Source of the DNA: Parasphingopyxis marina
GTDB taxonomy: Bacteria; Pseudomonadota; Alphaproteobacteria; Sphingomonadales; Sphingomonadaceae
Reading direction: 5' to 3'
Assembly: GCF_014237875.1 (NCBI RefSeq)
Contig: NZ_JACJVJ010000001.1
Span: 1,042,501-1,106,500 of the forward strand
Length of the DNA stretch: 64,000 bases
Both the position numbers and the translations under genes were made by a program. Shown here piece after piece: positions 1 to 64,000 of the stretch (its first letter is position 1; each line of letters starts with the position of its first letter). Under the pieces are notes generated by a model. That model worked only from the letters and a program-made list of their open reading frames with translations. It was not told the origin of the DNA and made no database searches.

Positions 1-78
1 TGGCAAGCGCTGTGGGGTAAGCTAAGGCGCGCGGCTCGAACGACCCGCCCAATTCATTTGGGCGCGCCAATCGCTTGC

Positions 79-598
<520 letters not shown>

Positions 599-1186
599 AT
601 GCGCCTGCCGATCATCTTCGCCGCCGTCCTCACGCTCGCCATTCCGCCGGGAGCCCATGCGCAGGATAATCCAGAGCATGTTCACGGCGAAGGGATGGCC
701 CCGCATGACGGCCAAATACAGGCCATGATCGATCGGATCGCGATCGAAGATCTCATCGTGCGCTATTACGCGGGGCTGGGCGGCACGCATGATGAGGGTT
801 TCGACGCCTATTTCATCCCCGATGGCGTGCTGGATATCAACGGCCGGATCTATCGTGGCCGTGAGGGCATCAACCGTGCCTATGAGGAACTGGGCGGCGA
901 GAATGCGCTTCCCGAAGGGACCTTCCACATGCTGTTGAGCAACGCCGTGATCGAGGTTGCCGGAGATGAGGCCACCGCCAGTTTCATCTGGACGGGCATC
1001 ATCAATGGCGATGTCAAAACCCCGCCGCAGCTGTTGGAACAGGGGCGCGAATATGATCGCCTGGTGCGGGTGAACGGCCAATGGTTGATCGCGCATCGCA
1101 CGATCATTGCCGATAGCGGCCTGCCGGATATCTATGATGCGACTTACCAACAGCGTCTTGATTACGATATTCGTGCAGCAGAATAG
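599..1186 (+). CDS. Exported SnoaL/NTF2-like protein
   Basis: A 195-residue protein. Residues 1-22 form a signal peptide with a hydrophobic core ending AHAQ, so the product is probably periplasmic. The rest is a SnoaL_4-type cone-fold domain starting near IDRIAIEDLIVRYYAGLGG, a pattern shared with the other small NTF2-like proteins in this window. Such domains act as dehydratases, isomerases, hydrolases or binding proteins on small organic molecules. No substrate can be assigned. A GGGAGAG-type ribosome site precedes the ATG, and a MarR gene follows on the same strand. Confidence 0.8.
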   Translation: MRLPIIFAAVLTLAIPPGAHAQDNPEHVHGEGMAPHDGQIQAMIDRIAIEDLIVRYYAGLGGTHDEGFDAYFIPDGVLDINGRIYRGREGINRAYEELGGENALPEGTFHMLLSNAVIEVAGDEATASFIWTGIINGDVKTPPQLLEQGREYDRLVRVNGQWLIAHRTIIADSGLPDIYDATYQQRLDYDIRAAE

Positions 1187-1302
1187 GGCGGCATCCAGCT
1201 TGCAGTCGCATTTCGATCCCGGGCGGAATATTGGGTATTTATCGCCAACTCTCATATCGAGGATCGAAATCGGGAACGAAAGGGTTTGTGGAGAGCCAGT
1301 CT

Positions 1303-1824
1303 ATGAGCGTGAAAGTGGTGAGAAAAGCGTATGATGTGACGCGTGAATTGGAGGGCATTCCGGCAAATATAGAGCCGAATTCCTTTGCTATAACGCTGTA
1401 TCTTGTCCGGATGGGCGTGCTGATCGGTCAATTGATGGACAGGATCGCACGGCGTTTCGATATCAGCGGAGCCGATTCGCGGTTGATGAGCGCGATAAGC
1501 GCAAGTCGCAGCGCCAGTTCGCTGCGGCCGTCCGAGCTGGGCGTGCGGCTTGGGTTGTCACGCGCAACGATCACCTACCGGATGGACCGCCTTATCACCA
1601 AGGGACTCGCCGAAAGGTCCACCGACGAAAGCGACGGTCGTGCGCTGCATATCCATCTGACCTCTCGAGGACAGGAAGTGATTGATGCCATCATGACCGA
1701 AATCAACCTGATCTGCATCGAGCGCCTCGGTTCCATCGACCATCTTCCCGGTGGCCGCGAGGCCATGAAGGAGTTTCTCGATACGCTGGTCGATGTTTGG
1801 GAGGAAGCGGAATGGCGCCCCTGA
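1303..1824 (+). CDS. MarR-family transcriptional regulator
   Basis: A 173-residue winged-helix protein. The helix-turn-helix is visible as RPSELGVRLGLSRATITYRM, followed by the wing LAERSTDESDGRALHIHLT, which is the typical MarR D-x-R-G/A wing. I chose the ATG at 1303 rather than the longer tracked start because GGAGAG lies seven bases before it. MarR proteins usually repress aromatic degradation genes and respond to aromatic acids or CoA thioesters; in Sphingobium the ferBA repressor FerC is a MarR protein. Whether this one controls the ferBA-like genes 17 kb away is only a possibility. Confidence 0.88.
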   Translation: MSVKVVRKAYDVTRELEGIPANIEPNSFAITLYLVRMGVLIGQLMDRIARRFDISGADSRLMSAISASRSASSLRPSELGVRLGLSRATITYRMDRLITKGLAERSTDESDGRALHIHLTSRGQEVIDAIMTEINLICIERLGSIDHLPGGREAMKEFLDTLVDVWEEAEWRP

Positions 1825-2045
1825 TATCGCCGACGCCCGCCTATCGGACATCCATCTTCGCTTGACATTTAGTTAGAAATTCGAACTATATCCCTTACGC
1901 GACGTCACACGGAGCAAATCCGGGATGCCGCGGGCGGCCTTCACCTGCCGAACGGCATAGCGCCGAACGAAATATTGGGGGTGAAGACCGGTATCCGCGA
2001 ATGCCACTTCGCAATTCGCGCTGTGGTTCGTGTTGGGAGGCGAGG

Positions 2046-2963
2046 ATGTTGCATGACAATGGTGGGGCGCTGGCGGCGGCCGATCCGCCACCTGCCAGTC
2101 CCGGATCGGGCGTCAAGCATATGGGGGCGTTGAAGTTCTGGAAACGCGACAGTCGGGAACTCCGGCCGATGCCGAACGGCATCGCGGAAGGCGATGACGT
2201 CGAGGAGGTCAAGCTCGTTCTCCATCTCAGCGGCGAGGCCTTGCTCGAAAGCGGCGGCCGCGCTCAGACGCTGACCCCCAGCAGCTGGGGGCTGTACGCC
2301 TTTTCGAAATCCTGCCGGATCAAGGGGCCATATTCGCAACTCGTCGTGTCGATGCCGAAGCGCCTTCTTGCCGCGCGCAACCCCAATCTCGACCGCGTCA
2401 TGAAAAGGCAATTCTCCGCAGAAAGCCCAGCCATGGCGATGGCGTTTCGCTTTTTTACGTCGCTTTACGACAATGATTCCTCTGGCACAGCGTTCGCGCA
2501 CGAACTCGGCGATATCGGGATCCGGCTGCTGCAGGTGGCGCTCGACGAACAGCAAGCGCGGCTCGAAGGCCATACGCGGCAGGAAAAATTCCGTTCCCGC
2601 ATCAAGAGCTTTGTCGATACGCACCTTCACGATCCGGGGCTTTCCGTCGAAGCGATCGCGCGGGCCAATCATTGCAGTACCCGCTATCTGCAGAAGATGT
2701 TCGGCGATGCGGAAAGCATCGGCCGTTATCTCTGGCGGATGAGACTGGAACGCTGCAGCGCGGCGCTTGCTGATCCCTGCCACGCGCATCGATCCATTAC
2801 CGAGATCGCCTTCTCGCTGGGATTCAGCAATCCATCGCATTTCAGCCGGGTTTTCCGGGCGCGGTACGGAACCACCCCGCGCGAATATCGCGCCCTGATG
2901 CTGGAAAAGGCGGCCGAAACAAATGCTTTGCAGCGGCCGATGAAAGCGGACTGTGCCGCCTAG
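2046..2963 (+). CDS. AraC-family transcriptional regulator (copy 1)
   Basis: A 305-residue protein. Its C-terminal third has two helix-turn-helix motifs: LSVEAIARANHCSTRYLQKMF and ITEIAFSLGFSNPSHFSRVF, the latter the typical AraC signature. The N-terminal half is a cupin-like sensing domain of the AraC_binding_2 type. The ATG at 2046 is preceded by GGAGG five bases upstream, so the earlier tracked start is unlikely. It is clearly paralogous to the AraC gene at 12802, with the same architecture and matching segments such as the LRP-type turn and GRY-W-R-LERC. It may activate the GST/SnoaL/MFS operon that begins at 3144. Confidence 0.88.
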   Translation: MLHDNGGALAAADPPPASPGSGVKHMGALKFWKRDSRELRPMPNGIAEGDDVEEVKLVLHLSGEALLESGGRAQTLTPSSWGLYAFSKSCRIKGPYSQLVVSMPKRLLAARNPNLDRVMKRQFSAESPAMAMAFRFFTSLYDNDSSGTAFAHELGDIGIRLLQVALDEQQARLEGHTRQEKFRSRIKSFVDTHLHDPGLSVEAIARANHCSTRYLQKMFGDAESIGRYLWRMRLERCSAALADPCHAHRSITEIAFSLGFSNPSHFSRVFRARYGTTPREYRALMLEKAAETNALQRPMKADCAA

Positions 2964-3033
2964 GAAGTATCTTTGTTCCCCAGGCGAATCCCAGACCGGA
3001 AAGCCCGGTTTGATGGCTATAATAATATATTGA

Positions 3034-3047
3034 AAACATTGATGTTT
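3034..3047. promoter_or_regulatory. AAACAT-TG-ATGTTT inverted repeat
   Basis: A perfect 6-bp inverted repeat with a two-base centre lies in an AT-rich intergenic stretch about 100 bases before the GST start. It could be an operator for the GST/SnoaL/MFS operon. No regulator is assigned. Confidence 0.4.
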
Positions 3048-3143
3048 ATTCGCCTATCTGGGCTGCACCGGATGGGCCGGAACGGTTTGACAGCAGGCCC
3101 TGGGCAATCCTAGCTCGCTGCGAAGATATGGACAGGAAGCGGC

Positions 3144-3827
3144 ATGGTGAAATTCTATCTCGGCGGCGGCCCAAATCCCAGAAAGGTTGCGCTATTTCTC
3201 GAAGAGGCAGGCGTCCCTTACGAACCGATCTGGGTAAATACCGGCGAGGGGGAGCAGCATAGACCAGAATTTCTGGCTTTGAATCCCAATGCCAAGATTC
3301 CGGTCATCGTCGATGGAGACCGCGTGGTTTTCGATAGTAACGCGATCCTGCTCTACCTTGCCGAAAAGCACGAAATGTTCGTACCGGAGCGCTCCTCTCC
3401 GGAATGGGCCGAAATGATTTCCTGGCTGATGTTCATCGCGAGTGGGCTCGGGCCTTATAGCGGCCAATCGGTGCATTTCCGGCACGCGGCGCCGGAAGAG
3501 CAGCCCTATGCCATCACCCGCTACCTGTTCGAGGCGCGGCGCCACTTCGACATAGTGGAGGACCGGTTGGCCGGACGGGAGTGGCTTGTCGGCGACGATT
3601 ATTCGATCGTCGACATGGCTCTTTGGGGCTGGGCTGCCTTCCTGTCCCGTATCCTCGAAGAGGAAGACGTCGAACGTTATCCGAATGTTGCTGCGTTGGT
3701 CGAACGCATCGGTGCGCGCCCTGCCGCGGAACGGGCGATCGCGATAGGCAGTCGCCCCGGCGCCGGACCGCCCAAGGTTTATGCCAACCCGCATCTTTTC
3801 CGGTATCTTGCAACCGACAAGGGCTGA
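3144..3827 (+). CDS. Glutathione S-transferase
   Basis: A 227-residue cytosolic GST. The N-terminal thioredoxin-like domain shows GPNPRKVALFLEEAGV and the glutathione-binding LNPNAKIPVIVDGD plus DSNAILLYLAE segments. The C-terminal helical domain carries GDDYSIVDMALWGW. The pattern resembles the YfcG/Nu-like group rather than the three 'HWSP' GSTs farther along. It starts an apparent operon with two SnoaL-like genes and an MFS carrier, suggesting glutathione-dependent conversion of an imported aromatic compound. The substrate is unknown. Confidence 0.85.
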   Translation: MVKFYLGGGPNPRKVALFLEEAGVPYEPIWVNTGEGEQHRPEFLALNPNAKIPVIVDGDRVVFDSNAILLYLAEKHEMFVPERSSPEWAEMISWLMFIASGLGPYSGQSVHFRHAAPEEQPYAITRYLFEARRHFDIVEDRLAGREWLVGDDYSIVDMALWGWAAFLSRILEEEDVERYPNVAALVERIGARPAAERAIAIGSRPGAGPPKVYANPHLFRYLATDKG

Positions 3828-3837
3828 GCGCGTCGCG

Positions 3838-4371
3838 ATGAACACAGAAGACATGATTTCGCAATCCGACCTGCAATGGCTGATCGACCGGATGAAGATC
3901 CGCGATTGCCTCGGCCGGTATACGCGCGGACTGGATAGGCACGATGGTGCGCTGATCGCCAGCGCCTTCTGGCCCGAGGCGGAAATATTCTACGGCAAGC
4001 GCTTCGAGGGCGATCTCGACGATTTCGTCGAGTGGAGTAACGCCTCGCACGCCGAGCGCTGGACCCAGCATTCGCACAACATCACCAATCAGAATGTCGC
4101 GTTCGATGACGATCGTTCGGGCGCCGACGTTGAAAGCTATGTCCAGTTCTTCCACCGCGCGATCGGCGACGGCGTCAGCATCGGGGTCGGCCGCTATATC
4201 GACCGTTTCGAACAGCGCGGCGGGGAATGGAAGATCATCTCGCGCCTGCTCGTCGTGGATATGATGCTCGATGCCGAGCATCTGGATTTCGATGCCTCGG
4301 GATTTCCCGTCGGCAAATGGGGCGAAGGCGATCCGTCTTATTCCAGGCCTTTCGGCGGCCCGCGAAACTAA
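3838..4371 (+). CDS. SnoaL_4/NTF2-like protein
   Basis: A 177-residue protein without a signal peptide. The segment MKIRDCLGRYTRGLDRHDGA and the following FWPEAEIFYG are typical of the SnoaL_4 group found in ring-hydroxylating oxygenase and dehydratase clusters. The ATG at 3838 lies ten bases after the GST stop, so the longer tracked ORF start inside the GST is rejected. It is homologous to the next gene, with the same RGLDRHD and SAFWP motifs, suggesting tandem duplication. Its reaction is unknown. Confidence 0.8.
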   Translation: MNTEDMISQSDLQWLIDRMKIRDCLGRYTRGLDRHDGALIASAFWPEAEIFYGKRFEGDLDDFVEWSNASHAERWTQHSHNITNQNVAFDDDRSGADVESYVQFFHRAIGDGVSIGVGRYIDRFEQRGGEWKIISRLLVVDMMLDAEHLDFDASGFPVGKWGEGDPSYSRPFGGPRN

Positions 4372-4391
4372 CGACAGGACGAAAGAAAACG

Positions 4392-4988
4392 ATGGGCGAG
4401 GATCAATCAATGGCGATTGCCGCTCTGCGCGAGCGGATCGAGGCGATCGAGGCGAGGCAGGTTTACGCCGAGGACCGGCTGGGTATTCACGAATGCCTCT
4501 GGCGGTATTGCCGGGGGTTGGATCGGCACGACGAGGAATTGGAAAGCAGCGCCTTCTGGCCGGACGCGCAGGTCAATTACGGCCATGCCTTTTCGGGCTC
4601 GCTCGCGGATTTCATCGCCTGGGGCAATCAGGGACATGACAGTTTCTTCGACATGCATCAGCACCACCTGACCAATGTTACCGTCGATATCGATGGCGAT
4701 CGGGCGCATGTCGAAAGCTACCTCATCAACCTGATGCGTCGAAAGGACGAAAAACTCGATATCGGGGGCGCACGCTATATCGATCTGTTCGAGAAGCGGG
4801 ACGGCGAATGGCGTATCCTGATCCGCGAATATCTCCCAGACGTCCGTACCGAGGGGCCGGCGACCGTGACGGGCCTGGGATTGCCGCCTTCCGGCCCCGG
4901 CCGCTGGGACCGCGAGGACCTTTCCTACGCCCGGCCATTGCAGCGCCGCCCTGCCAATGATCCGGCGGCGACCGCATGGCGGAAATAG
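4392..4988 (+). CDS. SnoaL_4/NTF2-like protein, tandem paralogue
   Basis: A 198-residue cytoplasmic protein sharing RGLDRHDEELESSAFWPDA with its upstream neighbour and keeping the conserved HHLTN segment mid-protein. The start ATG at 4392 is chosen because the tracked longer version runs through the previous gene in another frame. Its end overlaps the MFS start by 13 bases, which implies translational coupling with the carrier. It probably acts on the same compound class as 3838-4371, perhaps as a second subunit or successive step. Confidence 0.8.
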   Translation: MGEDQSMAIAALRERIEAIEARQVYAEDRLGIHECLWRYCRGLDRHDEELESSAFWPDAQVNYGHAFSGSLADFIAWGNQGHDSFFDMHQHHLTNVTVDIDGDRAHVESYLINLMRRKDEKLDIGGARYIDLFEKRDGEWRILIREYLPDVRTEGPATVTGLGLPPSGPGRWDREDLSYARPLQRRPANDPAATAWRK

Positions 4989-6358
4989 GCGCGGCCGCAG
5001 CGAGCGGCCCAGACTCCGCGCGACTGCTCTCGGCGCGCTATACGCGCTGGCTGCTCTTCGTCCTGCTGCTCGTCTCGACGTTCAACTATACTGATCGTTT
5101 CATTTTCTCGCTGCTCGCCGAAGCGATCAAGCGCGACCTTGCGCTGTCCGACCTCCAGCTTGGCCTGTTGGGCGGCCTCGCCTTCGCGCTATTTCATGCG
5201 GTTATGGGGATTCCGCTGGCCCGGCTTGCAGACCGCAAGAGCCGCATCAACCTGCTGGCGATTTCGGTTTTCTTCTGGTCGCTGGCGACAGCGCTGTGCG
5301 GCACGGCGGTCAATTTCTGGCAGATGCTGCTGTGCCGTGTGGGCGTGGGCGTCGGTGAGGCGAGCTTTACCCCGGCGGTCAATTCGCTGATCGGCGACCA
5401 TTTCAAACCGACGCGCCGTGCCTCGGCGATATCGATCATCCAGTTGGGCTCGCCGATCTCTGCGTTGGTGGGGGCTGCGGTGGTTTCCTCGATCGTCATC
5501 TATTGGGATTGGCGCGTCGCCTTCCTTGCGGCCGGCATTCCGGGCATTGTCATTGCGCTGCTCGTGAAGTTCGGCCTCAAGGAGCCGCCGCGCGGCCTTG
5601 CCGACGGCATGCCCGAGGCCAAGGGCGCGCATCCTTCGTTCGGCGCCGTGCTGCGGAGCATTCTCGCCAGACCGGCGGCGATCCACGTCATTATCGCGGG
5701 ATCGCTTGCCCATATTGGGCTCACGGGCATCGGCCAATTTCTCAGTCCCTTCTATATCCGTGTGCACAGTCTTTCGCTGCACGAGGCGGCGCTTATGTTC
5801 GGCTTTATGCAGGCCGGCGCTGCGACGATCGGCCTGCTGCTCGCCGGCTTCGGTTCGGATTGGGCCGCGACGCGGGATCGCCGCTGGCACGCCTGGTGGC
5901 CCGCTCTCTCTCTGGCGTTGGCCGGCCCGCTCTTTGCCGCGGCCTTTCTCCAGGAAAATCTTTTGCCGGCGGCGCTGCTCATCTTTCCCGGCAGTATCGC
6001 CCTGTTCGTCTACCTCGTTCCGACATACGCAATGCTGCAGAACATGATGGAGGCCCGAATGCGCGCGTCGGCCATAGCCGTTTATGCGCTGATCGGCAGC
6101 ATGGCCGGTGCGCTCGGACCGGCACTATACGGACTGCTCAGCGACATCCTGGCACGCCAGCGCTTTGCATTGGGCGATTTCGACGCCTTGTGCCCCGGCG
6201 GCGTCGGCGCTCCGGGCACCATCTATGCGGAGGCGTGCCGGGGCGCCGCGGCGGGCGGGCTTCAGATCGCCTTGGCGTGCGGCATGATCGTTTTTGCCTG
6301 GTCGGCCCTGCACTTCCTGCTCGCGGCCAGGACGCTCCGCAAGGACAGCGTCTCCTAG
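4976..6358 (+). CDS. MFS transporter (spinster-like)
   Basis: A 460-residue inner membrane carrier with about twelve hydrophobic segments. It has the MFS loop ARLADRKSR after helix 2 and the helix-4 motif GVGVGEASFTPAVNSLIGDHF, typical of the spinster-like group in sphingomonads. It is the last gene of the GST/SnoaL/SnoaL/MFS operon and overlaps the preceding gene. The substrate is probably an aromatic or other organic acid, by context only. It is paralogous to the convergent MFS gene next door. Confidence 0.85.
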   Translation: MAEIGAAAASGPDSARLLSARYTRWLLFVLLLVSTFNYTDRFIFSLLAEAIKRDLALSDLQLGLLGGLAFALFHAVMGIPLARLADRKSRINLLAISVFFWSLATALCGTAVNFWQMLLCRVGVGVGEASFTPAVNSLIGDHFKPTRRASAISIIQLGSPISALVGAAVVSSIVIYWDWRVAFLAAGIPGIVIALLVKFGLKEPPRGLADGMPEAKGAHPSFGAVLRSILARPAAIHVIIAGSLAHIGLTGIGQFLSPFYIRVHSLSLHEAALMFGFMQAGAATIGLLLAGFGSDWAATRDRRWHAWWPALSLALAGPLFAAAFLQENLLPAALLIFPGSIALFVYLVPTYAMLQNMMEARMRASAIAVYALIGSMAGALGPALYGLLSDILARQRFALGDFDALCPGGVGAPGTIYAEACRGAAAGGLQIALACGMIVFAWSALHFLLAARTLRKDSVS

Positions 6359-6363
6359 CCCGT

Positions 6364-7731
6364 TCAACCTGCCGCTTGCGATTCCTGCGGCAGAGACCGG
6401 CCAACCAAATAATAGTGCAAGGCCGCCCACAGATAGACGCAGGCGACGAGCATCAATGCGCCCTGCAGGCCATAGGCAGCCGCAGAGGCGCAGGCTTCGC
6501 CCAAGGCCGGAACCGCGCCGTCGGGCGCTACGCCGCCCGGACAGGCGCGGATAAAGTCCGCTGTTCCGAAGTCGCTTTGTGCAAAAAGGTCGCTCGCAAG
6601 GCCGACCAGCGTCGGGCCGATCCCCATCCCGATCAGATTGACGCCCAGCGAATAGAGCGCGACAGCCGTCGCCCGGGATTCCGCGCCGACCAGGTTTTGC
6701 GTGATTGTGATCGTCGGGACGAAGAAGATGAAGAAGCTGATTCCGGCCATCAAGATAAATGCGACCGACATCACGACCGAGTCGGCCGAAAAGGCCAGCA
6801 GGTAGAAAGGGCTGGCGAGCGCGAGGAATATCGCAGGCCCCCAGGCACGCCAGCGTATGTCCTTGGCTGCGAGGCGATCGCTGCCAAAACCGCCGGCGAG
6901 CAGCCCGGCCACCGCAGCGACGAATTGGACGATCCCGAATGTGGTGCCGGCCTGGGCAAGTTCGAGCCCGTGCACGCGCATGAAGAATGGGGTCATAAAC
7001 GATCCGATCGAATTGAGCCCGAGCATCGCGAGCGAACCGCCGATCATCAGATGGCGGAAGGACCGTTTGGCCAGTAGCGAGCGGATTACCGACCAGAATG
7101 GCTTTGTCGGTGCTTTTTCTGTGATGCCGTCGACAAGGCCGCGCGGCGGCTCGCGCAGAAATGTCAGCGCGAGAATGCCCAAAAGGATGCCTGGGAGGCC
7201 GATAGCGACGAACGCGGTCCGCCAACCCCAATGCGCGGCGATCCATGCCGCGAGAATACCGCCGATGATCGTCGATGCTGGCGACCCCAGCTGGACGATT
7301 GACATCGCGGCCCCCCTGCGGTTGGCGGGAAAATGGTCGCTCAGGAGCGAGGCGGTTGGCGGGAGGAAACCGGCCTCTCCGACGCCGACACCGGCGCGCA
7401 GGACCAGCAGTTGGACGAAATTGCCGGCCATCCCGGTCATCGCTGTCATCGACGACCAGACGATTACCGCGGCCGAGACGATCTTCACCCGGCTGAACCG
7501 GTCCGCCAGCCAGGCGACCGGCAGCCCAAGCGCCGTGTAGACGAGACCGAATCCCAGGCCCGTCAGCAGGCCAAGCTGGGTGTCGGAGAGCTCCAGATCC
7601 AGCTTGATCGGTTCGGCGAGCACTGGAACGAGCAGCCGGTCGGTGAGGTTGAGGGCGCACACCATCATGAGAATGGTGAGCAGCTTCGCCTTATAGCCTT
7701 TGGACAGAAGGTCTGTGGCGGCGGCGCTCAT
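6364..7731 (-). CDS. MFS transporter (spinster-like), paralogue of upstream carrier
   Basis: A 455-residue membrane protein with the same signature motifs as 4976-6358 (AWLADRFSR, RAGVGVGEAGFLPP). The start MSAAATD at 7731 overlaps the stop of the OYE-type reductase in an ATGA arrangement, so the two are coupled; the longer tracked start is rejected. It converges on its paralogue with only five bases between the stops. The pair probably arose by duplication and import related compounds. Confidence 0.84.
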   Translation of the reverse strand: MSAAATDLLSKGYKAKLLTILMMVCALNLTDRLLVPVLAEPIKLDLELSDTQLGLLTGLGFGLVYTALGLPVAWLADRFSRVKIVSAAVIVWSSMTAMTGMAGNFVQLLVLRAGVGVGEAGFLPPTASLLSDHFPANRRGAAMSIVQLGSPASTIIGGILAAWIAAHWGWRTAFVAIGLPGILLGILALTFLREPPRGLVDGITEKAPTKPFWSVIRSLLAKRSFRHLMIGGSLAMLGLNSIGSFMTPFFMRVHGLELAQAGTTFGIVQFVAAVAGLLAGGFGSDRLAAKDIRWRAWGPAIFLALASPFYLLAFSADSVVMSVAFILMAGISFFIFFVPTITITQNLVGAESRATAVALYSLGVNLIGMGIGPTLVGLASDLFAQSDFGTADFIRACPGGVAPDGAVPALGEACASAAAYGLQGALMLVACVYLWAALHYYLVGRSLPQESQAAG

Positions 7732-8828
7732 GTAAGCGTCCGCATAACCGACCGATCGAAAGCCAGAAGTTCCGAAGCGCGGCCTTCGCGGATCTTCTCC
7801 GCCCAATGCGGATCGCCGAGCAGCGCACGGCCTACGGCTACGAGATCGAAATCGCCACGCTCTAGCCGCCTCACCAACTCATCCACCGGGGCGGGGGCCA
7901 TCTTCCGGTCCGTGAAGAAGGAGAGAAATTCGGCGTCAAGGCCGACCGAGCCGACGGTAATCGTCGGCAGGCCACTGATTTTCTTCACCCAGCCGGCGAA
8001 ATTGAGATCCGATCCCTCGAACTCCGGCTCCCAGAACCTTCGCTGCGAGCAATCGAACATGTCGATACCGGCGTCGGCCATCGGTTCGAGCCACGCGTGC
8101 ATCTCGGTCGGCGTCGTCGCCAGCCGCACGGTGTAATCCTGCTGCTTCCACTGCGATAGCCGGATGATGATCGGCAGATCGGGGCCGACCGCGCTGCGAA
8201 TGGCGCGGATCACTTCGGCCGCGAAACGCGAACGGCTGCCTATGTCTTCGCCGCCCCAGCGATCATCCCGTCGGTTGGTCAACGCCCAGAAGAATTGGTC
8301 GATAAGATAGCCGTGCGCTGCATGGATGTTGATCGCGTCTGCTCCGATTTTCTGGGCGTGGCGCGCCGATGCCGCGAAAGCGTCGATCGTGTCTTGTATC
8401 ATCTCTTCGGTCATGGGTTGGCCGAATGCGCCTTCCGGCGCGCGAATACCCGAAGGGCTGTCGATGGGTTCGTTAGGGTCGTTGCCGTCCTTCTCCTCGG
8501 GATGGACCGAGCCGACATGCCAGAGTTGTGGTGCGATGCGCCCACCGGCGGAATGCACCGCCTCGAAAACCTTTGACCAGCCGGTGAGTCCATGCCCGAA
8601 GAAATCGGGATGGGCGTCATTGCTTTTTGCCGCTGGCCGCTCGATCGCCGTCCCTTCGGTGAAGATCAGGCCGACCCCGCCTTCTGCTCGCCTGCGATAA
8701 TAGGCGGCGACATCGTCGGTCGGTATGCCACCGGGCGAAAAAGACCGGGTCATCGGTGCCATCACGATGCGGTTCGGCAACGATAACGACTTTATCGTGA
8801 ATGGCGTAAAAAGCGACTCAGCGGACAT
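7728..8828 (-). CDS. NADH:flavin oxidoreductase, old yellow enzyme family
   Basis: A 366-residue TIM-barrel FMN enzyme. LPNRIVMAPMTRS near the N terminus and INIHAAHGYLIDQFFW around the middle (the H-x-x-H pair that binds the substrate oxygen) are diagnostic. Near the C terminus, GRALLGDPHW binds the FMN phosphate. Such enzymes reduce activated C=C bonds of enones, acrylates or nitro compounds. The ATG at 8828 has AAGGA about six bases before it. It is in an operon with the MFS carrier that follows and divergent from the SnoaL/TonB receptor operon. Confidence 0.9.
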   Translation of the reverse strand: MSAESLFTPFTIKSLSLPNRIVMAPMTRSFSPGGIPTDDVAAYYRRRAEGGVGLIFTEGTAIERPAAKSNDAHPDFFGHGLTGWSKVFEAVHSAGGRIAPQLWHVGSVHPEEKDGNDPNEPIDSPSGIRAPEGAFGQPMTEEMIQDTIDAFAASARHAQKIGADAINIHAAHGYLIDQFFWALTNRRDDRWGGEDIGSRSRFAAEVIRAIRSAVGPDLPIIIRLSQWKQQDYTVRLATTPTEMHAWLEPMADAGIDMFDCSQRRFWEPEFEGSDLNFAGWVKKISGLPTITVGSVGLDAEFLSFFTDRKMAPAPVDELVRRLERGDFDLVAVGRALLGDPHWAEKIREGRASELLAFDRSVMRTLT

Positions 8829-9231
8829 TGCGGTTCCTTGTTTCCTTGTGCGCATAGGGCTGGTTTCTGATGGGAATCGCCACGCTGCGCAGGCGCGGCG
8901 AGAAGGCAATGTGCCGTGGCCGAACAAAGACCGGCTTGCGGTTCAAGAAGGCTTATCGAATGCTGGTCGCAGACGCTCCCTGGCCAGTCGACGTCCTGTT
9001 GCACGGCGGTTGCCGATGCGCTGCGGCCGCGACTCGGTCTTGGTCATAAAGAACGTCCCCGGCCCATGAATGAGAGTCGAGATATGCGGCACCGGATAGC
9101 CTCGCTTTGCTCCTTCCGCCCAAAAGCTTTTCTGCATCCGAACGGACATCAAAAGGCCGCCTGACGGCATTGACACATCGCGGGTCTCCCTGATTTCTGA
9201 GATCAGAAAAGGTATAAATTCAGGGGGAACG
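8829..9231. promoter_or_regulatory. Divergent promoter region between OYE and SnoaL/TonB operons
   Basis: The 400-base gap holds no credible gene; the ORFs in it overlap on both strands. Both flanking operons must be transcribed outward from here. A palindrome near its right end (9194-9209, listed separately) is the only distinct element I can point to. Confidence 0.6.
9194..9209. promoter_or_regulatory. Palindrome TTTCTGA-GA-TCAGAAA
   Basis: Perfect 7-bp arms with a two-base spacer, ending 22 bases before the start codon of the SnoaL-like gene at 9232. The position fits a repressor operator overlapping the promoter. The extended flanks CC...GG are also symmetric. Confidence 0.55.
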
Positions 9232-9654
9232 ATGCCAAAGCAACTGACCGTTGGCGAACGGCTGGACGTCATGGAACTCATCGCTGACTATGCCTCCAAA
9301 TTGGAGAGCGGTGACCTTGACGGCTATGTAGACAATTTCACGCCGGATGGCGTGTTCGAGGCGAGGAGCGGCTGTTACGAAGGCCGGTCGGCGATCCGCG
9401 ATATGGTCGCCCATCTCTACGAGATCGGACAGGACGGCCCCGGCGGCAATCGCCACATTCTCGGATTGCCCTATATCACCGGCGCAGACGAAGGCTGCGC
9501 GGCGCAAACCTATGTCATGATCGCTTCAGGGGCAGGGGATGCGCCGGTTCATTCCGTTGCTCAATATCATGACCGGATCGCGTTGAGCGGAGGCCGCTGG
9601 CGCTTTGCCCATCGCCGGATCGAGCCGGTCTCGGCCCGGGCCGAAGCGCGATGA
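9232..9654 (+). CDS. SnoaL-like protein
   Basis: A 140-residue NTF2-fold protein: RLDVMELIADYASKLESGDL, then DNFTPDGVFEARSG and a C-terminal DRIALSGGRWRFAHRRI. It has no signal peptide, so it is cytoplasmic. GGGGGAACG precedes the ATG. The TonB receptor gene follows after about 50 bases, so the two are probably cotranscribed. The reaction is unknown. Confidence 0.78.
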   Translation: MPKQLTVGERLDVMELIADYASKLESGDLDGYVDNFTPDGVFEARSGCYEGRSAIRDMVAHLYEIGQDGPGGNRHILGLPYITGADEGCAAQTYVMIASGAGDAPVHSVAQYHDRIALSGGRWRFAHRRIEPVSARAEAR

Positions 9655-9704
9655 CGGAAACCTTCATCAGAACAAATCAGCATGTACAAAGGACAGGAGC
9701 TCCC

Positions 9705-12566
9705 ATGAAACGCACATTTTCTCGCGGTCGCATATTCGGTGCCGCAAGCCTCGCGGCACTCGGCGCCGTGCTCTGGAACTCCCCGGCCTATGCGCAGGAC
9801 GAAGCTGCCGAAGAGGCGGCCTCGGCCGATCAGGGATTGATCGTCGTCACGGGCTCCCGCGTCGCACGCTCCGGCTTCAACTCCCCCACGCCGCTGACCG
9901 TCCTTGGCGCGGAACAGCTTCAGCAGAACGGCGATACCAATGTCGGCGAAGCACTGAACAGACTGCCGGCATTCCGTCCGCAAAATAGCGGCGCGGTTGT
10001 GGGCTTCACCCAGGCCAACGCCGGCTCGCTGTTGCTCGATCTGCGTGGCCTCGGTGCGCAGCGGACGCTGGTGTTGATCGACGGCCGGCGTTCGGCGCCG
10101 TCGACGACGCAGGGTACCTTCGACGTCAACCTCACGCCCAGCAACATCATCGAGCGCGCGGAAGTCGTGACGGGCGGCGCGTCCGCGGCCTATGGCTCGG
10201 ACGCCGTTGCGGGTGTCGTAAACCTGATTCTCGACACCGATCTCGAAGGGTTCCGGGCTGAAGGCCAGTTCGGCATTTCGACGTATGGCGACCAGGAAGA
10301 ATATCAGTTTAGCGCCGCCTATGGCAGCGAGTTCGCCGACGGTCGCGGACATTTCGTGGTTGCCGCAGAATATGTCGACAGCGCCGGCATGAATGACTGC
10401 TTCTACTATGATTGGTGCTCTCCAGACGGGACGTCGCTCTATTTTTCGACGAACAATCCGGGCGGGGCGGGCGCGAACGGACAGCCCGCACTGACACTCG
10501 GCTATGTCCATATGGCCAACATGACCGAGGCCGGCCTCATCAAGGACGGCCCGCTGCGTGGCGTCCAGTTCAATCCCGACGGCAGCGTTTCGGACGTGCC
10601 GTTCGAATTCGGGCTCAACGCATCTCCCTTCGCCTTTTTTATGATCGGCGGTTCGGGCAGGATGCTGATTCACGAAAACCTATTGCTCAAGGCACCGTTC
10701 GACCGGCTCTCGACCTTCGCCAATGTCGACTATGAACTCAGCGATTCTATCACCGCCTTCGCGCAAATGACCTATGGCCGCGTCCACGCCGAAGCATATG
10801 GAGCCCAGCCTTTCGACAACACCATTCCCATCACGCGCGATAATGTGTTCCTCCCTGCGGAGATCGCGCAGCGGATGGACACGCTCGGCATCACCTCGTT
10901 CGGGCTCGGCCGTGTTAGCCGCGAGGGAGGGTTGTCCGAAAAGGATGCGCGTCGCACCCATTTCCGGATTACCGCCGGCCTCGACGGTGAACTCGGCGGC
11001 GGCTGGGGTTGGGACGTCTACTACCAATATGGCGAAACCGACAGCAACGAGAGCGCGACCAACAACAGGATCAATGCCAATTTCCGCCGCGCCGTCGATG
11101 CAGTGATGGGCACCAACGGCCAGCCGGTCTGCCGTTCGACTCTTTCGGACCCGACAAATGGCTGCGCGCCGTTCAATCCATTCGGCATTGGCAATGCCTC
11201 GGATGCGGCGGTCGCCTATTCGTTCGGCACCTCGACTTCGGATTTCCATTATGCGCAGCACGTTATCGCGGCAAATATCCGTGGCGATCTCTTCTCCACC
11301 TGGGCAGGCCCGGTTTCGATAGCTGCAGGTGCCGAATATCGCGCCGATACCGCGCGCGGCACGGCCGATCCGATCAGTACGGCAAGCGGCTTTCTCACCA
11401 ATAACGCCGCGCCGATCGACGGCGAGATCTCGGTCGTCGAAGGCTATGCCGAAACGGTCGTGCCGCTGGCCAACGACTTCGTGCTGGCCCGCCGGCTGGA
11501 GCTAAACGGCGCGATCCGCCAGACCCATTACAGCCGCGAAAATTCCCTCAATTCACAGACGACCGTCAATGCCACGACGTGGAAGGTCGGCCTTGTCTGG
11601 GAGCCGATCTACGGCGTTCGCTTCCGCGCAGCGCGTTCTCGCGATATCCGGGCACCCAATATGGTCGAACTGTTCTCGCAGTTGGCGAGCACACAGACCT
11701 TTATCGTCGATCCCGTCACCAACACCAATATCAACGTGACGACATTTACGGGCGGCAATCCGGCGCTCGAACCGGAAAAGGCCGATACCTGGACTGCGGG
11801 TGTCGTGCTTTCGCCCGATCCCTCCTGGCTGGGCGGTGCCAATCTCAGCCTTTCGGTGGATTATTTCGATATCCAGCTGGAAGGCGCAATCGCAACGCTG
11901 GGCGGCCAGACGCTGCTCAACCGCTGTCTCGCCGGTTCAACCCAATTCTGCCAGTTCATCACGCGCGATCCGACCACCAACCTCATTACCCGGCTCGACA
12001 ATGTGAATCAGAATCTCAACGGGCTGATCGCACGCGGTATCGATTTCGAATTCCTGTTCAACACGAACCTCGATGGCCTCTCATTGCCGGGCGAGATCAC
12101 ATTCCGCGCGCTTGCGACCCACAATATCGCGCTGACCACGATCGACAGTTCGGGCACCCGGGTGAACCGGGCGGGCATGAACGGCTTCCCGACGGGCGAG
12201 CAATCGGGCGTTCCGGACTGGACGATCGATACCTCGCTGACATATCGGACCGGGCCGGCGCGGATATCGATCCAGACCCACACGCTTACATCCGGTTTGT
12301 TCAACGTGGGCAATGTTGGGCCCCAGGATCCCGGCTACAATGTGAACCTGCCGAACAGCATCAATGACAATCGGCTTGGCGGCCGAACCTATGTCCATCT
12401 GTCCGCCTCCTATGATGTCACCGACAATTTCGAGCTGTTCGGTTCGATCAACAATATCTTTAACTCGCATCCGTCGCTGGGGCCGACGGCGGTCGCCTCG
12501 TACAACCCGGTGCTTTACGATCCGACAGGGCGTTTTTTCCGGATCGGCGCGCGCGTCAATTTCTGA
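9705..12566 (+). CDS. TonB-dependent outer membrane receptor
   Basis: A 953-residue protein with a signal peptide ending AYAQ. A plug domain follows: LIVVTGSRVARSG, GASAAYGSDAVAGVVNLIL. The long beta-barrel ends in an aromatic residue (RIGARVNF), as outer membrane barrels do. The ATG at 9705 has AGGAG five bases upstream, so the earlier tracked start is dropped. Sphingomonads use many such receptors to take up lignin-derived aromatics and oligomers. The SnoaL partner and neighbouring AraC gene suggest substrate-induced uptake. The ligand is not determinable from sequence. Confidence 0.93.
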   Translation: MKRTFSRGRIFGAASLAALGAVLWNSPAYAQDEAAEEAASADQGLIVVTGSRVARSGFNSPTPLTVLGAEQLQQNGDTNVGEALNRLPAFRPQNSGAVVGFTQANAGSLLLDLRGLGAQRTLVLIDGRRSAPSTTQGTFDVNLTPSNIIERAEVVTGGASAAYGSDAVAGVVNLILDTDLEGFRAEGQFGISTYGDQEEYQFSAAYGSEFADGRGHFVVAAEYVDSAGMNDCFYYDWCSPDGTSLYFSTNNPGGAGANGQPALTLGYVHMANMTEAGLIKDGPLRGVQFNPDGSVSDVPFEFGLNASPFAFFMIGGSGRMLIHENLLLKAPFDRLSTFANVDYELSDSITAFAQMTYGRVHAEAYGAQPFDNTIPITRDNVFLPAEIAQRMDTLGITSFGLGRVSREGGLSEKDARRTHFRITAGLDGELGGGWGWDVYYQYGETDSNESATNNRINANFRRAVDAVMGTNGQPVCRSTLSDPTNGCAPFNPFGIGNASDAAVAYSFGTSTSDFHYAQHVIAANIRGDLFSTWAGPVSIAAGAEYRADTARGTADPISTASGFLTNNAAPIDGEISVVEGYAETVVPLANDFVLARRLELNGAIRQTHYSRENSLNSQTTVNATTWKVGLVWEPIYGVRFRAARSRDIRAPNMVELFSQLASTQTFIVDPVTNTNINVTTFTGGNPALEPEKADTWTAGVVLSPDPSWLGGANLSLSVDYFDIQLEGAIATLGGQTLLNRCLAGSTQFCQFITRDPTTNLITRLDNVNQNLNGLIARGIDFEFLFNTNLDGLSLPGEITFRALATHNIALTTIDSSGTRVNRAGMNGFPTGEQSGVPDWTIDTSLTYRTGPARISIQTHTLTSGLFNVGNVGPQDPGYNVNLPNSINDNRLGGRTYVHLSASYDVTDNFELFGSINNIFNSHPSLGPTAVASYNPVLYDPTGRFFRIGARVNF

Positions 12567-12801
12567 GTTGCCTCGCGGATAGATCGTTGCATGCCATGGC
12601 AGAACTCTTTTTTGCATCTCGAGTTCGAACCACCCACCGCGGGATGGCTGGCAACGATTGAGCGCCGTCCGGTCCGAAACGGCCGGGCGGCGTCTTCGCA
12701 CGGCGCTCCGTAGGCAGGTCCGCGCTGCGTTGACGAGGCAAGGGAAACCGGTATCGTTCGCGGGGAATGGGCCCTGAAGAGAGCCCTTATATGGAGAGGG
12801 T

Positions 12802-13668
12802 GTGGAAAGTCGCGGATCACGATCCGAAGGTTCGGTTGGCTCTCAGAACCTGCATTCGCGAAATGTGGGAGAGCTGACCTTTTGGATGGTCGAGAACTGC
12901 AACCGGCTTACGACCGATCTTGCCGATGTCCTGCCACCAGAGGATTCGCAGGACTATCTAATGATGGTCATGCAGCTTTCGGGCGAAGTCAGGATCGAAA
13001 ATCGCGGCCACACCAACATCCTTCGTCCCGGAACGCTGGGGCTCTATCGGTTCTCCAGAAATTGTGACGCGCTGTACGCTGAGGAGGGCGCCAGGCAACT
13101 CGTCGGCATCGTTCCGCGTCAGGAACTCACAGCGCGAACGCCGAGCATGACGAATATCCTGCAGCGCCAGTTCCCTCATGACAGCGCGGTTTGCTCGCTC
13201 GCTTTCAACTTTCTGACAGGCCTTTATGAAAGCGCCGAGCATCTGGGCATGACAAGGCCGGAAATGTCCGACGTGGCGATCAATCTTCTCCAGGTTGCGA
13301 TCGCCGAGCAGGTCGTGGGCAGCGAGGGGGTTTCCTATCGCGATAAGATCCGGGTGCGCGTCAGGGGATATGTCGACCGCCATATCCATGACCCAAATCT
13401 GAGCGTGGAGAGTGTCGCCGCCGCCATGCGGTGCAGCAGCCGCCACCTTCAGGCGATCTTCGCCGATCAGGAGCCGCTGGGCCGCTACATCTGGCGGACG
13501 CGCCTCGAACGTTGCGCGGCAGTTCTGCGCGAACCTGGCTGCGCGGCCTTGTCGATCACCGAAATCGCTTTCTCGATGGGCTTTTCGAACGCGTCCCATT
13601 TCAGCCGTGCGTTTAAAGCGCGCTTTGGAGCCAGTCCCAAATCCTACCGCGGTTGCGCGCTCCACTAG
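12802..13668 (+). CDS. AraC-family transcriptional regulator (copy 2)
   Basis: A 288-residue protein with the start codon GTG following GGAGAGG closely. The C terminus has two helix-turn-helix units, LSVESVAAAMRCSSRHLQAIF and ITEIAFSMGFSNASHFSRAF. The N-terminal sensor half aligns with the AraC gene at 2046; both carry QLSGE/HLSGE and GTLGLYRFS/SWGLYAFS segments. It lies between the TonB receptor and the MetE-like operon and may control either. The paralogous pair could respond to related inducers. Confidence 0.85.
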   Translation: MESRGSRSEGSVGSQNLHSRNVGELTFWMVENCNRLTTDLADVLPPEDSQDYLMMVMQLSGEVRIENRGHTNILRPGTLGLYRFSRNCDALYAEEGARQLVGIVPRQELTARTPSMTNILQRQFPHDSAVCSLAFNFLTGLYESAEHLGMTRPEMSDVAINLLQVAIAEQVVGSEGVSYRDKIRVRVRGYVDRHIHDPNLSVESVAAAMRCSSRHLQAIFADQEPLGRYIWRTRLERCAAVLREPGCAALSITEIAFSMGFSNASHFSRAFKARFGASPKSYRGCALH

Positions 13669-13800
13669 ATCCGCCAGCAAAAACATCGGCGCGCGGACGG
13701 GCGTTGCCTTGGCGCGGCGATTTGCGTATCAATTCCAAAAGATCAATGAACCGTATCATTAGCTTAATTGAGTCATGTTAAAGAAAGACAGGTGAAGCAT

Positions 13801-14922
13801 ATGAGTCAGAATCCGGTGGCTCCACCCTTCCGCGCAGATCATGTAGGCAGTTTCCTGCGGCCAACCGCGCTTCTAGAGGCCCGTGAAAAGCATGCGGCGG
13901 GGGAAATGGATGCAGATGGGCTACGCGAGGCCGAAGATGTGGCGATCGCCGAGATCGTCCGCCTGCAGGAAGATGTGGGCCTGCGTTCGATCACGGATGG
14001 CGAGTTTCGCCGGAACGCCTTTCACACCGATTTCCTGAGGCATTTGGACGGGGTAGCCATTACGCGCGCACCGAAGCTGCAGATCACCAAGAGCGACGGG
14101 GGGCAGAGTTTTGCGCCGCCGGTCATTACCGTAGTCGACAAGGTGTCACACGGTCACGACGTGGAACGTGCCAATTTCGAGTATCTACAGTCGGTTACCG
14201 GTCAAACGCCGAAGGTCACGATTCCCTCGCCGACGATGCTGCATTTCCGGGGTGGCCGCGAGGCGATTTCGAGCGAAATCTATCCGGACCTCGAAGAATT
14301 CTATGCCGATGTCGCCGCCGCCTATGCGTCCGAACTCCAGAGCCTGGGCGAAGCCGGATGCACTTATGTGCAGATGGACGACACCAACCTCGCCTATCTG
14401 TGCGACACGACGCAGCGCGAAAAAGCGCGCGAACGCGGGCTCGATCCCGACCAGCTTCCGCGCGACTATGCCCGCTTCATCAATATGGCGATTGCCGACA
14501 GGCCCGAAGGCATGGTGACGGCCGTCCATCTGTGCCGCGGCAATTTCCGATCGAGCTGGGCGGCCGAGGGTGGCTATGAGCCGGTCGCCGAAGTGCTGTT
14601 CAACGAGCTGGCGATCGACGCCTATTTCCTCGAATATGACGATGCGCGCTCGGGCGATTTCGCGCCGTTGCGTTTCGTGCCCAAGAATAAGACCGTCGTG
14701 CTGGGCCTGGTTACGACCAAGTTCGATACGATGGAGGATCGCGACGCTATCTTGCGGCGGATCGAGGAGGCGGCGAAATATCTGCCGGTCGAACAGATGT
14801 GCCTCAGCCCGCAATGCGGTTTTTCCTCCACGGTGAAGGGGAACGACATCGCGGTGGAAAGCCAGGCGGCCAAGCTGCGCCTGGTCGTCGAGGTGGCGCG
14901 CGAAGTGTGGGGTACGAACTGA
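13801..14922 (+). CDS. MetE-like (cobalamin-independent methionine synthase family) protein
   Basis: A 373-residue protein matching only the C-terminal catalytic half of MetE, i.e. the YxjG-type short family. The zinc ligands of MetE appear conserved: H-x-C in VHLCRGNF, an acidic residue in FLEYDD, and the late Cys in LSPQCGFSS. FRADHVGSFLRP is the usual N terminus. The ATG at 13801 follows AGGTGA. These proteins transfer methyl or alkyl groups to thiols. In an aromatic catabolic island this could handle methyl groups released from methoxyaromatics, which is inference. It overlaps the next start (TGATG), so the pair is coupled. Confidence 0.82.
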   Translation: MSQNPVAPPFRADHVGSFLRPTALLEAREKHAAGEMDADGLREAEDVAIAEIVRLQEDVGLRSITDGEFRRNAFHTDFLRHLDGVAITRAPKLQITKSDGGQSFAPPVITVVDKVSHGHDVERANFEYLQSVTGQTPKVTIPSPTMLHFRGGREAISSEIYPDLEEFYADVAAAYASELQSLGEAGCTYVQMDDTNLAYLCDTTQREKARERGLDPDQLPRDYARFINMAIADRPEGMVTAVHLCRGNFRSSWAAEGGYEPVAEVLFNELAIDAYFLEYDDARSGDFAPLRFVPKNKTVVLGLVTTKFDTMEDRDAILRRIEEAAKYLPVEQMCLSPQCGFSSTVKGNDIAVESQAAKLRLVVEVAREVWGTN

Positions 14923-15359
14923 TGTCCGACGAGAAAGCCTTGCTGGAAGCGAACAAGGCGGCCGCCGCCGTCTATTACGCAAAACATGCCGAGCCGGTCG
15001 AAGTCTCGATGGCGGCGATTTCGAAGGACGTCATCTATCATGGCCGCGCGGATTCGCCGCCGAGCCTCGATATGTGGATCGAGCGCGAGATACGCTTTCG
15101 CAAGGCGATGAGCGATATCGAAACGACCGTCCACCGCCAGACCGCCGAGGGCGATATGGTCGCGACCCATTGGACCTTGGAAGCCACGCATAGTGGCCGG
15201 CTGATGGATTATGAGGCCAGCGGCAAACGGATCAAGATGGCCTCGATGTGCTTTGATCGCGTCGTCGACGGGCTGGTCGTCGAGCATTGGGGCGTGCGCG
15301 ATTTGCTCAACGTGCTGCGCACGATCGGCGCCGTGGCCAAATTCACGCCGAAAAAATAG
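14922..15359 (+). CDS. SnoaL-like protein
   Basis: A 145-residue NTF2-fold protein whose ATG overlaps the stop of the MetE-like gene (TGATG), indicating translational coupling. Typical features are YYAKHAEPVEV, DVIYHGRAD and the C-terminal KMASMCFDRVVDGLVVEHW. It probably binds or processes the same compound as the MetE-like enzyme. It converges with the AAHS transporter gene. Confidence 0.78.
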   Translation: MSDEKALLEANKAAAAVYYAKHAEPVEVSMAAISKDVIYHGRADSPPSLDMWIEREIRFRKAMSDIETTVHRQTAEGDMVATHWTLEATHSGRLMDYEASGKRIKMASMCFDRVVDGLVVEHWGVRDLLNVLRTIGAVAKFTPKK

Positions 15360-15380
15360 GACTGCCTAGTCCCGGCCGGA

Positions 15381-16724
15381 TCAGGCTTGCCGTTCGGGTG
15401 CTGGCTTGGCGCGGCCTGCAACCAGCATGATCGCCAGCATCCCAACAGCGAAGGCACCGACGATGGAGACCATCGCATAGACGGGGAAAAAGTCGGCCCG
15501 CTCCCAGCCCCGGTCCATCAGCATGCCCGCGGTATAGGAACCGAGTACGCCCCCGAAGCGCCCGATTCCGATCATGAAGCCCAGGCCCGCGCTGCGCATG
15601 GCCGGGGGATAGAAGCGCGTGGCGAGGATCAGCAGGCCGATCCAGGAGCCGACGAGGAAGAAGCTGAGCAGGCACAGCACACCGAGCGGCAGGACAGGAT
15701 CGGAGGGAAGCTCGCCGATGATGAAAATCAGGATCGCGGCGATGACATAGCCGCCGCACACCCACCACAGTGCGTGGCGGGACGAAGCGAGCTTGCCATA
15801 GGCTAACGTGCCCAGTGCCGAACCCAGCGCCATCAGCATGCCGCTGGACATCGCCGTGGTCGATGTGATGCCCGCGTCGATCAGAATTTGCGGGGTCCAG
15901 TTGATCTTGAAATGGGTGCAGAAATAATGGGTCAGGGCTGCGATGCCGAATAGCAATGTGGCGAACATGATCGTGCGATTGGTGAGGAGTTCGCGCAGCG
16001 AGCGGCTTTCATAGCCGCTTGTTTCCGGGAGCGGGAGGCTTTCCACGGGCGGATGTCCCCAGCGTATGAGCATCTTGTTCAGTTTCTCGAGCGCACCGGG
16101 CGGCCGTTTGGCCAAGATAAAATCGAGGGATTCGGGAAGATAATAGAGCCCTACGAGAAAGACGGTCGCGTTGATCGCGGCCCCGAAAAAGAAGATCGCC
16201 TGCCAGCCAAAGGCCGCGATCAACGTGGCGGCGACGGCCGAGCACACCGCCAGGCCCAGCGCAAAGCCGATATGCATGGTCGACGCCAGCAGGTTGCCGA
16301 GCCGGTTGTTCGAATATTCGATGACCAGCACATTGAGATTGGGAAAGATCACACCCACGCCGACGCCCGTCAGGAAGCGCAAGGCGATCAGCTGGGTAAC
16401 ATTTTCCACGAACGGGACAAGCGCCATCGTCACCGCCAGAAACGCGCTCGCCGACAGGATCATCACCCGCCGGCCATAACGGTCCGCGAGCGGCGCCAGC
16501 AGGAACGCTCCCGCCATCGTGCCCAGGGCGAGAACGCCGAACACAACGCCCAGGGTCGACGCCGCCACGCCCCATTCCGAGGAGATGTTGGGAGCGGCAA
16601 ACGCCATCACCGCGCTGTCGAAACCGTCCCCCAAATTGGCAAGGATGCATAGAGCGACGGCAAGGAATTGCTGCCACCGCATCGGCGATTCCTTGAGCAG
16701 TTCCCGGACATCTGTTTGCGGCAT
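15381..16724 (-). CDS. AAHS-family MFS transporter (aromatic acid carrier)
   Basis: A 447-residue carrier with about twelve membrane segments. NLGDGFDSAVMAFAAP in helix 1 (the D-G-x-D motif) and LADRYGRR in loop 2-3 are typical of the aromatic acid:proton symporter family (PcaK, BenK, VanK). It starts ten bases after the ferA-like stop on the same strand, so it is the third gene of the ferB-ferA operon. A hydroxycinnamate or vanillate-type substrate is the simplest guess. Confidence 0.86.
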   Translation of the reverse strand: MPQTDVRELLKESPMRWQQFLAVALCILANLGDGFDSAVMAFAAPNISSEWGVAASTLGVVFGVLALGTMAGAFLLAPLADRYGRRVMILSASAFLAVTMALVPFVENVTQLIALRFLTGVGVGVIFPNLNVLVIEYSNNRLGNLLASTMHIGFALGLAVCSAVAATLIAAFGWQAIFFFGAAINATVFLVGLYYLPESLDFILAKRPPGALEKLNKMLIRWGHPPVESLPLPETSGYESRSLRELLTNRTIMFATLLFGIAALTHYFCTHFKINWTPQILIDAGITSTTAMSSGMLMALGSALGTLAYGKLASSRHALWWVCGGYVIAAILIFIIGELPSDPVLPLGVLCLLSFFLVGSWIGLLILATRFYPPAMRSAGLGFMIGIGRFGGVLGSYTAGMLMDRGWERADFFPVYAMVSIVGAFAVGMLAIMLVAGRAKPAPERQA

Positions 16725-16733
16725 GTCTTCCCG

Positions 16734-18860
16734 CTAGGCCAGCGTGACCAGTGCGTCGAGCACGACCGCCCCTTCGCCCGGGCCCGATGCGGAGAGCGGA
16801 TTGATCTCGATCTCTTTGATCCGGGGATTTGCGCGAATGAGTACGCCCAATCGCGCGACCGTATCGGCGATCGCGTCCAGATCGGCGGGCGGCTGGCCCC
16901 GCGCGCCCTTCAACAGGGCGTAGCCTTTGAGGCCTCTGAGCGCGGCGAGCACGGCCTCGCGATCGCTATCCGCACCAAGCATGGCGACGTCTTTCAGAAC
17001 TTCAATCCAGATACCGCCCAAGCCGACCATAAGGATCGGTCCCCAATCGTCGTCGCGCCGGGCGGAGACGATCAGTTCATGATCGCGTGGCTGCATTGCT
17101 TCGACGAGGATACCGTCGAGCGCGATCTTCGAGGGAAGGGCAGCGACGCGCTGAACCTGCGCCTCGAAGGTCGCAGCGATGTCTTCCGGTTTTTCAAGCC
17201 CGAGCGCAACGGCGCCGATATCGCTTTTGTGCGACAGCGCGGAGGCCTGTGCCTTCATTGCAACCGGCCTGCCGATTTCTGCTGCTGCGGCGACGGCATC
17301 TTTGGCGGACGTTGCCAGCCGGCCTGCTGGGACCGTGAAGCCGGCCGATGCCAGCAGCGCCTTTCCGAGATATTCGGGCAGAACTCCGGAGGTATCGGGC
17401 AGAGCGATCTTGACGGCGTCGTTGCGACGGTCGGTCACTGGCGAATATCGCCCGGCCTCGTGCAGCCGGGCAAGTGCGCGCAACGCCCGGTCTGGCGACC
17501 GAAACAGCGCAATTCCGGCCTCGTGCAACAGGCTCGCAATCTCTGGTGCAATAGCGCTGCTGTCGCCCAGCATCGTATAGACAACCGGCTTTTCGGATCC
17601 GCGGATATGGGGCAGCACGGCTTCGGCCACCTTGAGCCCGAATTCCTGCGTACCCGGCATCAGTGCCATGAGCACCGAGCCGACATTGCGGTCGGCGAGC
17701 AGCGCAGCCGCCGCTTGCCCAGACAGATCTGGTTGCTGTAGCCCCTGCGCGGTGATGTCGAGCGGGTTCGATACATGGGCGAAGTCCGGCAGCAGTGCCG
17801 CGAGCTTTTGCCCGGTCGCGCCTTCCAATATGGGCAGGTCCAGCTTCAGCCGGGCGCACATATCCGCCGCTAGCCCCTTGAAGGCGCCGGATTCCGTCAC
17901 GATCGCTGGGCCCGCCTTGGGCAATGCCGCGGATCGCAGCAAGAGTTCGATTACGTCGCCCATTTCATCGAGCGTTTCGACAAGAATGACGCCGGCTTCG
18001 GTGACAAGAGTCCGCATCACGGCATGGTCGGTGACGAGCGATCCGGTATGCGAGGCTGCGGCTTCCTGTGCACCTTCGCTTTCGCCGGGGTGGATCAGCA
18101 CGATCTGCTTGCCGGATTGCCGGACGGCTTTCGCAAGGGCGAGAAAGCGCTGCGGATCGCGCAACTGCTCGGCGAACACCGCGATGACGCGGGTGGCATC
18201 GTTGGCAGCGGCAAATTCGACGAAATCGTTGATCGACAGCACCGCCTCGTTGCCGGTCGATATCGTGTAGGACACCGGGAGCTCGCGCGCCGCGCAGGAC
18301 AAACGGATATTGCCGACCATGCCACCGCTCTGGCCAAGGATGGCTACTGCGGGCGCTGCGATCTCGGCCGGGCGCTGAACGCCGAAAGAAAGGGGCGTCC
18401 CGTCGATGAAATTGGTCAAGCCGATGCAGTTGGGCCCCAGCAGCGCCAGCCCGCCATCGCGCGCGATCTTCGCAATACGGTCTTGCTCGATCCGGCCTTC
18501 GGCGCCCATTTCGGCAAAGCCGGACGAATAGACGACGGCGGCGCCGATGCCGCGCTCGACGCAGCCGGCCACCGCATCGCCGATACCGGCGCCCGGAATG
18601 GCGAGGATGGCAAGATCGATGTCCGGCGGCAGATCCGTCAGGCTCGTCACGCTTTCGCGCCCGTCGATTTCTCCGCCTTTCCGGCTGACCAGATGGATGT
18701 CGCCGGCAAAGTCGAACCGCTGAAGATTGGCGAGCACCCGGCTACCCGTCGATCCCGGCTTGGCCGAAGCGCCGACAATCGCAATCGATCGCGGCCGCAT
18801 TAGGCGCTGCAACTTGTCTCCCTGCGCATCGTCGATTCCGGCGAGGACATCAGTCTTCAC
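16734..18860 (-). CDS. ferA: Feruloyl-CoA synthetase-like, NDP-forming acyl-CoA ligase
   Basis: A 708-residue fused NDP-forming acyl-CoA synthetase. The N-terminal CoA-binding Rossmann domain has RPRSIAIVGASAKPGSTG. The succinyl-CoA-ligase-like middle holds the probable phospho-histidine in AASHTGSLVTDHAVM. The C-terminal ATP-grasp has GPILMVGLGGIWIEVLKD and IKEIEINPL. FerA of Sphingobium SYK-6 belongs to this unusual family, and the ferB-ferA order is the same here. The GTG at 18860 lies inside the end of ferB (11-base overlap), which I prefer to the long tracked start. The predicted role is activation of ferulate and related hydroxycinnamates to CoA thioesters. Confidence 0.85.
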   Translation of the reverse strand: MKTDVLAGIDDAQGDKLQRLMRPRSIAIVGASAKPGSTGSRVLANLQRFDFAGDIHLVSRKGGEIDGRESVTSLTDLPPDIDLAILAIPGAGIGDAVAGCVERGIGAAVVYSSGFAEMGAEGRIEQDRIAKIARDGGLALLGPNCIGLTNFIDGTPLSFGVQRPAEIAAPAVAILGQSGGMVGNIRLSCAARELPVSYTISTGNEAVLSINDFVEFAAANDATRVIAVFAEQLRDPQRFLALAKAVRQSGKQIVLIHPGESEGAQEAAASHTGSLVTDHAVMRTLVTEAGVILVETLDEMGDVIELLLRSAALPKAGPAIVTESGAFKGLAADMCARLKLDLPILEGATGQKLAALLPDFAHVSNPLDITAQGLQQPDLSGQAAAALLADRNVGSVLMALMPGTQEFGLKVAEAVLPHIRGSEKPVVYTMLGDSSAIAPEIASLLHEAGIALFRSPDRALRALARLHEAGRYSPVTDRRNDAVKIALPDTSGVLPEYLGKALLASAGFTVPAGRLATSAKDAVAAAAEIGRPVAMKAQASALSHKSDIGAVALGLEKPEDIAATFEAQVQRVAALPSKIALDGILVEAMQPRDHELIVSARRDDDWGPILMVGLGGIWIEVLKDVAMLGADSDREAVLAALRGLKGYALLKGARGQPPADLDAIADTVARLGVLIRANPRIKEIEINPLSASGPGEGAVVLDALVTLA

Positions 18861-19701
18861 GGTTATAGCCCTGCAGGCCGGGCTTATAGCTTTTATCGTC
18901 GAGGAACTGTTTGAGCCCCTTGTCGCGCCCGCCTGATTTGTCGGCGAACTTCGTCTGTCCGCCCTTGGCGACGAGATAATCCTCCGCGACATCCCAGCTC
19001 ATATCCGCGACTTTTTTTAGCGCGATCTTGGCGGCATTCAGGACGACCGGGTTCTTCGACAGCAGCTCCAGCGCCAGAGCCCGTGTATGAACGCGCAGTT
19101 CGGACAGCGGCACGGCTTCACAGACCAGCCCCATCTGGGCTGCCTTCTCGCCGGTAAAGTTACGGCCGGTCATGACATAGAGCGCTGCGTCCTGGGGACG
19201 GAGCCTTTCCTGAACGGCCTTGGTCACATTGCCACCGGGGATGATGCCCCAGTTGATTTCGGATAGCCCGAACACGGCTTCGTTTGCTGCGACCGCGAGG
19301 TCGCAGGCCACGAGCGGCGTGAAGGCGCCGCCGAAGCACCAGCCGTTGACCATCGCAATGGTGGGCTTTCCGTAATGCATGAGCTTGCGCCATTGCCACT
19401 CCTGCGCCGTCTGGCGAATCTTGCGCACGCGCGCAGGTGGCAGGCCGTCGGTCTCCCGGAAATATTCCTTCAGGTCCATGCCGGCGGAAAAGGCTTCGCC
19501 TGCTCCGGTCAGCACGACGACCCCGCAACGTTCGTCGACCTCCAGCTGTTCGAGGATTTCGAGCATCTCTGAATTGAGCGTCGGACTCATCGCGTTGCGC
19601 TTTTCCGGGCGGTTCAGCGTTACCCAGGCGATACCTTCGTCAAAGGAAACGTCCACGCAGGACATCGACAAATTCGGACTATCGGCAGATGGGCTGCTCA
19701 T
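18850..19701 (-). CDS. ferB: Feruloyl-CoA hydratase/lyase (enoyl-CoA hydratase family)
   Basis: A 283-residue crotonase-fold enzyme. It strongly matches p-hydroxycinnamoyl-CoA hydratase/lyase: LNRPEKRNAMSPTLN, AGMDLKEYFRE, KPTIAMVNGWCFGG, FGLSEINWGI and the C-terminal KQFLDDKS. These motifs separate Ech/FerB from ordinary enoyl-CoA hydratases. It hydrates feruloyl-CoA and splits it to vanillin plus acetyl-CoA in the cytoplasm. It is first in the ferB-ferA-AAHS operon, divergent from an aldehyde dehydrogenase that could oxidise the aldehyde. Confidence 0.92.
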   Translation of the reverse strand: MSSPSADSPNLSMSCVDVSFDEGIAWVTLNRPEKRNAMSPTLNSEMLEILEQLEVDERCGVVVLTGAGEAFSAGMDLKEYFRETDGLPPARVRKIRQTAQEWQWRKLMHYGKPTIAMVNGWCFGGAFTPLVACDLAVAANEAVFGLSEINWGIIPGGNVTKAVQERLRPQDAALYVMTGRNFTGEKAAQMGLVCEAVPLSELRVHTRALALELLSKNPVVLNAAKIALKKVADMSWDVAEDYLVAKGGQTKFADKSGGRDKGLKQFLDDKSYKPGLQGYNRED

Positions 19702-19760
19702 GGGACGGCTCCGCTCGCTGGGTGAAAGACGCTGAAGTATCTATTCGATTTGATATGAAA

Positions 19761-19776
19761 GACTAGTATTATAGTC
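19761..19776. promoter_or_regulatory. Inverted repeat GACTA-GTATTA-TAGTC before ferB
   Basis: Five-base arms with an ACTAGT core sit 60 bases before the ferB start. Similar ACTAGT-centred repeats occur at 27073 and 28855, in two other divergent promoters of this window. It is a plausible site for a shared repressor, such as a MarR protein. Confidence 0.5.
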
Positions 19777-19924
19777 AATTGATCTCGACTTAAATGGCTG
19801 CAATTTGGCCCGATCTAATCCGGCCCGTGCCGCAGCGCTATCACTTGAGATCCGCCGCTGGCGGGATAATATGCCTCGATCCATACCCGCTTGCGAAATT
19901 GCAACAAGCCTGTTGAAAAGACAT

Positions 19925-19946
19925 AAAAGTCATATATATGACTTTT
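19925..19946. promoter_or_regulatory. Perfect 22-bp palindrome AAAAGTCATATATATGACTTTT
   Basis: The sequence is identical to its reverse complement over all 22 bases and lies about 67 bases before the aldehyde dehydrogenase start. The half-site ATATGACTTT recurs in the palindrome at 36399 next to the GntR gene. It is a strong operator candidate. Confidence 0.7.
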
Positions 19947-20012
19947 GATAGCGCAAGATGCCCATCTATCGGAGATGGCGCGAGCATGCTGCAGTCGGGT
20001 GAGATTTCGTAA

Positions 20013-21443
20013 ATGCAGGCACGATCGAAGCCAATTCCAAACTATGGCCACCTGATCGACGGAGCCGTTTCCGACGGCGAAGCTCAGATGGTCGTGATTT
20101 CCCCGGCGACCGAAAAGCCGGTCGCGACCGTGCCCGATGCAACGCGATCGGAGCTTAGGTATGCGCTCGCTGCAGCGGATAAGGCATTTGCTTCGTGGAG
20201 CGAGACGGACTTTGCATTCCGCCGTGAATGCCTTTTCAAATTTGCCGAAGCGGTCAGGCGCAATGAAGACGAGATCGCCGAAGCGCTGACTCGCGAACAG
20301 GGCAAGCCGCTTGCGCAAGCGCGCGGCGAGATAGCCAAGGCGATGGCTGCCGTCGAAAAATTCACGGCAATAGAGATCGAGCCGCAGATAATTCGCGACA
20401 CTGCAGAGGACCGAATAGAGCTCCATTACCGACCGCTCGGCGTGGTCGCCGGCATTACGCCGTGGAACTTCCCCGTCATCCTTGCCGCGCAGAAAATCGC
20501 GCAGGCACTTTATACGGGCAACACGATGGTCCTGAAACCGTCGCCCTACACACCCGTTGCCACGCTGCTTCTCGGCAAGGCGTCTATCGGTGCTATCCCG
20601 CCCGGCGTCCTCAATATCGTGTCGGGTGGCAACGCGTTGGGGGCGTGGCTGACATCCGCTCCCGAGGTTCGAAAAATCAGCTTCACGGGATCCGGACGGA
20701 CCGGGCAGGCCGTTCTCAAATCCGCCGCCGCGAATTTTGCGCGCGTCACTCTGGAACTGGGCGGCAACGATGCGGCGATAGTTCTTCCAGACGCGGATAT
20801 CGACAAGGCCGTTCCGAAAATTTTCGCCGCCGCGTTCAACAATGCCGGGCAAATCTGCATGGCGATCAAGCGTTTATACGTCCATGCGGACATCTATCAC
20901 GCCGTAGTGGCGAGGATGGCCGCCATGGCGGACGCGATCCAGTTGGGGGACGGGATGGATCCCGAAAGCGATATGGGGCCGGTGCAGAACCGCCCCCAAT
21001 ATCAGAAATTGCTCGGCATATTGGACCATACCCGTCGCTGGACCGAGGGTCGTATCGTGGCCGGGGGGCATGTGCTCGAACGGCCAGGCTATTTTCTCCG
21101 CCCGACGATCGTCGCCGATATCGCGGAGGGCAGCCGGCTTGTCGACGAAGAGCCCTTCGGCCCTATCCTGCCGATTATCCGCTTCGACGATGTGGACGAT
21201 GCCATCAGGCGTGCCAATGCCAGCGATTTCGGCCTGAGCGGCTCGGTGTGGACGGCCGATACGGAACGTGGCGCCGAACTCGCAAACCGGCTGGACGTCG
21301 GTACGGCCTGGGTCAATCGTCATGGCGGCGCGGATGCCGAGAGGCCGTTCGGCGGCGCCAAGACGTCCGGCATAGGGCGCGAACATGGGTTACTGGGTCT
21401 CCACAGCTATATGGAGCCGCTGTCGCTCCATGTCGGCAAATAA
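20013..21443 (+). CDS. Aldehyde dehydrogenase (candidate vanillin dehydrogenase)
   Basis: A 476-residue NAD(P)-dependent aldehyde dehydrogenase. Visible are GITPWNFPVILAAQK, the glycine-rich SFTGSGRTG, the general base Glu in VTLELGGND and the catalytic Cys in NNAGQICMAIKRLYV. C-terminal EEPFGPILP and KTSGIGRE complete the family pattern. It is divergent from ferB-ferA, whose expected product is vanillin, so oxidation of vanillin or a related benzaldehyde (LigV-like role) is likely but not proven. A GGTGAG ribosome site sits nine bases before the ATG. Confidence 0.88.
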   Translation: MQARSKPIPNYGHLIDGAVSDGEAQMVVISPATEKPVATVPDATRSELRYALAAADKAFASWSETDFAFRRECLFKFAEAVRRNEDEIAEALTREQGKPLAQARGEIAKAMAAVEKFTAIEIEPQIIRDTAEDRIELHYRPLGVVAGITPWNFPVILAAQKIAQALYTGNTMVLKPSPYTPVATLLLGKASIGAIPPGVLNIVSGGNALGAWLTSAPEVRKISFTGSGRTGQAVLKSAAANFARVTLELGGNDAAIVLPDADIDKAVPKIFAAAFNNAGQICMAIKRLYVHADIYHAVVARMAAMADAIQLGDGMDPESDMGPVQNRPQYQKLLGILDHTRRWTEGRIVAGGHVLERPGYFLRPTIVADIAEGSRLVDEEPFGPILPIIRFDDVDDAIRRANASDFGLSGSVWTADTERGAELANRLDVGTAWVNRHGGADAERPFGGAKTSGIGREHGLLGLHSYMEPLSLHVGK

Positions 21444-21515
21444 GGCGGTCCGGGCGCCGAATTCCAATTCAGCGGCCCTTCCGGAAAGGATGTTGGGAAT
21501 GCCGTCGGGGGCAAA

Positions 21516-22457
21516 TCAGCCGCCGATAAATTCCAGTACAGCCCGGTTGAATGCCCGGGGCTGTTCCCAATAGGCTGCATGGCCCGCTTCGCCTATCCCG
21601 ACCATCTCGGCGTTGGGCAGCCGGGCTGCCAGATCGCGCATGAGCGATGGCGGCATGTACAAATCGGCATCGCCGGTCATCAGCAGGATCGGAAAGGGCA
21701 ACCGGGCGAGCGTATCGGGCGTGACCTCGACAGACCGAGGCTGGCGCACCGGATCTCCGGGTATTGCCGCGCGCTGCAATTCGATCCAGCGTGCCGTTCC
21801 TGCCGGATTTCCGGCGCGGTAGGATGGCCCAACCTCGCGGAATTCGGGCGGCAGATCGTGAAAACCGGGCGGTAGTATGGCCCTGGAAACACGAACGAAA
21901 TCTGGGTCGGTAATGCCGCACCAGCTCGAGGCGATGGTCAGGCTATGCAGGCGATCGGGATGGAGAATCGCGAAGTCCGCCGCGGTGAAGCCGCCCGCCG
22001 CCGTGGCAACGATGTGGCAGCGGTTTATTTCCAGCGCGTCGAGCAAATGCCGAAGATCGTCGACGGCTGATCCCAGCGAGCTGCCGGCCGGGAATTCCGA
22101 ACCCTGATGCCCCCACCGGGAATAGCCGATAACGCGATACCCGGCGTTTGCCATGACGGGTTGTTGATAGCCCCAGGTCATGGCGCTTCCGGTGTTGGCG
22201 TGGAGCAGGACGATCGCGGGTCCGTCGCCGCCGGTATCCCAATAGTAGAGCCGGCCTCCTTCGATTGCGATGTGGCCACTATGCGCCGGTGCCTGCGGCG
22301 GCTCGGCGTCCCATTCGGTTTGGGCGGGCAATCGATGGGGAGGGGCGCTCTTGGCGCGGGCGGGCAGGGAGATGGCGGCGCCCAGCCCGATAGCGCCGAT
22401 TGTGGAGAGCAAGGTCCGCCGCTCGAGATTCCCTTGGCGATGATTTTTCTTGTCCAT
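21516..22457 (-). CDS. Tat-exported alpha/beta-hydrolase-fold protein lacking the nucleophile Ser
   Basis: A 313-residue protein with a twin-arginine-like signal (RRTLLSTIGAIGLGAAISLPARA), so probably periplasmic. The alpha/beta-hydrolase fold is clear: VLLHANTGSAMTWGYQ (oxyanion region), the acid in LMTGDADLYMPP and the His in GEAGHAAYWEQP. The nucleophile elbow, normally G-x-S-x-G-G, reads V-A-T-A-A-G-G, placing Ala where Ser is expected. It may be a binding or non-hydrolytic member. It converges with the dehydrogenase. Confidence 0.8.
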   Translation of the reverse strand: MDKKNHRQGNLERRTLLSTIGAIGLGAAISLPARAKSAPPHRLPAQTEWDAEPPQAPAHSGHIAIEGGRLYYWDTGGDGPAIVLLHANTGSAMTWGYQQPVMANAGYRVIGYSRWGHQGSEFPAGSSLGSAVDDLRHLLDALEINRCHIVATAAGGFTAADFAILHPDRLHSLTIASSWCGITDPDFVRVSRAILPPGFHDLPPEFREVGPSYRAGNPAGTARWIELQRAAIPGDPVRQPRSVEVTPDTLARLPFPILLMTGDADLYMPPSLMRDLAARLPNAEMVGIGEAGHAAYWEQPRAFNRAVLEFIGG

Positions 22458-22568
22458 CCGTTTCGCTTTCCGCTTCGGTAGCTCTGGCCTGTAAATTGAG
22501 CGGGGTCACCCGGCGGCTTCCCCCCGGTTTTCAAAAAGACCGGTCCATGTATGATACTATCCGCTGTT

Positions 22569-22588
22569 CATAAAATCCATAAAGCTGG
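22569..22588. repeat. Direct repeat copy 1 (CATAAAATCCATAAAGCTGG)
   Basis: Matches the copy at 22770 (GATAAAAACCATAAACCTGC) at 16 of 20 positions. The ATAAAA-CC core is also present in the palindrome near the GntR gene (36399). Candidate regulator-binding site on the hydrolase side of the divergent region. Confidence 0.45.
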
Positions 22589-22769
22589 TTGATACAAGCC
22601 AGGTTTCTTGCTGCTTGCAAAGCGAGGCACGAGCTTGGCGCGGCCGGGAAGGCGCGCGATTTCTTCGAACAATTGCTGGCTCTCTTGGCCTTCCGATGGC
22701 GATTTCTAGGAATCGCGTAAAAGCAATCTTCGGTCACCGTGGCTGAAATAATTCGAGGATGAGGGAGTT

Positions 22770-22789
22770 GATAAAAACCATAAACCTGC
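22770..22789. repeat. Direct repeat copy 2 (GATAAAAACCATAAACCTGC)
   Basis: The second copy of the repeat at 22569, about 100 bases before the DUF35 gene start. Same orientation as copy 1. Confidence 0.45.
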
Positions 22790-22885
22790 TCTATTGAAAT
22801 CAACCATAGCGTCGGGAGAATATCATTGGGAACGTCAGGAAGTTCAGTGCCACGGCCGGTGAGGGCCGGCTTGTTTGAGGGAGAT

Positions 22886-23248
22886 ATGACTGACCTGTCT
22901 AGGGTCGGTCTGGCGGGCAGTCGTTGCGGCCAATGCTCCGAAACGACGCTCGGCGAAAATGGGCGATGCCCGAATTGTGGGAGCGACGACATGGCTCCCG
23001 TACGCCTTTCGGACCGCGGTACGGTCTGGACCTATACGGTCGTGCGCCATCGCCCGCCGGGCGACTATAGGGGACCGGAGAATTTCGAGCCCTTTGCGCT
23101 TGGACTGATCGAACTGCCCGAAGGCCTTCGCGTCGTCGCGCCGATTGAGGGTGATCCGGCGGATGTGTCGATCGGCCTTGATGTCGAATTTACCCCGCGG
23201 CTGCGCCCGGACGACGTCGTCGAATTTGCATATCAACCGGTGAAGTGA
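22886..23248 (+). CDS. DUF35 Zn-ribbon/OB-fold protein (thiolase partner)
   Basis: A 120-residue protein. The N-terminal zinc ribbon has two Cys pairs (CGQC and CPNC, fourteen residues apart), followed by an OB-fold with GTVWTYTVVRHRP. This family pairs with SCP2-type thiolases, usually as an acyl-CoA-binding subunit. The thiolase gene starts seven bases downstream. I chose the ATG at 22886 after GAGGGAG; the tracked upstream start adds 20 residues without support. Confidence 0.88.
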   Translation: MTDLSRVGLAGSRCGQCSETTLGENGRCPNCGSDDMAPVRLSDRGTVWTYTVVRHRPPGDYRGPENFEPFALGLIELPEGLRVVAPIEGDPADVSIGLDVEFTPRLRPDDVVEFAYQPVK

Positions 23249-23255
23249 GGCGGAA

Positions 23256-24401
23256 ATGACAGACACAGTTATCATCGGGGCGGGCATTCATCCTTTTGGC
23301 CGCTTCGACAAATCCGCCGAAGATATCGGATCTTACGCCGCGGCAATGGCGCTCAAAGATGCCGGGGTTGCCTGGTCCGACATCGACGCATCCTATCTCT
23401 CGCGCATGTATTTGCCGGCGACCTCGGGCGCGCGAATCCTTCGCAAACTGGGCGCGACGGACATGTCGATCGTCGATGTCGAAGCGGCTTGCGCGAGCGG
23501 CGGCGTTGCGCTGCGCCAGGCCGTGCTGGCTATCAAGTCCGGCGAATGCGATGTCGTGATGGTTCTGGGCGCGGAAAAGATGCCGCGCGGCTTCATGGAT
23601 CCACGGATGATCTATGCCGACTGGCAGATCGAAATGGGCATGTCGATGAACCCCTCCTATTGGTCGATGCGGGCGATGCGGCACATGCATGAGTTCGGGA
23701 CGACCGAGGAGCAGATCGCGAAGATCGCCTACAAGAACCATCTCAACAGCGTGCACAATCCCAATGCTATGTATCAAAAGGAATTCTCGATGGAGGAAAT
23801 CCTTGGATCGACCATGGTGTGCGACCCGATCCGCAAGCTGGAGATTTGCGCGCCGGATGACGGCGCGGCAGCCGTCATCGTCGCTTCAGAAGACTATGCC
23901 CGCAAGATCGGTGCGCGCGCGCCGATCAGGATTGCGAGCTGCGAACATACCGTCGCCCGCTATTCGGCGGATTTCCGCTGCCCGGCGGACAGCATGAGCG
24001 CGACCGCGCACAATGAGGGCCCGACGGAGGTCACCGCGCAAAAGGCCTATGACAAGGCCGGGCTCGGGGCCGAGGATATCGACTGTTTCGAGGTCCAGGA
24101 TACCGACGCCTTTTGCGAGCTGGAGATTTACGAAGAGCTCAAGCTCTGCCCGCTCGGCGAAGGCGGCCGGCTGATCGACGAGGGCGTAACCACGATGACC
24201 GGCGCCCATCCCGTCAATATGAGCGGGGGCCTAATCAGCAAGGGCGAACCGGTCGGCGCGTCCCATCTCGGCCAGGTGCATGAACTGGTGCAGCAGCTGC
24301 GCGGCGAGGCGGGCCCCCGTCAGGTGGAGAATGCCAAGGTCGGCCTGGGTCATGTGCTCGGCGCCGGCGGCAATTGCGCGGTTACGATCCTGCAGAAATG
24401 A
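23256..24401 (+). CDS. SCP2-type thiolase (acetyl-CoA acetyltransferase-like)
   Basis: A 381-residue thiolase. The nucleophilic Cys lies near residue 79 in DVEAACASGGVALRQ. NMSGGLISKGEPVGAS and the C-terminal GHVLGAGGNCAV are the other active-site loops. Together with the DUF35 protein and the enoyl-CoA hydratase that overlaps its stop, it forms a beta-oxidation-like operon. It may shorten an acyl side chain of an aromatic or alicyclic CoA ester. The substrate is not known. Confidence 0.9.
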   Translation: MTDTVIIGAGIHPFGRFDKSAEDIGSYAAAMALKDAGVAWSDIDASYLSRMYLPATSGARILRKLGATDMSIVDVEAACASGGVALRQAVLAIKSGECDVVMVLGAEKMPRGFMDPRMIYADWQIEMGMSMNPSYWSMRAMRHMHEFGTTEEQIAKIAYKNHLNSVHNPNAMYQKEFSMEEILGSTMVCDPIRKLEICAPDDGAAAVIVASEDYARKIGARAPIRIASCEHTVARYSADFRCPADSMSATAHNEGPTEVTAQKAYDKAGLGAEDIDCFEVQDTDAFCELEIYEELKLCPLGEGGRLIDEGVTTMTGAHPVNMSGGLISKGEPVGASHLGQVHELVQQLRGEAGPRQVENAKVGLGHVLGAGGNCAVTILQK

Positions 24402-25186
24402 GCGACGCAAAGCCCGTCCGGCTGGAGCGGTCCGGAGCCGTTGCCTCGTTGATTCTCGATCGGCCCGAACGGCGTAATCCGATCAATGCCGAAGCCCATG
24501 CCCTGTTGCGCGAGGCGCTCGATTCCATCGCCGACGATCCCGGCGTGCGGGCGCTCGTCCTGACAGGAGCTGGCGGCTATTTCTGCAGCGGGCAGGATCT
24601 TGCCGAGCGCTATGGCATGCTGGCCGAAGGCGAGGTCGATCTCGAAGCATCGTTGCGTGAAAACTATAATCCGTTGATCCGTCGCCTGCTGGCGCTGCCC
24701 TTTCCGGTGATCGCAGCGGTCGAGGGCATCGCGGCCGGCGCCGGGCTCGGCTTGTTGCTCGCGGCGGATATCGTGTTGGCAGGCCGCTCGACGCGCTTTC
24801 AGTTACCGTTCAGCCGTGTCGGTCTCGGCCCCGATTCCGGGCTGAGCTGGACGCTGGCGCGGCAGGTTGGCGCGAACCGGGCGATGGCCCTGCTGCTGAC
24901 CGGGGAGCGGTTCGATGCCGAGCAGGCCGAACGGTGGGGGGTCGTCTGGCGCGTGATGGATGATGGCGATTCCGCTGGCGAAGCCGAAGCCTTGGCGGCG
25001 CGACTGGCAAAGGGACCGCGCCTCGCATTGGCGGAGACCCGCCGCCGCGTGCACGAGGCCGCGAGTTTCGATATCGAAGAGGCGCTGGATGGCGAGGCGG
25101 CGATGCAGGGAAAGCTCGGCCTGCATCCCGATTATCGCACGGCGGTCAACGCCTTCATGGAAAAGCGCGAACCGGAATTCGAATAG
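24398..25186 (+). CDS. Enoyl-CoA hydratase/isomerase family protein
   Basis: A 262-residue crotonase: ASLILDRPERRNPINAEAH, then the oxyanion segments YFCSGQDLAERYG and EGIAAGAGLGLLLAADIV. The ATG overlaps the thiolase stop (ATGA), so the two are coupled. Compared with FerB it lacks the DLKEYFRE and EINWGI signatures, so it is an ordinary hydratase/isomerase rather than a hydroxycinnamoyl-CoA lyase; it resembles PaaG-like members. It ends the DUF35-thiolase-hydratase operon. Confidence 0.88.
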   Translation: MSDAKPVRLERSGAVASLILDRPERRNPINAEAHALLREALDSIADDPGVRALVLTGAGGYFCSGQDLAERYGMLAEGEVDLEASLRENYNPLIRRLLALPFPVIAAVEGIAAGAGLGLLLAADIVLAGRSTRFQLPFSRVGLGPDSGLSWTLARQVGANRAMALLLTGERFDAEQAERWGVVWRVMDDGDSAGEAEALAARLAKGPRLALAETRRRVHEAASFDIEEALDGEAAMQGKLGLHPDYRTAVNAFMEKREPEFE

Positions 25187-25192
25187 CCGGCC

Positions 25193-25675
25193 CTAGGGCA
25201 GCGGTTCGAAAAGAAAACTGCGGTAATCGCGAGTGAAGCGCTTCATCCACGCCGTCCAGGGTGTGCGTGCGGCGGTCAGCCAGGCGTCGCCCTGCGCGAC
25301 TTGCGCCTGATCGAGTTCATACAGCGCGAGATAGGCCGGTTTCTGCTCCGCAGAACGGTAGCGGCGTGCCCGCCGTACCCCCGGAAGGGCGGCCAAGCGC
25401 GGGACATGTTCGCTATCGTACCAGGCGTTGAACTCCTCTTCTGCGTCCGCCGGGATAGCGGTGAAGTTGCAGAGCAGAACGGACGACATATCCGGGTCTC
25501 CATCCTCTCCCGCTATGCACGCGCCTTGCCATGCAAAGCCGGCGGCGGTCCTGTCGGCAGGGCCGAGACGAAGGTCCAAAGGCGTCTCATCCGCGACGCC
25601 GCCACCGCCTTGCCGCCTTTGTCCGCGCCAGCGCGCGCCCGGCATCGGGGCGTCGGCAATCAGAAGCTCGATCAT
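25193..25675 (-). CDS. EthD/dimeric alpha-beta barrel-like protein
   Basis: A 160-residue product as drawn. Residues from about 63 (MSSVLLCNFTAIPADAEEEF, then WYDSEHVPRLAALPGV) match the EthD/DUF4286-type alpha-beta barrel group. The first 62 residues are not recognisable. The ATG at 25675 overlaps the stop of the AAHS carrier (ATGA), favouring the long form by coupling, but the internal Met at 25489 would give a standard-length single domain. Such small proteins often accompany aromatic degradation genes and may be isomerases or aldehyde-handling proteins. Confidence 0.6.
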   Translation of the reverse strand: MIELLIADAPMPGARWRGQRRQGGGGVADETPLDLRLGPADRTAAGFAWQGACIAGEDGDPDMSSVLLCNFTAIPADAEEEFNAWYDSEHVPRLAALPGVRRARRYRSAEQKPAYLALYELDQAQVAQGDAWLTAARTPWTAWMKRFTRDYRSFLFEPLP

Positions 25676-27030
25676 GCCGTTTCGGTAGCGGACGGCGCCT
25701 TACCCTCCGCGTATATGCGGGCCGCGAGAATCCCGACAATCGCGATGGCAGCGGCGCCCAGCGTGGCGGCTCCGGCATAGATGAGCATATAGGAGGACCG
25801 CTCCAGCCCCATGCCGATGACGATGCCCCCGATCGACGGACCGAGTATCGCCCCGAAGCGGCCGATGCCGACCGCGAAACCGACTCCGGTTGCCCGGATC
25901 GATTCCGGATAGAGCCGCGCGGCGGTGATCATCACGCCGGTAAAGGTCGCCTCGATCGAGAACATCGCAAGCAAGGCAAAGGCAACCAGCGCCTCCGGGC
26001 TATCGAACACGCCGAACCCGACCATGGCGACGGCGGCCATAAGGAATGTCACGCACGCCGTGCGCGGTGCCCCGAAGCGCGTCGCGAGAATACCCATGGC
26101 AAGCACGCCGAGCGCGGACGCGAGGCTGGTTGATATGCCCACGGTGGCCGCCGTTTCGGCGTCGAATCCGGCGAGGACCAGCATTTGCGGCTTCCAGCTC
26201 GTCAGGAAATAGCTCACGAAATAGCGCAGGAACGCGGCCATCCAGAGGAACAGGGTGGCGAAAAGAAGCGGCTTTGCCAGCAGGGCGGCGATGGCGATGG
26301 GGGAGCGCCGGTGCGCAGTCGTTTTCGGCGGGAGTTTTTCGAGTGGCGCGACCTTCAGCCTTGCAAGCAGCTTGTTGGCTTTCGGCAACGCGTTGCGCGG
26401 TTGGCGGCTGGTAAGGAAGTAGAGAGATTCCGGCAGCAATATCGCAGCGGCAAGCGAAACCAGAGCGGTGATACAGCCGGCCGCGAAGAAGATTCCGCGC
26501 CAGCCATATTCGTCCAGCATCGTTGCGCCGAGCAGCCCGGCCAGCGCCGCGCCCGCCGCGAAGCCGATATGCACCAGCGCGAGGAAGAGATTGCCGCGCG
26601 CCTCGTTCGAATATTCGATGACCATGACGCTGAGCGACGGCAGCAGCGATCCGACTGCGATTCCCGACAGGCAGCGAAATATCACGAGCATTTCTACCGA
26701 ATTGCTGAACGACATGCCGAACATCGCCAAGGTGCTGACGAAGGTTCCCAATATAATCAGCGGGCGGCGGCCGATCCGGTCCGCCTGGGGCGACACGAGC
26801 AGGGCGCCGATCATCAGGCCGGTCGCGCCGGCGCCGTGGATCAGGCCCAGCGCTTCGGCGGGCAGGTTCCAGTCCTGGACCAGCACCGGCGCCGCGAAGG
26901 AGGTGACGATCGCATCGAGCCCGTCGCAGATGTTGATCAGGATACACAGCCCGACCACCATGAGCTGGTAGCCGGAAAGCGGGGCATCGGCGGCTAGTGC
27001 GCGCGCGCCTGAAGTCGGGGCAATCGCCAT
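25672..27030 (-). CDS. AAHS-family MFS transporter (aromatic acid carrier)
   Basis: A 452-residue carrier with around twelve membrane spans. INICDGLDAIVTSFAAP in helix 1 and SPQADRIGRRPLI in loop 2-3 match the aromatic acid:H+ symporter family. It is homologous to the carrier at 15381 (shared VIEYSNEARGNL/VIEYSNNRLGNL region). It is divergent from the PDC-hydrolase-like gene and probably imports the compound that pathway degrades. Confidence 0.87.
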   Translation of the reverse strand: MAIAPTSGARALAADAPLSGYQLMVVGLCILINICDGLDAIVTSFAAPVLVQDWNLPAEALGLIHGAGATGLMIGALLVSPQADRIGRRPLIILGTFVSTLAMFGMSFSNSVEMLVIFRCLSGIAVGSLLPSLSVMVIEYSNEARGNLFLALVHIGFAAGAALAGLLGATMLDEYGWRGIFFAAGCITALVSLAAAILLPESLYFLTSRQPRNALPKANKLLARLKVAPLEKLPPKTTAHRRSPIAIAALLAKPLLFATLFLWMAAFLRYFVSYFLTSWKPQMLVLAGFDAETAATVGISTSLASALGVLAMGILATRFGAPRTACVTFLMAAVAMVGFGVFDSPEALVAFALLAMFSIEATFTGVMITAARLYPESIRATGVGFAVGIGRFGAILGPSIGGIVIGMGLERSSYMLIYAGAATLGAAAIAIVGILAARIYAEGKAPSATETA

Positions 27031-27072
27031 GGCATCCTCGTTTCGGTTTTCGGCCTTACCGGCTCTAAAAGT

Positions 27073-27092
27073 TCATTGAACTAGTACAATGA
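27073..27092. promoter_or_regulatory. Inverted repeat TCATTG-AACTAGTA-CAATGA
   Basis: Perfect six-base arms around an ACTAGT core lie between the divergent AAHS carrier and PDC-hydrolase-like genes. The nine bases TGAACTAGT recur at 28859, and ACTAGT recurs before ferB. Operator candidate. Confidence 0.6.
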
Positions 27093-27139
27093 TATTTGTT
27101 AGGTGCAAACACCGTTCGACGAAAATAGCAAAGAGCCCG

Positions 27140-28009
27140 ATGACCGAACCCCTGATCTTTTCCGCGCCAAGGCGCCCGCTGCCCCCGGGAGCCTGCGATA
27201 CGCACGCCCATGTCTTCGGCCCGTTCGAACGCTTCCCGCTGCCCGAGGGGCGATCCTATACGCCGCCGCTCCAGCCCGTCGAGGCGCATCAGGCGATGCT
27301 CGAGAGCATGGGCTTCGACAGGGCGGTGATCGTGCAGGCGTCGGCCTATGGCACGGACAATCGCTGCACGCTGGACGCGATCGCGCGAAACCCCAAACAG
27401 CGCCGCGGCATCGCGGTGGTCGACGAGACCTTCGACGACGCCCGGCTGGCGGAGTTGCGGGATGCCGGCATGCGCGGCGCGCGCTTTACCGAGATCATCA
27501 GCAAGACGACCGGCAAAAGGCTGGAAGGCGCGAGCGGATTCGATGTGCTGGAAGCGGTGGCGCCCAAATTTCGGGAGCATGGCCTGCACGCCCAGATCTT
27601 CGCGCCGTTCGATCTGCTGATGGAGAATTTCGATCGGCTGCTCGCGCTCGATCTGCCGCTGGTGCTCGATCATCTTGCGCGGGTCGGACCTTCGGACCGG
27701 ACGACCGACGATCCGGAATTCCAGCGGCTGCTCGCCATGCTGCGCGAAGGGCGGATCTGGGTGAAGATGATCGTCTTCCGCAACAGCCGCCTGCCCGGGG
27801 ACTATTCGGATGTGCGCCCGTTTCACGATGCCATGATCGAAGCGAATCCCGACCGGTTGGTCTGGGGGACGGACTGGCCGCTGCTCAACATATCGCCCCA
27901 GCCCGATGCGGGCCCCTTGCTCGATCTGATGGACGAATGGACGGCCGGCGACACTGCGTTGCGCGACAAGATTCTGGTCGATAACCCGCAGATTCTCTAT
28001 GGTTTCTGA
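27140..28009 (+). CDS. Amidohydrolase, 2-pyrone-4,6-dicarboxylate hydrolase (LigI)-like
   Basis: A 289-residue metal-dependent hydrolase of the amidohydrolase_2 group. GACDTHAHVFGPFERFPL near the N terminus carries the metal-binding H-x-H. PLVLDHLARVG and the C-terminal RLVWGTDWPLLN (catalytic Asp) fit the LigI/PDC hydrolase pattern. LigI opens 2-pyrone-4,6-dicarboxylate in the protocatechuate 4,5-cleavage pathway. The LigJ-, LigB- and LigK-like genes within 6 kb support a similar role, though another lactone is possible. The start at 27140 replaces a longer tracked start. Confidence 0.82.
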   Translation: MTEPLIFSAPRRPLPPGACDTHAHVFGPFERFPLPEGRSYTPPLQPVEAHQAMLESMGFDRAVIVQASAYGTDNRCTLDAIARNPKQRRGIAVVDETFDDARLAELRDAGMRGARFTEIISKTTGKRLEGASGFDVLEAVAPKFREHGLHAQIFAPFDLLMENFDRLLALDLPLVLDHLARVGPSDRTTDDPEFQRLLAMLREGRIWVKMIVFRNSRLPGDYSDVRPFHDAMIEANPDRLVWGTDWPLLNISPQPDAGPLLDLMDEWTAGDTALRDKILVDNPQILYGF

Positions 28010-28027
28010 AGCTCGGGACTGATCGAC

Positions 28028-28804
28028 TCAACCCAAGCTGGGTTCCATGGCGACATGCTCTTCAACATAGAAGAGTTCATGGGCATCGAAAAAGGCCAGG
28101 CGATGGGCGAGCCCCGGCTGGATGGTGGTGCGCGCGGCTTCGAAGGTTTCCCAATCGGTCCACCACATTTCCGCATAGCCGTCCCAGGCCATGCTCGGCA
28201 GGCGGACGCCGGTACGGAAATTGAGATAATAGTCGCACAGCCCCGGCTGCTCGGCGGCGTCGTGCGCGTGGCCGAGCCAGTCGTCGAAGAAAGAGGCTTC
28301 GCTGGTGCCCGGATGCCGCCCGACAAGGCCGATCCGCTTGGCCGTGCCCCGCGGCCGATCTTCGGCGCGGGTGACGATCGGGATTTCGCTCGTGGTGAAG
28401 CCCATCGCCGGGCCATCGGCAAATTGCCGCCAGTTATAGGCCAACGCCTGCAGCAGTTCCGGATCGCCTTCGTCGAAGGCGTGGCGATAGGCGGTTTCGC
28501 TCGTGAACCACATTTCGACGATGCCGTCGAACGAGGCATCGGGCGAACGGGAAGGATCGACCTGGTTGAAGGATAGCCCGCGTATGCCCGGAAGATCCAG
28601 CAACAGCGGCGCGCGATCGGTTTCCCATTGCAGGAGGAGCGCATCGCGCGAAAGAGCGTCATGCGCGCGCAGAAATTCGGTGACCTTGAAGCCGGGTCGC
28701 GCATCGGGAATCAGGGCGCGCGCCGGGCTGGCGGCGGCCAGCGCCGCGCCGACCAGAACCATATTCGCTTCGCGCCTCTTGAGATCGAAATCACGGATCG
28801 CCAT
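28028..28804 (-). CDS. EthD-domain protein with N-terminal hydrophobic/Tat-like segment
   Basis: A 258-residue protein. The N terminus RREANMVLVGAALAAASPARA looks like a twin-arginine-type or short signal segment. Two EthD-like repeats follow, one around residues 45-130 (LPGIRGLSFNQVDPS, FDGIVEMWFTS) and one around 150-245 (MAWDGYAEMWWTDWETF). EthD-type barrels are often small auxiliary or isomerase-like proteins in catabolic clusters. It converges with the PDC-hydrolase-like gene and is divergent from the EthD operon at 29030. Confidence 0.72.
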   Translation of the reverse strand: MAIRDFDLKRREANMVLVGAALAAASPARALIPDARPGFKVTEFLRAHDALSRDALLLQWETDRAPLLLDLPGIRGLSFNQVDPSRSPDASFDGIVEMWFTSETAYRHAFDEGDPELLQALAYNWRQFADGPAMGFTTSEIPIVTRAEDRPRGTAKRIGLVGRHPGTSEASFFDDWLGHAHDAAEQPGLCDYYLNFRTGVRLPSMAWDGYAEMWWTDWETFEAARTTIQPGLAHRLAFFDAHELFYVEEHVAMEPSLG

Positions 28805-28854
28805 CGCAAACCTTCCCGTTCCTTGCCTGGAACCTTGCCAGCATGATTGACTGC

Positions 28855-28875
28855 CAATGAACTAGTTTGCTAGTC
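28855..28875. promoter_or_regulatory. Operator-like site CAATGAACTAGTTTGCTAGTC
   Basis: Contains the short palindrome ACTAG-TTTG-CTAGT and shares TGAACTAGT with the site at 27073. It lies between the divergent EthD genes. Confidence 0.5.
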
Positions 28876-28928
28876 TTTTCAAGTCGCGCAACGACGCAAG
28901 CGCCATCCACCCGCAAGGAATTATACGC

Positions 28929-29030
28929 ATGAAACGATCCGGATTCTCGAAACGCAATTCGCACAGCCCCACACCGGCGCCGCATTTCGAAGACCGGCAA
29001 CCGGCCTCCGCCCGGAAGCGGGCTCGCTGA
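28929..29030 (+). CDS. Small ORF (33 aa) coupled to EthD gene
   Basis: An ATG at 28929 opens a 33-codon frame (MKRSGFSKRNSHSPTPAP...) that is rich in basic residues and ends in a TGA overlapping the ATG of the EthD gene (TGATG). AAGGAA lies about nine bases upstream. It is too short for the ORF track and has no recognised homologue. It may be a leader peptide allowing translational coupling, or chance. Confidence 0.35.
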   Translation: MKRSGFSKRNSHSPTPAPHFEDRQPASARKRAR

Positions 29031-29779
29031 TGGCCAATTCACCCTCCGCGGAAGCAACACCGCTCAGCAAATCCTTGTCCTTCATCCGCCGCAAGCCGGA
29101 CACGACGCCCGATCAGTTCAAAGCCAAGTGGCTTGGTGAGCACGGCCCCGGATCCCTTAAAATACAGGGGATTGAGGGCTTCGTCCTCGGTGAGGTCATC
29201 GAGGATGCGGGCCGCGCGCGGAGCCGGGCGGGCGGCGCACCCGAACTCGACGGGATTGCAGAATCCTGGCAGGCGCCGGGGATCGATCGCGCCGCGCAGG
29301 CCAAGGCCGACCCCTTTGTCCGCGACTGGCTTGGCGCTGCGCCAACCTATATCGGGGCGATTAACATTTTCGTCACGCGCGAACATATCTTTGCGCCACC
29401 GATGCGCGGCGGCCATAAGGTCATAACCTTGATCTTTAGGAAGCCCGAACAGACGCGTGAGGATTTCGTGCGGCATATGCTCGAAGTGCATGGCCCGCTA
29501 TCGATGAACGTGCCCGGCCTGCGCGGTTATGTGCTTTCGGAGATCGTGCGCCGTCCCACCATGCCGGCCCTGCCCGAGATCCCGGGCCTGGGAGAAGTCG
29601 ACATGATCGGCCAGAGCTGGATGTCGAGCGATCCCGCCGAACAGACGCCGGATTCGGAAGGTCGCCGTGCCTGGCTGGAGGACGGAAAGGCCAATTTCGG
29701 CTCCTTCATGCGCTATGTGACGCTCGAGCATGATTTCATCGCGCCGCCCTATGCTGGACCTGGCAAGGCTTCTGTGTGA
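29030..29779 (+). CDS. Tandem EthD-domain protein
   Basis: A 249-residue protein made of two EthD-like repeats. Repeat 1 has SFIRRKPDTTPDQFKAKWLGEHGP and repeat 2 has LIFRKPEQTREDFVRHMLEVHGP, each followed by the GxxGYVLxEI-type strand. EthD domains form dimeric alpha-beta barrels, so the tandem copy may act as an internal dimer. It precedes the RraA/LigK-like aldolase by 40 bases and probably shares its transcript. The function is unknown. Confidence 0.8.
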   Translation: MANSPSAEATPLSKSLSFIRRKPDTTPDQFKAKWLGEHGPGSLKIQGIEGFVLGEVIEDAGRARSRAGGAPELDGIAESWQAPGIDRAAQAKADPFVRDWLGAAPTYIGAINIFVTREHIFAPPMRGGHKVITLIFRKPEQTREDFVRHMLEVHGPLSMNVPGLRGYVLSEIVRRPTMPALPEIPGLGEVDMIGQSWMSSDPAEQTPDSEGRRAWLEDGKANFGSFMRYVTLEHDFIAPPYAGPGKASV

Positions 29780-29818
29780 GCAACGCGCAAAGCGCTGCCA
29801 TTCGAAACGAGAGAATAG

Positions 29819-30469
29819 ATGACCGCTTCTGATACGAACCTTGCAGGGGGCATGATCGACCGCGCGCGCGCCTTGGGCGCGGCGACCTTGCACGAGGCCG
29901 CGGGACGGATCGGGGCTTTGCCCTCGGCGATCAAGCCGGTCGATCCGGCAATGCGCCTGGCGGGCCCTGCCTTCACGGTAGTGGTGCCGCAACTGGATAA
30001 TTTGTGGATCCACCGCGCACTGTATCGCGCCTCGCCCGGCGATGTGCTGGTCGTGTCGACCAGCGGCGGCATCGAAGGCGGATATTGGGGGGATATCCTG
30101 AACGAGGCGGCGATCGCGCGCGGCCTGGCCGGGCTCGTGATCGATGGCGGCGTGCGCGACAGCGCCGGCCTTGCCGCGATGGCTTTCCCGGTCTTTTCCA
30201 ACGGCATCTGCATTCAGGGGACGATCAAGGGGTTCGATGTTCCGTCTTGCGTCCAGCAGCCGCTGACCATCGGTGCGGTCGAAATTGCGCCCGGCGACCT
30301 TGTCGTCGGCGACCGGGACGGCGTCGTCGCGATTCCCGCGGCCGATGTCACGAAAGTGCTGGAAGGCGGAGAAGCGCGCGAGGCGGACGAACAGCGGAAG
30401 ATCGAACAGATCAGGGCCGGCGTCAGCACGCTGGAGCTATACGGGTTCGGAGACGATGCCGATGCTTGA
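29819..30469 (+). CDS. RraA/LigK-like aldolase (copy 1)
   Basis: A 216-residue RraA-fold protein. The metal and substrate loop GGIEGGYWGDILNEAAIARG and the Arg-Asp pair in DGGVRDSAGL are as in the class II pyruvate aldolases HMG/CHA aldolase (LigK, ProA). Those enzymes split 4-carboxy-4-hydroxy-2-oxoadipate to pyruvate plus oxaloacetate at the end of the protocatechuate 4,5-cleavage and gallate pathways. Unlike the pure RNase-E inhibitor RraA, it lies within a catabolic cluster. A GST gene follows 27 bases later. Confidence 0.82.
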   Translation: MTASDTNLAGGMIDRARALGAATLHEAAGRIGALPSAIKPVDPAMRLAGPAFTVVVPQLDNLWIHRALYRASPGDVLVVSTSGGIEGGYWGDILNEAAIARGLAGLVIDGGVRDSAGLAAMAFPVFSNGICIQGTIKGFDVPSCVQQPLTIGAVEIAPGDLVVGDRDGVVAIPAADVTKVLEGGEAREADEQRKIEQIRAGVSTLELYGFGDDADA

Positions 30470-30496
30470 GCCGAAACGGCGTAGACGGGCGTTTCC

Positions 30497-31099
30497 ATGA
30501 AGCTCTTCTGGTCTTCCCGTTCGCCGTATGCGCGCAAGGCTTTGCTCGTTGCCCATGAAGTCGGCCTGGCAGACCGGATCGAACCCATCTCCATCGCAAT
30601 CCCGCAGCGTGAGGAAAATCCGGCGCTCGCCGCGGCGAGCCCGATGCGGAAACTCCCGACATTGGTGACGGACGATGGCGAGGCGATCATCGATTCCCCG
30701 GTCATCGCCGAATATCTCGATACTCTGGGCGGCGGCAAATTGGTGCCGCGCGGCGACGGACGCTGGAGAGCCCTGTCGCTGCAGGCGATGGCCGACGAAG
30801 TGCTTCAGATCCTCCTGCTGTGGCGCCGCGAGCTGCGGCGGCCAGAAGCTGCGCGTTCGGCGCCGCTGCTGGACGATTTCGCGGTTCGGCTAGACCGGGC
30901 GCTCGACTGGCTGGAGGCGGCCCCGCAGTTCGGCAAGGATTTCACGATTGGCGAAGCGACCTGCGGGATCATGCTGTCCTATCTCGATTTCCGCTTTGCC
31001 GAGCGGCCGTGGCGGCCGGGCCGCGAACGGCTGGCCGCCTGGCATGAGAGCTTCGAGGATCGCCCCTCGGCGGTGGCGACCCGCTTTTCGGACGGTTGA
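30497..31099 (+). CDS. Glutathione S-transferase, 'SPxxRK' type (copy 1)
   Basis: A 200-residue GST with N-terminal KLFWSSRSPYARKALLVAHE and a substrate-side SPMRKLPTLVTDDGEAIIDS segment. It is a clear paralogue of the GSTs at 34812 and 38411, and all three lie beside ring-cleavage, aldolase or oxygenase genes. Glutathione-dependent isomerisation of a ring-cleavage product, as in maleylpyruvate or maleylacetoacetate isomerases, is a reasonable guess. It converges with the LigJ-like gene. Confidence 0.8.
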   Translation: MKLFWSSRSPYARKALLVAHEVGLADRIEPISIAIPQREENPALAAASPMRKLPTLVTDDGEAIIDSPVIAEYLDTLGGGKLVPRGDGRWRALSLQAMADEVLQILLLWRRELRRPEAARSAPLLDDFAVRLDRALDWLEAAPQFGKDFTIGEATCGIMLSYLDFRFAERPWRPGRERLAAWHESFEDRPSAVATRFSDG

Positions 31100-31105
31100 T
31101 CGCGG

Positions 31106-32089
31106 TCAGCCGAAGGCCTTGGTGTAGACCTTGCGCGCGGTGCCTTCGAAGATCTTGGCCTTGTCCTCGGCCGAGAGAAAATCGATCCTCTCGATCACCG
31201 GCTTCAGATCGTCGAGATCATGGCCCCAATGCGGGCTTTTGACCGATCCCGTGCCGGGCCGTTCGGTGCCGAACATGCAATTGTCGGGGCCGACGATCTT
31301 GAAAAGCAGTTCCAGCCCTTCTTCGGAATAGAGGCAGGTGTCGAAATAGAGCTGGCGCAGTTCCTCATCGAATTCGCGGCCTCGCCGCCAGGCGCCGGCA
31401 CGGAAACGTCCGATCTGATAGGGGATCGCGCCGCCGCCATGCGAGATGACGATCTTGAGCGTCGGGAAATCCTTGAACACGTCCGACTGGAGCAGCGACA
31501 TCACCGCGACGCTGCCCTCGTTGATGAATTTGAGCGTATAGCTTTCGCGCGGATGGCAGCAGCCCGCCGAATGGATAAGCGCGGGAACGTCGAGCTCGAC
31601 CAGCTTTTCGTAGAGCGGATACCAGAAGGGATCGCCGAGGCCCGGTGGCGGAACGCCATCACCCTCCATCGGATCGGGATTGAGGATGCAGCCGATAAAG
31701 CCCAGATCCTCCACACAGCGCTCCAGCTCCTCGACGCAGTTTGCCGGGCTGGTATCGCGATATTGCGGCAGGCCGGCGACCGCCTTCAGCCGGTCGGGGA
31801 ACATCTGGCAATGCTGGTGGATCAGGTCGTTGCAATAGCGCGTCCAGAACAGGGGCACGTCGCGCGGGCTAAGCGAATGCATCTGCAGATAGGGGCGGGG
31901 CGAGATGAATTGCACGTCGGTGCCGACCTCGTCCATCTTGGCGATCAACCCTTCGGCGACGGGGCGCGAAATCTCGTCCGCGGGCAGTTTCGTGCCCATT
32001 TTCGGATTGTTGCGGCTGCCGGCGAGCTTGGCCATCTTTTCATAGTCGGCCTTGCCCAGCACGACATGGGCGTGGGAATCGATAATCAT
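31106..32089 (-). CDS. Amidohydrolase, 4-oxalomesaconate hydratase (LigJ)/ACMSD-like
   Basis: A 327-residue amidohydrolase_2 protein. MIIDSHAHVVLGK has the metal-binding H-x-H. ALIHSAGCCHP, IVISHGGGAIPYQ and MFGTERPGTGS are the other metal and active-site loops; the usual terminal Asp position carries Glu (G-T-E), as I recall for LigJ-type hydratases. Downstream order in the operon is LigB-like, RidA, then this gene. Two readings fit: oxalomesaconate hydration after gallate/protocatechuate cleavage, or decarboxylation as in aminocarboxymuconate semialdehyde decarboxylase. Confidence 0.8.
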   Translation of the reverse strand: MIIDSHAHVVLGKADYEKMAKLAGSRNNPKMGTKLPADEISRPVAEGLIAKMDEVGTDVQFISPRPYLQMHSLSPRDVPLFWTRYCNDLIHQHCQMFPDRLKAVAGLPQYRDTSPANCVEELERCVEDLGFIGCILNPDPMEGDGVPPPGLGDPFWYPLYEKLVELDVPALIHSAGCCHPRESYTLKFINEGSVAVMSLLQSDVFKDFPTLKIVISHGGGAIPYQIGRFRAGAWRRGREFDEELRQLYFDTCLYSEEGLELLFKIVGPDNCMFGTERPGTGSVKSPHWGHDLDDLKPVIERIDFLSAEDKAKIFEGTARKVYTKAFG

Positions 32090-32091
32090 GG

Positions 32092-32475
32092 TCAGTCCTT
32101 TGCGTAGGCAAGTACGTCGAGCTGGATGAGGACCGCGCCCCTGAGCGCGACGGTCTGCGTGTGGCGGGCGGGGCGATGGGCCTCGTCCGGATAATGTTCG
32201 AGCCAGACTTCGTTGATCGCGTCTCGCGCGCCGTCATCCTTCACATAGAATGTGATCTTCGCGACATCGCCGAAGTCCATCCCGGCCTCTGCGAGCACGA
32301 GACCGAGATTGTGGAAGCAATTCCTGACCTGCCCGGCGACATCCTCGGGCATGATCTTGGTCTCGCCGTCGCGGCCCATGATGCCCGAAGTCGCGAGCAG
32401 CGGCCCGACGCGGCAGCCGAGCGGAATGGGCTGCGGATGCTTGATCGATTCGATGTTGATGCTGCGCTGGCGCAT
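32092..32475 (-). CDS. RidA-family (YjgF/Rid) protein
   Basis: A 127-residue Rid-fold protein: ATSGIMGRDGE near the N terminus, VRNCFHNLGLVLAEAGMDFGDV mid-protein and the C-terminal RPARHTQTVALRGAVLIQLD carrying the expected conserved Arg. The ATG at 32475 has GGAGAG upstream; the 330-residue tracked ORF reads through the LigB gene in the wrong frame. It sits between LigB-like and LigJ-like genes in one operon. Rid proteins deaminate enamines or imines (2-aminomuconate deaminase is one), or may assist tautomerisation. Confidence 0.85.
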   Translation of the reverse strand: MRQRSINIESIKHPQPIPLGCRVGPLLATSGIMGRDGETKIMPEDVAGQVRNCFHNLGLVLAEAGMDFGDVAKITFYVKDDGARDAINEVWLEHYPDEAHRPARHTQTVALRGAVLIQLDVLAYAKD

Positions 32476-32486
32476 GCCTCTCTCCT

Positions 32487-33479
32487 TCATTTCCATTCGG
32501 CGAAACAGACGCCGGTGCCGGTTCCCGCCTCGGTGCGGTAGCAGGGCAGATAATCGCAACGCGTCAGTTCCAGATGGGTGCAGGCCCCGGCCGCAGTGAT
32601 CCAGTTGCGGATTTCCGAATTGCCCGAATTGAGCTTCGCCCGGTCGAGATTGGCCATGGCCTCGGTATCCTTGCGCTGCATCGCATCGATTACCGCGCGG
32701 TCGAGATCCTCGTCGACGGTGAAATGGCTGAGCCCGCCCGATGCGATGATGCCGACGCGAATGTCCTCGGGATAGGATTCGACCGCCGCGCGGATCGCCT
32801 CGCCCAGCGCATGGCAGCGCGCCGGCGTCGGCTGGTTGGGCGGGTAATAGGTGTTGAGCGCGACCGGCACGATGGCGAGCGGATTGGCCTCGTCCATCAG
32901 CCGGCGGTGGATGAAGCCGAAGGCATGGCCTTCGCCGGCGCCCTCGGGCAACCGGTCGGCGGTCGAGATATCGAATTGCGCATCGACCAGGCTGGCGATC
33001 ATGTGCCGGGAGAGCGCGGCATCGACCGGGAAATCGGTCTCGCCCTGGTCGACATAATAGCCGCCGCGCGCATTCTGCCACCATTGCAACGGGTTGGGCT
33101 TGGCCTTGTGACGGGGATTGTTGCGGATCGTCTCGCCATAATAGAGGAGAATGCTTGGCAGATTGTCCTCGTGATACAGTTCCTTCTGGTCGTCGCCGAC
33201 GACGATCAGCGTATCGATGCCGGATTCGGCGATCGCCTGGCGCATGCGATCGACCCCTGCGATCGACGCGGTGTAGCGCTGCTCAAGGATATCGGGCCGC
33301 ACCTGTTCGAGGACCGCGCTGTCCGCACTTTCGAGCAGCGCCTCGTAGCTGGTCGGTGCCCCGGCCTTGTCGAGAAATTTGCCGGTCGCGTCGCGTTCAG
33401 CGAACTTCGCCCAGTCCTCCTGCTCGGTGTTGAGCATCGGCGTGTGAGAGGATCCGAAACCGTGAGTCAAACGTGCCAT
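32487..33479 (-). CDS. LigB-family extradiol dioxygenase (DesZ/LigB-like)
   Basis: A 330-residue class III extradiol dioxygenase. HGFGSSHTPML supplies the first iron-binding His near residue 7-13. IVVGDDQKELYHEDN follows in the middle, and GGLSHFTVDEDLDRAVIDAM near the C terminus is a LigB signature. Length is close to LigB and to the single-subunit 3-O-methylgallate dioxygenase DesZ. No separate LigA-like subunit gene is present. The predicted reaction is meta-cleavage of a protocatechuate-, gallate- or aminophenol-type ring. The start at 33479 is chosen by the family N terminus. Confidence 0.85.
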   Translation of the reverse strand: MARLTHGFGSSHTPMLNTEQEDWAKFAERDATGKFLDKAGAPTSYEALLESADSAVLEQVRPDILEQRYTASIAGVDRMRQAIAESGIDTLIVVGDDQKELYHEDNLPSILLYYGETIRNNPRHKAKPNPLQWWQNARGGYYVDQGETDFPVDAALSRHMIASLVDAQFDISTADRLPEGAGEGHAFGFIHRRLMDEANPLAIVPVALNTYYPPNQPTPARCHALGEAIRAAVESYPEDIRVGIIASGGLSHFTVDEDLDRAVIDAMQRKDTEAMANLDRAKLNSGNSEIRNWITAAGACTHLELTRCDYLPCYRTEAGTGTGVCFAEWK

Positions 33480-33557
33480 GGCGAGCCTGTTTCCTGTCTG
33501 GCGCTGACCGGCAGCAAATCGATTGCGGCGTTCCCGCGAGCCGGTTTTCAAAAGGCC

Positions 33558-33570
33558 ATAGTTATAACCT
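33558..33570. promoter_or_regulatory. 13-mer ATAGTTATAACCT upstream of LigB operon
   Basis: Lies about 80 bases before the dioxygenase start. Its reverse complement AGGTTATAACTAT occurs unchanged at 58735-58747, in the divergent region of the LysR gene and the second TonB receptor. TTATAA fits the centre of a LysR-type T-N11-A box. A shared regulator is plausible. Confidence 0.5.
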
Positions 33571-33613
33571 TTAGGAATTGTCTATCAGCGCGACTGATGC
33601 CGCGCAACCATAT

Positions 33614-34789
33614 TTATAGCGACAGCTCAGCGCGTATCTCTTCGTCATGTTCGCCCAGCGAAGGCGGGTGGCGGCGTATCTCCACCGGCGCGTTGGCGAA
33701 ACGCATGGGGCTGGCGAGCAGCGATAGCGGCCCGGATGCCGGATGATCGATCTTGACCTCGAAGCCCCGATGCACGGCCTGCGGATCGGCGAGAAGATCG
33801 GGCACCGTGTTGATCGGCGCGCAGGGAACGCCGACCTCCTCCAGGCGCGCGACCCAGCCGGCCATCGTATCGGTTTCCAGGGCTGCGATAATCTCCGGGA
33901 ACAGCGTTTCGAGATGGGTCACCCGATCCCCGTTGGTGCGGTATTTGGGGTCGTCGATCAGGTCCGGCCTGCCGATCGCTTCGCAGAATTTCGCATATTG
34001 GCCGTCATTGCCGACGACGATCACGACATGGCCGTCCTTGCACGGGAAAACGTCTTGCGGCTGAATATTGGGGTGGCGGTTGCCGCTGCGTTTGGGAGGC
34101 TTGCCGGACACGAAATAATTCTGCGCCTGGTTGCACAGCGACCCGGCCATGACGTCGAGCATGCCGATGTCGATATAGTCGCCGTCGCCGGTCTGGTCGC
34201 GCCGGGCGATCGCGGCGAGGATGGCGATCACCGAATACATTCCGGTCATCAGGTCGACGATCGGCACCCCCACTTTCTGGGGGCCGGCGCCGGGAAAGCC
34301 GTCCGCTTCGCCGGTCACGCTCATCAATCCGCCCATCGCCTGGATCATGAAATCATAGGCGCTTTGCTGCGCGCGGGGGCCATCCTGCCCGAAGCCGGTG
34401 ATCGAACAATAGACGAGATCGGATTTGATCTCTTTGAGCGATGCATAATCGAGGCCGAACTTCGCCAACCCGCCGACCCGGTAATTCTCGATGACGATGT
34501 CGGATCGCGCGGCGAGCGCCTTGACCAGCGCCTGCCCGTCCTCGGTGGAGAGATCCGCGCAGACCGAGCGCTTGCCGCGGTTGCAGGCGAGAAAATAGCC
34601 GGCATCGCCCTGGCCTCCATCGGCGGCCGGAAGGAAAGGTGGGCCCCAGCTTCGCGTATCGTCTCCGCTTTCCGGCCGTTCGACCTTGATCACGTCCGCG
34701 CCGAGATCAGCCAGTATCTGGCCGGCAAAAGGGCCGGCGAGAATACGGCTGAGATCGAGGACTTTGAGATGGGAGAGTGGACCTGACAT
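33614..34789 (-). CDS. Class III (CaiB/BaiF) CoA-transferase
   Basis: A 391-residue CoA-transferase: LKVLDLSRILAGPFAGQILADLGADVIKVE at the N terminus and the nucleophilic Asp in VGVPIVDLMTGMYS near residue 160-170, with the RNGD-like QTGDGDYIDIGMLD. The start MSGPLSH at 34789 is preferred; the tracked version extends through the GST in another frame. It transfers CoA between organic acids. With the thiolase, hydratase and FerA-like genes nearby it may activate an aromatic acid or ring-cleavage product. Confidence 0.88.
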   Translation of the reverse strand: MSGPLSHLKVLDLSRILAGPFAGQILADLGADVIKVERPESGDDTRSWGPPFLPAADGGQGDAGYFLACNRGKRSVCADLSTEDGQALVKALAARSDIVIENYRVGGLAKFGLDYASLKEIKSDLVYCSITGFGQDGPRAQQSAYDFMIQAMGGLMSVTGEADGFPGAGPQKVGVPIVDLMTGMYSVIAILAAIARRDQTGDGDYIDIGMLDVMAGSLCNQAQNYFVSGKPPKRSGNRHPNIQPQDVFPCKDGHVVIVVGNDGQYAKFCEAIGRPDLIDDPKYRTNGDRVTHLETLFPEIIAALETDTMAGWVARLEEVGVPCAPINTVPDLLADPQAVHRGFEVKIDHPASGPLSLLASPMRFANAPVEIRRHPPSLGEHDEEIRAELSL

Positions 34790-34811
34790 GAGCGAATTCT
34801 TTCTTGTTGAT

Positions 34812-35486
34812 TCAATCCAGCGCCAGCCGGTTGGCCTTGGCGCTTTCGCGGTTTTCGAAACGCGCCGCCCATTGGCTGAGCCGGTCGCGTCCTGCGCGCC
34901 AGCCAAGATCCGGAAAGCGTAAATCGAGATAGGATAGCGCCGACCCCGTGGCGATCTGGCCCAGGTCGAGCCGGTTGGGCCAGCACTCGACTTCGGCCTC
35001 CATTGCGTCGAGCGCGACGCGCGCCTTGGTGCGATAGGCGTCGTGAAACTGATCGCTTTGCCGGTCTTCCGGGCGGATCCTCTCCTGCCGCCAGAGTAGG
35101 ACCGCGTCGAGGAACAGGTCGGCATCCGCCTGGCGGCGCAGCACCTCAAAACGCATCGGGCCGGTGGCTGGAAGCAGCGCGCCATTGCCGGCAAATGCGA
35201 GCAGATACTCGCAGATTACCGCCGAATCATAAAGTTTCGTGCCGTCCGCAAGCTCCAGCGCGGGAATCGTTCCGGCCGGGTTGTGCCGCATATATTCGAT
35301 ATTCGGGCGGAGCCGTTCGACGACCGTGCGGTGCCGGGCGATCCTGTCGCCAAGCGCGCATTCGTCGATCACGATCGCGACCTTTCGGACGAACGGCGAT
35401 TTCGGACTCCAGTGAAGACGGACGGGCGCAGCCAGCGGCGGATCGCCGGGCGAGGGTTGCAAATCCGCTTCGATCTCCGATTCCAT
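34812..35486 (-). CDS. Glutathione S-transferase, 'SPxxRK' type (copy 2)
   Basis: A 224-residue GST with VRLHWSPKSPFVRKVAIVIDE, shared almost word for word with the GST at 38411. MRHNPAGTIPALELADGTKLYDS is the glutathione-binding part. It carries an N-terminal extension of about 20 residues compared with its paralogues. The CoA-transferase follows on the same strand after 22 bases, so they are cotranscribed. The divergent GntR gene likely controls this promoter. Confidence 0.82.
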   Translation of the reverse strand: MESEIEADLQPSPGDPPLAAPVRLHWSPKSPFVRKVAIVIDECALGDRIARHRTVVERLRPNIEYMRHNPAGTIPALELADGTKLYDSAVICEYLLAFAGNGALLPATGPMRFEVLRRQADADLFLDAVLLWRQERIRPEDRQSDQFHDAYRTKARVALDAMEAEVECWPNRLDLGQIATGSALSYLDLRFPDLGWRAGRDRLSQWAARFENRESAKANRLALD

Positions 35487-35597
35487 AAGGTTATTAAGCT
35501 GACCTTTTGAGAGATGTCAAAATCGCGGCTGCGGGCCGGGATGCGGATTGTGCAGCGTGGAGTTTGCCGTATCGGTTTTGCCTGCTATGCTGGTAGG

Positions 35598-36347
35598 ATG
35601 GCCAACACCCTGGCAGATCTGGACATATCGCTGACGTCGAATGCGCGCGGAATTCCGCGCTATTTGCAGCTCAGCACGCTGTTTCGCCGCATGATTTCAT
35701 CCGGCGAATGGCAGGTCGGTTCGCAAATTCCCACGGTCGAGGAACTCGCCAAGGAATATGGCGTGGCCCGGGCGACCGTCCGTCAGGCGCTCGGCATCCT
35801 GAATGCTGAGGGGATGATCGAACGCTTCAGGGCAAAGGGCACCTTCGTCACCTATAGGCCGCAGGAACAGCTGTGGTGCGAAGTCGAAACCGATTGGTCC
35901 GGCATGCTTCGTTCGCGCGCCGGCGCGACGATCGAGCTGTTGGAAGAGGAGGCGGGCCAGCAGCCGCCCGCGCTCGATCCGGAAGGGGAGCGAGCCCGCA
36001 GCTATCACCGGTTCCGGCGTCGCCATTGCCGGGATGGCAAGCCGTTCCTGATCGCCGACACCTATCTCGACGAAACGCTGTGGAAGAAAATCAGCCGGAA
36101 GAGCCTGACCAGCAAGACCGCGCTCAGCCTTCTTACGGAAATCCGCGGCGTCAAAATCACCGATGCACGCCAGTCGCTGACGATCGGCGCCGCTGACATG
36201 ATCACCGCAAGAATGCTGGAAGTTCCGCTCAACGCCCCCGTCGCCCATGTTCACCGCACGGCCATTACGGATACCGGCCGGCTCGTGATGGTTTCCGACG
36301 GAACCTATCGCGGCGACATCGTCCGCCTCGACATCAAGCTCAAATAG
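35598..36347 (+). CDS. GntR-family regulator with UTRA-type ligand domain
   Basis: A 249-residue regulator. The N-terminal winged helix shows GEWQVGSQIPTVEELAKEYGVARATVRQAL, the GntR signature, followed by IERFRAKGTFVT. The C-terminal half is a UTRA domain with FLIADTYLDETLWKKI. It is flanked by divergent GST/CoA-transferase genes and by the downstream CMD/Rieske operon. Palindromic sequences occur before several of these genes (36399). It is probably a repressor released by a pathway metabolite. Confidence 0.87.
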   Translation: MANTLADLDISLTSNARGIPRYLQLSTLFRRMISSGEWQVGSQIPTVEELAKEYGVARATVRQALGILNAEGMIERFRAKGTFVTYRPQEQLWCEVETDWSGMLRSRAGATIELLEEEAGQQPPALDPEGERARSYHRFRRRHCRDGKPFLIADTYLDETLWKKISRKSLTSKTALSLLTEIRGVKITDARQSLTIGAADMITARMLEVPLNAPVAHVHRTAITDTGRLVMVSDGTYRGDIVRLDIKLK

Positions 36348-36398
36348 CGCCGCCGAAATAAGGCTGGACGGAACGATCCTTGCCGCCTAATTGTAAAG

Positions 36399-36421
36399 GT
36401 CATAAAACCGGTTTATATGAC
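36399..36421. promoter_or_regulatory. Palindrome GTCATAAAACCGGTTTATATGAC
   Basis: A near-perfect inverted repeat in the 150-base gap before the CMD/Rieske operon and just after the GntR gene. Its half-site ATATGACTTT matches the perfect palindrome at 19925. Its flank TAAAGGTCATAA resembles sequences before the LigB-like operon and the GST at 35486. Candidate GntR operator. Confidence 0.6.
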
Positions 36422-36500
36422 TTTATGCAGGGGCTAATGCCTTCTTTTGAGCAGGACTGCCACCGCCGCTTGTCGGCGCGTGGATGTGGTGGAGTGAGAT

Positions 36501-37061
36501 GTGCCGAGAATACCTTTTCCAGAAATAGCCACGATGACCGCCAAACAGCGGCAGGTTCATGACTCGGTCGTAAACGGTCCGCGGGGGCGCATCGTCGGCC
36601 CGTTGCGGGCGGCGCTCCATAATCCGCAACTCGCCGAGCATTGGCAGAAATTCGGCGCGGCGCTGCGCTACGATACGTGTCTCGAAAAACGGCACAGCGA
36701 ATTGGCGATCCTCGTAACGGCGAGGGCCTGCAACTGTTCGTTCGAATGGTTTCAGCACGAGCAACCCGCGCTCGATGCCGGGCTGTCGCCCGATATCCTG
36801 GCAGCCATTCGAAGCAATGGCGTTCCGGTTTTCGCCGATTGCGCCGATCGGACCATCTACGAATTCGCCTTTCAGCTCCAACGCACCTGCACGGTGGCCG
36901 AAGAGACGCATGCGGCGGTTCGCGACATCTACGGCGTGACCGGCGTCGTCGAGCTTACCGCGCTGGTGGGCTATTATACGCTGGTGGCGATGACATTGAA
37001 TGCGCACGATTTCGAGCTTCCCGAGGGAGCACCCGACCCGTTCGCACAGCCGGCGGCGTGA
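36501..37061 (+). CDS. Carboxymuconolactone decarboxylase (CMD/AhpD)-family protein
   Basis: A 186-residue CMD-fold protein. RHSELAILVTARACNCSFEWFQHE contains the C-x-x-x-x-E-W-x-x-H motif of the gamma-carboxymuconolactone decarboxylase group, rather than the C-x-x-C of AhpD peroxidase reductases. The start is GTG with GGAG six bases before. It precedes the Rieske oxygenase by 48 bases in an apparent operon. It may decarboxylate or isomerise a ring-cleavage product; the substrate is unknown. Confidence 0.82.
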   Translation: MPRIPFPEIATMTAKQRQVHDSVVNGPRGRIVGPLRAALHNPQLAEHWQKFGAALRYDTCLEKRHSELAILVTARACNCSFEWFQHEQPALDAGLSPDILAAIRSNGVPVFADCADRTIYEFAFQLQRTCTVAEETHAAVRDIYGVTGVVELTALVGYYTLVAMTLNAHDFELPEGAPDPFAQPAA

Positions 37062-37109
37062 GCCTTTTCGAAACGCCGCGGATCAACGGAAATATTTGGT
37101 GAAGGACAG

Positions 37110-38414
37110 ATGCTAAGCGAAGAAAAGAACAGGCAGTTCACGCAGGTTGGTGCGGGCACGCCGATGGGCGAATTGCTGCGCCGTTACTGGATGCCGATCG
37201 CCGCGGAAACCGAGCTTGATGATCGCGCGACCAAGCCCGTCCGGCTGATGGGCGAGGATCTGGCGCTCTACAAGGATCTGAGCGGCCAGTTCGGCCTTGT
37301 CGAACGTCAATGTCCGCATCGCCGCGCCGATCTTGTCCATGGCTTTGTCGAAGAATGCGGTTTGCGCTGCAACTATCACGGCTGGCTGTTCGACGAGACC
37401 GGCGCCTGTCGTGAGCGCCCCTTCGAGGACGTTATCTTCAAGGGGAATGAGAGCGTGCGGGAGAAGGCGCGCATCAAGGCCTATCCCGTGCGCGTTCTCG
37501 GCGGCCTGATCTGGGCTTATCTCGGGCCTCTGCCGGCCCCCGAGCTTCCCGAATATGAAGCGTTCAACTGGCCCAATGGATTCCGCCAGGTGATCCTCTC
37601 GGAAATTCCGTGCAACTGGGCGCAATGCCAGGAAAATTCGATCGATCCGGTGCATTTCGAATGGATGCATTCCAACTGGAGCATCCGCCTGAAGGGAGAA
37701 AAGGGCCCCTATGGGCCCAAGCATCTCAAGGTCGGTTTCGACGAATTCGAACATGGTTTCCTCTACAAGCGTATCCGCGAGGATACCGACGAGGAGCATG
37801 ATCTATGGTCTGTCGGCCGCACCGCGCTCTGGCCGGTCGGCATGTTCCTCGGCGATCATTTCGAATGGCGCGTGCCGATCGACGACGAGAATACGCTGTC
37901 GGTGGCCTGGTCCTTCCAGCGCATGCCGGTCGAGAGCGAACCCTTCGTCCAGGATCGCATTCCCTATTGGTACGGCCCGATCGTCGACGAGAAGGGCGAA
38001 TGGATTTCGAGCCATGTCATGAACCAGGATTTCATTGCTTGGGCGGGGCAGGGCCGTATCGCGGACCGGACCAAGGAGCTGCTCGGGCGCAGCGATGCCG
38101 GCGTCGGCCTGATGCGCCGCCGCTTCTTCGAGGAAATGGACGCGGTCGCCCGGGGCGACGATCCCAAGGCGGTCATCCGCGATCCCGACAAGGCCCGAAA
38201 TATCGCGCTGCCGATCGTCCATGCCGACAGATATCATCAGGGCCTCACGCGCGAGCAGCTGATCGCCCACCCGGTTCTCGGTCGCCATATCAAAGGCTAT
38301 CCTTATCAATATGGGCAGCCGCAGGCGCTGCTGGAATCGATCTGGGATGCTGCCGGAATCCGCGCCGAGGATCTGGGCCTGAAGGCGCCGGAAATGGCGG
38401 GAGAAATGGAATGA
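37110..38414 (+). CDS. Rieske non-heme iron oxygenase, phthalate-dioxygenase/O-demethylase type
   Basis: A 434-residue oxygenase component. The Rieske [2Fe-2S] ligands appear as CPHRRADL and CNYHGW at residues 70-95. The mononuclear iron site begins with NSIDPVHFEWMH near residue 180. Length and pattern match phthalate 4,5-dioxygenase-type and LigX-type aromatic O-demethylases. No ferredoxin or reductase gene is in the window, so electron partners must be elsewhere. The following GST overlaps the stop by four bases. Hydroxylation or O-demethylation of an aromatic acid is expected. Confidence 0.9.
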   Translation: MLSEEKNRQFTQVGAGTPMGELLRRYWMPIAAETELDDRATKPVRLMGEDLALYKDLSGQFGLVERQCPHRRADLVHGFVEECGLRCNYHGWLFDETGACRERPFEDVIFKGNESVREKARIKAYPVRVLGGLIWAYLGPLPAPELPEYEAFNWPNGFRQVILSEIPCNWAQCQENSIDPVHFEWMHSNWSIRLKGEKGPYGPKHLKVGFDEFEHGFLYKRIREDTDEEHDLWSVGRTALWPVGMFLGDHFEWRVPIDDENTLSVAWSFQRMPVESEPFVQDRIPYWYGPIVDEKGEWISSHVMNQDFIAWAGQGRIADRTKELLGRSDAGVGLMRRRFFEEMDAVARGDDPKAVIRDPDKARNIALPIVHADRYHQGLTREQLIAHPVLGRHIKGYPYQYGQPQALLESIWDAAGIRAEDLGLKAPEMAGEME

Positions 38415-39064
38415 AGCTGCATTGGTCGCCAAGTTCGCCCTTCGTCCGCAAGGTCATGGTGTGCGCCCATGCGCTTGGCATCGACGATCGCATCGCCTGC
38501 GAGCGCAGCCCGGTCGGCCCGGCCCGCCTCAACGATGCGGTGATGGCCGATAATCCGCTCAACAAGATTCCGACGCTGATCACCGAGCAGGGGATGGCGC
38601 TCTACGATTCGCGGGCGATCTGCGAATATCTCGACGATCTGGCGGGTGGCGCCATTCTCTTTCCCGCCGCGGGGCCCGAACGCTGGCAAGCACTGGCCTG
38701 GCAATGCCTTGCAGATGGACTGATCGACGTCGCCGTGCTGCGCCGCGACGAATATTATCGCGGCGAGGGGCACCGCTCCCCGGCGCATTATCATGCCTTC
38801 AAGACCAAGATGGCAGCGGCGCTGGACGCGATGGAGGCGGCGGTTCCGGCGCTCGAACGCGGCGGGCTTACCATCGGCACGATCTCCATCGGCGTAGCGC
38901 TGGCCTATCTCGATTTCCGGCCGCCGGGCGAGGAATGGCGCGATGGCCGCCTGGCGCTGGCGAATTGGGAAGCCGAATTTGCGCGGCAGCCGGCGATGCT
39001 CGCCGCTCCGTTTCCCGATGAAGGCGGTGCGCCGAAGCAGTTTCCCTTCTACAAGATCGAATAA
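38411..39064 (+). CDS. Glutathione S-transferase, 'SPxxRK' type (copy 3)
   Basis: A 217-residue GST starting KLHWSPSSPFVRKVMVCAH. The ATG overlaps the Rieske stop (ATGA), so it is translationally coupled to the oxygenase. LNKIPTLITEQGMALYDS binds glutathione. It is a close paralogue of the GSTs at 34812 and 30497. The tight coupling suggests that glutathione acts on the oxygenase product. Confidence 0.83.
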   Translation: MKLHWSPSSPFVRKVMVCAHALGIDDRIACERSPVGPARLNDAVMADNPLNKIPTLITEQGMALYDSRAICEYLDDLAGGAILFPAAGPERWQALAWQCLADGLIDVAVLRRDEYYRGEGHRSPAHYHAFKTKMAAALDAMEAAVPALERGGLTIGTISIGVALAYLDFRPPGEEWRDGRLALANWEAEFARQPAMLAAPFPDEGGAPKQFPFYKIE

Positions 39065-39135
39065 TCGGCCGGGCCGAAGACCGGCCCCGTAAACCCCTGC
39101 GACAGCCCCTGTCGTCATGCCGCGGAGAAATCCCA

Positions 39136-39807
39136 ATGCCAGACATAGAAGAAACCGTCCGACGGCTCTCGGCCCTCGATTGCTGCGCCTTGTCGGACGC
39201 GCTCGACAGCCTGCACTTGGAAGGCGCCGTTACCGGCCTCGCCCAGCGGTCCGGCGAGGGGCGCATCGCCGGTATCGCCGTTACCTTCAAAGTGGCGCCG
39301 GGCGATCCGCCTCCGGGCCCGCCGCGGCATCTCGGTACCGCGGCCATCGCGGCTTCCGACGGCCATAGCATTATCGTCGTCGAACAGCGTAGCGGGGTCG
39401 AAGCCGGGTGCTGGGGCGGCCTTTTGACGCGCGGGGCTCTCGTGCAGGGGGTTCGCGGCGTCGTTGCCGATGGGCCGGTCCGGGATATCGACGAGGCGCG
39501 CGAACTGAACTTTCCGATCTTCACCAACCGGACGACGAGCTTTACCGCGCGCGGACGGGTCGTCGACCAGGGCACCAATCTCGATATAGCGGTCGGCTCG
39601 GCCACCGTTTCGCCGGGGGATTTCGTGGTCGCCGATAACAGCGCGGTGATCTTCATCAAGCCGGACGATGTCGAGCGGGTGCTTGTCGCGGCGGAGGCGA
39701 TCGCGGCACGCGAAGCGGCCATGGTCGCGGCGATAGAGGCGGGTACCCCGATCGGCGAGGTCATGTCCGGCGCCTATGAACATATGTTGAGCGAGCCATT
39801 GAAATGA
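39136..39807 (+). CDS. RraA/LigK-like protein (copy 2), altered acidic site
   Basis: A 223-residue RraA-fold protein with ADGPVRDIDEAREL preserving the Arg-Asp pair. In the glycine-rich loop the sequence is AGCWGGLLTRGALVQG: Gly stands where the other two copies have Asp (W-G-D-I-L). That acidic position is normally conserved in active aldolases, so this copy may be inactive alone or have another role. It overlaps the next RraA-like gene by four bases, suggesting a heteromeric pair. Confidence 0.8.
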   Translation: MPDIEETVRRLSALDCCALSDALDSLHLEGAVTGLAQRSGEGRIAGIAVTFKVAPGDPPPGPPRHLGTAAIAASDGHSIIVVEQRSGVEAGCWGGLLTRGALVQGVRGVVADGPVRDIDEARELNFPIFTNRTTSFTARGRVVDQGTNLDIAVGSATVSPGDFVVADNSAVIFIKPDDVERVLVAAEAIAAREAAMVAAIEAGTPIGEVMSGAYEHMLSEPLK

Positions 39808-40481
39808 GCGACGAACCCGACCGGAATATCGAACGCGCGGCCAAACTGGATACCGCGACGCTGAGCGATGCTCTGGATCGCCTGAATATCGTCGGGCAAT
39901 GCTACAAGATCGCCGGGCGGGATCCCAATTTCCGCATGGTGGGCCGGGCTTTCACCATGCGGTGCGGCCCCGCCGCTTCTCCCCCCGGAACGGTCGGCGA
40001 TTATATCGACGATGTCCCGCCGGGCCATGTCGTCGTGATCGACAATGGCGGGCGAGAGGATGCGACGATCTGGGGCGATATCCTGACCGAGATCGCGCAT
40101 CGGCGCGGCGTTGCGGGAACGCTCATCGACGGCATCAGCCGCGACGTCCGCTTGTGCCGGGAACTTGGCTATCCGGTGTTCAGCAAGGGCCATTGGATGC
40201 GCACGGGCAAGGATCGCGTGCAGGTCGAAGAGATGAACTGCGCGGTGAATATCGGCGGCGCGCGCGTCGCGCCCGGCGATATCATCTGCGGCGATGCCGA
40301 TGGCGTGCTGGTTCTGCCGAAAGACCATGAAGCGGCGGTGTTGGACGCAGCCGAGGAAATCCACGCGGCGGAGGAGGATATCCGGACTGCGTGCCGAAAG
40401 GGCATGCGCCTCGACGAAGCGCGCAAGGCCTTCCGCTATCATAGCCTGCAGACACGGCGCGCCGCATCCGACAAGTCATAA
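39804..40481 (+). CDS. RraA/LigK-like aldolase (copy 3)
   Basis: A 225-residue RraA-fold protein, coupled by an ATGA overlap to copy 2. It keeps both landmark motifs: ATIWGDILTEIAHRRG and DGISRDVRLCREL. It is expected to cleave a 4-hydroxy-2-oxo acid from ring cleavage, releasing pyruvate. It is the last gene of the CMD-Rieske-GST-RraA-RraA block and converges with the methyltransferase of the peptide-export locus. Confidence 0.82.
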   Translation: MSDEPDRNIERAAKLDTATLSDALDRLNIVGQCYKIAGRDPNFRMVGRAFTMRCGPAASPPGTVGDYIDDVPPGHVVVIDNGGREDATIWGDILTEIAHRRGVAGTLIDGISRDVRLCRELGYPVFSKGHWMRTGKDRVQVEEMNCAVNIGGARVAPGDIICGDADGVLVLPKDHEAAVLDAAEEIHAAEEDIRTACRKGMRLDEARKAFRYHSLQTRRAASDKS

Positions 40482-40525
40482 CGGACGATCGAGGAAAATG
40501 GCGGGTACGATCGCGCGCCGCGGCG

Positions 40526-41920
40526 CTACCCGGCCAGCCCCATGCGGGCCAGCCGCGGTGTGTCTTCCAATATCGTCGATTCCTCGCCCGTCCCGACGCT
40601 GACCGGTCCATGCGGCGTGAGCAGCGCGTTGATGTGCAATAGCGTCCGCCCGCCCGCGTTCCAGGCGTTCAGCTTGGCGGCGTCGATCGCTGCATCGGGG
40701 GGGTCGACGGGCATGATCTGGCTTGCCGTGAACAGGGCATCGGCGGCGTTCAGGATATCGGCCTCGGTGCAATCGTCGGCCGCCTCGGCGATCGCGGCGA
40801 GGCTCGCAGGGCCGTCGGCGAGCCGGTCGATGATCGCATGGGCGGCGAGATTGTCGAACCGCAGCGTTCCGGCGGGCGTTTTCGCAGTGAACTCGGCCTC
40901 GTCCGCGTCAACCCGTGCCATCCAGTACCCGTCCAGCCGCCGTGCATCGATCTCGCCCTTGTCGATCCTGTCGAAGGGCGGTTTCGCATAGATGTCGGTG
41001 CGGAATTGCGAGTGGAGATCGAGGTCGATGGTCAGTTCGCGGGTCTGCGGATCGGCGATCGATGCCAGCGCCTCGCGCTGTGCCTTTTTGAGGTAGAAAT
41101 CCTCACGCAACCGGACCGCCATGGCCGATCGGACGAAGCGAAGCCCTTGGGCCTCCGCCGCGCCGACGACGTCGGCGGACCAGAGCGGCTGCCAATGGGC
41201 GTTCAGATATTCGTGCGGGAAATAATCGTCGGGCAGCCGGGTCCGCAACTCGTCCATCCATTCGAAATGGCGTTCGCCGATGGTCGGCATGCCGGCCTGG
41301 CTCAGCGCGCGCGCTTCCTCGTATGCGCTTTCGAAACGCTCGGTGGGCGTGCCTTGCTTCGAACGGGAGAGCACCAGCAGCAGTTTCTGCATGGCCAGCC
41401 GCTGTGTCCATCCGGGCAGGCAGTTATAGCCGATCGTCGCGACGCCGCCGGCGGAAAGGTTGCGCGCGATCAGCGTCAGCACGTCGCGCCGATTCTCCGG
41501 GCTCACCCAGCTGAGCACGCCCTGGACCGCGATATAGTCGGCCGCGACGGGCTCATGCGCCAGCGTATCGTGGAAGGTCGCGCAATGCAGTTCGACATTG
41601 GCGATGCCGAGTTCGTTCGCGATTGCGCGACCGCGCTCGATATGGGCGGGCATGGCGTCGATGCCGACGAAGCAGCTTTCGGGATAGGCCGCGGCGATGA
41701 AGATCAGGCCAAGCCCGTCGCCGCAGCCGATATCCAGCATGGTAAAGGGGCGGTGCGCTTTGCCGCCCGTGCCGCGGGGCGGCGCTATGCCGTCCCGCAG
41801 CAGCAGGTCATCGATCCAGGACGGCGCGAAGGCAGCGTGGTAGGCGCTCGGATAGAGCGAGTCCCCGATATAGCCTTCGATGTCCGGCCGCCCCGTTCCG
41901 TCAACGTGAGAACGGGCCAA
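40526..41920 (-). CDS. SAM-dependent methyltransferase with C-terminal regulatory domain
   Basis: A 464-residue protein. The class I SAM-binding fold is clear: TMLDIGCGDGLGLIFIAAAYPES, GIDAMPAHIERG, and NVELHCATFHDTLAHEP. The second half looks like the methyltransferase regulatory domain (MethyTransf_Reg type) found in standalone bacterial methyltransferases. The start is TTG, four bases after the stop of precursor P1, suggesting coupling. By location it could methylate exported precursor peptides before secretion; that is inference. It is the last gene of the peptide-export locus. Confidence 0.82.
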   Translation of the reverse strand: MARSHVDGTGRPDIEGYIGDSLYPSAYHAAFAPSWIDDLLLRDGIAPPRGTGGKAHRPFTMLDIGCGDGLGLIFIAAAYPESCFVGIDAMPAHIERGRAIANELGIANVELHCATFHDTLAHEPVAADYIAVQGVLSWVSPENRRDVLTLIARNLSAGGVATIGYNCLPGWTQRLAMQKLLLVLSRSKQGTPTERFESAYEEARALSQAGMPTIGERHFEWMDELRTRLPDDYFPHEYLNAHWQPLWSADVVGAAEAQGLRFVRSAMAVRLREDFYLKKAQREALASIADPQTRELTIDLDLHSQFRTDIYAKPPFDRIDKGEIDARRLDGYWMARVDADEAEFTAKTPAGTLRFDNLAAHAIIDRLADGPASLAAIAEAADDCTEADILNAADALFTASQIMPVDPPDAAIDAAKLNAWNAGGRTLLHINALLTPHGPVSVGTGEESTILEDTPRLARMGLAG

Positions 41921-41924
41921 GCGC

Positions 41925-42146
41925 TTAGCGTTTCGGCGTCGTCTTGGCGATCGGCGGGCTGACCTTTTGCGTCAGGCTGTCGATCTTATAGTCCAGGTCT
42001 GCCGCCGCGTTGAGCGTCGGCCCGTTGCTGGTGAGGAGCCGGAGATAGACTTCGCCGCCGGCAACCCCGGCGAGCTCCGCCTCTTCGAGTTCGACGGTGC
42101 CGGCCTTGCTCACTTTCTCGCCCGCGCTTTTCTTTGCCTTGCTCAT
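41925..42146 (-). CDS. Double-glycine precursor peptide P1
   Basis: A 73-residue precursor. The leader VSKAGTVELEEAELAGVAGG ends in Gly-Gly, the cleavage site for the C39 domain of the exporter at 45584. The 42-residue core starts EVYLRLLTSNGPTLNAAAD and has no Cys. The core aligns with P2's (YLRL/YLKI, G-x-[TS]-L), so the two are paralogues. Leader type A (K-x-G-[TA]-V-E-L) is shared with P2, P4 and P6. It lies directly before the methyltransferase. Confidence 0.82.
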   Translation of the reverse strand: MSKAKKSAGEKVSKAGTVELEEAELAGVAGGEVYLRLLTSNGPTLNAAADLDYKIDSLTQKVSPPIAKTTPKR

Positions 42147-42181
42147 CAGGATCGCTCCTCGTTGGAAATGGAGGCCGGGTC

Positions 42182-42409
42182 TCAGAGTTTGAGGGTCTTG
42201 GACGAAAGCGCTGTCTTGTACGCCTGATCCTCAATCTTCAGCGTCCGTTCGCCGATCGAATTGGCGTTGAATTCCAGCGATTCGCCTTTGATGTCACCGA
42301 TTTTGAGATAGCCGATGCCACCCTGGACGTCGCCGAGTTCGTTTTCGTCGAGTTCGACGGCGCCGGATTTGGTTACCTTGCCTTCGGTCTTCTTCGTTTC
42401 CTTGGTCAT
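42182..42409 (-). CDS. Double-glycine precursor peptide P2 (Hcp-like core)
   Basis: A 75-residue precursor with leader VTKSGAVELDENELGDVQGG and a 44-residue core. The core begins IGYLKIGDIKGESLEFNANS, strongly recalling the N-terminal strand of Hcp tube proteins of type VI secretion (consensus about YLKIdgIKGES). The resemblance then fades. It has no Cys. GGAG lies nine bases before the ATG. A hairpin and a CRP-like site lie upstream, so P2-P1-methyltransferase may form their own transcript. Confidence 0.85.
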   Translation of the reverse strand: MTKETKKTEGKVTKSGAVELDENELGDVQGGIGYLKIGDIKGESLEFNANSIGERTLKIEDQAYKTALSSKTLKL

Positions 42410-42468
42410 TTCGATTACTCCTTTCGCAAATCGATAAGCGCGACCCTAGGAAATCTGTGATCCGGCGC

Positions 42469-42484
42469 TGTGTCGCGGATCACT
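42469..42484. promoter_or_regulatory. CRP-like site TGTGT-CGCGGA-TCACT before P2
   Basis: Close to the TGTGA-N6-TCACA consensus and located about 60 bases before the P2 start. It is overlapped by a wider inverted repeat, GTGATCCG (42457) with CGGATCAC (42476). Two better matches lie before P10 and P5. Probably bound by a CRP/FNR-family regulator encoded elsewhere. Confidence 0.5.
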
Positions 42485-42522
42485 GTTTGCCGGTGTTTGC
42501 CCGGCTTTCGACTATGCAGTTA

Positions 42523-42547
42523 GCATAAAAATCCGCGATTTTCATGC
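42523..42547 (-). terminator. Hairpin between cNMP-domain gene and P2
   Basis: GCATAAAAATC and GATTTTCATGC form an 11-bp stem with one mismatch around a three-base loop, starting ten bases after the cNMP-domain gene stop. No strong T-tract follows on the minus strand. It could be an attenuator or processing site separating the exporter genes from P2, and is not a certain terminator. Confidence 0.4.
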
Positions 42548-42556
42548 GATTCGGTT

Positions 42557-43084
42557 TCAACCGACCGCTCCATGTTCCTCGTCCATCAGCGCGATCAGGC
42601 GGACCATGCGGTCGCCTGCGACATGGACGATGTCGAGCAACCTTTCGTCGATTTCACCGTCGCCTCCGCCGCTGCCCGCGACATCGGCGGTCAGCGAGCG
42701 CAACCGGTCCGACAGGAAGGTGGCGAGCGCCTTGAAGAAGCGGCCCGCGAACGCCGGGTTGGTGCCAAGCTCCCTGTCGAGCGCGTCGCGCGGAACAGCC
42801 AGCAGGCGGCACGGTTCGGAGGCGATCACATCGGTATCGGGCGGGCGTTTTTCGACGAAGGACATTTCGCCGATCACATCGCCGACGCCTAGGCTAGCCA
42901 CGACGGCGCCGTTCGCCAGCCGCACGTCCATCGCGCCCGCGGTGAGAAAATAGAGGGCCTCTACGGGCACTCCCGCCCTTACCAGCCTTTCGCCCTCGCC
43001 AAGTTCGACGATCGAGCCGGCTTTCGACAGGAAGACGACGTCCTCCTCGGCAAGGTCGCCCAAGATGTACAGTGCCTTGCGCAT
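42557..43084 (-). CDS. Cyclic-nucleotide-binding-domain protein without DNA-binding domain
   Basis: A 175-residue protein. Residues 10-125 form a cNMP-binding beta-roll: VELGEGERLVRAGVPVEALYFLTAG and VGDVIGEMSFVEKRPPDTDVIASEPC (phosphate-binding cassette). The remaining C-terminal part is acidic and helical with no helix-turn-helix, so it is not a CRP regulator itself. It starts three bases after the ABC exporter stop. NHLM-type export loci commonly carry such domains; it may gate or regulate the transporter in response to a nucleotide. Confidence 0.85.
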   Translation of the reverse strand: MRKALYILGDLAEEDVVFLSKAGSIVELGEGERLVRAGVPVEALYFLTAGAMDVRLANGAVVASLGVGDVIGEMSFVEKRPPDTDVIASEPCRLLAVPRDALDRELGTNPAFAGRFFKALATFLSDRLRSLTADVAGSGGGDGEIDERLLDIVHVAGDRMVRLIALMDEEHGAVG

Positions 43085-43087
43085 TGC

Positions 43088-45583
43088 TCATTCCTCCATC
43101 AGCTGGCGGCGCGCGAGTGCGGCGAAGGCGCCGTCCGCGGCCATGAGGTCTTCATAACTGCCCTGCTCGGCGATCTTTCCCTTTTCGAGCACGCAGATGC
43201 GGTCCGCATTGACGATCGTCGAGAGACGGTGGGCGATGGTGATCCGGGTTGCGTCCATATTGTCGAGCGTTTCCGCGACGAGCGCCTGGCTCTGATTGTC
43301 GAGCGCGCTGGTCGCCTCGTCGAAGAACAGGATTTTCGGTCGGGCGACGAGCGACCGGGCGATCAGGATGCGCTGGCGCTGGCCGCCCGAAAGCACGGCC
43401 GCACCCTCGGTGATCGGCGTGTGGATGCCCATCGGAAAGCTTTCGAGATCGCGCGCGAGCCCCGCCTGGGCGGCGGCGGCGAGGCATTGCTCGAGGCCCG
43501 CATCGTGCGAACCGCGGATGTTGTCGATGATCGAACCGGCGAAGAGCGAGCTCGACTGGAGGACGACGCCGGCCTGGGCGCGGAGCAGCGAGAGATCGAG
43601 GTCCGCAAGCTCCTTGCCGTCGTAATAGATCGAGCCCTGGCGCGGGGTTTCGAAGCCAAGCAGCAGCCGCAGCAGGGTCGATTTGCCCGATCCCGATGCG
43701 CCGACGACCGCGAAATGCGCGCCGGCGGGGATGTCGAGCGAAACGCCGGAGAGTATGGGAGGCAGGCTCTCGTCATAGCCGAAACTGATATCGCGCACTT
43801 CGATGGCGCCGCTGAGATCGCCCGGATCCTTGCGGCTGCGGGCGATTTCCGGTTCGGCGGTCAGGATCGGTAAGGCGCGGTCGATTTGCGGCTGGGCGGC
43901 ATAGAGTTCGATCAATTGCGCCGAGAGCGATACAAAGGCGCCCTGAAAGGAACCGAAAGCGACGAGGAAGGCGATAAAACTGCCGGGCGCCATCTCGCCT
44001 TGCGCGAAGGTCGCGACGCCGGCGAACAGGGCGACTTGCGTCAACACCTGCCAGCTGTCCGAAATCGCGCTCGAATAGCCGGTGATCACGCCGGCGCGAT
44101 ATTCGAGCACGCGCTCCTCGCCATAGGAAGCGGCCCAGCGCGACAGCGCGCGGCGTTCGGCGGCGGCGCTCCGCAATTTCGCGACCGCGCCGATCATCTC
44201 GTAGCCCTGTTCGGCCAGCCGCCCGTCGATGGCGAAAGCCTCGCGGATCAGCGGCATCTGCAGCAGGCGCGTCACCGCGACGATGCCGATATACACCGAA
44301 ACCAGCGCCAGGGAGATCAGCGCCAACCCGATCCCGTAATAGGCGAGCACCCCGAAATAGAAGATCGAGAGTATCGCGGAGAGCCCGGCGGAAAGCGCGA
44401 TGGAAAGGATCAGCGCGCGAATGCCGTCGATGCCGGCAATACGCTGGTTGAGATCGCCCGCGCTATATTCGCGGAAGAAGGAGGCGGGCAGGCGCAGCAC
44501 CCGGTCGAATATGCCGGTCGAAAGCCGCGCGCTCGTCTTTCCCTGGATACGGCTCGTCGCCATGCCGCGTAGCGTCGACAGCAGGTAGGTGATCAGGCCG
44601 GCAAAGAGCAGGGCGAGGCCGACCGCGACGAGCAAACCCGCATCGCCCGAGGGCGCGATATCGTTGAGCAGCCATCCGGTGGCGAGCGGCACGATCGCGC
44701 CGAGAATCGCCATCAGTGTCGCGGCAATGCCGATGGTCTTCAACTCGTCGCCATTGCGAGCGAGCACATGCCGGGCGAGCGACCAGAAGCCGGTAATGCC
44801 GTCGGGCAGCGGAGCGGATATGGCATAGCCGGTGCGGTCGAACCGCGTCGCGCCGGGATCGAGCGGCGCGCCCGAGGCAAGCCGGTAGCCGCCGCTTTTC
44901 CAGATGGCGGAAACGAGCGCGCCGCCTTCCCCCTCGCGCAGGACAAGCGGCCCCTGATCGTGGAGCTGCCATTTGCCGGTGAGCGTGAGCTTGCGCACCG
45001 AAAGCCCGTAGCGATGGGCGAGCCGGGGGGTGTCGGCAAAGCCGAAGGCCTTGTCCCCGGGCCGGGTATCGGGAACGGGCACCTTCAGCGCGCGCGCGCA
45101 ATCGCGCAGAATATCGGCGAGGCTTGGTGGCGGCGGTTCGTCCGTTCGCGATTCCGCATCGACGGTACGGAGCCGGGCCAGTGCCGCGGCGTCGCGTTCC
45201 GCGGCTTGCGCGTCGAGGGCGGAATAGAGCGCGGCGTTGAAGGCTTGCGGCGTGGCGCTTTCGCCCGGGACAGTGCCGATAATCTCCCGCCAGCGGGCGA
45301 AGAGCCGATTTTCCTTCCCTGTATCGAGCGGCGCTACGGTAAGCGCGCCGCGCGCAACGAGAAGGAAGACGGCGTCCTCCGGTGCCGCCGGGAAAACCGG
45401 ATCGCCGGCTTCGACGATGCCGAGAAAAGACTGGCGGGCAGGGGTTCTGAGAAAAAGTTCGGCGACGCCTTCGGCGATGAGGAAGGCGCGACCGTCGCGC
45501 GCGCATTCGATCGGCGGCCCGGCGGCAAATTCCTGCCTGTCATCGCCGGCTTCGGGGCCGAACAGGATCGCGCGGCCGGCCAT
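43088..45583 (-). CDS. NHLM-type peptide-export ABC transporter, permease/ATPase (no C39 domain)
   Basis: An 831-residue inner membrane protein. About 280 N-terminal residues form a cytoplasmic domain of unknown role. Then come about six membrane helices (ELKTIGIAATLMAILGAIVPLATGW onward) and an ATPase with Walker A GASGSGKST, signature LSGGQRQRI and Walker B ILFFDEATSAL. Size and layout match the second transporter (ABC2) of NHLM bacteriocin systems. It directly abuts ABC1, and the two probably form a heterodimer that moves leader peptides across the inner membrane. Confidence 0.9.
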   Translation of the reverse strand: MAGRAILFGPEAGDDRQEFAAGPPIECARDGRAFLIAEGVAELFLRTPARQSFLGIVEAGDPVFPAAPEDAVFLLVARGALTVAPLDTGKENRLFARWREIIGTVPGESATPQAFNAALYSALDAQAAERDAAALARLRTVDAESRTDEPPPPSLADILRDCARALKVPVPDTRPGDKAFGFADTPRLAHRYGLSVRKLTLTGKWQLHDQGPLVLREGEGGALVSAIWKSGGYRLASGAPLDPGATRFDRTGYAISAPLPDGITGFWSLARHVLARNGDELKTIGIAATLMAILGAIVPLATGWLLNDIAPSGDAGLLVAVGLALLFAGLITYLLSTLRGMATSRIQGKTSARLSTGIFDRVLRLPASFFREYSAGDLNQRIAGIDGIRALILSIALSAGLSAILSIFYFGVLAYYGIGLALISLALVSVYIGIVAVTRLLQMPLIREAFAIDGRLAEQGYEMIGAVAKLRSAAAERRALSRWAASYGEERVLEYRAGVITGYSSAISDSWQVLTQVALFAGVATFAQGEMAPGSFIAFLVAFGSFQGAFVSLSAQLIELYAAQPQIDRALPILTAEPEIARSRKDPGDLSGAIEVRDISFGYDESLPPILSGVSLDIPAGAHFAVVGASGSGKSTLLRLLLGFETPRQGSIYYDGKELADLDLSLLRAQAGVVLQSSSLFAGSIIDNIRGSHDAGLEQCLAAAAQAGLARDLESFPMGIHTPITEGAAVLSGGQRQRILIARSLVARPKILFFDEATSALDNQSQALVAETLDNMDATRITIAHRLSTIVNADRICVLEKGKIAEQGSYEDLMAADGAFAALARRQLMEE

Positions 45584-47719
45584 CTATGCCTCCACCAGCC
45601 GCGCATAGGCGCCGGTGCCGCCGAGGAGCGCGTCATGGGTGCCGCGTTCGGCGATTCTGCCCTGGTCGAGCATGATGATCTCGTCGCAGTCGCGGATCGT
45701 GGAGAGGCGGTGGGCGATAACGATGCAGGTGATTCCGCGCCGCCGGATCGCCTCCATCACATGATGTTCGGTGACGGGGTCGAGCGCGCTCGTCGCTTCG
45801 TCCAGGATCAGGATCGAGGGATTGGTGGCGAGCGCGCGGGCGATCTCCATCCGCTGGCGCTCGCCGCCCGAAATATTGGTCGCGCCCGGCGCGAGTTCGG
45901 CGTCATAGCCGCCGGGAAGAGCGAGGATGCGCTCGTGGATCGCGGCGTCCTTCGCGGCGGCGATGATATCCTCTTCGGGGATCGTCGCGTCCCAGAGCGT
46001 GAGGTTGTCGCGCACCGTGCCCGCGAACAACACGACCTCCTGCCGTACATAGGAAAGCCGCGCCGCAAGCACCGTGCGCGGCCATTCGCGGCGCGCCCGC
46101 CCGTCGATCAGCACGTCGCCCGATTGCAGTTCGACGAGCCCACCGATCATCTTGCCGACCGTCGACTTGCCCGATCCCGATGCGCCGACCAGCGCCACCC
46201 GCTGCCCCGGCGATACGTCTATCGTCAGCCCGTCGATCAGCGGCGGATCGAGCGGGTTATAGCCGAAGCTCGCGGCGTCGAGCTTCAGCGCCCCGCGCGG
46301 CACCGCGTCGATCGGTCGCGCGCCGCTTTCGTCGAACACCGGATCGGCCTTCTGGTCCAGCGTATCGTCGAGCCGACCCAGAAAGGTGCGCACTTGCTGC
46401 AGTTCAGCGCCGAACGAGGCAAGCGCCGTCACCGGCCCCGAAAAGCTCATCGCCAGCGCCTGGAAGGCGATGAGTTCGCCCAGGGTGAATGCTCCCCGCA
46501 TCACCAGATAGCCACCGCCCACCAGCGTCGTCAGCACGATCAGCGTGGAGATGAGCCCGGGCAGCGGGGCGGTCCAGGCGCGTACCGCAGCGGCCTCCTG
46601 CATGCCGTTCACCGCGGTCGCCTGCAATCCCGTCCAGCGCCCGAAGAGCATCGTTTCTCCGCCGCTCGCCTTGTAGGTCTCGATATCCTTCAGCCCCGCG
46701 ATCCGCGCGCCCATCATCTTGCCCTGGTCGATGGACACCTTGCGGTATTTCTCCGAGATTACCCGCGCGGTGTAGACCAGCACCAGCGCGTTGAGGCTGG
46801 TGAGCAGCAGGATGACGAGGGTCAGCGGGATACTGAAGAACAAGAGCACGATCAGGTAGAAAACGGCGAGCAGCAGGTTGATCGCCGCCTGGATCATCTG
46901 GCCGGAAAGCAGGCTCACCAGGCCTTCGTTGAGGCGCACCCGGTCCGCGATCTCGCCGGTAAAGCGTTGCTCGAAAAAGCCGATCGGCAGGCGCAGCATG
47001 TGATCGAGCAGCTGGTAGCCGGTCCGCCCGCGCATCACAGCGCCCAGCCGGGTCAGCGCGATTTCCTGCAGGCTGACCAGCCCGAAGCGCAGCAGGCCGG
47101 TTATCGTCATCCCGATCAGGAGCGGCCACAGCCAGCTGTCGAGCGAGCGGACGAGCACATAATCGACGAAGATCTGGTTGAAGAAGGGCAGGGCGATGCC
47201 GGGTACCACCAGCGCCAGGCTGGCGAGGAAGACGAACAGCAGGCCGAGCTTATAGTCTTCCATCCGGGCCGCCAGCGATTCCACGATAGAGGGCCGGCTG
47301 TCGCCGGTTTCGAACGCATCGGTCGGCACGAAGGAGAGGACCACCCCGGTAAAGCTGCGCGAGAATTCCTCCATCGGCTCGCTGCGATGGCCCGAGGCGG
47401 GGTCGTTGAGGAAGACCTTGCCGTCCTTCATTCCTTCGACGACCAGGAAATGGTTGAAATTGACGAAGGCGATCATCGGAAAGCCGATATCGGGCAGCGT
47501 TTCCGGTTCTGCCTTCAGCCCCTTGGCTTCCAGCCCGAAGCTGCGCGCGGCTTTCAGGATGTTGGAGGCCTTGGCGCCGTCGCGCGAAATGCCGCACATC
47601 CCGCGCAATTCCTCCAGAGGTACGAACCGGTCATAACCGCCGAGGATCATCGCCAGCGCGGCCGCCCCGCACTCCGCCGCCTCCATCTGGAGGACCGTGG
47701 GCGTGCGAAACACCGTCAC
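45584..47719 (-). CDS. Peptidase-containing ABC exporter (C39 domain), NHLM ABC1 type
   Basis: A 711-residue bifunctional exporter. The N-terminal C39 peptidase has its catalytic residues in place: Gln11 and Cys17 in VLQMEAAECGAAAL, His90 in FNHFLVVEG and Asp106 in NDPASG. A six-helix membrane domain follows, then an ATPase (GASGSGKST, NISGGERQRMEIA, LILDEATSAL). It should cut the ten double-glycine leaders of this locus and export the cores. Start is GTG overlapping the HlyD stop; the ABC2 gene follows immediately. Confidence 0.93.
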   Translation of the reverse strand: MTVFRTPTVLQMEAAECGAAALAMILGGYDRFVPLEELRGMCGISRDGAKASNILKAARSFGLEAKGLKAEPETLPDIGFPMIAFVNFNHFLVVEGMKDGKVFLNDPASGHRSEPMEEFSRSFTGVVLSFVPTDAFETGDSRPSIVESLAARMEDYKLGLLFVFLASLALVVPGIALPFFNQIFVDYVLVRSLDSWLWPLLIGMTITGLLRFGLVSLQEIALTRLGAVMRGRTGYQLLDHMLRLPIGFFEQRFTGEIADRVRLNEGLVSLLSGQMIQAAINLLLAVFYLIVLLFFSIPLTLVILLLTSLNALVLVYTARVISEKYRKVSIDQGKMMGARIAGLKDIETYKASGGETMLFGRWTGLQATAVNGMQEAAAVRAWTAPLPGLISTLIVLTTLVGGGYLVMRGAFTLGELIAFQALAMSFSGPVTALASFGAELQQVRTFLGRLDDTLDQKADPVFDESGARPIDAVPRGALKLDAASFGYNPLDPPLIDGLTIDVSPGQRVALVGASGSGKSTVGKMIGGLVELQSGDVLIDGRARREWPRTVLAARLSYVRQEVVLFAGTVRDNLTLWDATIPEEDIIAAAKDAAIHERILALPGGYDAELAPGATNISGGERQRMEIARALATNPSILILDEATSALDPVTEHHVMEAIRRRGITCIVIAHRLSTIRDCDEIIMLDQGRIAERGTHDALLGGTGAYARLVEA

Positions 47720-48990
47720 TCGGTCACGCGTTCGCCGCTGCCCGCAAGCCCGGGAAAGAGCACCGCGATGAACGGGCGGCGCTCCAGGATCACATTCGCT
47801 TCCAGCATCGTTCCGCGGGTGATCGCCCAGGCGGGGCCGTCCGAGGACGACCAGAGGAACTGGCCGCTCTGTTCCGCCCGGTGCAGCCGGACGCGAACCT
47901 CGATCGGCGCGCCCTCGACCGACAGCTCGTCGACCAGCCGGTCGTTCTGCAGCACCCGGCGCATCGCCTCGCGGCTCGCCGGGAAGACCGCGGTCGAAAC
48001 AACCTCGCCATGGATATGGCCGTATATCTCGCGCTCGGCGGTGGTCGGAATGATCTCGACCGTCATGCCGGGGGCGATGCGCTTGCCGGTCGCCGGCCGG
48101 GCATAGAGCACGGCCTCATAGCTGTCGGCGCTCTCGGCCCCGCTGTTCCGGCTGTCGATCGTCGCGACGGTTTCGCCGGCGGCGATCACATCGCCGGCAT
48201 TGGCCTGTATTTCGAGAACGTCGCCGCGCTGGGGCGCGCGCAGCAGCACCTCGTCATCGGTCTGGGCACGCAATTGCGCCAGTTCGCGGCGGCGCTGGGC
48301 GACCAGCTGGCTTTCGCCGAGCCGTTCCTCGCCGCGCTCGTTGCGGCGCTGGGCCGTCGTCACCCCCAGCTGCATCCGTTCCTGCTCCAGCCGGCGCAGC
48401 TCTGCGCGCAGCTCGTCGCGCGAAGCGATGATGCTCGCCAGCTCCTCCTCCGTCGCGGCATTCTGTTCGACGAGCCCGCGCATATTGGCGACGGTTTCGT
48501 CGCGCGTTTCCAGAAGGCGGCGGACTTCGGCGGTGCGGGACCGCAGCGAGGCGAGCATCGCGCGCTCGGCCGCGCTCAATCCCGCATCGCCCGTTCGATA
48601 GGTGCTTTCGGCGGCGGCAGCCTGCGCCATCGCATCGCGCAGGGCAGCCTCCGCCGCGCGAATTTCGCGTTCGCGGCTGCGGCGGGAGAGTCGCGCGACG
48701 ACATCGCCGGCCTCCACCGTATCGCCGGGGCTGACGAGAATTTCCTCGACCCGCCCTTCATATTGCGCGGAAACTTCGGCCAGTCCCTCCGCGCTGATCA
48801 GGATACCGCGCGCTTCCACCTGTACCGGCACCCGGGCAGTGAACCCCCAGACGAGCGCGAACAAAATGACGGCGCCAACAATGGCGAGGAATATCCAGTT
48901 GGCGGGGCGGACGAGCTGGAGCGGCTGGTCGAGCCGATCCGGGCTCGCCATGCTGTCGATCGCTTCCTGCCTGAAAATCTGTCTGGCCAT
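47716..48990 (-). CDS. HlyD-family periplasmic adaptor (NHLM secretion protein)
   Basis: A 424-residue membrane fusion protein. One N-terminal membrane helix around residues 30-52 (WIFLAIVGAVILFALVWGF), a lipoyl half (YEGRVEEILVSPGDTVEAGD), long coiled coils to about residue 240, the second lipoyl half (RGDVLEIQANAGDVIAAGE) and a C-terminal beta domain. It links the ABC exporters to the NodT/TolC-type channel at 52514. It overlaps ABC1 in a GTGA arrangement. Confidence 0.9.
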   Translation of the reverse strand: MARQIFRQEAIDSMASPDRLDQPLQLVRPANWIFLAIVGAVILFALVWGFTARVPVQVEARGILISAEGLAEVSAQYEGRVEEILVSPGDTVEAGDVVARLSRRSREREIRAAEAALRDAMAQAAAAESTYRTGDAGLSAAERAMLASLRSRTAEVRRLLETRDETVANMRGLVEQNAATEEELASIIASRDELRAELRRLEQERMQLGVTTAQRRNERGEERLGESQLVAQRRRELAQLRAQTDDEVLLRAPQRGDVLEIQANAGDVIAAGETVATIDSRNSGAESADSYEAVLYARPATGKRIAPGMTVEIIPTTAEREIYGHIHGEVVSTAVFPASREAMRRVLQNDRLVDELSVEGAPIEVRVRLHRAEQSGQFLWSSSDGPAWAITRGTMLEANVILERRPFIAVLFPGLAGSGERVTE

Positions 48991-49061
48991 GGCCCTGCGG
49001 CGACACCTCCCCCGGTCGGTGCGACCCGATCCCTGTTCAATATACGCCGAATTTCCGGGAG

Positions 49062-50156
49062 TCAGCTACGCCGGAGCACATTTGTCAAGCAATGGAGCCC
49101 GCCCAAATTTTCCGCGAGCTTCTGCGCCTCGCCGATCATTCGCACTTCGAAGCCGAAACCTTCCCAGATTTCGCGGTTCTGGCGGTCGGTGATTTCGAGC
49201 TCGGGCCAGTTGTCATGGCCATAGGCGGGAAGCCAGACGATGTCCGGTTCGCGCTGGACGAGCGCATTGTTGGAGGAAGCGTAATACCAGGTGCGCCGCC
49301 GCTTCTTGGGATCGTCCATATAGATCATCGGCAGCGGGTTGCGGGTGACGGCGAAACCCCGTGCTTCCAGATCTGCGGCGATGGCATTGAAGCGGTTCGC
49401 AAGGCAAAGCGGGTGCGGCGGCAGCCCAAGCATCTCTGCCGCCATCGCCGGATCGCCGACCAAAATCCGTTCGCCGCCGCCTGCGCCTTTTCCGGCAAGC
49501 GTCAGGAACATATCGATATGGAAAACCGGCTGCCGGGTGCCTTCTTTCGCGCGATAATGGAAAATCTCCCGCCATTCTTCCTCTCCGGCATGGGCGGTGC
49601 GGAAGGTTTCGGACGGGGCGTCGTCGGCCGAACCGATCGGCACGATTTCGCGGCGATCGCCCTCCAAATCGCGCAGCGCCGTTTCGAACAATGCCGCGCC
49701 GTCATCGCCAAGGGCCGTCAGCGTATCGACCCCGACGAAGAGATGGCTTTCCCCGACAAGGATGTTGCCGCCTTCGAAGGCGACCGGCGAGGGCGCGGAA
49801 GCGAGCTCCGTCTTTTCCGCCAGCGTGGCGGCGGCGCGGAGATCGTCGCGGCGTTCCAGTTCGGGTGTGGTGAGCAGCGCCGGCGCGCCATTGGCTGCCG
49901 CCGCGATTAGCGGATCGCGCGCCCAGGGCGTGATGCTGATGTCCGGAATTTCGACGATAGCGAGGCGGGCCGGGTCGCAGGGCCAGCGCGCGATATGCGG
50001 CTGCGCGCCGGGTTCGGCGGCGACGGTGATCGCCGCATCGGCAGGCAGGCTGGCCACCAGCGCGCCATAGATCGCTGCAAAATGCTCGGCTTCATATTCG
50101 GGGGCGAACAGCAGCAGGTGGCGGATCGGTCCGGCTGCACTGCATAATAGATGCAC
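49062..50156 (-). CDS. Peptidyl-arginine-deiminase/agmatine-deiminase-like enzyme
   Basis: A 364-residue deiminase of the guanidino-modifying superfamily. Substrate loop TPWARDPL near residue 77, EGGNILVG near 128, His213-Asp in VFHIDMF and the nucleophilic Cys356 in GGLHCLTNVLRR form a complete catalytic set. It has no signal peptide. It sits between precursor genes and HlyD in the same direction with gaps near 70 bases. That location suggests it converts arginine to citrulline in the precursor peptides before export, but it could be an unrelated agmatine deiminase. Start is GTG. Confidence 0.8.
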   Translation of the reverse strand: MHLLCSAAGPIRHLLLFAPEYEAEHFAAIYGALVASLPADAAITVAAEPGAQPHIARWPCDPARLAIVEIPDISITPWARDPLIAAAANGAPALLTTPELERRDDLRAAATLAEKTELASAPSPVAFEGGNILVGESHLFVGVDTLTALGDDGAALFETALRDLEGDRREIVPIGSADDAPSETFRTAHAGEEEWREIFHYRAKEGTRQPVFHIDMFLTLAGKGAGGGERILVGDPAMAAEMLGLPPHPLCLANRFNAIAADLEARGFAVTRNPLPMIYMDDPKKRRRTWYYASSNNALVQREPDIVWLPAYGHDNWPELEITDRQNREIWEGFGFEVRMIGEAQKLAENLGGLHCLTNVLRRS

Positions 50157-50228
50157 AAAAGCTTCCCGGCTGTCTCCGGAGTTTCAAGGCGTCGGTGTCG
50201 TTGTCGCCACCCGACGCCCCTAACCGGT

Positions 50229-50462
50229 CTATTTTTTCACAAAGACGATTTCCTCGGTCACCACGCTCTTGCCGGTTCCCGTGATGTTCGAACCTGTGGT
50301 GTGGCCCGAACTCAAAAACTCGTCGGCCGTGCCGTTCGCGCCACCGCCACTTACCTTGCTCGGCCAGGCATTCTCAAGGTTCCACTGCTTCACTTCGCCG
50401 CCAGTCACCTGATCGAGCTCCTTTTCGCCGAGCTCTTTGGCTTTCTTGTTTTTGGCCATCAT
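50229..50462 (-). CDS. Double-glycine precursor peptide P3 (tail-tube C-terminal-like core)
   Basis: A 77-residue precursor. Leader KAKELGEKELDQVTGG (type B) then a 55-residue core. The core EVKQWNLENAWPSKVSG recalls the W-N-x-x-N-A-W-P-x-K stretch of gp19-type phage and contractile-injection tube proteins, and its end SVVTEEIVFVKK resembles their VAIEEIVLAHE segment. Between these lies ADEFLSSGHTTGSNI, shared with P8. It has no Cys or Arg in the core. It is the last precursor before the deiminase. Confidence 0.85.
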   Translation of the reverse strand: MMAKNKKAKELGEKELDQVTGGEVKQWNLENAWPSKVSGGGANGTADEFLSSGHTTGSNITGTGKSVVTEEIVFVKK

Positions 50463-50539
50463 CTGTCTTTCTCACCTGGCCCGGGGCGGGATGCCTCGGG
50501 ATCGGGCTCTGCCGCCCGAATGGGACGGAAATCCGCCGC

Positions 50540-50553
50540 ATACCGGACGGTAT
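50540..50553. repeat. Inverted repeat ATACCG-GA-CGGTAT
   Basis: A perfect six-base inverted repeat just after the P4 stop, between P4 and P3. Could be a small RNA hairpin modulating the ratio of precursor mRNAs, or an operator. Confidence 0.35.
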
Positions 50554-50560
50554 CGGCTCG

Positions 50561-50800
50561 CTATTTGCGGATCTTCGTGCCCTTGGTCGCTCGCACGCCA
50601 AGCCTGTCGGTGGCGCGGATGCCGGCCCGGATTCCGACCTCGTCGGTGGTCAGTCGCGGCTTCACGCCCTCGATCTCGACCTTGAAGTTGTAGGCGCCGA
50701 ACAATTCTTCGGTGCCGCCGCCCTGTACTGAGTCCAGGTCTTTTTCCTCGAGCTCGACGGTGCCGGCCTTGGTCACTTTGTCGTCGGTTTTCTTGGTCAT
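50561..50800 (-). CDS. Double-glycine precursor peptide P4 (tail-tube N-terminal-like core, Arg repeats)
   Basis: A 79-residue precursor with type A leader VTKAGTVELEEKDLDSVQGG. The core GTEELFGAYNFKVEIEGV resembles the first strand of gp19-type tail tube proteins (about Y-N-F-x-V-E-I-D-G). The C-terminal part has an Arg repeat, EVGIRAGIRATDRLGVRATK, making it the most Arg-rich core and the best candidate substrate for the deiminase. No Cys. CGGAGA precedes the ATG. Confidence 0.85.
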   Translation of the reverse strand: MTKKTDDKVTKAGTVELEEKDLDSVQGGGTEELFGAYNFKVEIEGVKPRLTTDEVGIRAGIRATDRLGVRATKGTKIRK

Positions 50801-50837
50801 CGTGATTCTCCGTGAAGTTGGGGTTTGGTCCGAAGCC

Positions 50838-51014
50838 TTAATTCGTCTGATCGTCTGGGCTGGCGAACGTCTTGAGCTGGGTGTTGGTTTTCACCGTGGG
50901 GGTCGTAGATCGGGCCGCCTCTCGCGCCGCCTGTACGGCCGGCAGGAGAAGGGCGCCGCCCTTTACCTGATCGAGCTCCTGCTCACTTAATTCCTCTTTC
51001 TTCTGTTTCGCCAT
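50838..51014 (-). CDS. Double-glycine precursor peptide P5 (not in ORF track)
   Basis: A 58-residue precursor found by reading the minus strand between P4 and P6. Leader MAKQKKEELSEQELDQVKGG is type B. The core begins ALLLPAVQAAREAARSTT, which matches the 'LLLPAVQAAREAAR' segment of DUF1559-type pseudopilins of planctomycetes, and continues KTNTQLKTF. GGAAGGAA lies upstream of the ATG. A CRP-like palindrome sits about 65 bases before the start. No Cys. Confidence 0.85.
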   Translation of the reverse strand: MAKQKKEELSEQELDQVKGGALLLPAVQAAREAARSTTPTVKTNTQLKTFASPDDQTN

Positions 51015-51078
51015 GATAAAATTCCTTCCCCGATTCGTTGTCCTGTGAAGCGGTATCGGTGAAAACCCGGGGCGCCGC

Positions 51079-51094
51079 TGTGATCGCGATCACG
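51079..51094. promoter_or_regulatory. CRP-like palindrome TGTGATCGCGATCACG before P5
   Basis: A perfect GTGATCGCGATCAC palindrome matching TGTGA-N6-TCAC. It lies in the 99-base gap between P6 and P5, 65 bases before the P5 start. It could drive P5-P4-P3 and the genes beyond. Confidence 0.65.
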
Positions 51095-51113
51095 CGCTCG
51101 GGCTTTGCTGCCC

Positions 51114-51359
51114 TCAGTTCTTCTTACGCGCGCCACCTTTGCTCTGCTGGACATGGGTCAGCTCGTGCCCGTCCAGCGTAACCGCTTGATCGCTGCCATC
51201 CTGTTGCGGAAGGGGTGACGGGATGAAGGGCATCGGCGGACCGGGGATCTTCACCACTTCGCTAGCACCTGCCGAAACCTGATTGAGCGCGTTTTCGTCG
51301 AGCTCGACCGCGCCGGCCTTGGTCACCCGATCCTGCTTACCCTGCTTCATTTTCGTCAT
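51114..51359 (-). CDS. Double-glycine-type precursor peptide P6 (Gly-Ala site, HELTH motif)
   Basis: An 81-residue precursor with type A leader VTKAGAVELDENALNQVSAGA; the cut site is Gly-Ala, which C39 enzymes also accept. The core is proline-rich (KIPGPPMPFIPSPLPQQ) and ends VTLDGHELTHVQQSKGGARKK. HELTHVQQ-x-x-GG resembles the zinc-binding H-E-x-x-H segment of DUF4157 (eCIS core) proteins. The start at 51359 has GGAAGGA upstream; the tracked start adds 13 residues. No Cys. Confidence 0.83.
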   Translation of the reverse strand: MTKMKQGKQDRVTKAGAVELDENALNQVSAGASEVVKIPGPPMPFIPSPLPQQDGSDQAVTLDGHELTHVQQSKGGARKKN

Positions 51360-51422
51360 GTCCGGCTTCCTTCCGCAAACAGGGCGGCTCCTTCGCACCG
51401 GGCAAAGGGGCCGCCGATTGCC

Positions 51423-51584
51423 TTATTCGTCCTCGAAAACGCGCTCCATCTGCTTGGGCTCGGGCTTCTGGATGCCGCCGCGCAAGATGCCGAGGTCATC
51501 GCCCAGAAGGCCCTTGGTGCCCGCGCCCTGAACCTCGTCGAGATCCTTCTCGTTCAGCTCTTCGGTCCTTTTTTTCTCCGTCAT
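51423..51584 (-). CDS. Double-glycine-type precursor peptide P7 (Gly-Ala site)
   Basis: A 53-residue precursor, leader TEKKRTEELNEKDLDEVQGA (type B, Gly-Ala). The 32-residue acidic core GTKGLLGDDLGILRGGIQKP has no recognised resemblance; IQKP is shared with P8. The ATG at 51584 lies seven bases after AAGGGAG, better spaced than the ATG at 51590. No Cys. Confidence 0.78.
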   Translation of the reverse strand: MTEKKRTEELNEKDLDEVQGAGTKGLLGDDLGILRGGIQKPEPKQMERVFEDE

Positions 51585-51689
51585 CTTCATTCTCCCTTGA
51601 TGGTGAAACACAGTGCGAACCGATCAGGGGCCGCCCGGAACGTTTCCGGGGCAGGCCGTAATTTTCGTGTGCCGTCTTTTGCGAGCCGC

Positions 51690-51899
51690 TTATTCGGCTT
51701 TGACGTTGTTGGTGCCGTGGCCCGAACTCAAAATATTCGATCCCGTCGTGTGGCCCGAACTCAGGAAACCGTCCGCCGTGCGAACCGAGCCATCGCCGGA
51801 TTTCGTGGCTGCCGGCTTCTGGATTTCCATGTTCCCGCCGCCCTGCACGTCATCGAGTTCGGCATCCTTCAGTTCTTCGGTCTTTTTCTTGTCCGTCAT
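51690..51899 (-). CDS. Double-glycine precursor peptide P8
   Basis: A 69-residue precursor with type B leader KKTEELKDAELDDVQGG. The core GNMEIQKPAATKSGDGSVR is followed by TADGFLSSGHTTGSNILSSGHG, in which LSSGH occurs twice and which is shared with P3 (ADEFLSSGHTTGSNI). The shared segment points to duplication or exchange between precursor genes. AGGAGA precedes the ATG. No Cys. Confidence 0.83.
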   Translation of the reverse strand: MTDKKKTEELKDAELDDVQGGGNMEIQKPAATKSGDGSVRTADGFLSSGHTTGSNILSSGHGTNNVKAE

Positions 51900-51947
51900 T
51901 GTCTTTCTCCTGCCTATGGTTGGCGTGGCGCGGATTTCGCTTGCCGT

Positions 51948-52142
51948 TTAATATTTCACTTCTTCGGTAGGCCGATCGTCCGCATCGCCCGAAGTGCTCC
52001 AGCCCTTTCTGCCCGCCGGGCCGAAATCGCCGTCGACGACGAGAGTTTTTGTGGTCTGGATGTCGCCTGTGGTTTTGAGGCCGCCTTGGACGTCCTCCAG
52101 TTCGGCGTCGTTGAGTTCTTCGGCTTTGGTCTTGTCAGTCAT
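51948..52142 (-). CDS. Double-glycine precursor peptide P9 (peptidoglycan-binding-like motif)
   Basis: A 64-residue precursor with type B leader TKAEELNDAELEDVQGG. The core contains KTLVVDGDFGPAGRKGW, resembling the V-D-G-x-F-G-P-x-T-x-x-A motif of PG_binding_1 domains, but no full domain. The tracked ORF starts 44 residues too early; the ATG at 52142 has AGGAGA upstream. No Cys. Confidence 0.83.
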   Translation of the reverse strand: MTDKTKAEELNDAELEDVQGGLKTTGDIQTTKTLVVDGDFGPAGRKGWSTSGDADDRPTEEVKY

Positions 52143-52209
52143 GGTCAGTCTCCTGTTGGTGTTCAGTGTGCTTCGTCTCTTGTGTCCGGTTTTCGTGCTT
52201 TCGCCCGGC

Positions 52210-52443
52210 CTAAATGCCGCTGCCGCCGCCCGATGCGGCGGTCTTGCCGGCGGTTTTCGGCCCGACAATTCCATCGACGTCGAGATTCTTCTCGGTTTCG
52301 CCGATGAAACGGGCGCTGCCGCTCGTATGCTTGATTTTTTCGAAGTTGAGCGAGAAGCTCTCGACCGGCACGGAGTCTCCGCCGCCCTGGACGTCGTCCA
52401 GTTCGGTTTCGCTAAGCTGTTCCGTTTTGTGTTCTTTTCCCAT
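52210..52443 (-). CDS. Double-glycine precursor peptide P10 (peptidoglycan-binding-like motif)
   Basis: A 77-residue precursor, leader HKTEQLSETELDDVQGG (type B). The core GDSVPVESFSLNFEKIKHTS is followed by NLDVDGIVGPKTAGKTA, again like a PG_binding_1 fragment (V-D-G-I-x-G-P-K-T), ending Gly/Ser-rich. It is the first precursor after the NodT gene; AAAGGAGA precedes the ATG, and a CRP-like site lies 60 bases upstream. No Cys. Confidence 0.83.
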   Translation of the reverse strand: MGKEHKTEQLSETELDDVQGGGDSVPVESFSLNFEKIKHTSGSARFIGETEKNLDVDGIVGPKTAGKTAASGGGSGI

Positions 52444-52502
52444 CGTCGATCTCCTTTGCGGTGATTTCGACGACCCGATTAGCTCAGCCTAGCATAACCG
52501 CC

Positions 52503-52518
52503 TGTGATTGGCATCACT
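52503..52518. promoter_or_regulatory. CRP-like site TGTGATTGGCATCACT before P10
   Basis: Matches TGTGA-N6-TCACA except for the final base. It overlaps the NodT-gene stop and is 60 bases before the P10 start. TTATGCT just downstream on the minus strand could be a -10 element. It probably controls the whole precursor-exporter transcript. Confidence 0.6.
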
Positions 52519-54025
52519 GGTCCGCATTTTCCCGATTTCGCGCGGCCAGCGTGATTGCGGGATCTTCCTCCAGCCCGCCGCCGATGGCGAGATGCAGGTC
52601 GATCCGGTTGAACAGCCTCGCCCGGCGGGCGGAAAGAAAGGCGCTGCGGGCGTTGAGCGCGCGCTGCTGGCTTTCGAGCACATTGAAGAAGGATTCGATG
52701 CCCGCACGGTAGCGCAGGGTCGAGATTTCGGTTGCCTGTTCGGCGGCCTGGGCGGCCTGGCCGAAAGCGGTTTCCTGATTGGCGATGATTCCGTCGACGG
52801 CGAGCGCGGTTTCGACCTCGAACAGCGCCTGTAGCGCGGTCTCGGCATAGGCCTCTATCGCCTCGTTGCGCTCGCCCTCCCGGAATTCGAGCTGCGCGCG
52901 CAGCCGCCCGCCCTGGAAAATCGGCTGGAGCAGCCGCCCGGCGATCGACCAGACAAGGGTCAGCGGATCGAACAGGCCGGCGAAGGACGCCGCGGACGTG
53001 CCGGCCGATCCGGTAAGCGTGAGCGACGGCAGGAAAGAGGCTTCGGCGGCGTCGATACGAAAGCCCGCCGCCTCGATCCGGTGCCGCGCCGAACGGACAT
53101 CGGGCCGCCGGTCCAGAAGTCCGGCCGGAACGCCGGCGGGCGGCGGCGGCGGCACGTCGGGAAGCGAGGCCGCGAGCGTGTCGATGCCGTCTGGATAATC
53201 GCCGACGAGGATTTCGAGCCGCCGGATCAGGCGCTGGTAATCCTCGCGCCGCTGTTCCAGCCCCGCGCGCGCCGTCTGCTGGTCGGTGATCGCGAGCGCG
53301 GCAAGGCTCTGCGGCGTAACGCCGGCTTCGACACGCAGGTTCAATTGGCGGATCAGCTCGTCATAGGTGGCGAGTACCCGCGTCGAGAGTTCGACCTGCG
53401 CCTGGGCTTCGACGACGGCGAGATAGGTGCGCGCGGTTTCGGCGGCGATCAGCTGGCGCGTTGCCTGAAGGTCGGCGGCGCTTGCCCGGTATTCGGCGCG
53501 CGCGGCGGCGCTTTCGGACGAGATGCGCCCCCAGATATCGGCCTCCCAAGCGACATCGATACCAAGATCGAAACGGGCGGGGAGGGACGGCGCGCCCTCG
53601 ATGCCACGTTCCTCGGCGCCGAATGTCGCGCCGGCCTGCGGGTACAGGTCCGATTCCTCGATCCGGGCCGCGGCGCGCGCCTGTCGCAGCCGCTCGATCG
53701 CCTGGCCTATCGAAGGGTTTCCCGAAAGCGCGCGCTCGACGAAGCTTTCGAGCAGCGGATCGCCGAAGCTTTCCCACCAGCGCCCGTCAATCTCCACCGG
53801 TGCCGCGGAATCGGCGGAGGTGAATTCGGCCGGCACGGCATCCATGATCGCGGGCCGGCTCTCGGCGGTGCGCGGCGCGCAGGCCGCTACCGGTATCAGC
53901 AGCGCCACCGCGCCGCACAGCGCCGCGCGGCGTCGACCTGCCGGAAGAAGCCCGATCGGCACGGTCAGCGCCGGGGGGATGCGAAAGCGTTCATCGCCGC
54001 GCACGATATTGGGTTCCCGGGGCAA
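52514..54025 (-). CDS. NodT/TolC-type outer membrane channel lipoprotein
   Basis: A 503-residue outer membrane factor. A lipoprotein signal ends LLIPVAAC (lipobox). WWESFGDPLLESFVERAL and two long repeats of helical hairpins follow, e.g. IEESDLYPQAGATFG and IDAAEASFLPSLTLTG, the duplicated OEP motif. It provides the exit channel for the HlyD/ABC exporter. The start is uncertain: the tracked TTG at 54025 or the GTG at 53962, with no good ribosome site for either. The sulfatase gene ends 23 bases upstream. Confidence 0.88.
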   Translation of the reverse strand: MPREPNIVRGDERFRIPPALTVPIGLLPAGRRRAALCGAVALLIPVAACAPRTAESRPAIMDAVPAEFTSADSAAPVEIDGRWWESFGDPLLESFVERALSGNPSIGQAIERLRQARAAARIEESDLYPQAGATFGAEERGIEGAPSLPARFDLGIDVAWEADIWGRISSESAAARAEYRASAADLQATRQLIAAETARTYLAVVEAQAQVELSTRVLATYDELIRQLNLRVEAGVTPQSLAALAITDQQTARAGLEQRREDYQRLIRRLEILVGDYPDGIDTLAASLPDVPPPPPAGVPAGLLDRRPDVRSARHRIEAAGFRIDAAEASFLPSLTLTGSAGTSAASFAGLFDPLTLVWSIAGRLLQPIFQGGRLRAQLEFREGERNEAIEAYAETALQALFEVETALAVDGIIANQETAFGQAAQAAEQATEISTLRYRAGIESFFNVLESQQRALNARSAFLSARRARLFNRIDLHLAIGGGLEEDPAITLAARNRENADQ

Positions 54026-54048
54026 CTCAAGCCCCGACGAAAGCGCGG

Positions 54049-55461
54049 CTAGTTATCGATGCCGAAATGATCGGCCAGCATCGAGCCGGTAAATCCGTAG
54101 GACGGCGCATCGGGATCGTTGGGCAGCATCGTCGCGTTCCACGCCTGCCATGCCTCGACCAACTCGGCATAGGTGTCGGGATAGCGGTCCTTCAAATTCG
54201 CGCGTTCCAGCGGATCGGCGACGACATCGAATAGGAATGTGTTGCCGGCGATCTTCAGATATTTCCACCGGCCGATGCGCGCGGCTTCCTGGCCATGATT
54301 CTTGAAACGCCAGAAAAGCGGGCGTTCGGCCATGGCGTTTCCGGCGATGGCGCTGCGAATATCGACGCCGTCGCTGGGGTGGCCGGCGTCCTGCGCGCCC
54401 CCCGCCGCCGCGACGAAGGTCGGCAGCCAGTCCATCGACATGATCTGCTGCTCGCTCTCCGTGCCCGGCATCGAGACGCCCGGCCAGCGGACGATGGCGG
54501 GAATGCGCAGCCCGCCCTCCAGCAGCTCGGTCTTGCGGCCGGTAAAGGGCCAGACGTCGGAAAAGCGCTCGCCGCCATTGTCGCTGGTAAAGACGACAAC
54601 CGTGTCCTGATCCATGCCGAGCTCGGAAAGCTTGGCGAGGACGCGGCCGACCTGGGTGTCGAGCGAGAGCACCATCTCGGCATAGGTTGCCATGTCGCCG
54701 CCGTCATAATGGATATGGGCGACGGGATCGGGCAGCGTGGCGAGCCGTTCGGATTCGGCCTGGTCGCCGGGACCTTCCCAAGGCCAATGCGGTGCCGTGA
54801 AATGCAGGCTCATCAGGAAGGGCCGCCGGTCGCGCTGCCGCGCCTCGAGCGTTTCGATCGCGCGCTCGGCGAGCATCTCGGTCATATAACCGGTCTCGTG
54901 AATCTCGGTCTCGCCATCCCAGAGATCGTGCGTATTGGCGAAATCATGGCTGAAATAGTCGACCCCGCCGCCACGGAGCCCCCAGAATTCGTCATAGCCG
55001 CTCTTGAGGGGGCCGAAGTCGGGCAGATTGCCGAGATGCCATTTGCCGATCAGGCTCGTCGCATAGCCTTGGTCGCGCAGCAGCGACGCGATGGTCGGAT
55101 GGGAGGGCGGCAACCCGACATTGCGGTCGCCCAGCGGCTCTTCGAGGCCGATCGGCAGGCGATATTGGTAACGCCCGGTCGCCAGCGCGACGCGCGTCGC
55201 GGTGCAGACTGCGCTGTTGGCATAGGCATGGGTGAATTTGGTGCCCTGCGCCGCCAACCCGTCGAGAACGGGCGTTTCATAGTCGCGCCGGCCATAGCAG
55301 GAGAGGTCCGCATAGCCGAGATCGTCGGCCATTATGAACAGGAAATTGGGCCTGCGGCCCGGCAGATGCGCGAAGCTAGTCGCTGCCAGGGCCGCCGTGC
55401 CGAGCGCACCGGCAATCGCCGTGCGGCGGGTGATGCCTGGGGTTTTCGGTCGTTCTGTCAT
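54049..55461 (-). CDS. Tat-exported sulfatase (formylglycine type)
   Basis: A 470-residue arylsulfatase-family enzyme. A twin-arginine-like signal (TRRTAIAGALGTAALAATS) implies export. NFLFIMADDLGYADLSCYG supplies metal-binding Asp residues. The sulfatase signature is AVCTATRVALATGRYQYRL, whose Cys would become formylglycine (C-T-A-T-R). Later FTSDNGGE and SLIGKWHLG complete the site. It hydrolyses sulfate esters in the periplasm. The TonB receptor upstream on the same strand could import the substrate. A formylglycine-generating enzyme is not in the window. Confidence 0.9.
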   Translation of the reverse strand: MTERPKTPGITRRTAIAGALGTAALAATSFAHLPGRRPNFLFIMADDLGYADLSCYGRRDYETPVLDGLAAQGTKFTHAYANSAVCTATRVALATGRYQYRLPIGLEEPLGDRNVGLPPSHPTIASLLRDQGYATSLIGKWHLGNLPDFGPLKSGYDEFWGLRGGGVDYFSHDFANTHDLWDGETEIHETGYMTEMLAERAIETLEARQRDRRPFLMSLHFTAPHWPWEGPGDQAESERLATLPDPVAHIHYDGGDMATYAEMVLSLDTQVGRVLAKLSELGMDQDTVVVFTSDNGGERFSDVWPFTGRKTELLEGGLRIPAIVRWPGVSMPGTESEQQIMSMDWLPTFVAAAGGAQDAGHPSDGVDIRSAIAGNAMAERPLFWRFKNHGQEAARIGRWKYLKIAGNTFLFDVVADPLERANLKDRYPDTYAELVEAWQAWNATMLPNDPDAPSYGFTGSMLADHFGIDN

Positions 55462-55554
55462 GATCCTCGCAGTTCCTTGCCGGGGCAGGCGGACATGCCA
55501 GTGGGTGGATGCTATCAGCCGGCATGCCCGCCCCCCAATTCGCTCTTCTTGCGC

Positions 55555-58500
55555 CTACATCCGGACTCTGACGCCGAGTGTATAGCGGCGACCCAAGACG
55601 TCGAAGAGCGACGGATTATATTGCTGCGAGTAGCCGAGGAACACACTGTAATAGGGCGTGATCGGCGGATCTTCGTCGAACAAATTTGTCACCTGCCCGA
55701 AGATTTCGACCGATGTGCCGCTGTCGAACTGGTGCTCATAGCTTAGCCGCGCATCCGCATAGAAGGCGGAACTGACGCTGTTACGCTCGATATCGACACC
55801 TTCGACAAGGGCGTTCTCGATCGTGCCGCCGTCGATATAACGGCCCTGTACGAAGGCCGAGAAGCCGCCATTGTTATAGGTCAGGCTGCCGGTCGCCTTG
55901 AAGTCCGGCAGGGCGTAGGCGATGCCGTCCGACTGCTGGAGGCCGGTCTGGCCGGCGCGATCGATCGTCTGCGTGCCGGCGAGCGTTTCCGAATTCTCGT
56001 CGAGCCAGCTTGCATAGAGGCGCGCGCCGATCGCTTCGCCGCCGCCGCCGAACAGTGCGATGTCGCGCTGATAGGCGACTTCCAGATCGACGCCGCTGAC
56101 GACATTCTCATCGACATTGATGAAGACGTCGCCGACGAGCACCAGCCGGTCGGTAGCGATATCGCGGGTGATCAGTGAGCACAGGTCGGTCGCGCCTGCC
56201 TCGCACTGGTTGACCACCGCCTGCACGCCGAGCTGGCCGATCGCCCCGCCGATTTCGATCCGGTACCAGTCGAGCGAAATCGACAGGCCGTCGATAAACT
56301 CCGGCTGGAAGACCGCGCCGACGGTAAAGGTATCGGCCTCCTCCGGATTGACGTTGGGGTTGCCGCCCGAAAAGCGGGTGACGTTGATCGCGCCGTCGCC
56401 CGGATAGCGGGGATCGGTGATCGTCGCGACGCCGCCCGTTCGGTCGAACCGTTCGGAAAGATTGGCGGCGCGGACATCGCGCGAATAGGTGCCGCGCAAG
56501 CGGATGCCACCGCCCAGCTGCAGGTCGAGGCCGGCCTTATAGGCCCAGACCGTGCCCGATCCCGAATAATCGGCCCAACGCCCGGTTAGGTGAAGGTTCG
56601 CCTGCTCGATAAAGCCCGCATCGGCGATGAGGGGGACGAGCAATTCGCCGAACGCTTCCTTGACGTCGATCGAGCCGAGGATGTTCGAGACCTTGGAATA
56701 TTGGACGCCGACCGTGTTGGCGCAGTCCGCCGGGTTCACGCCGCGCAGCCCGGCGGCGATCGCCTCTGGATCGGTGTCGCAGAGCACCGGATGGCCGTTG
56801 ACGTGATCGGACGACTGGTTGGTCGAATCGCGTACGATCTGGCGGATCCGGTCTTCGCGATAGGAGGCGCCGAAAGCGGCGGAGATCGGGCCCGCCCCCC
56901 AGCCTTCCCAAAGCTCGCCGCTGAACGACAGGTCGACGACATGCTGGCGCAGCGTGGTGATGCTCACCTTGGCTTCCTGTGAGGTATAGCTATCGGTGAT
57001 GCCCGGCCCGAATCCGCCATTGGCGAAGAAGAGCGGCGTCGTGATCTGCTCGCCCGGATCGTTGCCGGTCACATAGTCGACCGCGCCGGGCGTGGCGTTG
57101 CCGCGGCCGAACAGGTTGAGCGGCTGGCAGCCGGGAAACTGGTCGTTGAACAGGCTCGTCCGGCAGACGATCGAGCCGGTGGCCGGATCGACCACGGCAT
57201 CGACCGCTGCGAACAGCCGGTCGACGCGCAGACCGACCTGATAGGCCCGGCGCTGGTTGTGGCCATATTGGTAATAGGCGTCGATCGTCCAGTCATCGAG
57301 GAACCCGCCGGTATCGAGATCCCACTGGAATCCGGCGGTGACCGAATTCATCACATTGCGATCGCGCAGGGTGATGTCGGCGCCGATATCCTCGGCGCTG
57401 CCCTGCCGCCGCAGGGTGAAGGACTCGAGCCCTTCGGTAATCATCGTCTGCCGGATGGCATCGGGCAGATAGGCATTATCCTGAAAAATCGTGACCGCGG
57501 TCGGCGTGCCCTGGATCGATCCGCGCGGCGTGTTGTAGCGGAAGGTTTCGTTGCTCCCCCGGATATATTGGGCGAACATCGTGAAGCCGTCGGCGACTTC
57601 ATAATCCGCATAGGCATAGATCGCGTCGCGCTCGATATCCGGATAGATGGTCTGGACTTCGGCGCCGATATCGTCGCCGCTGCCACCTGCGCTGCGTGCC
57701 GGCGGCACGCCGGGCCGGGCGGTCGTCGGGCTGCCCGTCATGAACGGCGCAAAGGTGCCGTCGGACCGGAATTGCAGCATGTCGATCGCCGAACCGGGCG
57801 CGAAGATCAGGCCGTCGAACGTCGCGGCATTGGAGATGACGTTGGGCCGGATCAAGAGCTGGCCGTTCGCATCGGGCACGGTGCCCCAGGCATTGTACCA
57901 GTCGCGGCCGTCATAATTGTGGACCCCCTCCTGCTCGAAGCGCTCGGCGGAGATCAGGAAATGGCCGCGGCTGCCGATATTGGTGCCGAAAGCGCCGGAA
58001 ATCTCGTAATATTCGGAATCGCCGCGCGAGGTGATGCCTGCCTGGGCGGTCAGCTCCAGCCCGTCGAAATCGGTGTCGAGGATGAAGTTGACCACGCCCG
58101 CCACGGCGTCCGTTCCATAGGCGGCGGACGCGCCGCCGGTGGTTGTCGCGATGCTGGCGATCAGCGCTTCGGGGATCACATTGGTATCGACGCCGCCAAA
58201 GGCGTTTGCCGAGATGATCCGCCGCCCGTTGAGCAGCGTCAGCGTCCGGTTGATGCCGAGGCCGCGCAGATTGAGGTTGCCATAGCCGCCGCGCTCGAAC
58301 CAGCTGGTGGCATCGTTGGGTGTCTGGTTGCCATAGAATTGCGGCAGCTGGCTGAGCCCTTCGACGAGCGTGGTTGGCGCCATCGAATCGAGCGCCTCGG
58401 CCTGGACGGCGGTTACCGGAACCGGCGTCTGCATACCGTCCTGCCGGATGCGCGAGCCGGTGACGATGATCGGGGAGCCGTTGCCGGTGTCGGCCTGGGC

Positions 58501-58629
58501 CATCTCCGTTTCCTGCGCCTGTGCGGCGGTGGCGCCGAGGCCGAGCGCGAGCGCGCTGGCTCCGCAGGCGAGAATCCGGCGCGGAGCGCGGCGCGTTCCG
58601 ATGGCGATACGATCTGTCTTGCGGTGCAT
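55555..58629 (-). CDS. TonB-dependent outer membrane receptor
   Basis: A 1024-residue receptor. The signal peptide ends AAQAQ. The plug domain has PIIVTGSRIRQDGMQTPVPV and GGASAAYGTDAVAGVVNFIL. The barrel ends YTLGVRVRM. GAGAGG precedes the ATG. It is divergent from a LysR gene and followed by the sulfatase, a common sphingomonad arrangement for uptake of sulfated or aromatic compounds. It is paralogous to the receptor at 9705. Confidence 0.93.
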   Translation of the reverse strand: MHRKTDRIAIGTRRAPRRILACGASALALGLGATAAQAQETEMAQADTGNGSPIIVTGSRIRQDGMQTPVPVTAVQAEALDSMAPTTLVEGLSQLPQFYGNQTPNDATSWFERGGYGNLNLRGLGINRTLTLLNGRRIISANAFGGVDTNVIPEALIASIATTTGGASAAYGTDAVAGVVNFILDTDFDGLELTAQAGITSRGDSEYYEISGAFGTNIGSRGHFLISAERFEQEGVHNYDGRDWYNAWGTVPDANGQLLIRPNVISNAATFDGLIFAPGSAIDMLQFRSDGTFAPFMTGSPTTARPGVPPARSAGGSGDDIGAEVQTIYPDIERDAIYAYADYEVADGFTMFAQYIRGSNETFRYNTPRGSIQGTPTAVTIFQDNAYLPDAIRQTMITEGLESFTLRRQGSAEDIGADITLRDRNVMNSVTAGFQWDLDTGGFLDDWTIDAYYQYGHNQRRAYQVGLRVDRLFAAVDAVVDPATGSIVCRTSLFNDQFPGCQPLNLFGRGNATPGAVDYVTGNDPGEQITTPLFFANGGFGPGITDSYTSQEAKVSITTLRQHVVDLSFSGELWEGWGAGPISAAFGASYREDRIRQIVRDSTNQSSDHVNGHPVLCDTDPEAIAAGLRGVNPADCANTVGVQYSKVSNILGSIDVKEAFGELLVPLIADAGFIEQANLHLTGRWADYSGSGTVWAYKAGLDLQLGGGIRLRGTYSRDVRAANLSERFDRTGGVATITDPRYPGDGAINVTRFSGGNPNVNPEEADTFTVGAVFQPEFIDGLSISLDWYRIEIGGAIGQLGVQAVVNQCEAGATDLCSLITRDIATDRLVLVGDVFINVDENVVSGVDLEVAYQRDIALFGGGGEAIGARLYASWLDENSETLAGTQTIDRAGQTGLQQSDGIAYALPDFKATGSLTYNNGGFSAFVQGRYIDGGTIENALVEGVDIERNSVSSAFYADARLSYEHQFDSGTSVEIFGQVTNLFDEDPPITPYYSVFLGYSQQYNPSLFDVLGRRYTLGVRVRM

Positions 58630-58734
58630 ATAACCCCTCTCCCTGTTGGCCCTGGACGGGCCTTTTGCGGCTCAAATCCGCTTGCGGAGACGGGAAAGCA
58701 ACGCATGCCCGAATGATGACAGCCGATAAGGTAC

Positions 58735-58747
58735 AGGTTATAACTAT
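58735..58747. promoter_or_regulatory. 13-mer AGGTTATAACTAT in LysR/TonB divergent region
   Basis: The reverse complement of the 13 bases at 33558-33570, upstream of the LigB-like operon. Here it lies 33 bases before the LysR start, where an autoregulatory LysR box would be expected. Confidence 0.5.
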
Positions 58748-58779
58748 TCCTTCGGAGGACGGCAGAGGGGCTCGGAATT

Positions 58780-59751
58780 ATGGGTTTTTCATACACTTTG
58801 AGGCAGTTGGAAGTTTTCGAGGTCATCAGGGAAAATCGCAGCTTTCGCGTGGCGGCCGAGCAGCTCGATATCTCTCAGGCCGCTGTCAGCAATCATCTGA
58901 AGACGCTCGAAGAGCAGCTCGGCATTTCGCTGTTCGTCCGCGAGCCCGGACGGCGCCCGAACCTCACCTTGCAGGGCATGGCCTTTGCGCGCGACCTCCA
59001 GCCTTTCCTGGCCGCGGCGGCGGTCCTGAACGGCCACAAGCGCAGCCCCGAGGACGCGGAGCCGGCCTATCGGTATAAAATCTATGTCGGGCTGAGCCTG
59101 CTCGAAAATTATGTCCGGCCCAAGCTCGACCGCTTCCTTCAGGCCAATCCCGAAATCGATCTCGAATTCCAGGCCGAAACGCCGGGCCCGGCGACCCTGC
59201 GCAAGATCCTGGAAAACCGGTTCGATTTTGCGCTGCTCCACATTATGCCGCAGCAGGAGATCGATGCGGCGACCCGGGTGCTGAGCTATTGCCGCGCAGG
59301 AATTTTCGCGCATCGGTCGATCCTGCCCAAAGCGCCGGGCCAGCTGACCATCGAGGATATAGGCAAGCTGCCCTTCGTGTTGCCGCGACCGGGAACCGAG
59401 CAGGAGAATTCGATGCTGGAGGCGCTGAGCAGGGTCGGCATCCAGCCGACGAAAATCGCCGGGCGCACGCAATATTATGACGTGCTTTCCTGCATGGTGG
59501 AGCAGGGCGTCGGGATCAGCGTGCTCTGCGAAGCCTTTATCAGCCCCGAAAAACGCGGAGAGGTGGAGAATATCTGGCCCTATGAGCCCTGGCGGATCGC
59601 GGTGCGGCGCTCGCCCGGACTCCGGGAAAAGACGGCCGATGCGGTCGAGACGTTCCTCGTCGACTGTATTTTCGAGGACGGCAACTATCCGGCGCTGGAG
59701 CCGGATGCCGAACCGGGCGTATCGCGGGCAGAGACGCTCGCCACCGGCTAG
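58780..59751 (+). CDS. LysR-family transcriptional regulator
   Basis: A 323-residue LysR protein. The N-terminal helix-turn-helix is RQLEVFEVIRENRSFRVAAE, then LDISQAAVSNHLKTLEEQLG. The C-terminal periplasmic-binding-like sensor spans residues 90-300. It is divergent from the TonB receptor and upstream of the convergent LigE gene, so it may control the receptor, the etherase genes, or both. The 13-mer shared with the LigB operon hints at wider control. Confidence 0.9.
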   Translation: MGFSYTLRQLEVFEVIRENRSFRVAAEQLDISQAAVSNHLKTLEEQLGISLFVREPGRRPNLTLQGMAFARDLQPFLAAAAVLNGHKRSPEDAEPAYRYKIYVGLSLLENYVRPKLDRFLQANPEIDLEFQAETPGPATLRKILENRFDFALLHIMPQQEIDAATRVLSYCRAGIFAHRSILPKAPGQLTIEDIGKLPFVLPRPGTEQENSMLEALSRVGIQPTKIAGRTQYYDVLSCMVEQGVGISVLCEAFISPEKRGEVENIWPYEPWRIAVRRSPGLREKTADAVETFLVDCIFEDGNYPALEPDAEPGVSRAETLATG

Positions 59752-59774
59752 CGGCGGGCGCTCTCCCAGTCTCC

Positions 59775-60617
59775 CTAGGCGTTGACGGCCTCGCCCTTGA
59801 TCGCGGCGGTTTCGGCACGCGTCGATTCCGGCCCGGTATTGCGCTTGTTGAGCCCGAATTCGCGCGGGTTGTGATCGAACAGTTCGGGGTCGCCCGGGCG
59901 TTGCTCGAGCCCGAAAATGTCGGACAGGCCGGGATGCCGGCCAAGGCCGCCATAGAGATCGAACCCGCGATCCAGCCAGTCCCGGAGCGGATCGTCGCTC
60001 GCCAGCGCCGGCGTGTCGGCGACCGAGGCGAGCCACAGGAAACAGCCGAGCAGCCGGTGATCGACATAGTTGGGCGCCTCGCCGCCGAACCAGTCATTGC
60101 TGCGCAGGGTGCCGCGCAACAGCTCCAGATTGGCTGAGATCTGCGGCAGCCGGTCCTCGCGCCCGACGACGATGTCTTCGAGCTTGCCGCCCATCATGCG
60201 GGCCCGGGTCTCGGTGACATATTCATGATCGACCTGGAGAGAACGATCGCGATAGCTTTTGACATAGCAGGTCATCCACGGACCGACCGCCGTGCCCCAC
60301 AGCCAGCCTTCGATGAACTGGGCGGAAACCTTGATGCTGGGATCGCCGATCAGGGTGGGCCGGTCCGGATATTTCTCGTCGAGATATTCGGCGATCAGCC
60401 AGCTATCGAGCACCCATTCGCCATCGTCGACGATGGCGGGCAGCCGTTCCGTCTTGCCGCCGGTACGCTCCATGATACCGGTGAAGCCGCCGGGAACGAC
60501 GTCCATGTCAAAGCCCTTATGGCCGAGCGCCAATTTGATCGCCCAGACGAACGGGCTGATCGTCGCGCCCGATTCCAGCTGCAGGTCGTAAAGCGTGATC
60601 TTATTGTTTTCTGCCAT
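59775..60617 (-). CDS. ligE: Glutathione-dependent beta-etherase, LigE/LigP type
   Basis: A 280-residue GST, the length of LigE. The N terminus NKITLYDLQLESGATISPFV and the segment DVVPGGFTGIMERTGGKTER are nearly those of LigE from Sphingobium SYK-6. DDGEWVLDSWLIAEYLDEKY and DPLRDWLDRGFDLYGGLGRH also match. LigE cleaves the beta-aryl ether of lignin-derived alpha-keto dimers with glutathione, stereospecifically. The ATG at 60617 has GAGAGGA upstream. It follows the Nu-class GST in one operon. Confidence 0.92.
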   Translation of the reverse strand: MAENNKITLYDLQLESGATISPFVWAIKLALGHKGFDMDVVPGGFTGIMERTGGKTERLPAIVDDGEWVLDSWLIAEYLDEKYPDRPTLIGDPSIKVSAQFIEGWLWGTAVGPWMTCYVKSYRDRSLQVDHEYVTETRARMMGGKLEDIVVGREDRLPQISANLELLRGTLRSNDWFGGEAPNYVDHRLLGCFLWLASVADTPALASDDPLRDWLDRGFDLYGGLGRHPGLSDIFGLEQRPGDPELFDHNPREFGLNKRNTGPESTRAETAAIKGEAVNA

Positions 60618-60673
60618 ATTATCCTCTCCCTGCGCTCCCTTTGGCGGGAGCGTCATTCCCTTGGCTTATCCTT

Positions 60674-61582
60674 CTAGACGGCGGTTTCGGCGTCCTGTTC
60701 CTTCATCGCGGCGCGCACCTTGTCGATGTCGGCGGCGCTGTGGCGGTTGGCGACGCGGAATTCCTCGGGTCCCCAGGTCAGGTTGACCTGCCGCCCGCGC
60801 AGCACGGGCTCGCGCCCGCCGATCTGCTTCACCCACCGGGCAACATTCTCATATTCGTGGACAGAGAGGAATTCTGCCGCGCTATAGGCGCCCTGCATGA
60901 TCGCGCCATACCAGGGGAAGATCGCCATATCGGCGATCGTATAGTCGTCGCCGGCCATATACTCGTTCTTCGCCAGATGGGTGTCGAGCACATGGAGCTG
61001 GCGCTTGGTTTCCATCGCGTAGCGGTCGATCGCATATTCGATCTTGAACGGCGCATAATTGTAGAAATGGCCGAACCCGCCGCCGACAAAGGGCGCAGAG
61101 CCCATCTGCCACATCAGCCAGTTCATCGTGCGCGCCCGCGCATAATGTTCGGTCGGCAGGAAGGCGCCGAACTTTTCGGCAAGATAGAAAAGGATCGAAG
61201 CGCTCTCGAACAGGTCGGTATGCGGATCGGTGGAATGGTCGCGCATCGCCGGGATTTTCGAGTTGGGATTGATCTCGACAAAGCCCGATCCGAACTGGTC
61301 GCCCTCGCCGATGCTGATCAGCCAGGCGTCATATTCGGCGTCCGAATGGCCGGCGGCGAGCAGCTCCTCCAGCATGATGGTGACCTTCACGCCATTGGGC
61401 GTACCCATCGAATAGAGCTGCAGCGGATGTTCGCCGACCGGCAGCTCCTGTTCCTTGGTCGCGCCGGAAACCGGGCGGTTGATGCTGGCGAACGCGCCGC
61501 CGCTCGGCTGTTCCCAGGTCCACACCTTGGGGGGCACATAGCCCGTCGGCTGGTTGTTGGCAGGGTCGTCGGCATCGGCCAT
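60674..61582 (-). CDS. Nu-class glutathione S-transferase (YghU-like; glutathione lyase)
   Basis: A 302-residue Nu-class GST. Its N-terminal extension YVPPKVWTWEQPSGGAFASI and GEHPLQLYSMGTPNGVKVTI are typical of YghU-like proteins, as is INPNSKIPAMRDHS. In Novosphingobium aromaticivorans a Nu-class GST removes glutathione after LigE/LigF-type ether cleavage. Being next to the ligE-like gene, it probably does the same here. The start at 61582 has GAGGAG seven bases before; the tracked start lacks one. Confidence 0.88.
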   Translation of the reverse strand: MADADDPANNQPTGYVPPKVWTWEQPSGGAFASINRPVSGATKEQELPVGEHPLQLYSMGTPNGVKVTIMLEELLAAGHSDAEYDAWLISIGEGDQFGSGFVEINPNSKIPAMRDHSTDPHTDLFESASILFYLAEKFGAFLPTEHYARARTMNWLMWQMGSAPFVGGGFGHFYNYAPFKIEYAIDRYAMETKRQLHVLDTHLAKNEYMAGDDYTIADMAIFPWYGAIMQGAYSAAEFLSVHEYENVARWVKQIGGREPVLRGRQVNLTWGPEEFRVANRHSAADIDKVRAAMKEQDAETAV

Positions 61583-61721
61583 GGATCGCTCCTCATTTGC
61601 TATTGTTGGCTTTGATAGCGTTCTAGCGTTTCGCGGCAAGGGTGCCAGCGCGATGTTCTTGGGCGGCTGTTACCCTAGCTTGCAACGCAGCTTCGTTGTA
61701 ACAGGCCGATCGGTTTCAACG

Positions 61722-61734
61722 ATAACAATTGATA
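61722..61734. promoter_or_regulatory. ATAACAATTGATA element
   Basis: Lies 20-33 bases before the DUF3237 start. Its reverse complement TATCAATTGTTAT occurs exactly at 63423, before the carotenoid-oxygenase-like gene, suggesting common control. Confidence 0.45.
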
Positions 61735-61754
61735 ACAAGGCCCGGAGAGACGCC

Positions 61755-62258
61755 ATGGACGATATCCTCTCGACGCTCGGCAATCCCCATCTCGAATTCG
61801 CGTTCGAATGCACGCTGAAATTCACCCGCGTGCAGACGATCCCCGACACGCCCAATGGCGGCATGCGCTCCGCCGTCTATGTCGACGAAGGGCATTTCGA
61901 AGGGCCCCGGCTGAAGGGTAAGGCGGTGCCCAATTCGGGCGGCGACTATGCCTATTTCCGGCCCGACGATACCGCCGTTTTCGACGCCCGCTACATGCTC
62001 GAGGAAGAAGACGGCTCGCTGATCCTGATGCGCAATCGCGGCTATCTCTGGGGCCGGGAGGCGGACACGATGGACCGGCTGCGCCACTGGGCGTTCGAGG
62101 GCGGAGAGCCCGTGGCCCATGCCGATTATTACCTCCGTGCCCAGCCGAGTTTCGAAACCAGCGCCGGGAAGCATGACTGGCTCATGAAACATGTCTTCAT
62201 CGGTGTCGGCGAACGACGCGCCGACGGCAATTTCGTCCGCTATTTTGCGCTGACCTGA
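61755..62258 (+). CDS. DUF3237-family protein
   Basis: A 167-residue protein of a small beta-barrel family of unknown function. LEFAFECTLKFTRVQTIPDTPNGG opens it, then KGKAVPNSGGDYAYFRPDD and the conserved YYLRAQPSFETSAGKHDWL. GGAGAG lies upstream of the ATG at 61755; the long tracked ORF start is rejected. DUF3237 genes often occur in aromatic degradation clusters. It is divergent from the Nu-class GST. Confidence 0.85.
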   Translation: MDDILSTLGNPHLEFAFECTLKFTRVQTIPDTPNGGMRSAVYVDEGHFEGPRLKGKAVPNSGGDYAYFRPDDTAVFDARYMLEEEDGSLILMRNRGYLWGREADTMDRLRHWAFEGGEPVAHADYYLRAQPSFETSAGKHDWLMKHVFIGVGERRADGNFVRYFALT

Positions 62259-62381
62259 GCGGCGGCGTTTGCCTAACTTCACAAACGTCACACATCGCGT
62301 GGCGGAAACGCGTAATAAAGTTTCCTACAAAATCAGCTGTCTAAGCGCGTTTCCGACATATCGAGCCAAACATAGCCGATC

Positions 62382-63317
62382 CTATTTTTCAAGCGATTCG
62401 TTTGCGGCCGCCTTCAGCGTCTCCGCATGCTCCTCAATCATCTGCCGTACGCTGCGCGGCGGGTGGCCGGTGAGCGTTTCGACGTCGGTCGTGCAGATTT
62501 CGAGAAAGCCTTCGCGGATCGCCCGGCCGAAGGTCACCATGTCGTCGCTGTTCCAGGGGATCCCCTTCACATAGTGATCGTCGACCGGGCGGCGGGGAAT
62601 GCCCATCGCGTCGAACATCGCATATTGGGCCTCGTCGTCGACGGCGACATAGTCGAGCGGCTTGCCGGTGATTTCGGCCATCAGCGCCGTCACTTCCGCA
62701 AAGCTCTGAAGCTCCGACCCGGTGATGTTGTAGATATTCCCCTCATGACCCTCGCCGGTCAGCACCGCGACCGCGCATTCGACGCAATCGTCGCGCCAGA
62801 CCATCGCCTCGCGCCCTTCGCCGGCATTGCTGATCCATTTGCCGGTCGCCATCACGCCGGGCCCGGCCATCACGATCATCGCATCGGCATAATGGGCGTC
62901 GCGCAGCATCGTCCATTCCATGCCCGAAGCGCGGATGAGCTTCTCCGTCTCGATATGGTCGTGGCGGACATCGGCCGGATTGCCGGGATCGTCGATGCCG
63001 ATGAAGCTCGTATAGAGGATATGGCGGACACCGGCCGCCGCCGCGGCGTCGATCGCCGCCTTGTGCTGCGCCACCCGCGCGCCGACGCGCGTGCCCGAAA
63101 TCAGCAGCAGTTTCTCCCCGCCCGCAAAGGCCGACCGTAGGGACTCCGGCTCGTCGAAATCGCCGCGCCGGACGTCCGCGCCGCGTTTGGCGAGGTCGGC
63201 GAGTTTCGCGGGGGTGCGGGTGATGAGGATCAGCTCCTCCGCCGCCACTTTGGCGAGCAGCTTCTCGACGGCGGCGCGGCCATATTGGCCCGATGCCCCG
63301 GTGATCACGATTTTCAC
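62382..63317 (-). CDS. NmrA-like NAD(P)-binding protein (atypical SDR)
   Basis: A 311-residue protein. The glycine-rich dinucleotide site is KIVITGASGQYGRAAVEKLLA (G-x-x-G-x-x-G). NmrA/QOR2-like features are LLLISGTRVGARVAQHKAAI and GVRHILYTSFIG. The catalytic Tyr-x-x-x-Lys of classical SDRs is not obvious. Start is GTG at 63317 after GGAGGAGAG; the tracked start adds 37 unsupported residues. It may reduce a quinone or sense redox state. A TetR-type palindrome lies just upstream. Confidence 0.82.
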   Translation of the reverse strand: MKIVITGASGQYGRAAVEKLLAKVAAEELILITRTPAKLADLAKRGADVRRGDFDEPESLRSAFAGGEKLLLISGTRVGARVAQHKAAIDAAAAAGVRHILYTSFIGIDDPGNPADVRHDHIETEKLIRASGMEWTMLRDAHYADAMIVMAGPGVMATGKWISNAGEGREAMVWRDDCVECAVAVLTGEGHEGNIYNITGSELQSFAEVTALMAEITGKPLDYVAVDDEAQYAMFDAMGIPRRPVDDHYVKGIPWNSDDMVTFGRAIREGFLEICTTDVETLTGHPPRSVRQMIEEHAETLKAAANESLEK

Positions 63318-63338
63318 GGGCTTTTCTCTCCTCCCATT

Positions 63339-63360
63339 TTCGCTAACAATCGTTAGCGAA
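63339..63360. promoter_or_regulatory. Palindrome TTCGCTAAC-AATC-GTTAGCGAA
   Basis: Perfect nine-base arms with a four-base spacer, 22 bases before the GTG of the NmrA-like gene and about 105 bases before the oxygenase gene. Shape and length fit a TetR-family operator. No TetR gene is in the window. Confidence 0.65.
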
Positions 63361-63422
63361 GACGAGCGAGTCAAGAAATGGGGAGCAACGATGCGCCGAG
63401 TTGACGGCGCGCCGAAAAATAC

Positions 63423-63435
63423 TATCAATTGTTAT
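63423..63435. promoter_or_regulatory. TATCAATTGTTAT element before carotenoid-oxygenase gene
   Basis: An exact reverse complement of the element at 61722; it ends 31 bases before the oxygenase start. Candidate shared regulatory site. Confidence 0.45.
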
Positions 63436-63465
63436 AAAATAACCGTCGCGTAACAGGAGAGGGCG

Positions 63466-64000
63466 ATGTCGGATTTTCCGCGCACTGTGCAATTCATGGG
63501 GCTCAACGAGCCGATCCGCTGGGAGGGGTCGACCCCCGAACTCGAGATCGAGGGCGAAATTCCGGCGGAGATCCAGGGCGCCTTTTTCCGCGCGGTGCCC
63601 GATCCCGCCCATGTGCCGTTCGTCGAAAACGATGTGCTGCTGTCGGCCGACGGCATGGTCAGCCGCATCCTGATCAAGGATGGCAAGGTTTCGCACGATT
63701 GCCGCTATGTCCACACCGCGCGCTGGCAGGCCGAGCATGAGGCGGGCCGGGCGCTGTTCGGCCGCTATCGCAATCCCTTTACCGACGATCCGAGCGTGGA
63801 AGGCGTCGACCGCACCGTCTCCAACACCACCCCGGTCTGGCATGCGGGCAAGCTTTACCTGACCAAGGAAGATGGCCGCGCCTATCGCGTCGATCCGCAT
63901 ACGCTGGAAACCTTGGGCAGCTGGGATTTTGACGGGGCGCTGAAATCCGAAACCATGACCGCACATGTCCGCATCGACCCCGAGACGAAGGAAATGTTCT
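63466..64000 (+). CDS. Carotenoid oxygenase family, lignostilbene-dioxygenase-like (partial, cut by window end)
   Basis: The first 178 residues are present; the frame is open to the window edge and absent from the ORF track. LEIEGEIPAEIQGAFFRAVPDP, FENDVLLSADGMVSRI-type strands and FGRYRNPFTDDPSVEG match lignostilbene-alpha,beta-dioxygenases of sphingomonads. SETMTAHVRIDPETKE would carry one of the four iron-binding His residues. GGAGAGGGC precedes the ATG. It probably splits an interphenyl or styryl double bond oxidatively. The rest of the gene lies beyond the window. Confidence 0.88.
   Translation, partial: MSDFPRTVQFMGLNEPIRWEGSTPELEIEGEIPAEIQGAFFRAVPDPAHVPFVENDVLLSADGMVSRILIKDGKVSHDCRYVHTARWQAEHEAGRALFGRYRNPFTDDPSVEGVDRTVSNTTPVWHAGKLYLTKEDGRAYRVDPHTLETLGSWDFDGALKSETMTAHVRIDPETKEMF

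Follow-up and report, generated by a model that had tools for sequence, protein, structure and literature searches.

Background

The NHLP export system was described by Haft, Basu and Mitchell in 2010 (PMC2887384), and with its NHLP/Nif11-type precursors the locus reported here shares a three-part exporter (TIGR03796, TIGR03794 and, just below its cut-off here, TIGR03797), a GG-type cleavage motif, hypervariable cores and precursors that are partly scattered through the genome. Class II bacteriocins with double-glycine leaders resemble it as well, both in leader style and in the possession of a dedicated peptidase-ABC exporter. To our knowledge, the cores of exported peptides normally resemble nothing. 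The cores considered here carry motifs of specific foreign proteins, so that their targets become guessable from sequence.

The window (that is, the whole 64,000-nucleotide stretch of Parasphingopyxis marina DNA that was analyzed) encodes ten such peptides. The original prediction concerned two of them, termed P3 and P4, whose cores were said to resemble opposite ends of a phage- or CIS-type tail-tube protein. Here these and related cores from other genomes are compared with protein family models, with shuffled sequences and with unrelated peptide loci.

Results

The export operon and its enzymes

From the TolC gene (54025) through a methyltransferase gene (40526), every gene lies on the minus strand, in the order TolC, eight double-glycine-leader peptides (P10 to P3), a 364-residue enzyme, HlyD, ABC1, ABC2, a cyclic-nucleotide-binding protein, two long-leader peptides (A2 and A1) and the methyltransferase. 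The NHLP secretion HlyD-like protein (47716-48990; TIGR03794, 248 bits) and the NHLP export peptidase/permease/ATPase ABC1 (45584-47719; TIGR03796, 917.4 bits) pass their cut-offs of 156.2 and 853.3 bits, respectively; ABC2 (43088-45583), whose best family is TIGR03797, falls at 683 bits just under the cut-off of 709.4. The outer-membrane channel (52514-54025) is of the TolC/NodT type (TIGR01845), and the cyclic-nucleotide-binding protein (42557-43084) is TIGR03896-like, below cut-off. ABC1 of this NHLP type is patchily distributed within the host's family.

The leaders of the window peptides, 20 to 31 residues long, score near bacteriocin and RiPP leader models in NCBIfam, and yield no match to nitrile-hydratase-like or Nif11-like leaders in either Pfam or NCBIfam. 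Taken together, the leaders and the NHLP operon make export of the peptides probable. Searches found no sigma-70 promoters within the peptide array, and within the operon no immunity gene was recognized and no cyclodehydratase or lanthionine synthetase was seen. A leader-profile search finds such peptides in few genomes, with further copies scattered in the host genome; one scattered leader peptide (L152, G000:C1:1336000-1342000, positions 2591-4020) lies directly 5' of a radical-SAM-like ORF (CNLRCRYCY).

The 364-residue enzyme (49062-50156) appears to be a pentein, i.e., to have the agmatine/peptidylarginine deiminase fold: its FEGGN, HID and GGLHCLTN motifs are invariant among three relatives, and its predicted fold (from a three-sequence alignment, mean pLDDT 66) resembles both agmatine deiminase (E 3e-9) and the peptidylarginine deiminase of P. 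gingivalis (E 3e-8), PAD_porph being its sole, weak sequence match. A pentein-fold enzyme is kept in the peptide operons of near relatives (L040:3706-4809, L038:7536-8609). On the strength of this modeled fold, the enzyme could be a candidate arginine modifier of peptide cores with GIRA repeats. The methyltransferase (40526-41920), which has a PF10119 regulatory domain, adjoins a long-leader peptide with an Hcp-like core both here and in four other genomes (L040, L044, L155 and L182); these long-leader cores carry Y-[IL]-K-[ILVF], like the first strand of Hcp.

P3, P4 and the tail tube

Both peptides lie where the original prediction placed them and both are encoded on the minus strand. Within the core of P3 (50229-50462), which reads EVKQWNLENAWPSKVSGGGANGTADEFLSSGHTTGSNITGTGKSVVTEEIVFVKK, the stretch QWNLENAWPSKVSG is similar to the C-terminal part of gp19/CIS tail-tube proteins. 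Among 24,736 Pfam models the tube family PF06841 is the top match of P3 (E 0.0072 with the leader, 0.016 for the core by itself), residues 21-47 aligning to profile positions 93-119 of 134; with only 27 of 134 positions covered, the score of 16.6 bits lies under the gathering threshold of 28.2. In NCBIfam it matches TIGR02241, a phage tail region model (E 0.019), and phage-tail (tube) proteins rank first and second among 177,635 PDB sequences (8bl4_v, E 0.083; 9r9h_B, E 0.088), the matched segment of 8bl4 being VKRWNLRNAWCSKV. Against a tube HMM custom-built from 20 proteobacterial proteins P3 scores 14.0 bits, the maximum among 64,000 shuffles being 10.4; a related peptide from another genome (RQYNLENAWPT) scores 13.4 bits. 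A search of PHROGs gave no tail-tube match, and the likeness is therefore to CIS-type bacterial genes and not to phage families. A tblastn search of plasmids with the P3 core is by itself unsupportive (best E 4; one of six matches annotated as a phage tail protein). The resemblance of P3 to a tail tube, as judged from sequence, is nevertheless firm, though one detail claimed for it--a match to the C-terminal V-x-x-E-x-[IL] segment--lies in register yet falls short of significance (-0.9 bits).

The core of P4 (50561-50800), GTEELFGAYNFKVEIEGVKPRLTTDEVGIRAGIRATDRLGVRATKGTKIRK, contains AYNFKVEIEGV, which weakly resembles the first strand of the tail tube and is followed by GIRA/VRATKG repeats. 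Its score against the tube HMM is 4.0 bits, at positions 11-25, which correspond to the first strand; measured against shuffles of P4 itself, this gives p=0.003. No Pfam model matches P4. The first half, TEELFGAYN, is a module that two relatives likewise have in peptides without a tube-like continuation and that was sought in plasmids without success; because of these relatives, the tube likeness of P4 ranks among the weakest of the set. A first-strand resemblance of P4 is plausible. In sum, the predicted likeness survives comparison of profile scores with those of shuffles, clearly for P3 and modestly for P4. The further suggestion, of a pair of peptides that copy the two ends of a single protein, is too narrow: motifs of several families occur in the majority of the ten peptides of the window and in many peptides of relatives.

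The remaining window peptides

The other eight peptides likewise lie on the minus strand. In P5 (50838-51014) a 15-residue stretch of the core corresponds to the planctomycete DUF1559 N-terminal signature (19.8 bits, p<=0.001). The core of P6 (51114-51359) contains GHELTHVQQ, the eCIS_core/DUF4157 signature; it matches PF13699 with E values of 0.0085 and 0.0049 in two Pfam scans and scores 16.2 bits against a custom HMM, exceeding all shuffles. P7 (51423-51590) is a GG-leader peptide with the shared tail KQMERVFEDE. P8 (51690-51899), with GDGSVR and FLSSGHTTGSN, weakly resembles the H-X9-DG region of DUF1559 proteins (TIGR04294, E 4.9). P9 (51948-52142) contains LVVDGDFGPAGRKG, a peptidoglycan-binding motif by eye only, and has a weak Hcp score; a Pfam scan of its core was empty. 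P10 (52210-52443) joins an Hcp C-terminal strand (VPVESFSLNFEKIK) to an AAA+ motif (FIGETEKNL) and a PG_binding_3 motif (VDGIVGPKT). Of the long-leader peptides, A2 (42182-42409), which lies near the methyltransferase gene as it does in relatives, carries the Hcp N-terminal strand YLKIGDIKGES, and A1 (41925-42146) has a weakly Hcp-like core (EVYLRLLTSNG, p=0.01). Across the window the families represented are thus tube, Hcp, AAA+, eCIS_core, PG_binding_3 and DUF1559, sometimes two or three to a core.

Mosaic cores across genomes

The wider set comprises 64 double-glycine-leader peptides from ten genomes; it includes near-orthologues from related species and therefore does not amount to 64 independent cases. 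The signatures recurring in its cores are those of the tail tube, of the T6SS protein Hcp (the N-terminal strand seen in A2, a middle strand, YKITLQNVEIKSFQTGG, and a C-terminal strand, ENFSLNYEKIKF), of the eCIS-type AAA+ ATPase (KYIGETEKNL, FFDEADAIFGKR, DSHDAYANLEVSHLK and GLTILTTNFKGN), of eCIS_core (the GHELTHVQQ of P6), of PAAR-like proteins, of a peptidoglycan-binding motif and of DUF1559. One core of a relative joins two of these as HELTHVGQQ...KYIGETEKNL.

With custom HMMs for five families (picked after the cores had been seen), each core being set against 1000 shuffles of itself, 28 of the 64 cores match one family at p<=0.002, where 0.64 would be expected; of 33 cores taken from NHLP loci unrelated to these, none exceeds the 0.1% cut with the same HMMs. 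Pfam and NCBIfam scans, with shuffled cores as control, are free of this post hoc choice. Among 60 cores, Pfam finds eCIS_core in five (best E 3.9e-6), DUF1559 in two (3.5e-8), gp19 in two and, once each, Tox-PAAR-like (6.8e-4), PG_binding_3 (0.021) and Hcp (0.17); the 60 shuffles, one to a core, yield four unrelated singletons, the best at 0.025. A Pfam gathering score is passed by two cores from elsewhere than the window, one from the host genome and one from a relative. In NCBIfam, four cores match the H-X9-DG motif that marks DUF1559-type proteins (best 4.6e-5), and the shuffles yield a single unrelated match (0.16). By BLASTP at E<=0.01, eight cores match ORFs of eCIS loci versus one matching ORFs of control loci; examples are ADSHDAYANLEVSHLKSKL / SDARDRYANLEVSHLLSRL and an exact match of KYIGETEKNL. 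Roughly half of the cores have no match at all, nor do the C-terminal tails that recur among them. On these sequence comparisons a mosaic anatomy of many of the cores is very highly probable, and chance is refuted for the peptide set; for P4, P8 and P9 taken singly it is possible.

Several individual loci add detail. The C-terminal tails (in the window, L032, L038, L187 and L181) fall into the classes (V/I)VAxGGGSGI, KGMERVFEDE and [FIV]K[FY], for which no donor family was found. In a Hyphomicrobiales genome (L073, 15396-16119; the same as L189) one core spans much of a shortened Tox-PAAR-like domain (the Pfam match of E 6.8e-4), which may represent capture at an earlier stage, and the adjoining core is similar to a portion of an eCIS_core protein (E 9e-4). 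In the array of one relative (L038, 5738-6682) the motif order is tube, AAA+, AAA+ with QYNPET and eCIS_core, an arrangement like that of the genes in an eCIS operon; this could be chance.

Origin, retention and turnover of the motifs

Searches of the host genome found no tube (PF06841) and no eCIS_core (PF13699) match at E<=0.001, and no Hcp (PF05638) match at E<=0.1; two members of the host's family yield tubes when searched in the same way, and a control genome gave an Hcp match. Full-length DUF1559 (PF07596) was likewise not found in the host genome, the only match being a leader peptide (L147) at positions 1-25 of 268. Since no such donor genes were found in the host genome, the motifs appear foreign to it. 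When two DUF1559-like cores were searched against 7.3 Gb of plasmids, matches occurred solely in planctomycete DUF1559 genes. L147 itself (G000:C1:696000-702000, positions 2532-2705) is a scattered leader peptide with a 36-residue core that resembles a segment of planctomycete DUF1559 proteins (Pfam E 3.5e-8) and that is 67-69% identical to plasmid-borne genes. Three other conceivable sources were considered and set aside: tail-tube or Hcp genes of the same genome, of which none were found; a leader fused to a full-length donor, for which the one long frame examined (G366, E 0.03) was spurious; and, for the DUF1559 sequences, planctomycete genomes with NHLP, where matches were weak and atypical.

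Modules are reshuffled between species as well as within the window, where P3 and P8 have a 65-nucleotide module in common (77% identity). Cores at equivalent array positions align poorly, and turnover between species is rapid. When ten pairs of orthologues were compared between two congeners, the motif segments showed 80% identity, and 62% of their changed codons were synonymous; the corresponding figures are 55% and 33% for what remains of the core and 74% and 54% for the leader. This comparison involves ten pairs only, and motif boundaries were drawn after the sequences had been seen. It suggests that the motif segments are what is retained in the cores.

Discussion

The explanation favored here runs as follows. 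Fragments of foreign genes encoding these motifs would have been joined behind a leader and then reshuffled; the ABC1 peptidase would cut the peptides after GG, and they would exit through HlyD and TolC, with arginine deimination (by the pentein) or methylation perhaps preceding export; outside the cell they may then act as molecular mimics--decoys or assembly poisons--of the machines of neighbors. Within this chain, we infer both motif capture and peptide modification. To the explanation as a whole--an NHLP-type export operon, mosaic cores, capture of foreign fragments and mimicry of neighbors' machines--we assign a probability of roughly 0.45. Its functional part is more doubtful: mimicry of, or interference with, such machines is the leading guess but a tentative one, and the fuller picture of an exported library of captured injection-machine and planctomycete signatures, its entries gained and reshuffled, that jams or deflects those machines, is no less tentative. 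Several of the mimicked motifs, those of AAA+ type, come from cytosolic proteins, so that an extracellular peptide interfering with them would need to enter the target cell.

The main rival, possible though not the reading we prefer, holds that these are ordinary bacteriocin- or RiPP-like precursors whose cores derive from captured fragments, whose activity comes from the tails, GIRA repeats, deimination and methylation, and whose motif likeness reflects ancestry. The leader scores agree with this, as do the pentein and methyltransferase genes that travel with the peptides and the tail classes that recur independently of the motifs; it does not account for motif segments better conserved than the linkers, nor for the non-random choice of captured families, which are mostly injection-system components plus DUF1559. 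Were the peptides instead the product of neutral birth and decay--leaders fused to foreign eCIS, Hcp and DUF1559 fragments that turn over without selected function--the rapid turnover, the poor alignment of cores at matching positions and the duplication of the P3/P8 module within the window would all be natural, but the synonymous bias of motif segments and the retention of arrays beside the transporter, in one operon, in several species argue against it and render it unlikely.

Two further readings have far less in their favor. That several pieces of a single tube or Hcp protein, each with its own leader, come together again outside the cell to form a tube-like particle would fit the coverage of N- and C-terminal segments by P4 and P3 (tube) and by A2 and P10 (Hcp); the largely missing middle segments of both proteins, the fusion of several motifs within single cores, and AAA+, eCIS_core and DUF1559 motifs for which such a particle has no place make it very improbable. 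Chance resemblance of short, low-complexity peptides could be argued from the sub-threshold Pfam score of P3 taken alone and from the weakness of P4, but as a general explanation it is the least credible of all, given how the custom-HMM, Pfam and NCBIfam scans separate cores from shuffles and given the two cores that pass Pfam gathering scores.

If the favored mimicry is functional, then the peptides would represent a bacterial means of countering injection systems and neighbors across phyla; if the likeness reflects ancestry only, they are still a clear example of how peptide genes arise through the capture of gene fragments. Either reading is open to testing with synthetic peptides.

Comparison with known systems

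A literature search for mimicry of this kind, with most subscription journals outside its scope, found no report. With extracellular contractile injection systems (eCIS)--whose components include the gp19-type tube, the AAA+ ATPase and the DUF4157/eCIS_core protein--the peptides share short sequence signatures of these components; unlike eCIS, they consist of about 30-60 residues, have export leaders and include nothing able to build a particle. With the planctomycete DUF1559 (H-X9-DG) proteins they share a 32-residue signature stretch and DGSVKFIxDSI motifs, but they lack a pilin-like hydrophobic N-terminus, carry single motifs behind a GG leader and reside in a relative of the sphingomonads. 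The cores of class II bacteriocins differ in that those found here contain identifiable motifs of foreign proteins, with no immunity gene recognized, whereas the NHLP/Nif11-type precursors differ in that the leaders here are short, without nitrile-hydratase or Nif11 matches, and the cores are mosaics of foreign signatures. In other words, the system is an NHLP-type leader-peptide exporter, whose export anatomy was known already, with a new kind of core.

Follow-up and report, generated by a model that had tools for sequence, protein, structure and literature searches.

A leader-bearing small precursor with a DUF4157-like HELTH segment, one of a family of putative export peptides whose cores appear to be built from borrowed segments

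The small gene P6 of Parasphingopyxis marina probably encodes an export precursor of the leader type, with a core made from captured signature segments which would have been exchanged between paralogues. The HELTH segment of P6, which resembles the C-terminal end of the DUF4157 domain, is on sequence comparison one of many borrowed segments found behind one leader. The window referred to below is the whole 64,000 nucleotide stretch of DNA that was analyzed.

The P6 precursor (51114..51359, minus strand) starts with an ATG at 51359, has a ribosome-binding site (GGAAGGAAG) just upstream and looks like a real small gene of 81 codons. It is composed of a double-glycine-type leader and a predicted core with the C-terminal end LDGHELTHVQQSKGGARKKN. 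The first-pass annotation had described a peptide of ~60 residues, a size which did not hold, as the precursor is 81 aa long and the core predicted to remain once the leader is removed measures 50 aa. The leader, residues 1-31 ending in QVSAG (51267..51359, minus strand), was delimited by leader alignment and by a genome search with leader profile A2, which recovered P6 at E 2e-6 (profile of 30 rows, P6 among them). Positions L20, L25 and G31 were invariant in the leader alignment. The cleavage position reads VSAG/A, with AG where the sister precursors have GG or GA; GG, GA or GS is the usual criterion for a leader of this type. Ten similar leader ORFs including P6 were observed in the window, eight at 50229-52443 and two at 41925-42409, flanking the exporter genes on both sides and sharing the pattern ExLxExELDxVxGG (AG at the cleavage position in P6). 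The leader profile search found 16 occurrences of the leader in the genome, some of the precursors lying away from the cluster.

The exporter genes, all on the minus strand, encode an NHLM-type exporter with a C39 peptidase domain (45584..47719; TIGR03796 917.4 bits, cut-off 853.3; PF03412), a second, TIGR03797-like ABC subunit scoring just under the TIGR03797 cut-off (43088..45583), a HlyD-family membrane fusion protein (47716..48990) and a TolC-like outer membrane factor named from its ORF sequence by inspection only (52514..54025). As both leader and exporter are present, established C39 transporter biology makes cleavage and export of the P6 core likely: the C39 domain would cut P6 after the leader (VSAG/ASEV) and the linear 50-aa core would be exported, the HlyD and TolC-like proteins probably taking part. 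The leader pattern, the C39 exporter with its HlyD partner and the many small precursors side by side all resemble double-glycine-leader peptides exported by C39 ABC transporters (class II bacteriocins, CTB family, NHLM export system), but here the cores consist of slices from conserved stretches of unrelated proteins and the P6 site is AG. No NCBIfam match to P6 was obtained for a nitrile-hydratase-like leader (NHLP family). Also in the neighborhood, a deiminase-like protein with the end GGLHCLTN (49062..50156, minus strand; PF04371 only E 0.23) adjoins precursors in two clusters, that of the window and that of locus L035 (3688-4809), and a methyltransferase with a MethyTransf_Reg domain (40526-41920) lies beside the two outlying precursors.

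The HELTHVQQ-type motif noted at first reading is indeed present in P6 as DGHELTHVQQSKGG, with HELTHVQQ at 51144..51167 (minus strand). It lies within a slice, P6 residues 53-76 (51132..51203, minus strand), which in a profile search aligned with positions 55-78 of the eCIS core model PF13699, the C-terminal end of the domain. The comparison with PF13699 proposed in the first-pass annotation gave a match (E 0.0085) in which P6 itself, at 16.7 bits, fell short of the 22-bit cut-off. Three other precursors passed it with 22.9, 27.8 and 25.2 bits (segments LLGHELTHVQQQGG, LLAHELTHVQQQGG and LLGHELTHVGQQG, respectively); they come from clusters whose exporter is related to that of the window (75-76% identity). 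Two further peptides contain the shorter variants HELSHTVQQ and HELAHSVQQ, and a peptide with HELAHVVQ was found in another genome far from the exporter. The conservation of both His and the Glu, also proposed for checking, was confirmed: H-E-L-x-H-x-x-Q is invariant in all seven leader-bearing peptides, from five genomes, as are the L, L and G of the leader. Loss of HELTH from related precursors, which had been named as evidence against the motif, was therefore not observed. Codons of the segment differ synonymously among the peptides, indicating that the DUF4157 slice is maintained at the amino acid level.

When the P6 core was compared with an eCIS locus from Nostoc sp. UHCC 0926, its score was reached by none of 1000 shuffles, the DUF4157 protein being aligned over 25 residues. 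Profile-profile comparison of the seven peptides with seven DUF4157 domains from the same family gave a probability of 96.4 over 18 columns. By these comparisons the likeness of the HELTH segment to DUF4157 is greater than chance. P6 shares with the domain the C-terminal HELTHxxQQ segment, the residues preceding it and HExxH, but covers only 24 of its 79 positions, stands behind an export leader and is without an eCIS operon; the segment is fairly described by the earlier suggestion that it may mimic the domain. A source for the first half of the core (KIPGPPMPFIPSPLP) was searched for and none was found.

Full-length counterparts were sought in the same genomes. The P. marina genome contained no eCIS_core or gp19 match above cut-off, the best matches being the precursors themselves, and in three other genomes (G243, G309, G793) the sole eCIS_core match reported was a precursor, with no full eCIS_core protein. 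An eCIS_core match above cut-off was present in 45 of 397 family genomes, two precursor-bearing genomes included, and true eCIS_core proteins occur elsewhere in the family. No leader peptides were found in the eCIS loci taken from relatives, nor was a leader joined to a whole domain in the loci examined. P6 had no match in PDB, no convincing match in PHROGs, and its core gave no tblastn match to plasmids; NHLP clusters on plasmids of Azospirillum, Shinella, Bradyrhizobium and Methylobacterium had precursors that lack these modules. Weak P6 matches in L010 and L011, from a search of 249 same-family genomes, were discarded as chance because of stops in their frames, and DUF4157 genes on Nostoc C052 and Caballeronia plasmids were left out of the comparison since they lie outside eCIS loci.

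The sister precursors of the window, all on the minus strand, carry segments resembling other proteins. The precursor at 50229..50459 contains the tail-tube (gp19) C-terminal segment WNLENAWPSK (PF06841 E 0.0072); the score of its core against the Nostoc tail tube was reached by none of 1000 shuffles, and a phage tail protein (9r9h) was matched at E 0.011. Its neighbor at 50561..50800 combines FGAYNFKVEIEGV, suggestive of the tail-tube N-terminus (p 0.025), with GIRA repeats, while the one at 50838..51014 contains the DUF1559 segment ALLLPAVQAAREAAR, 88% identical over 17 aa to a Singulisphaera DUF1559 protein. At 52210..52443 a single precursor has an Hcp-like LNFEKIK (p 0.06), an AAA-like FIGETEKNL (p 0.017) and VDGIVGP. 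The VVDGDFGP of 51948..52142 is peptidoglycan-binding-like by eye only and not significant, and the same applies to the outlying precursor at 42182..42409, recovered with the leader profile, whose YLKIGDIKGES resembles an Hcp N-terminus; the second outlying precursor (41925..42146) was likewise recovered by its leader. The precursor at 51423..51584 ends in MERVFEDE, a segment which recurs in L022 and L023, and that at 51690..51899 carries GDGSVR and SSGHTTG. SSGHTTG, MERVFEDE and HGSA recur (window 50229-50459 and 51690-51899; L023 2484-2684) and no source was found for them.

Against the Nostoc eCIS locus, eight cores reached scores unmatched by 1000 shuffles, five with DUF4157, two with the AAA ATPase (DSHDAYANLEVSHL, DSHDRYANIEVSYL) and one with the tail tube. 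Comparison with same-family eCIS loci added further AAA segments (IGETEKNL, LTTNFK) and a segment (QYNPE) of a tail protein called LysM-type by inspection; these matches are supporting and not proof, as ten shuffles per core were used and several scores were near the shuffle maximum. The sister slices share signature segments with the tail tube, AAA ATPase and LysM-type tail protein of eCIS, but unlike those proteins are only 10-30 residues long. Sisters with LLLPAVQxAREAAR..NNLKQIGLALHN, one of them elsewhere in the genome, likewise resemble Planctomycete DUF1559 proteins (PF07596) but lack the prepilin start and the remainder of the protein. A lone leader peptide at C1:698531 (L135 1032-1205) has a 36-aa core which in its entirety corresponds to a DUF1559 N-terminal segment. 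From end to end this core shares 69% identity with a Planctomycete DUF1559 protein (E 1e-5); the DUF1559 slice scored 32.6 bits against PF07596 (cut-off 23.3). The Hcp-like segments were weaker (p 0.005 and 0.06; PF05638 E 0.17). Module combinations vary by species: in the window FIGETEKNL is paired with an Hcp-like segment, and in relatives its partner is HELTH. Modules were recognized after inspection; reversed cores used as a control matched none of these families, and no source was found for about a third of 51 cores. For segments this short, each E-value is modest when taken alone, but in combination they are persuasive. Leader peptides at L143 915-1115 and L055 1399-1599 contain AGPGGGPHVKVFDG and VATGDVNGDG, FG-GAP/VCBS-repeat-like in look, with no database match.

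As first noted, P6 has no room for a protease domain. Because only 24 of the 79 positions are covered, no third zinc ligand is evident after HELTH (and none is conserved among relatives) and the AlphaFold model is disordered (pLDDT 62, pTM 0.16), a working protease is by sequence and model excluded in practice. DUF4157 is itself an eCIS marker with HExxH whose role is unknown (PMC8213781), and growth inhibition by one effector was reported to be independent of metalloprotease motifs (PMC11297309). Metal binding by P6 is possible. That binding zinc or copper through HExxH is the function of a minimal metallopeptide would fit the invariant His and Glu residues and the metal binding known for small HExxH peptides (a reference cited in PMC8213781), but the missing ligand and the disordered model argue against it, and the motifs of the sister cores are of quite another kind, unconnected with metal (tail-tube, AAA ATPase, LysM-tail, DUF1559 and Hcp-like), which makes zinc chemistry unlikely as a common purpose. 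We regard this explanation as decidedly improbable.

The captured-segment reading of P6, in which cores of the lineage would have been put together from short signature segments (tail tube, eCIS AAA ATPase, LysM-type tail protein, DUF1559, Hcp-like) taken up by recombination, has to account for the sub-threshold P6 score, the AG site and the half of the core without a source; the Hcp, peptidoglycan-binding and tube N-terminus assignments in the sisters are weak as well. The low score and the shortness of the segments would also be expected if the likenesses were accidental or convergent, but relatives pass the cut-off, and the shuffles of eight cores and the reversed-core control yielded nothing comparable, so that chance is strongly disfavored and very improbable. 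Selection might instead act on the leader alone, with inert downstream slices swapped as fragments recombine; the great diversity of the cores, some matching nothing, and the rare and patchy clusters (exporter in 5/397 family genomes) are consistent with such raw material without function, yet HEL.H..Q is invariant in seven peptides despite synonymous codon differences and modules recur across genera, and we consider this unlikely. Less probable again is that the deiminase-like and methyltransferase genes make an ordinary modified product for which sequence likeness is secondary. The deiminase-like gene adjoining precursors in two clusters and the Arg-rich GIRA cores point this way, and citrullination of those sister cores is conceivable, but the P6 core contains a single Arg and the matches to conserved proteins are left unexplained.

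With captured segments as the preferred reading, the very different sister motifs suggest a more general shared purpose, either the mimicking of conserved surfaces or the uptake of any segments that happened to be at hand. As to function, our leading guess, possible but doubtful, is an extracellular role in which the cores would imitate conserved surfaces on the machinery of other bacteria. A more elaborate and quite unlikely version is an exported library of mimics, in which cores imitating segments of the contractile injection machine and of a Planctomycete-type surface protein would jam or mislead the machinery of neighbors, the repertoire being renewed by recombining segments behind the common leader. 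Leader-peptide clusters as such are already known; a literature search returned no report of cores put together from the signature segments of several conserved but unrelated proteins. Should they prove functional, P6 and its relatives would represent new exported peptides arising by gene-fragment capture, or molecular mimicry between bacteria.
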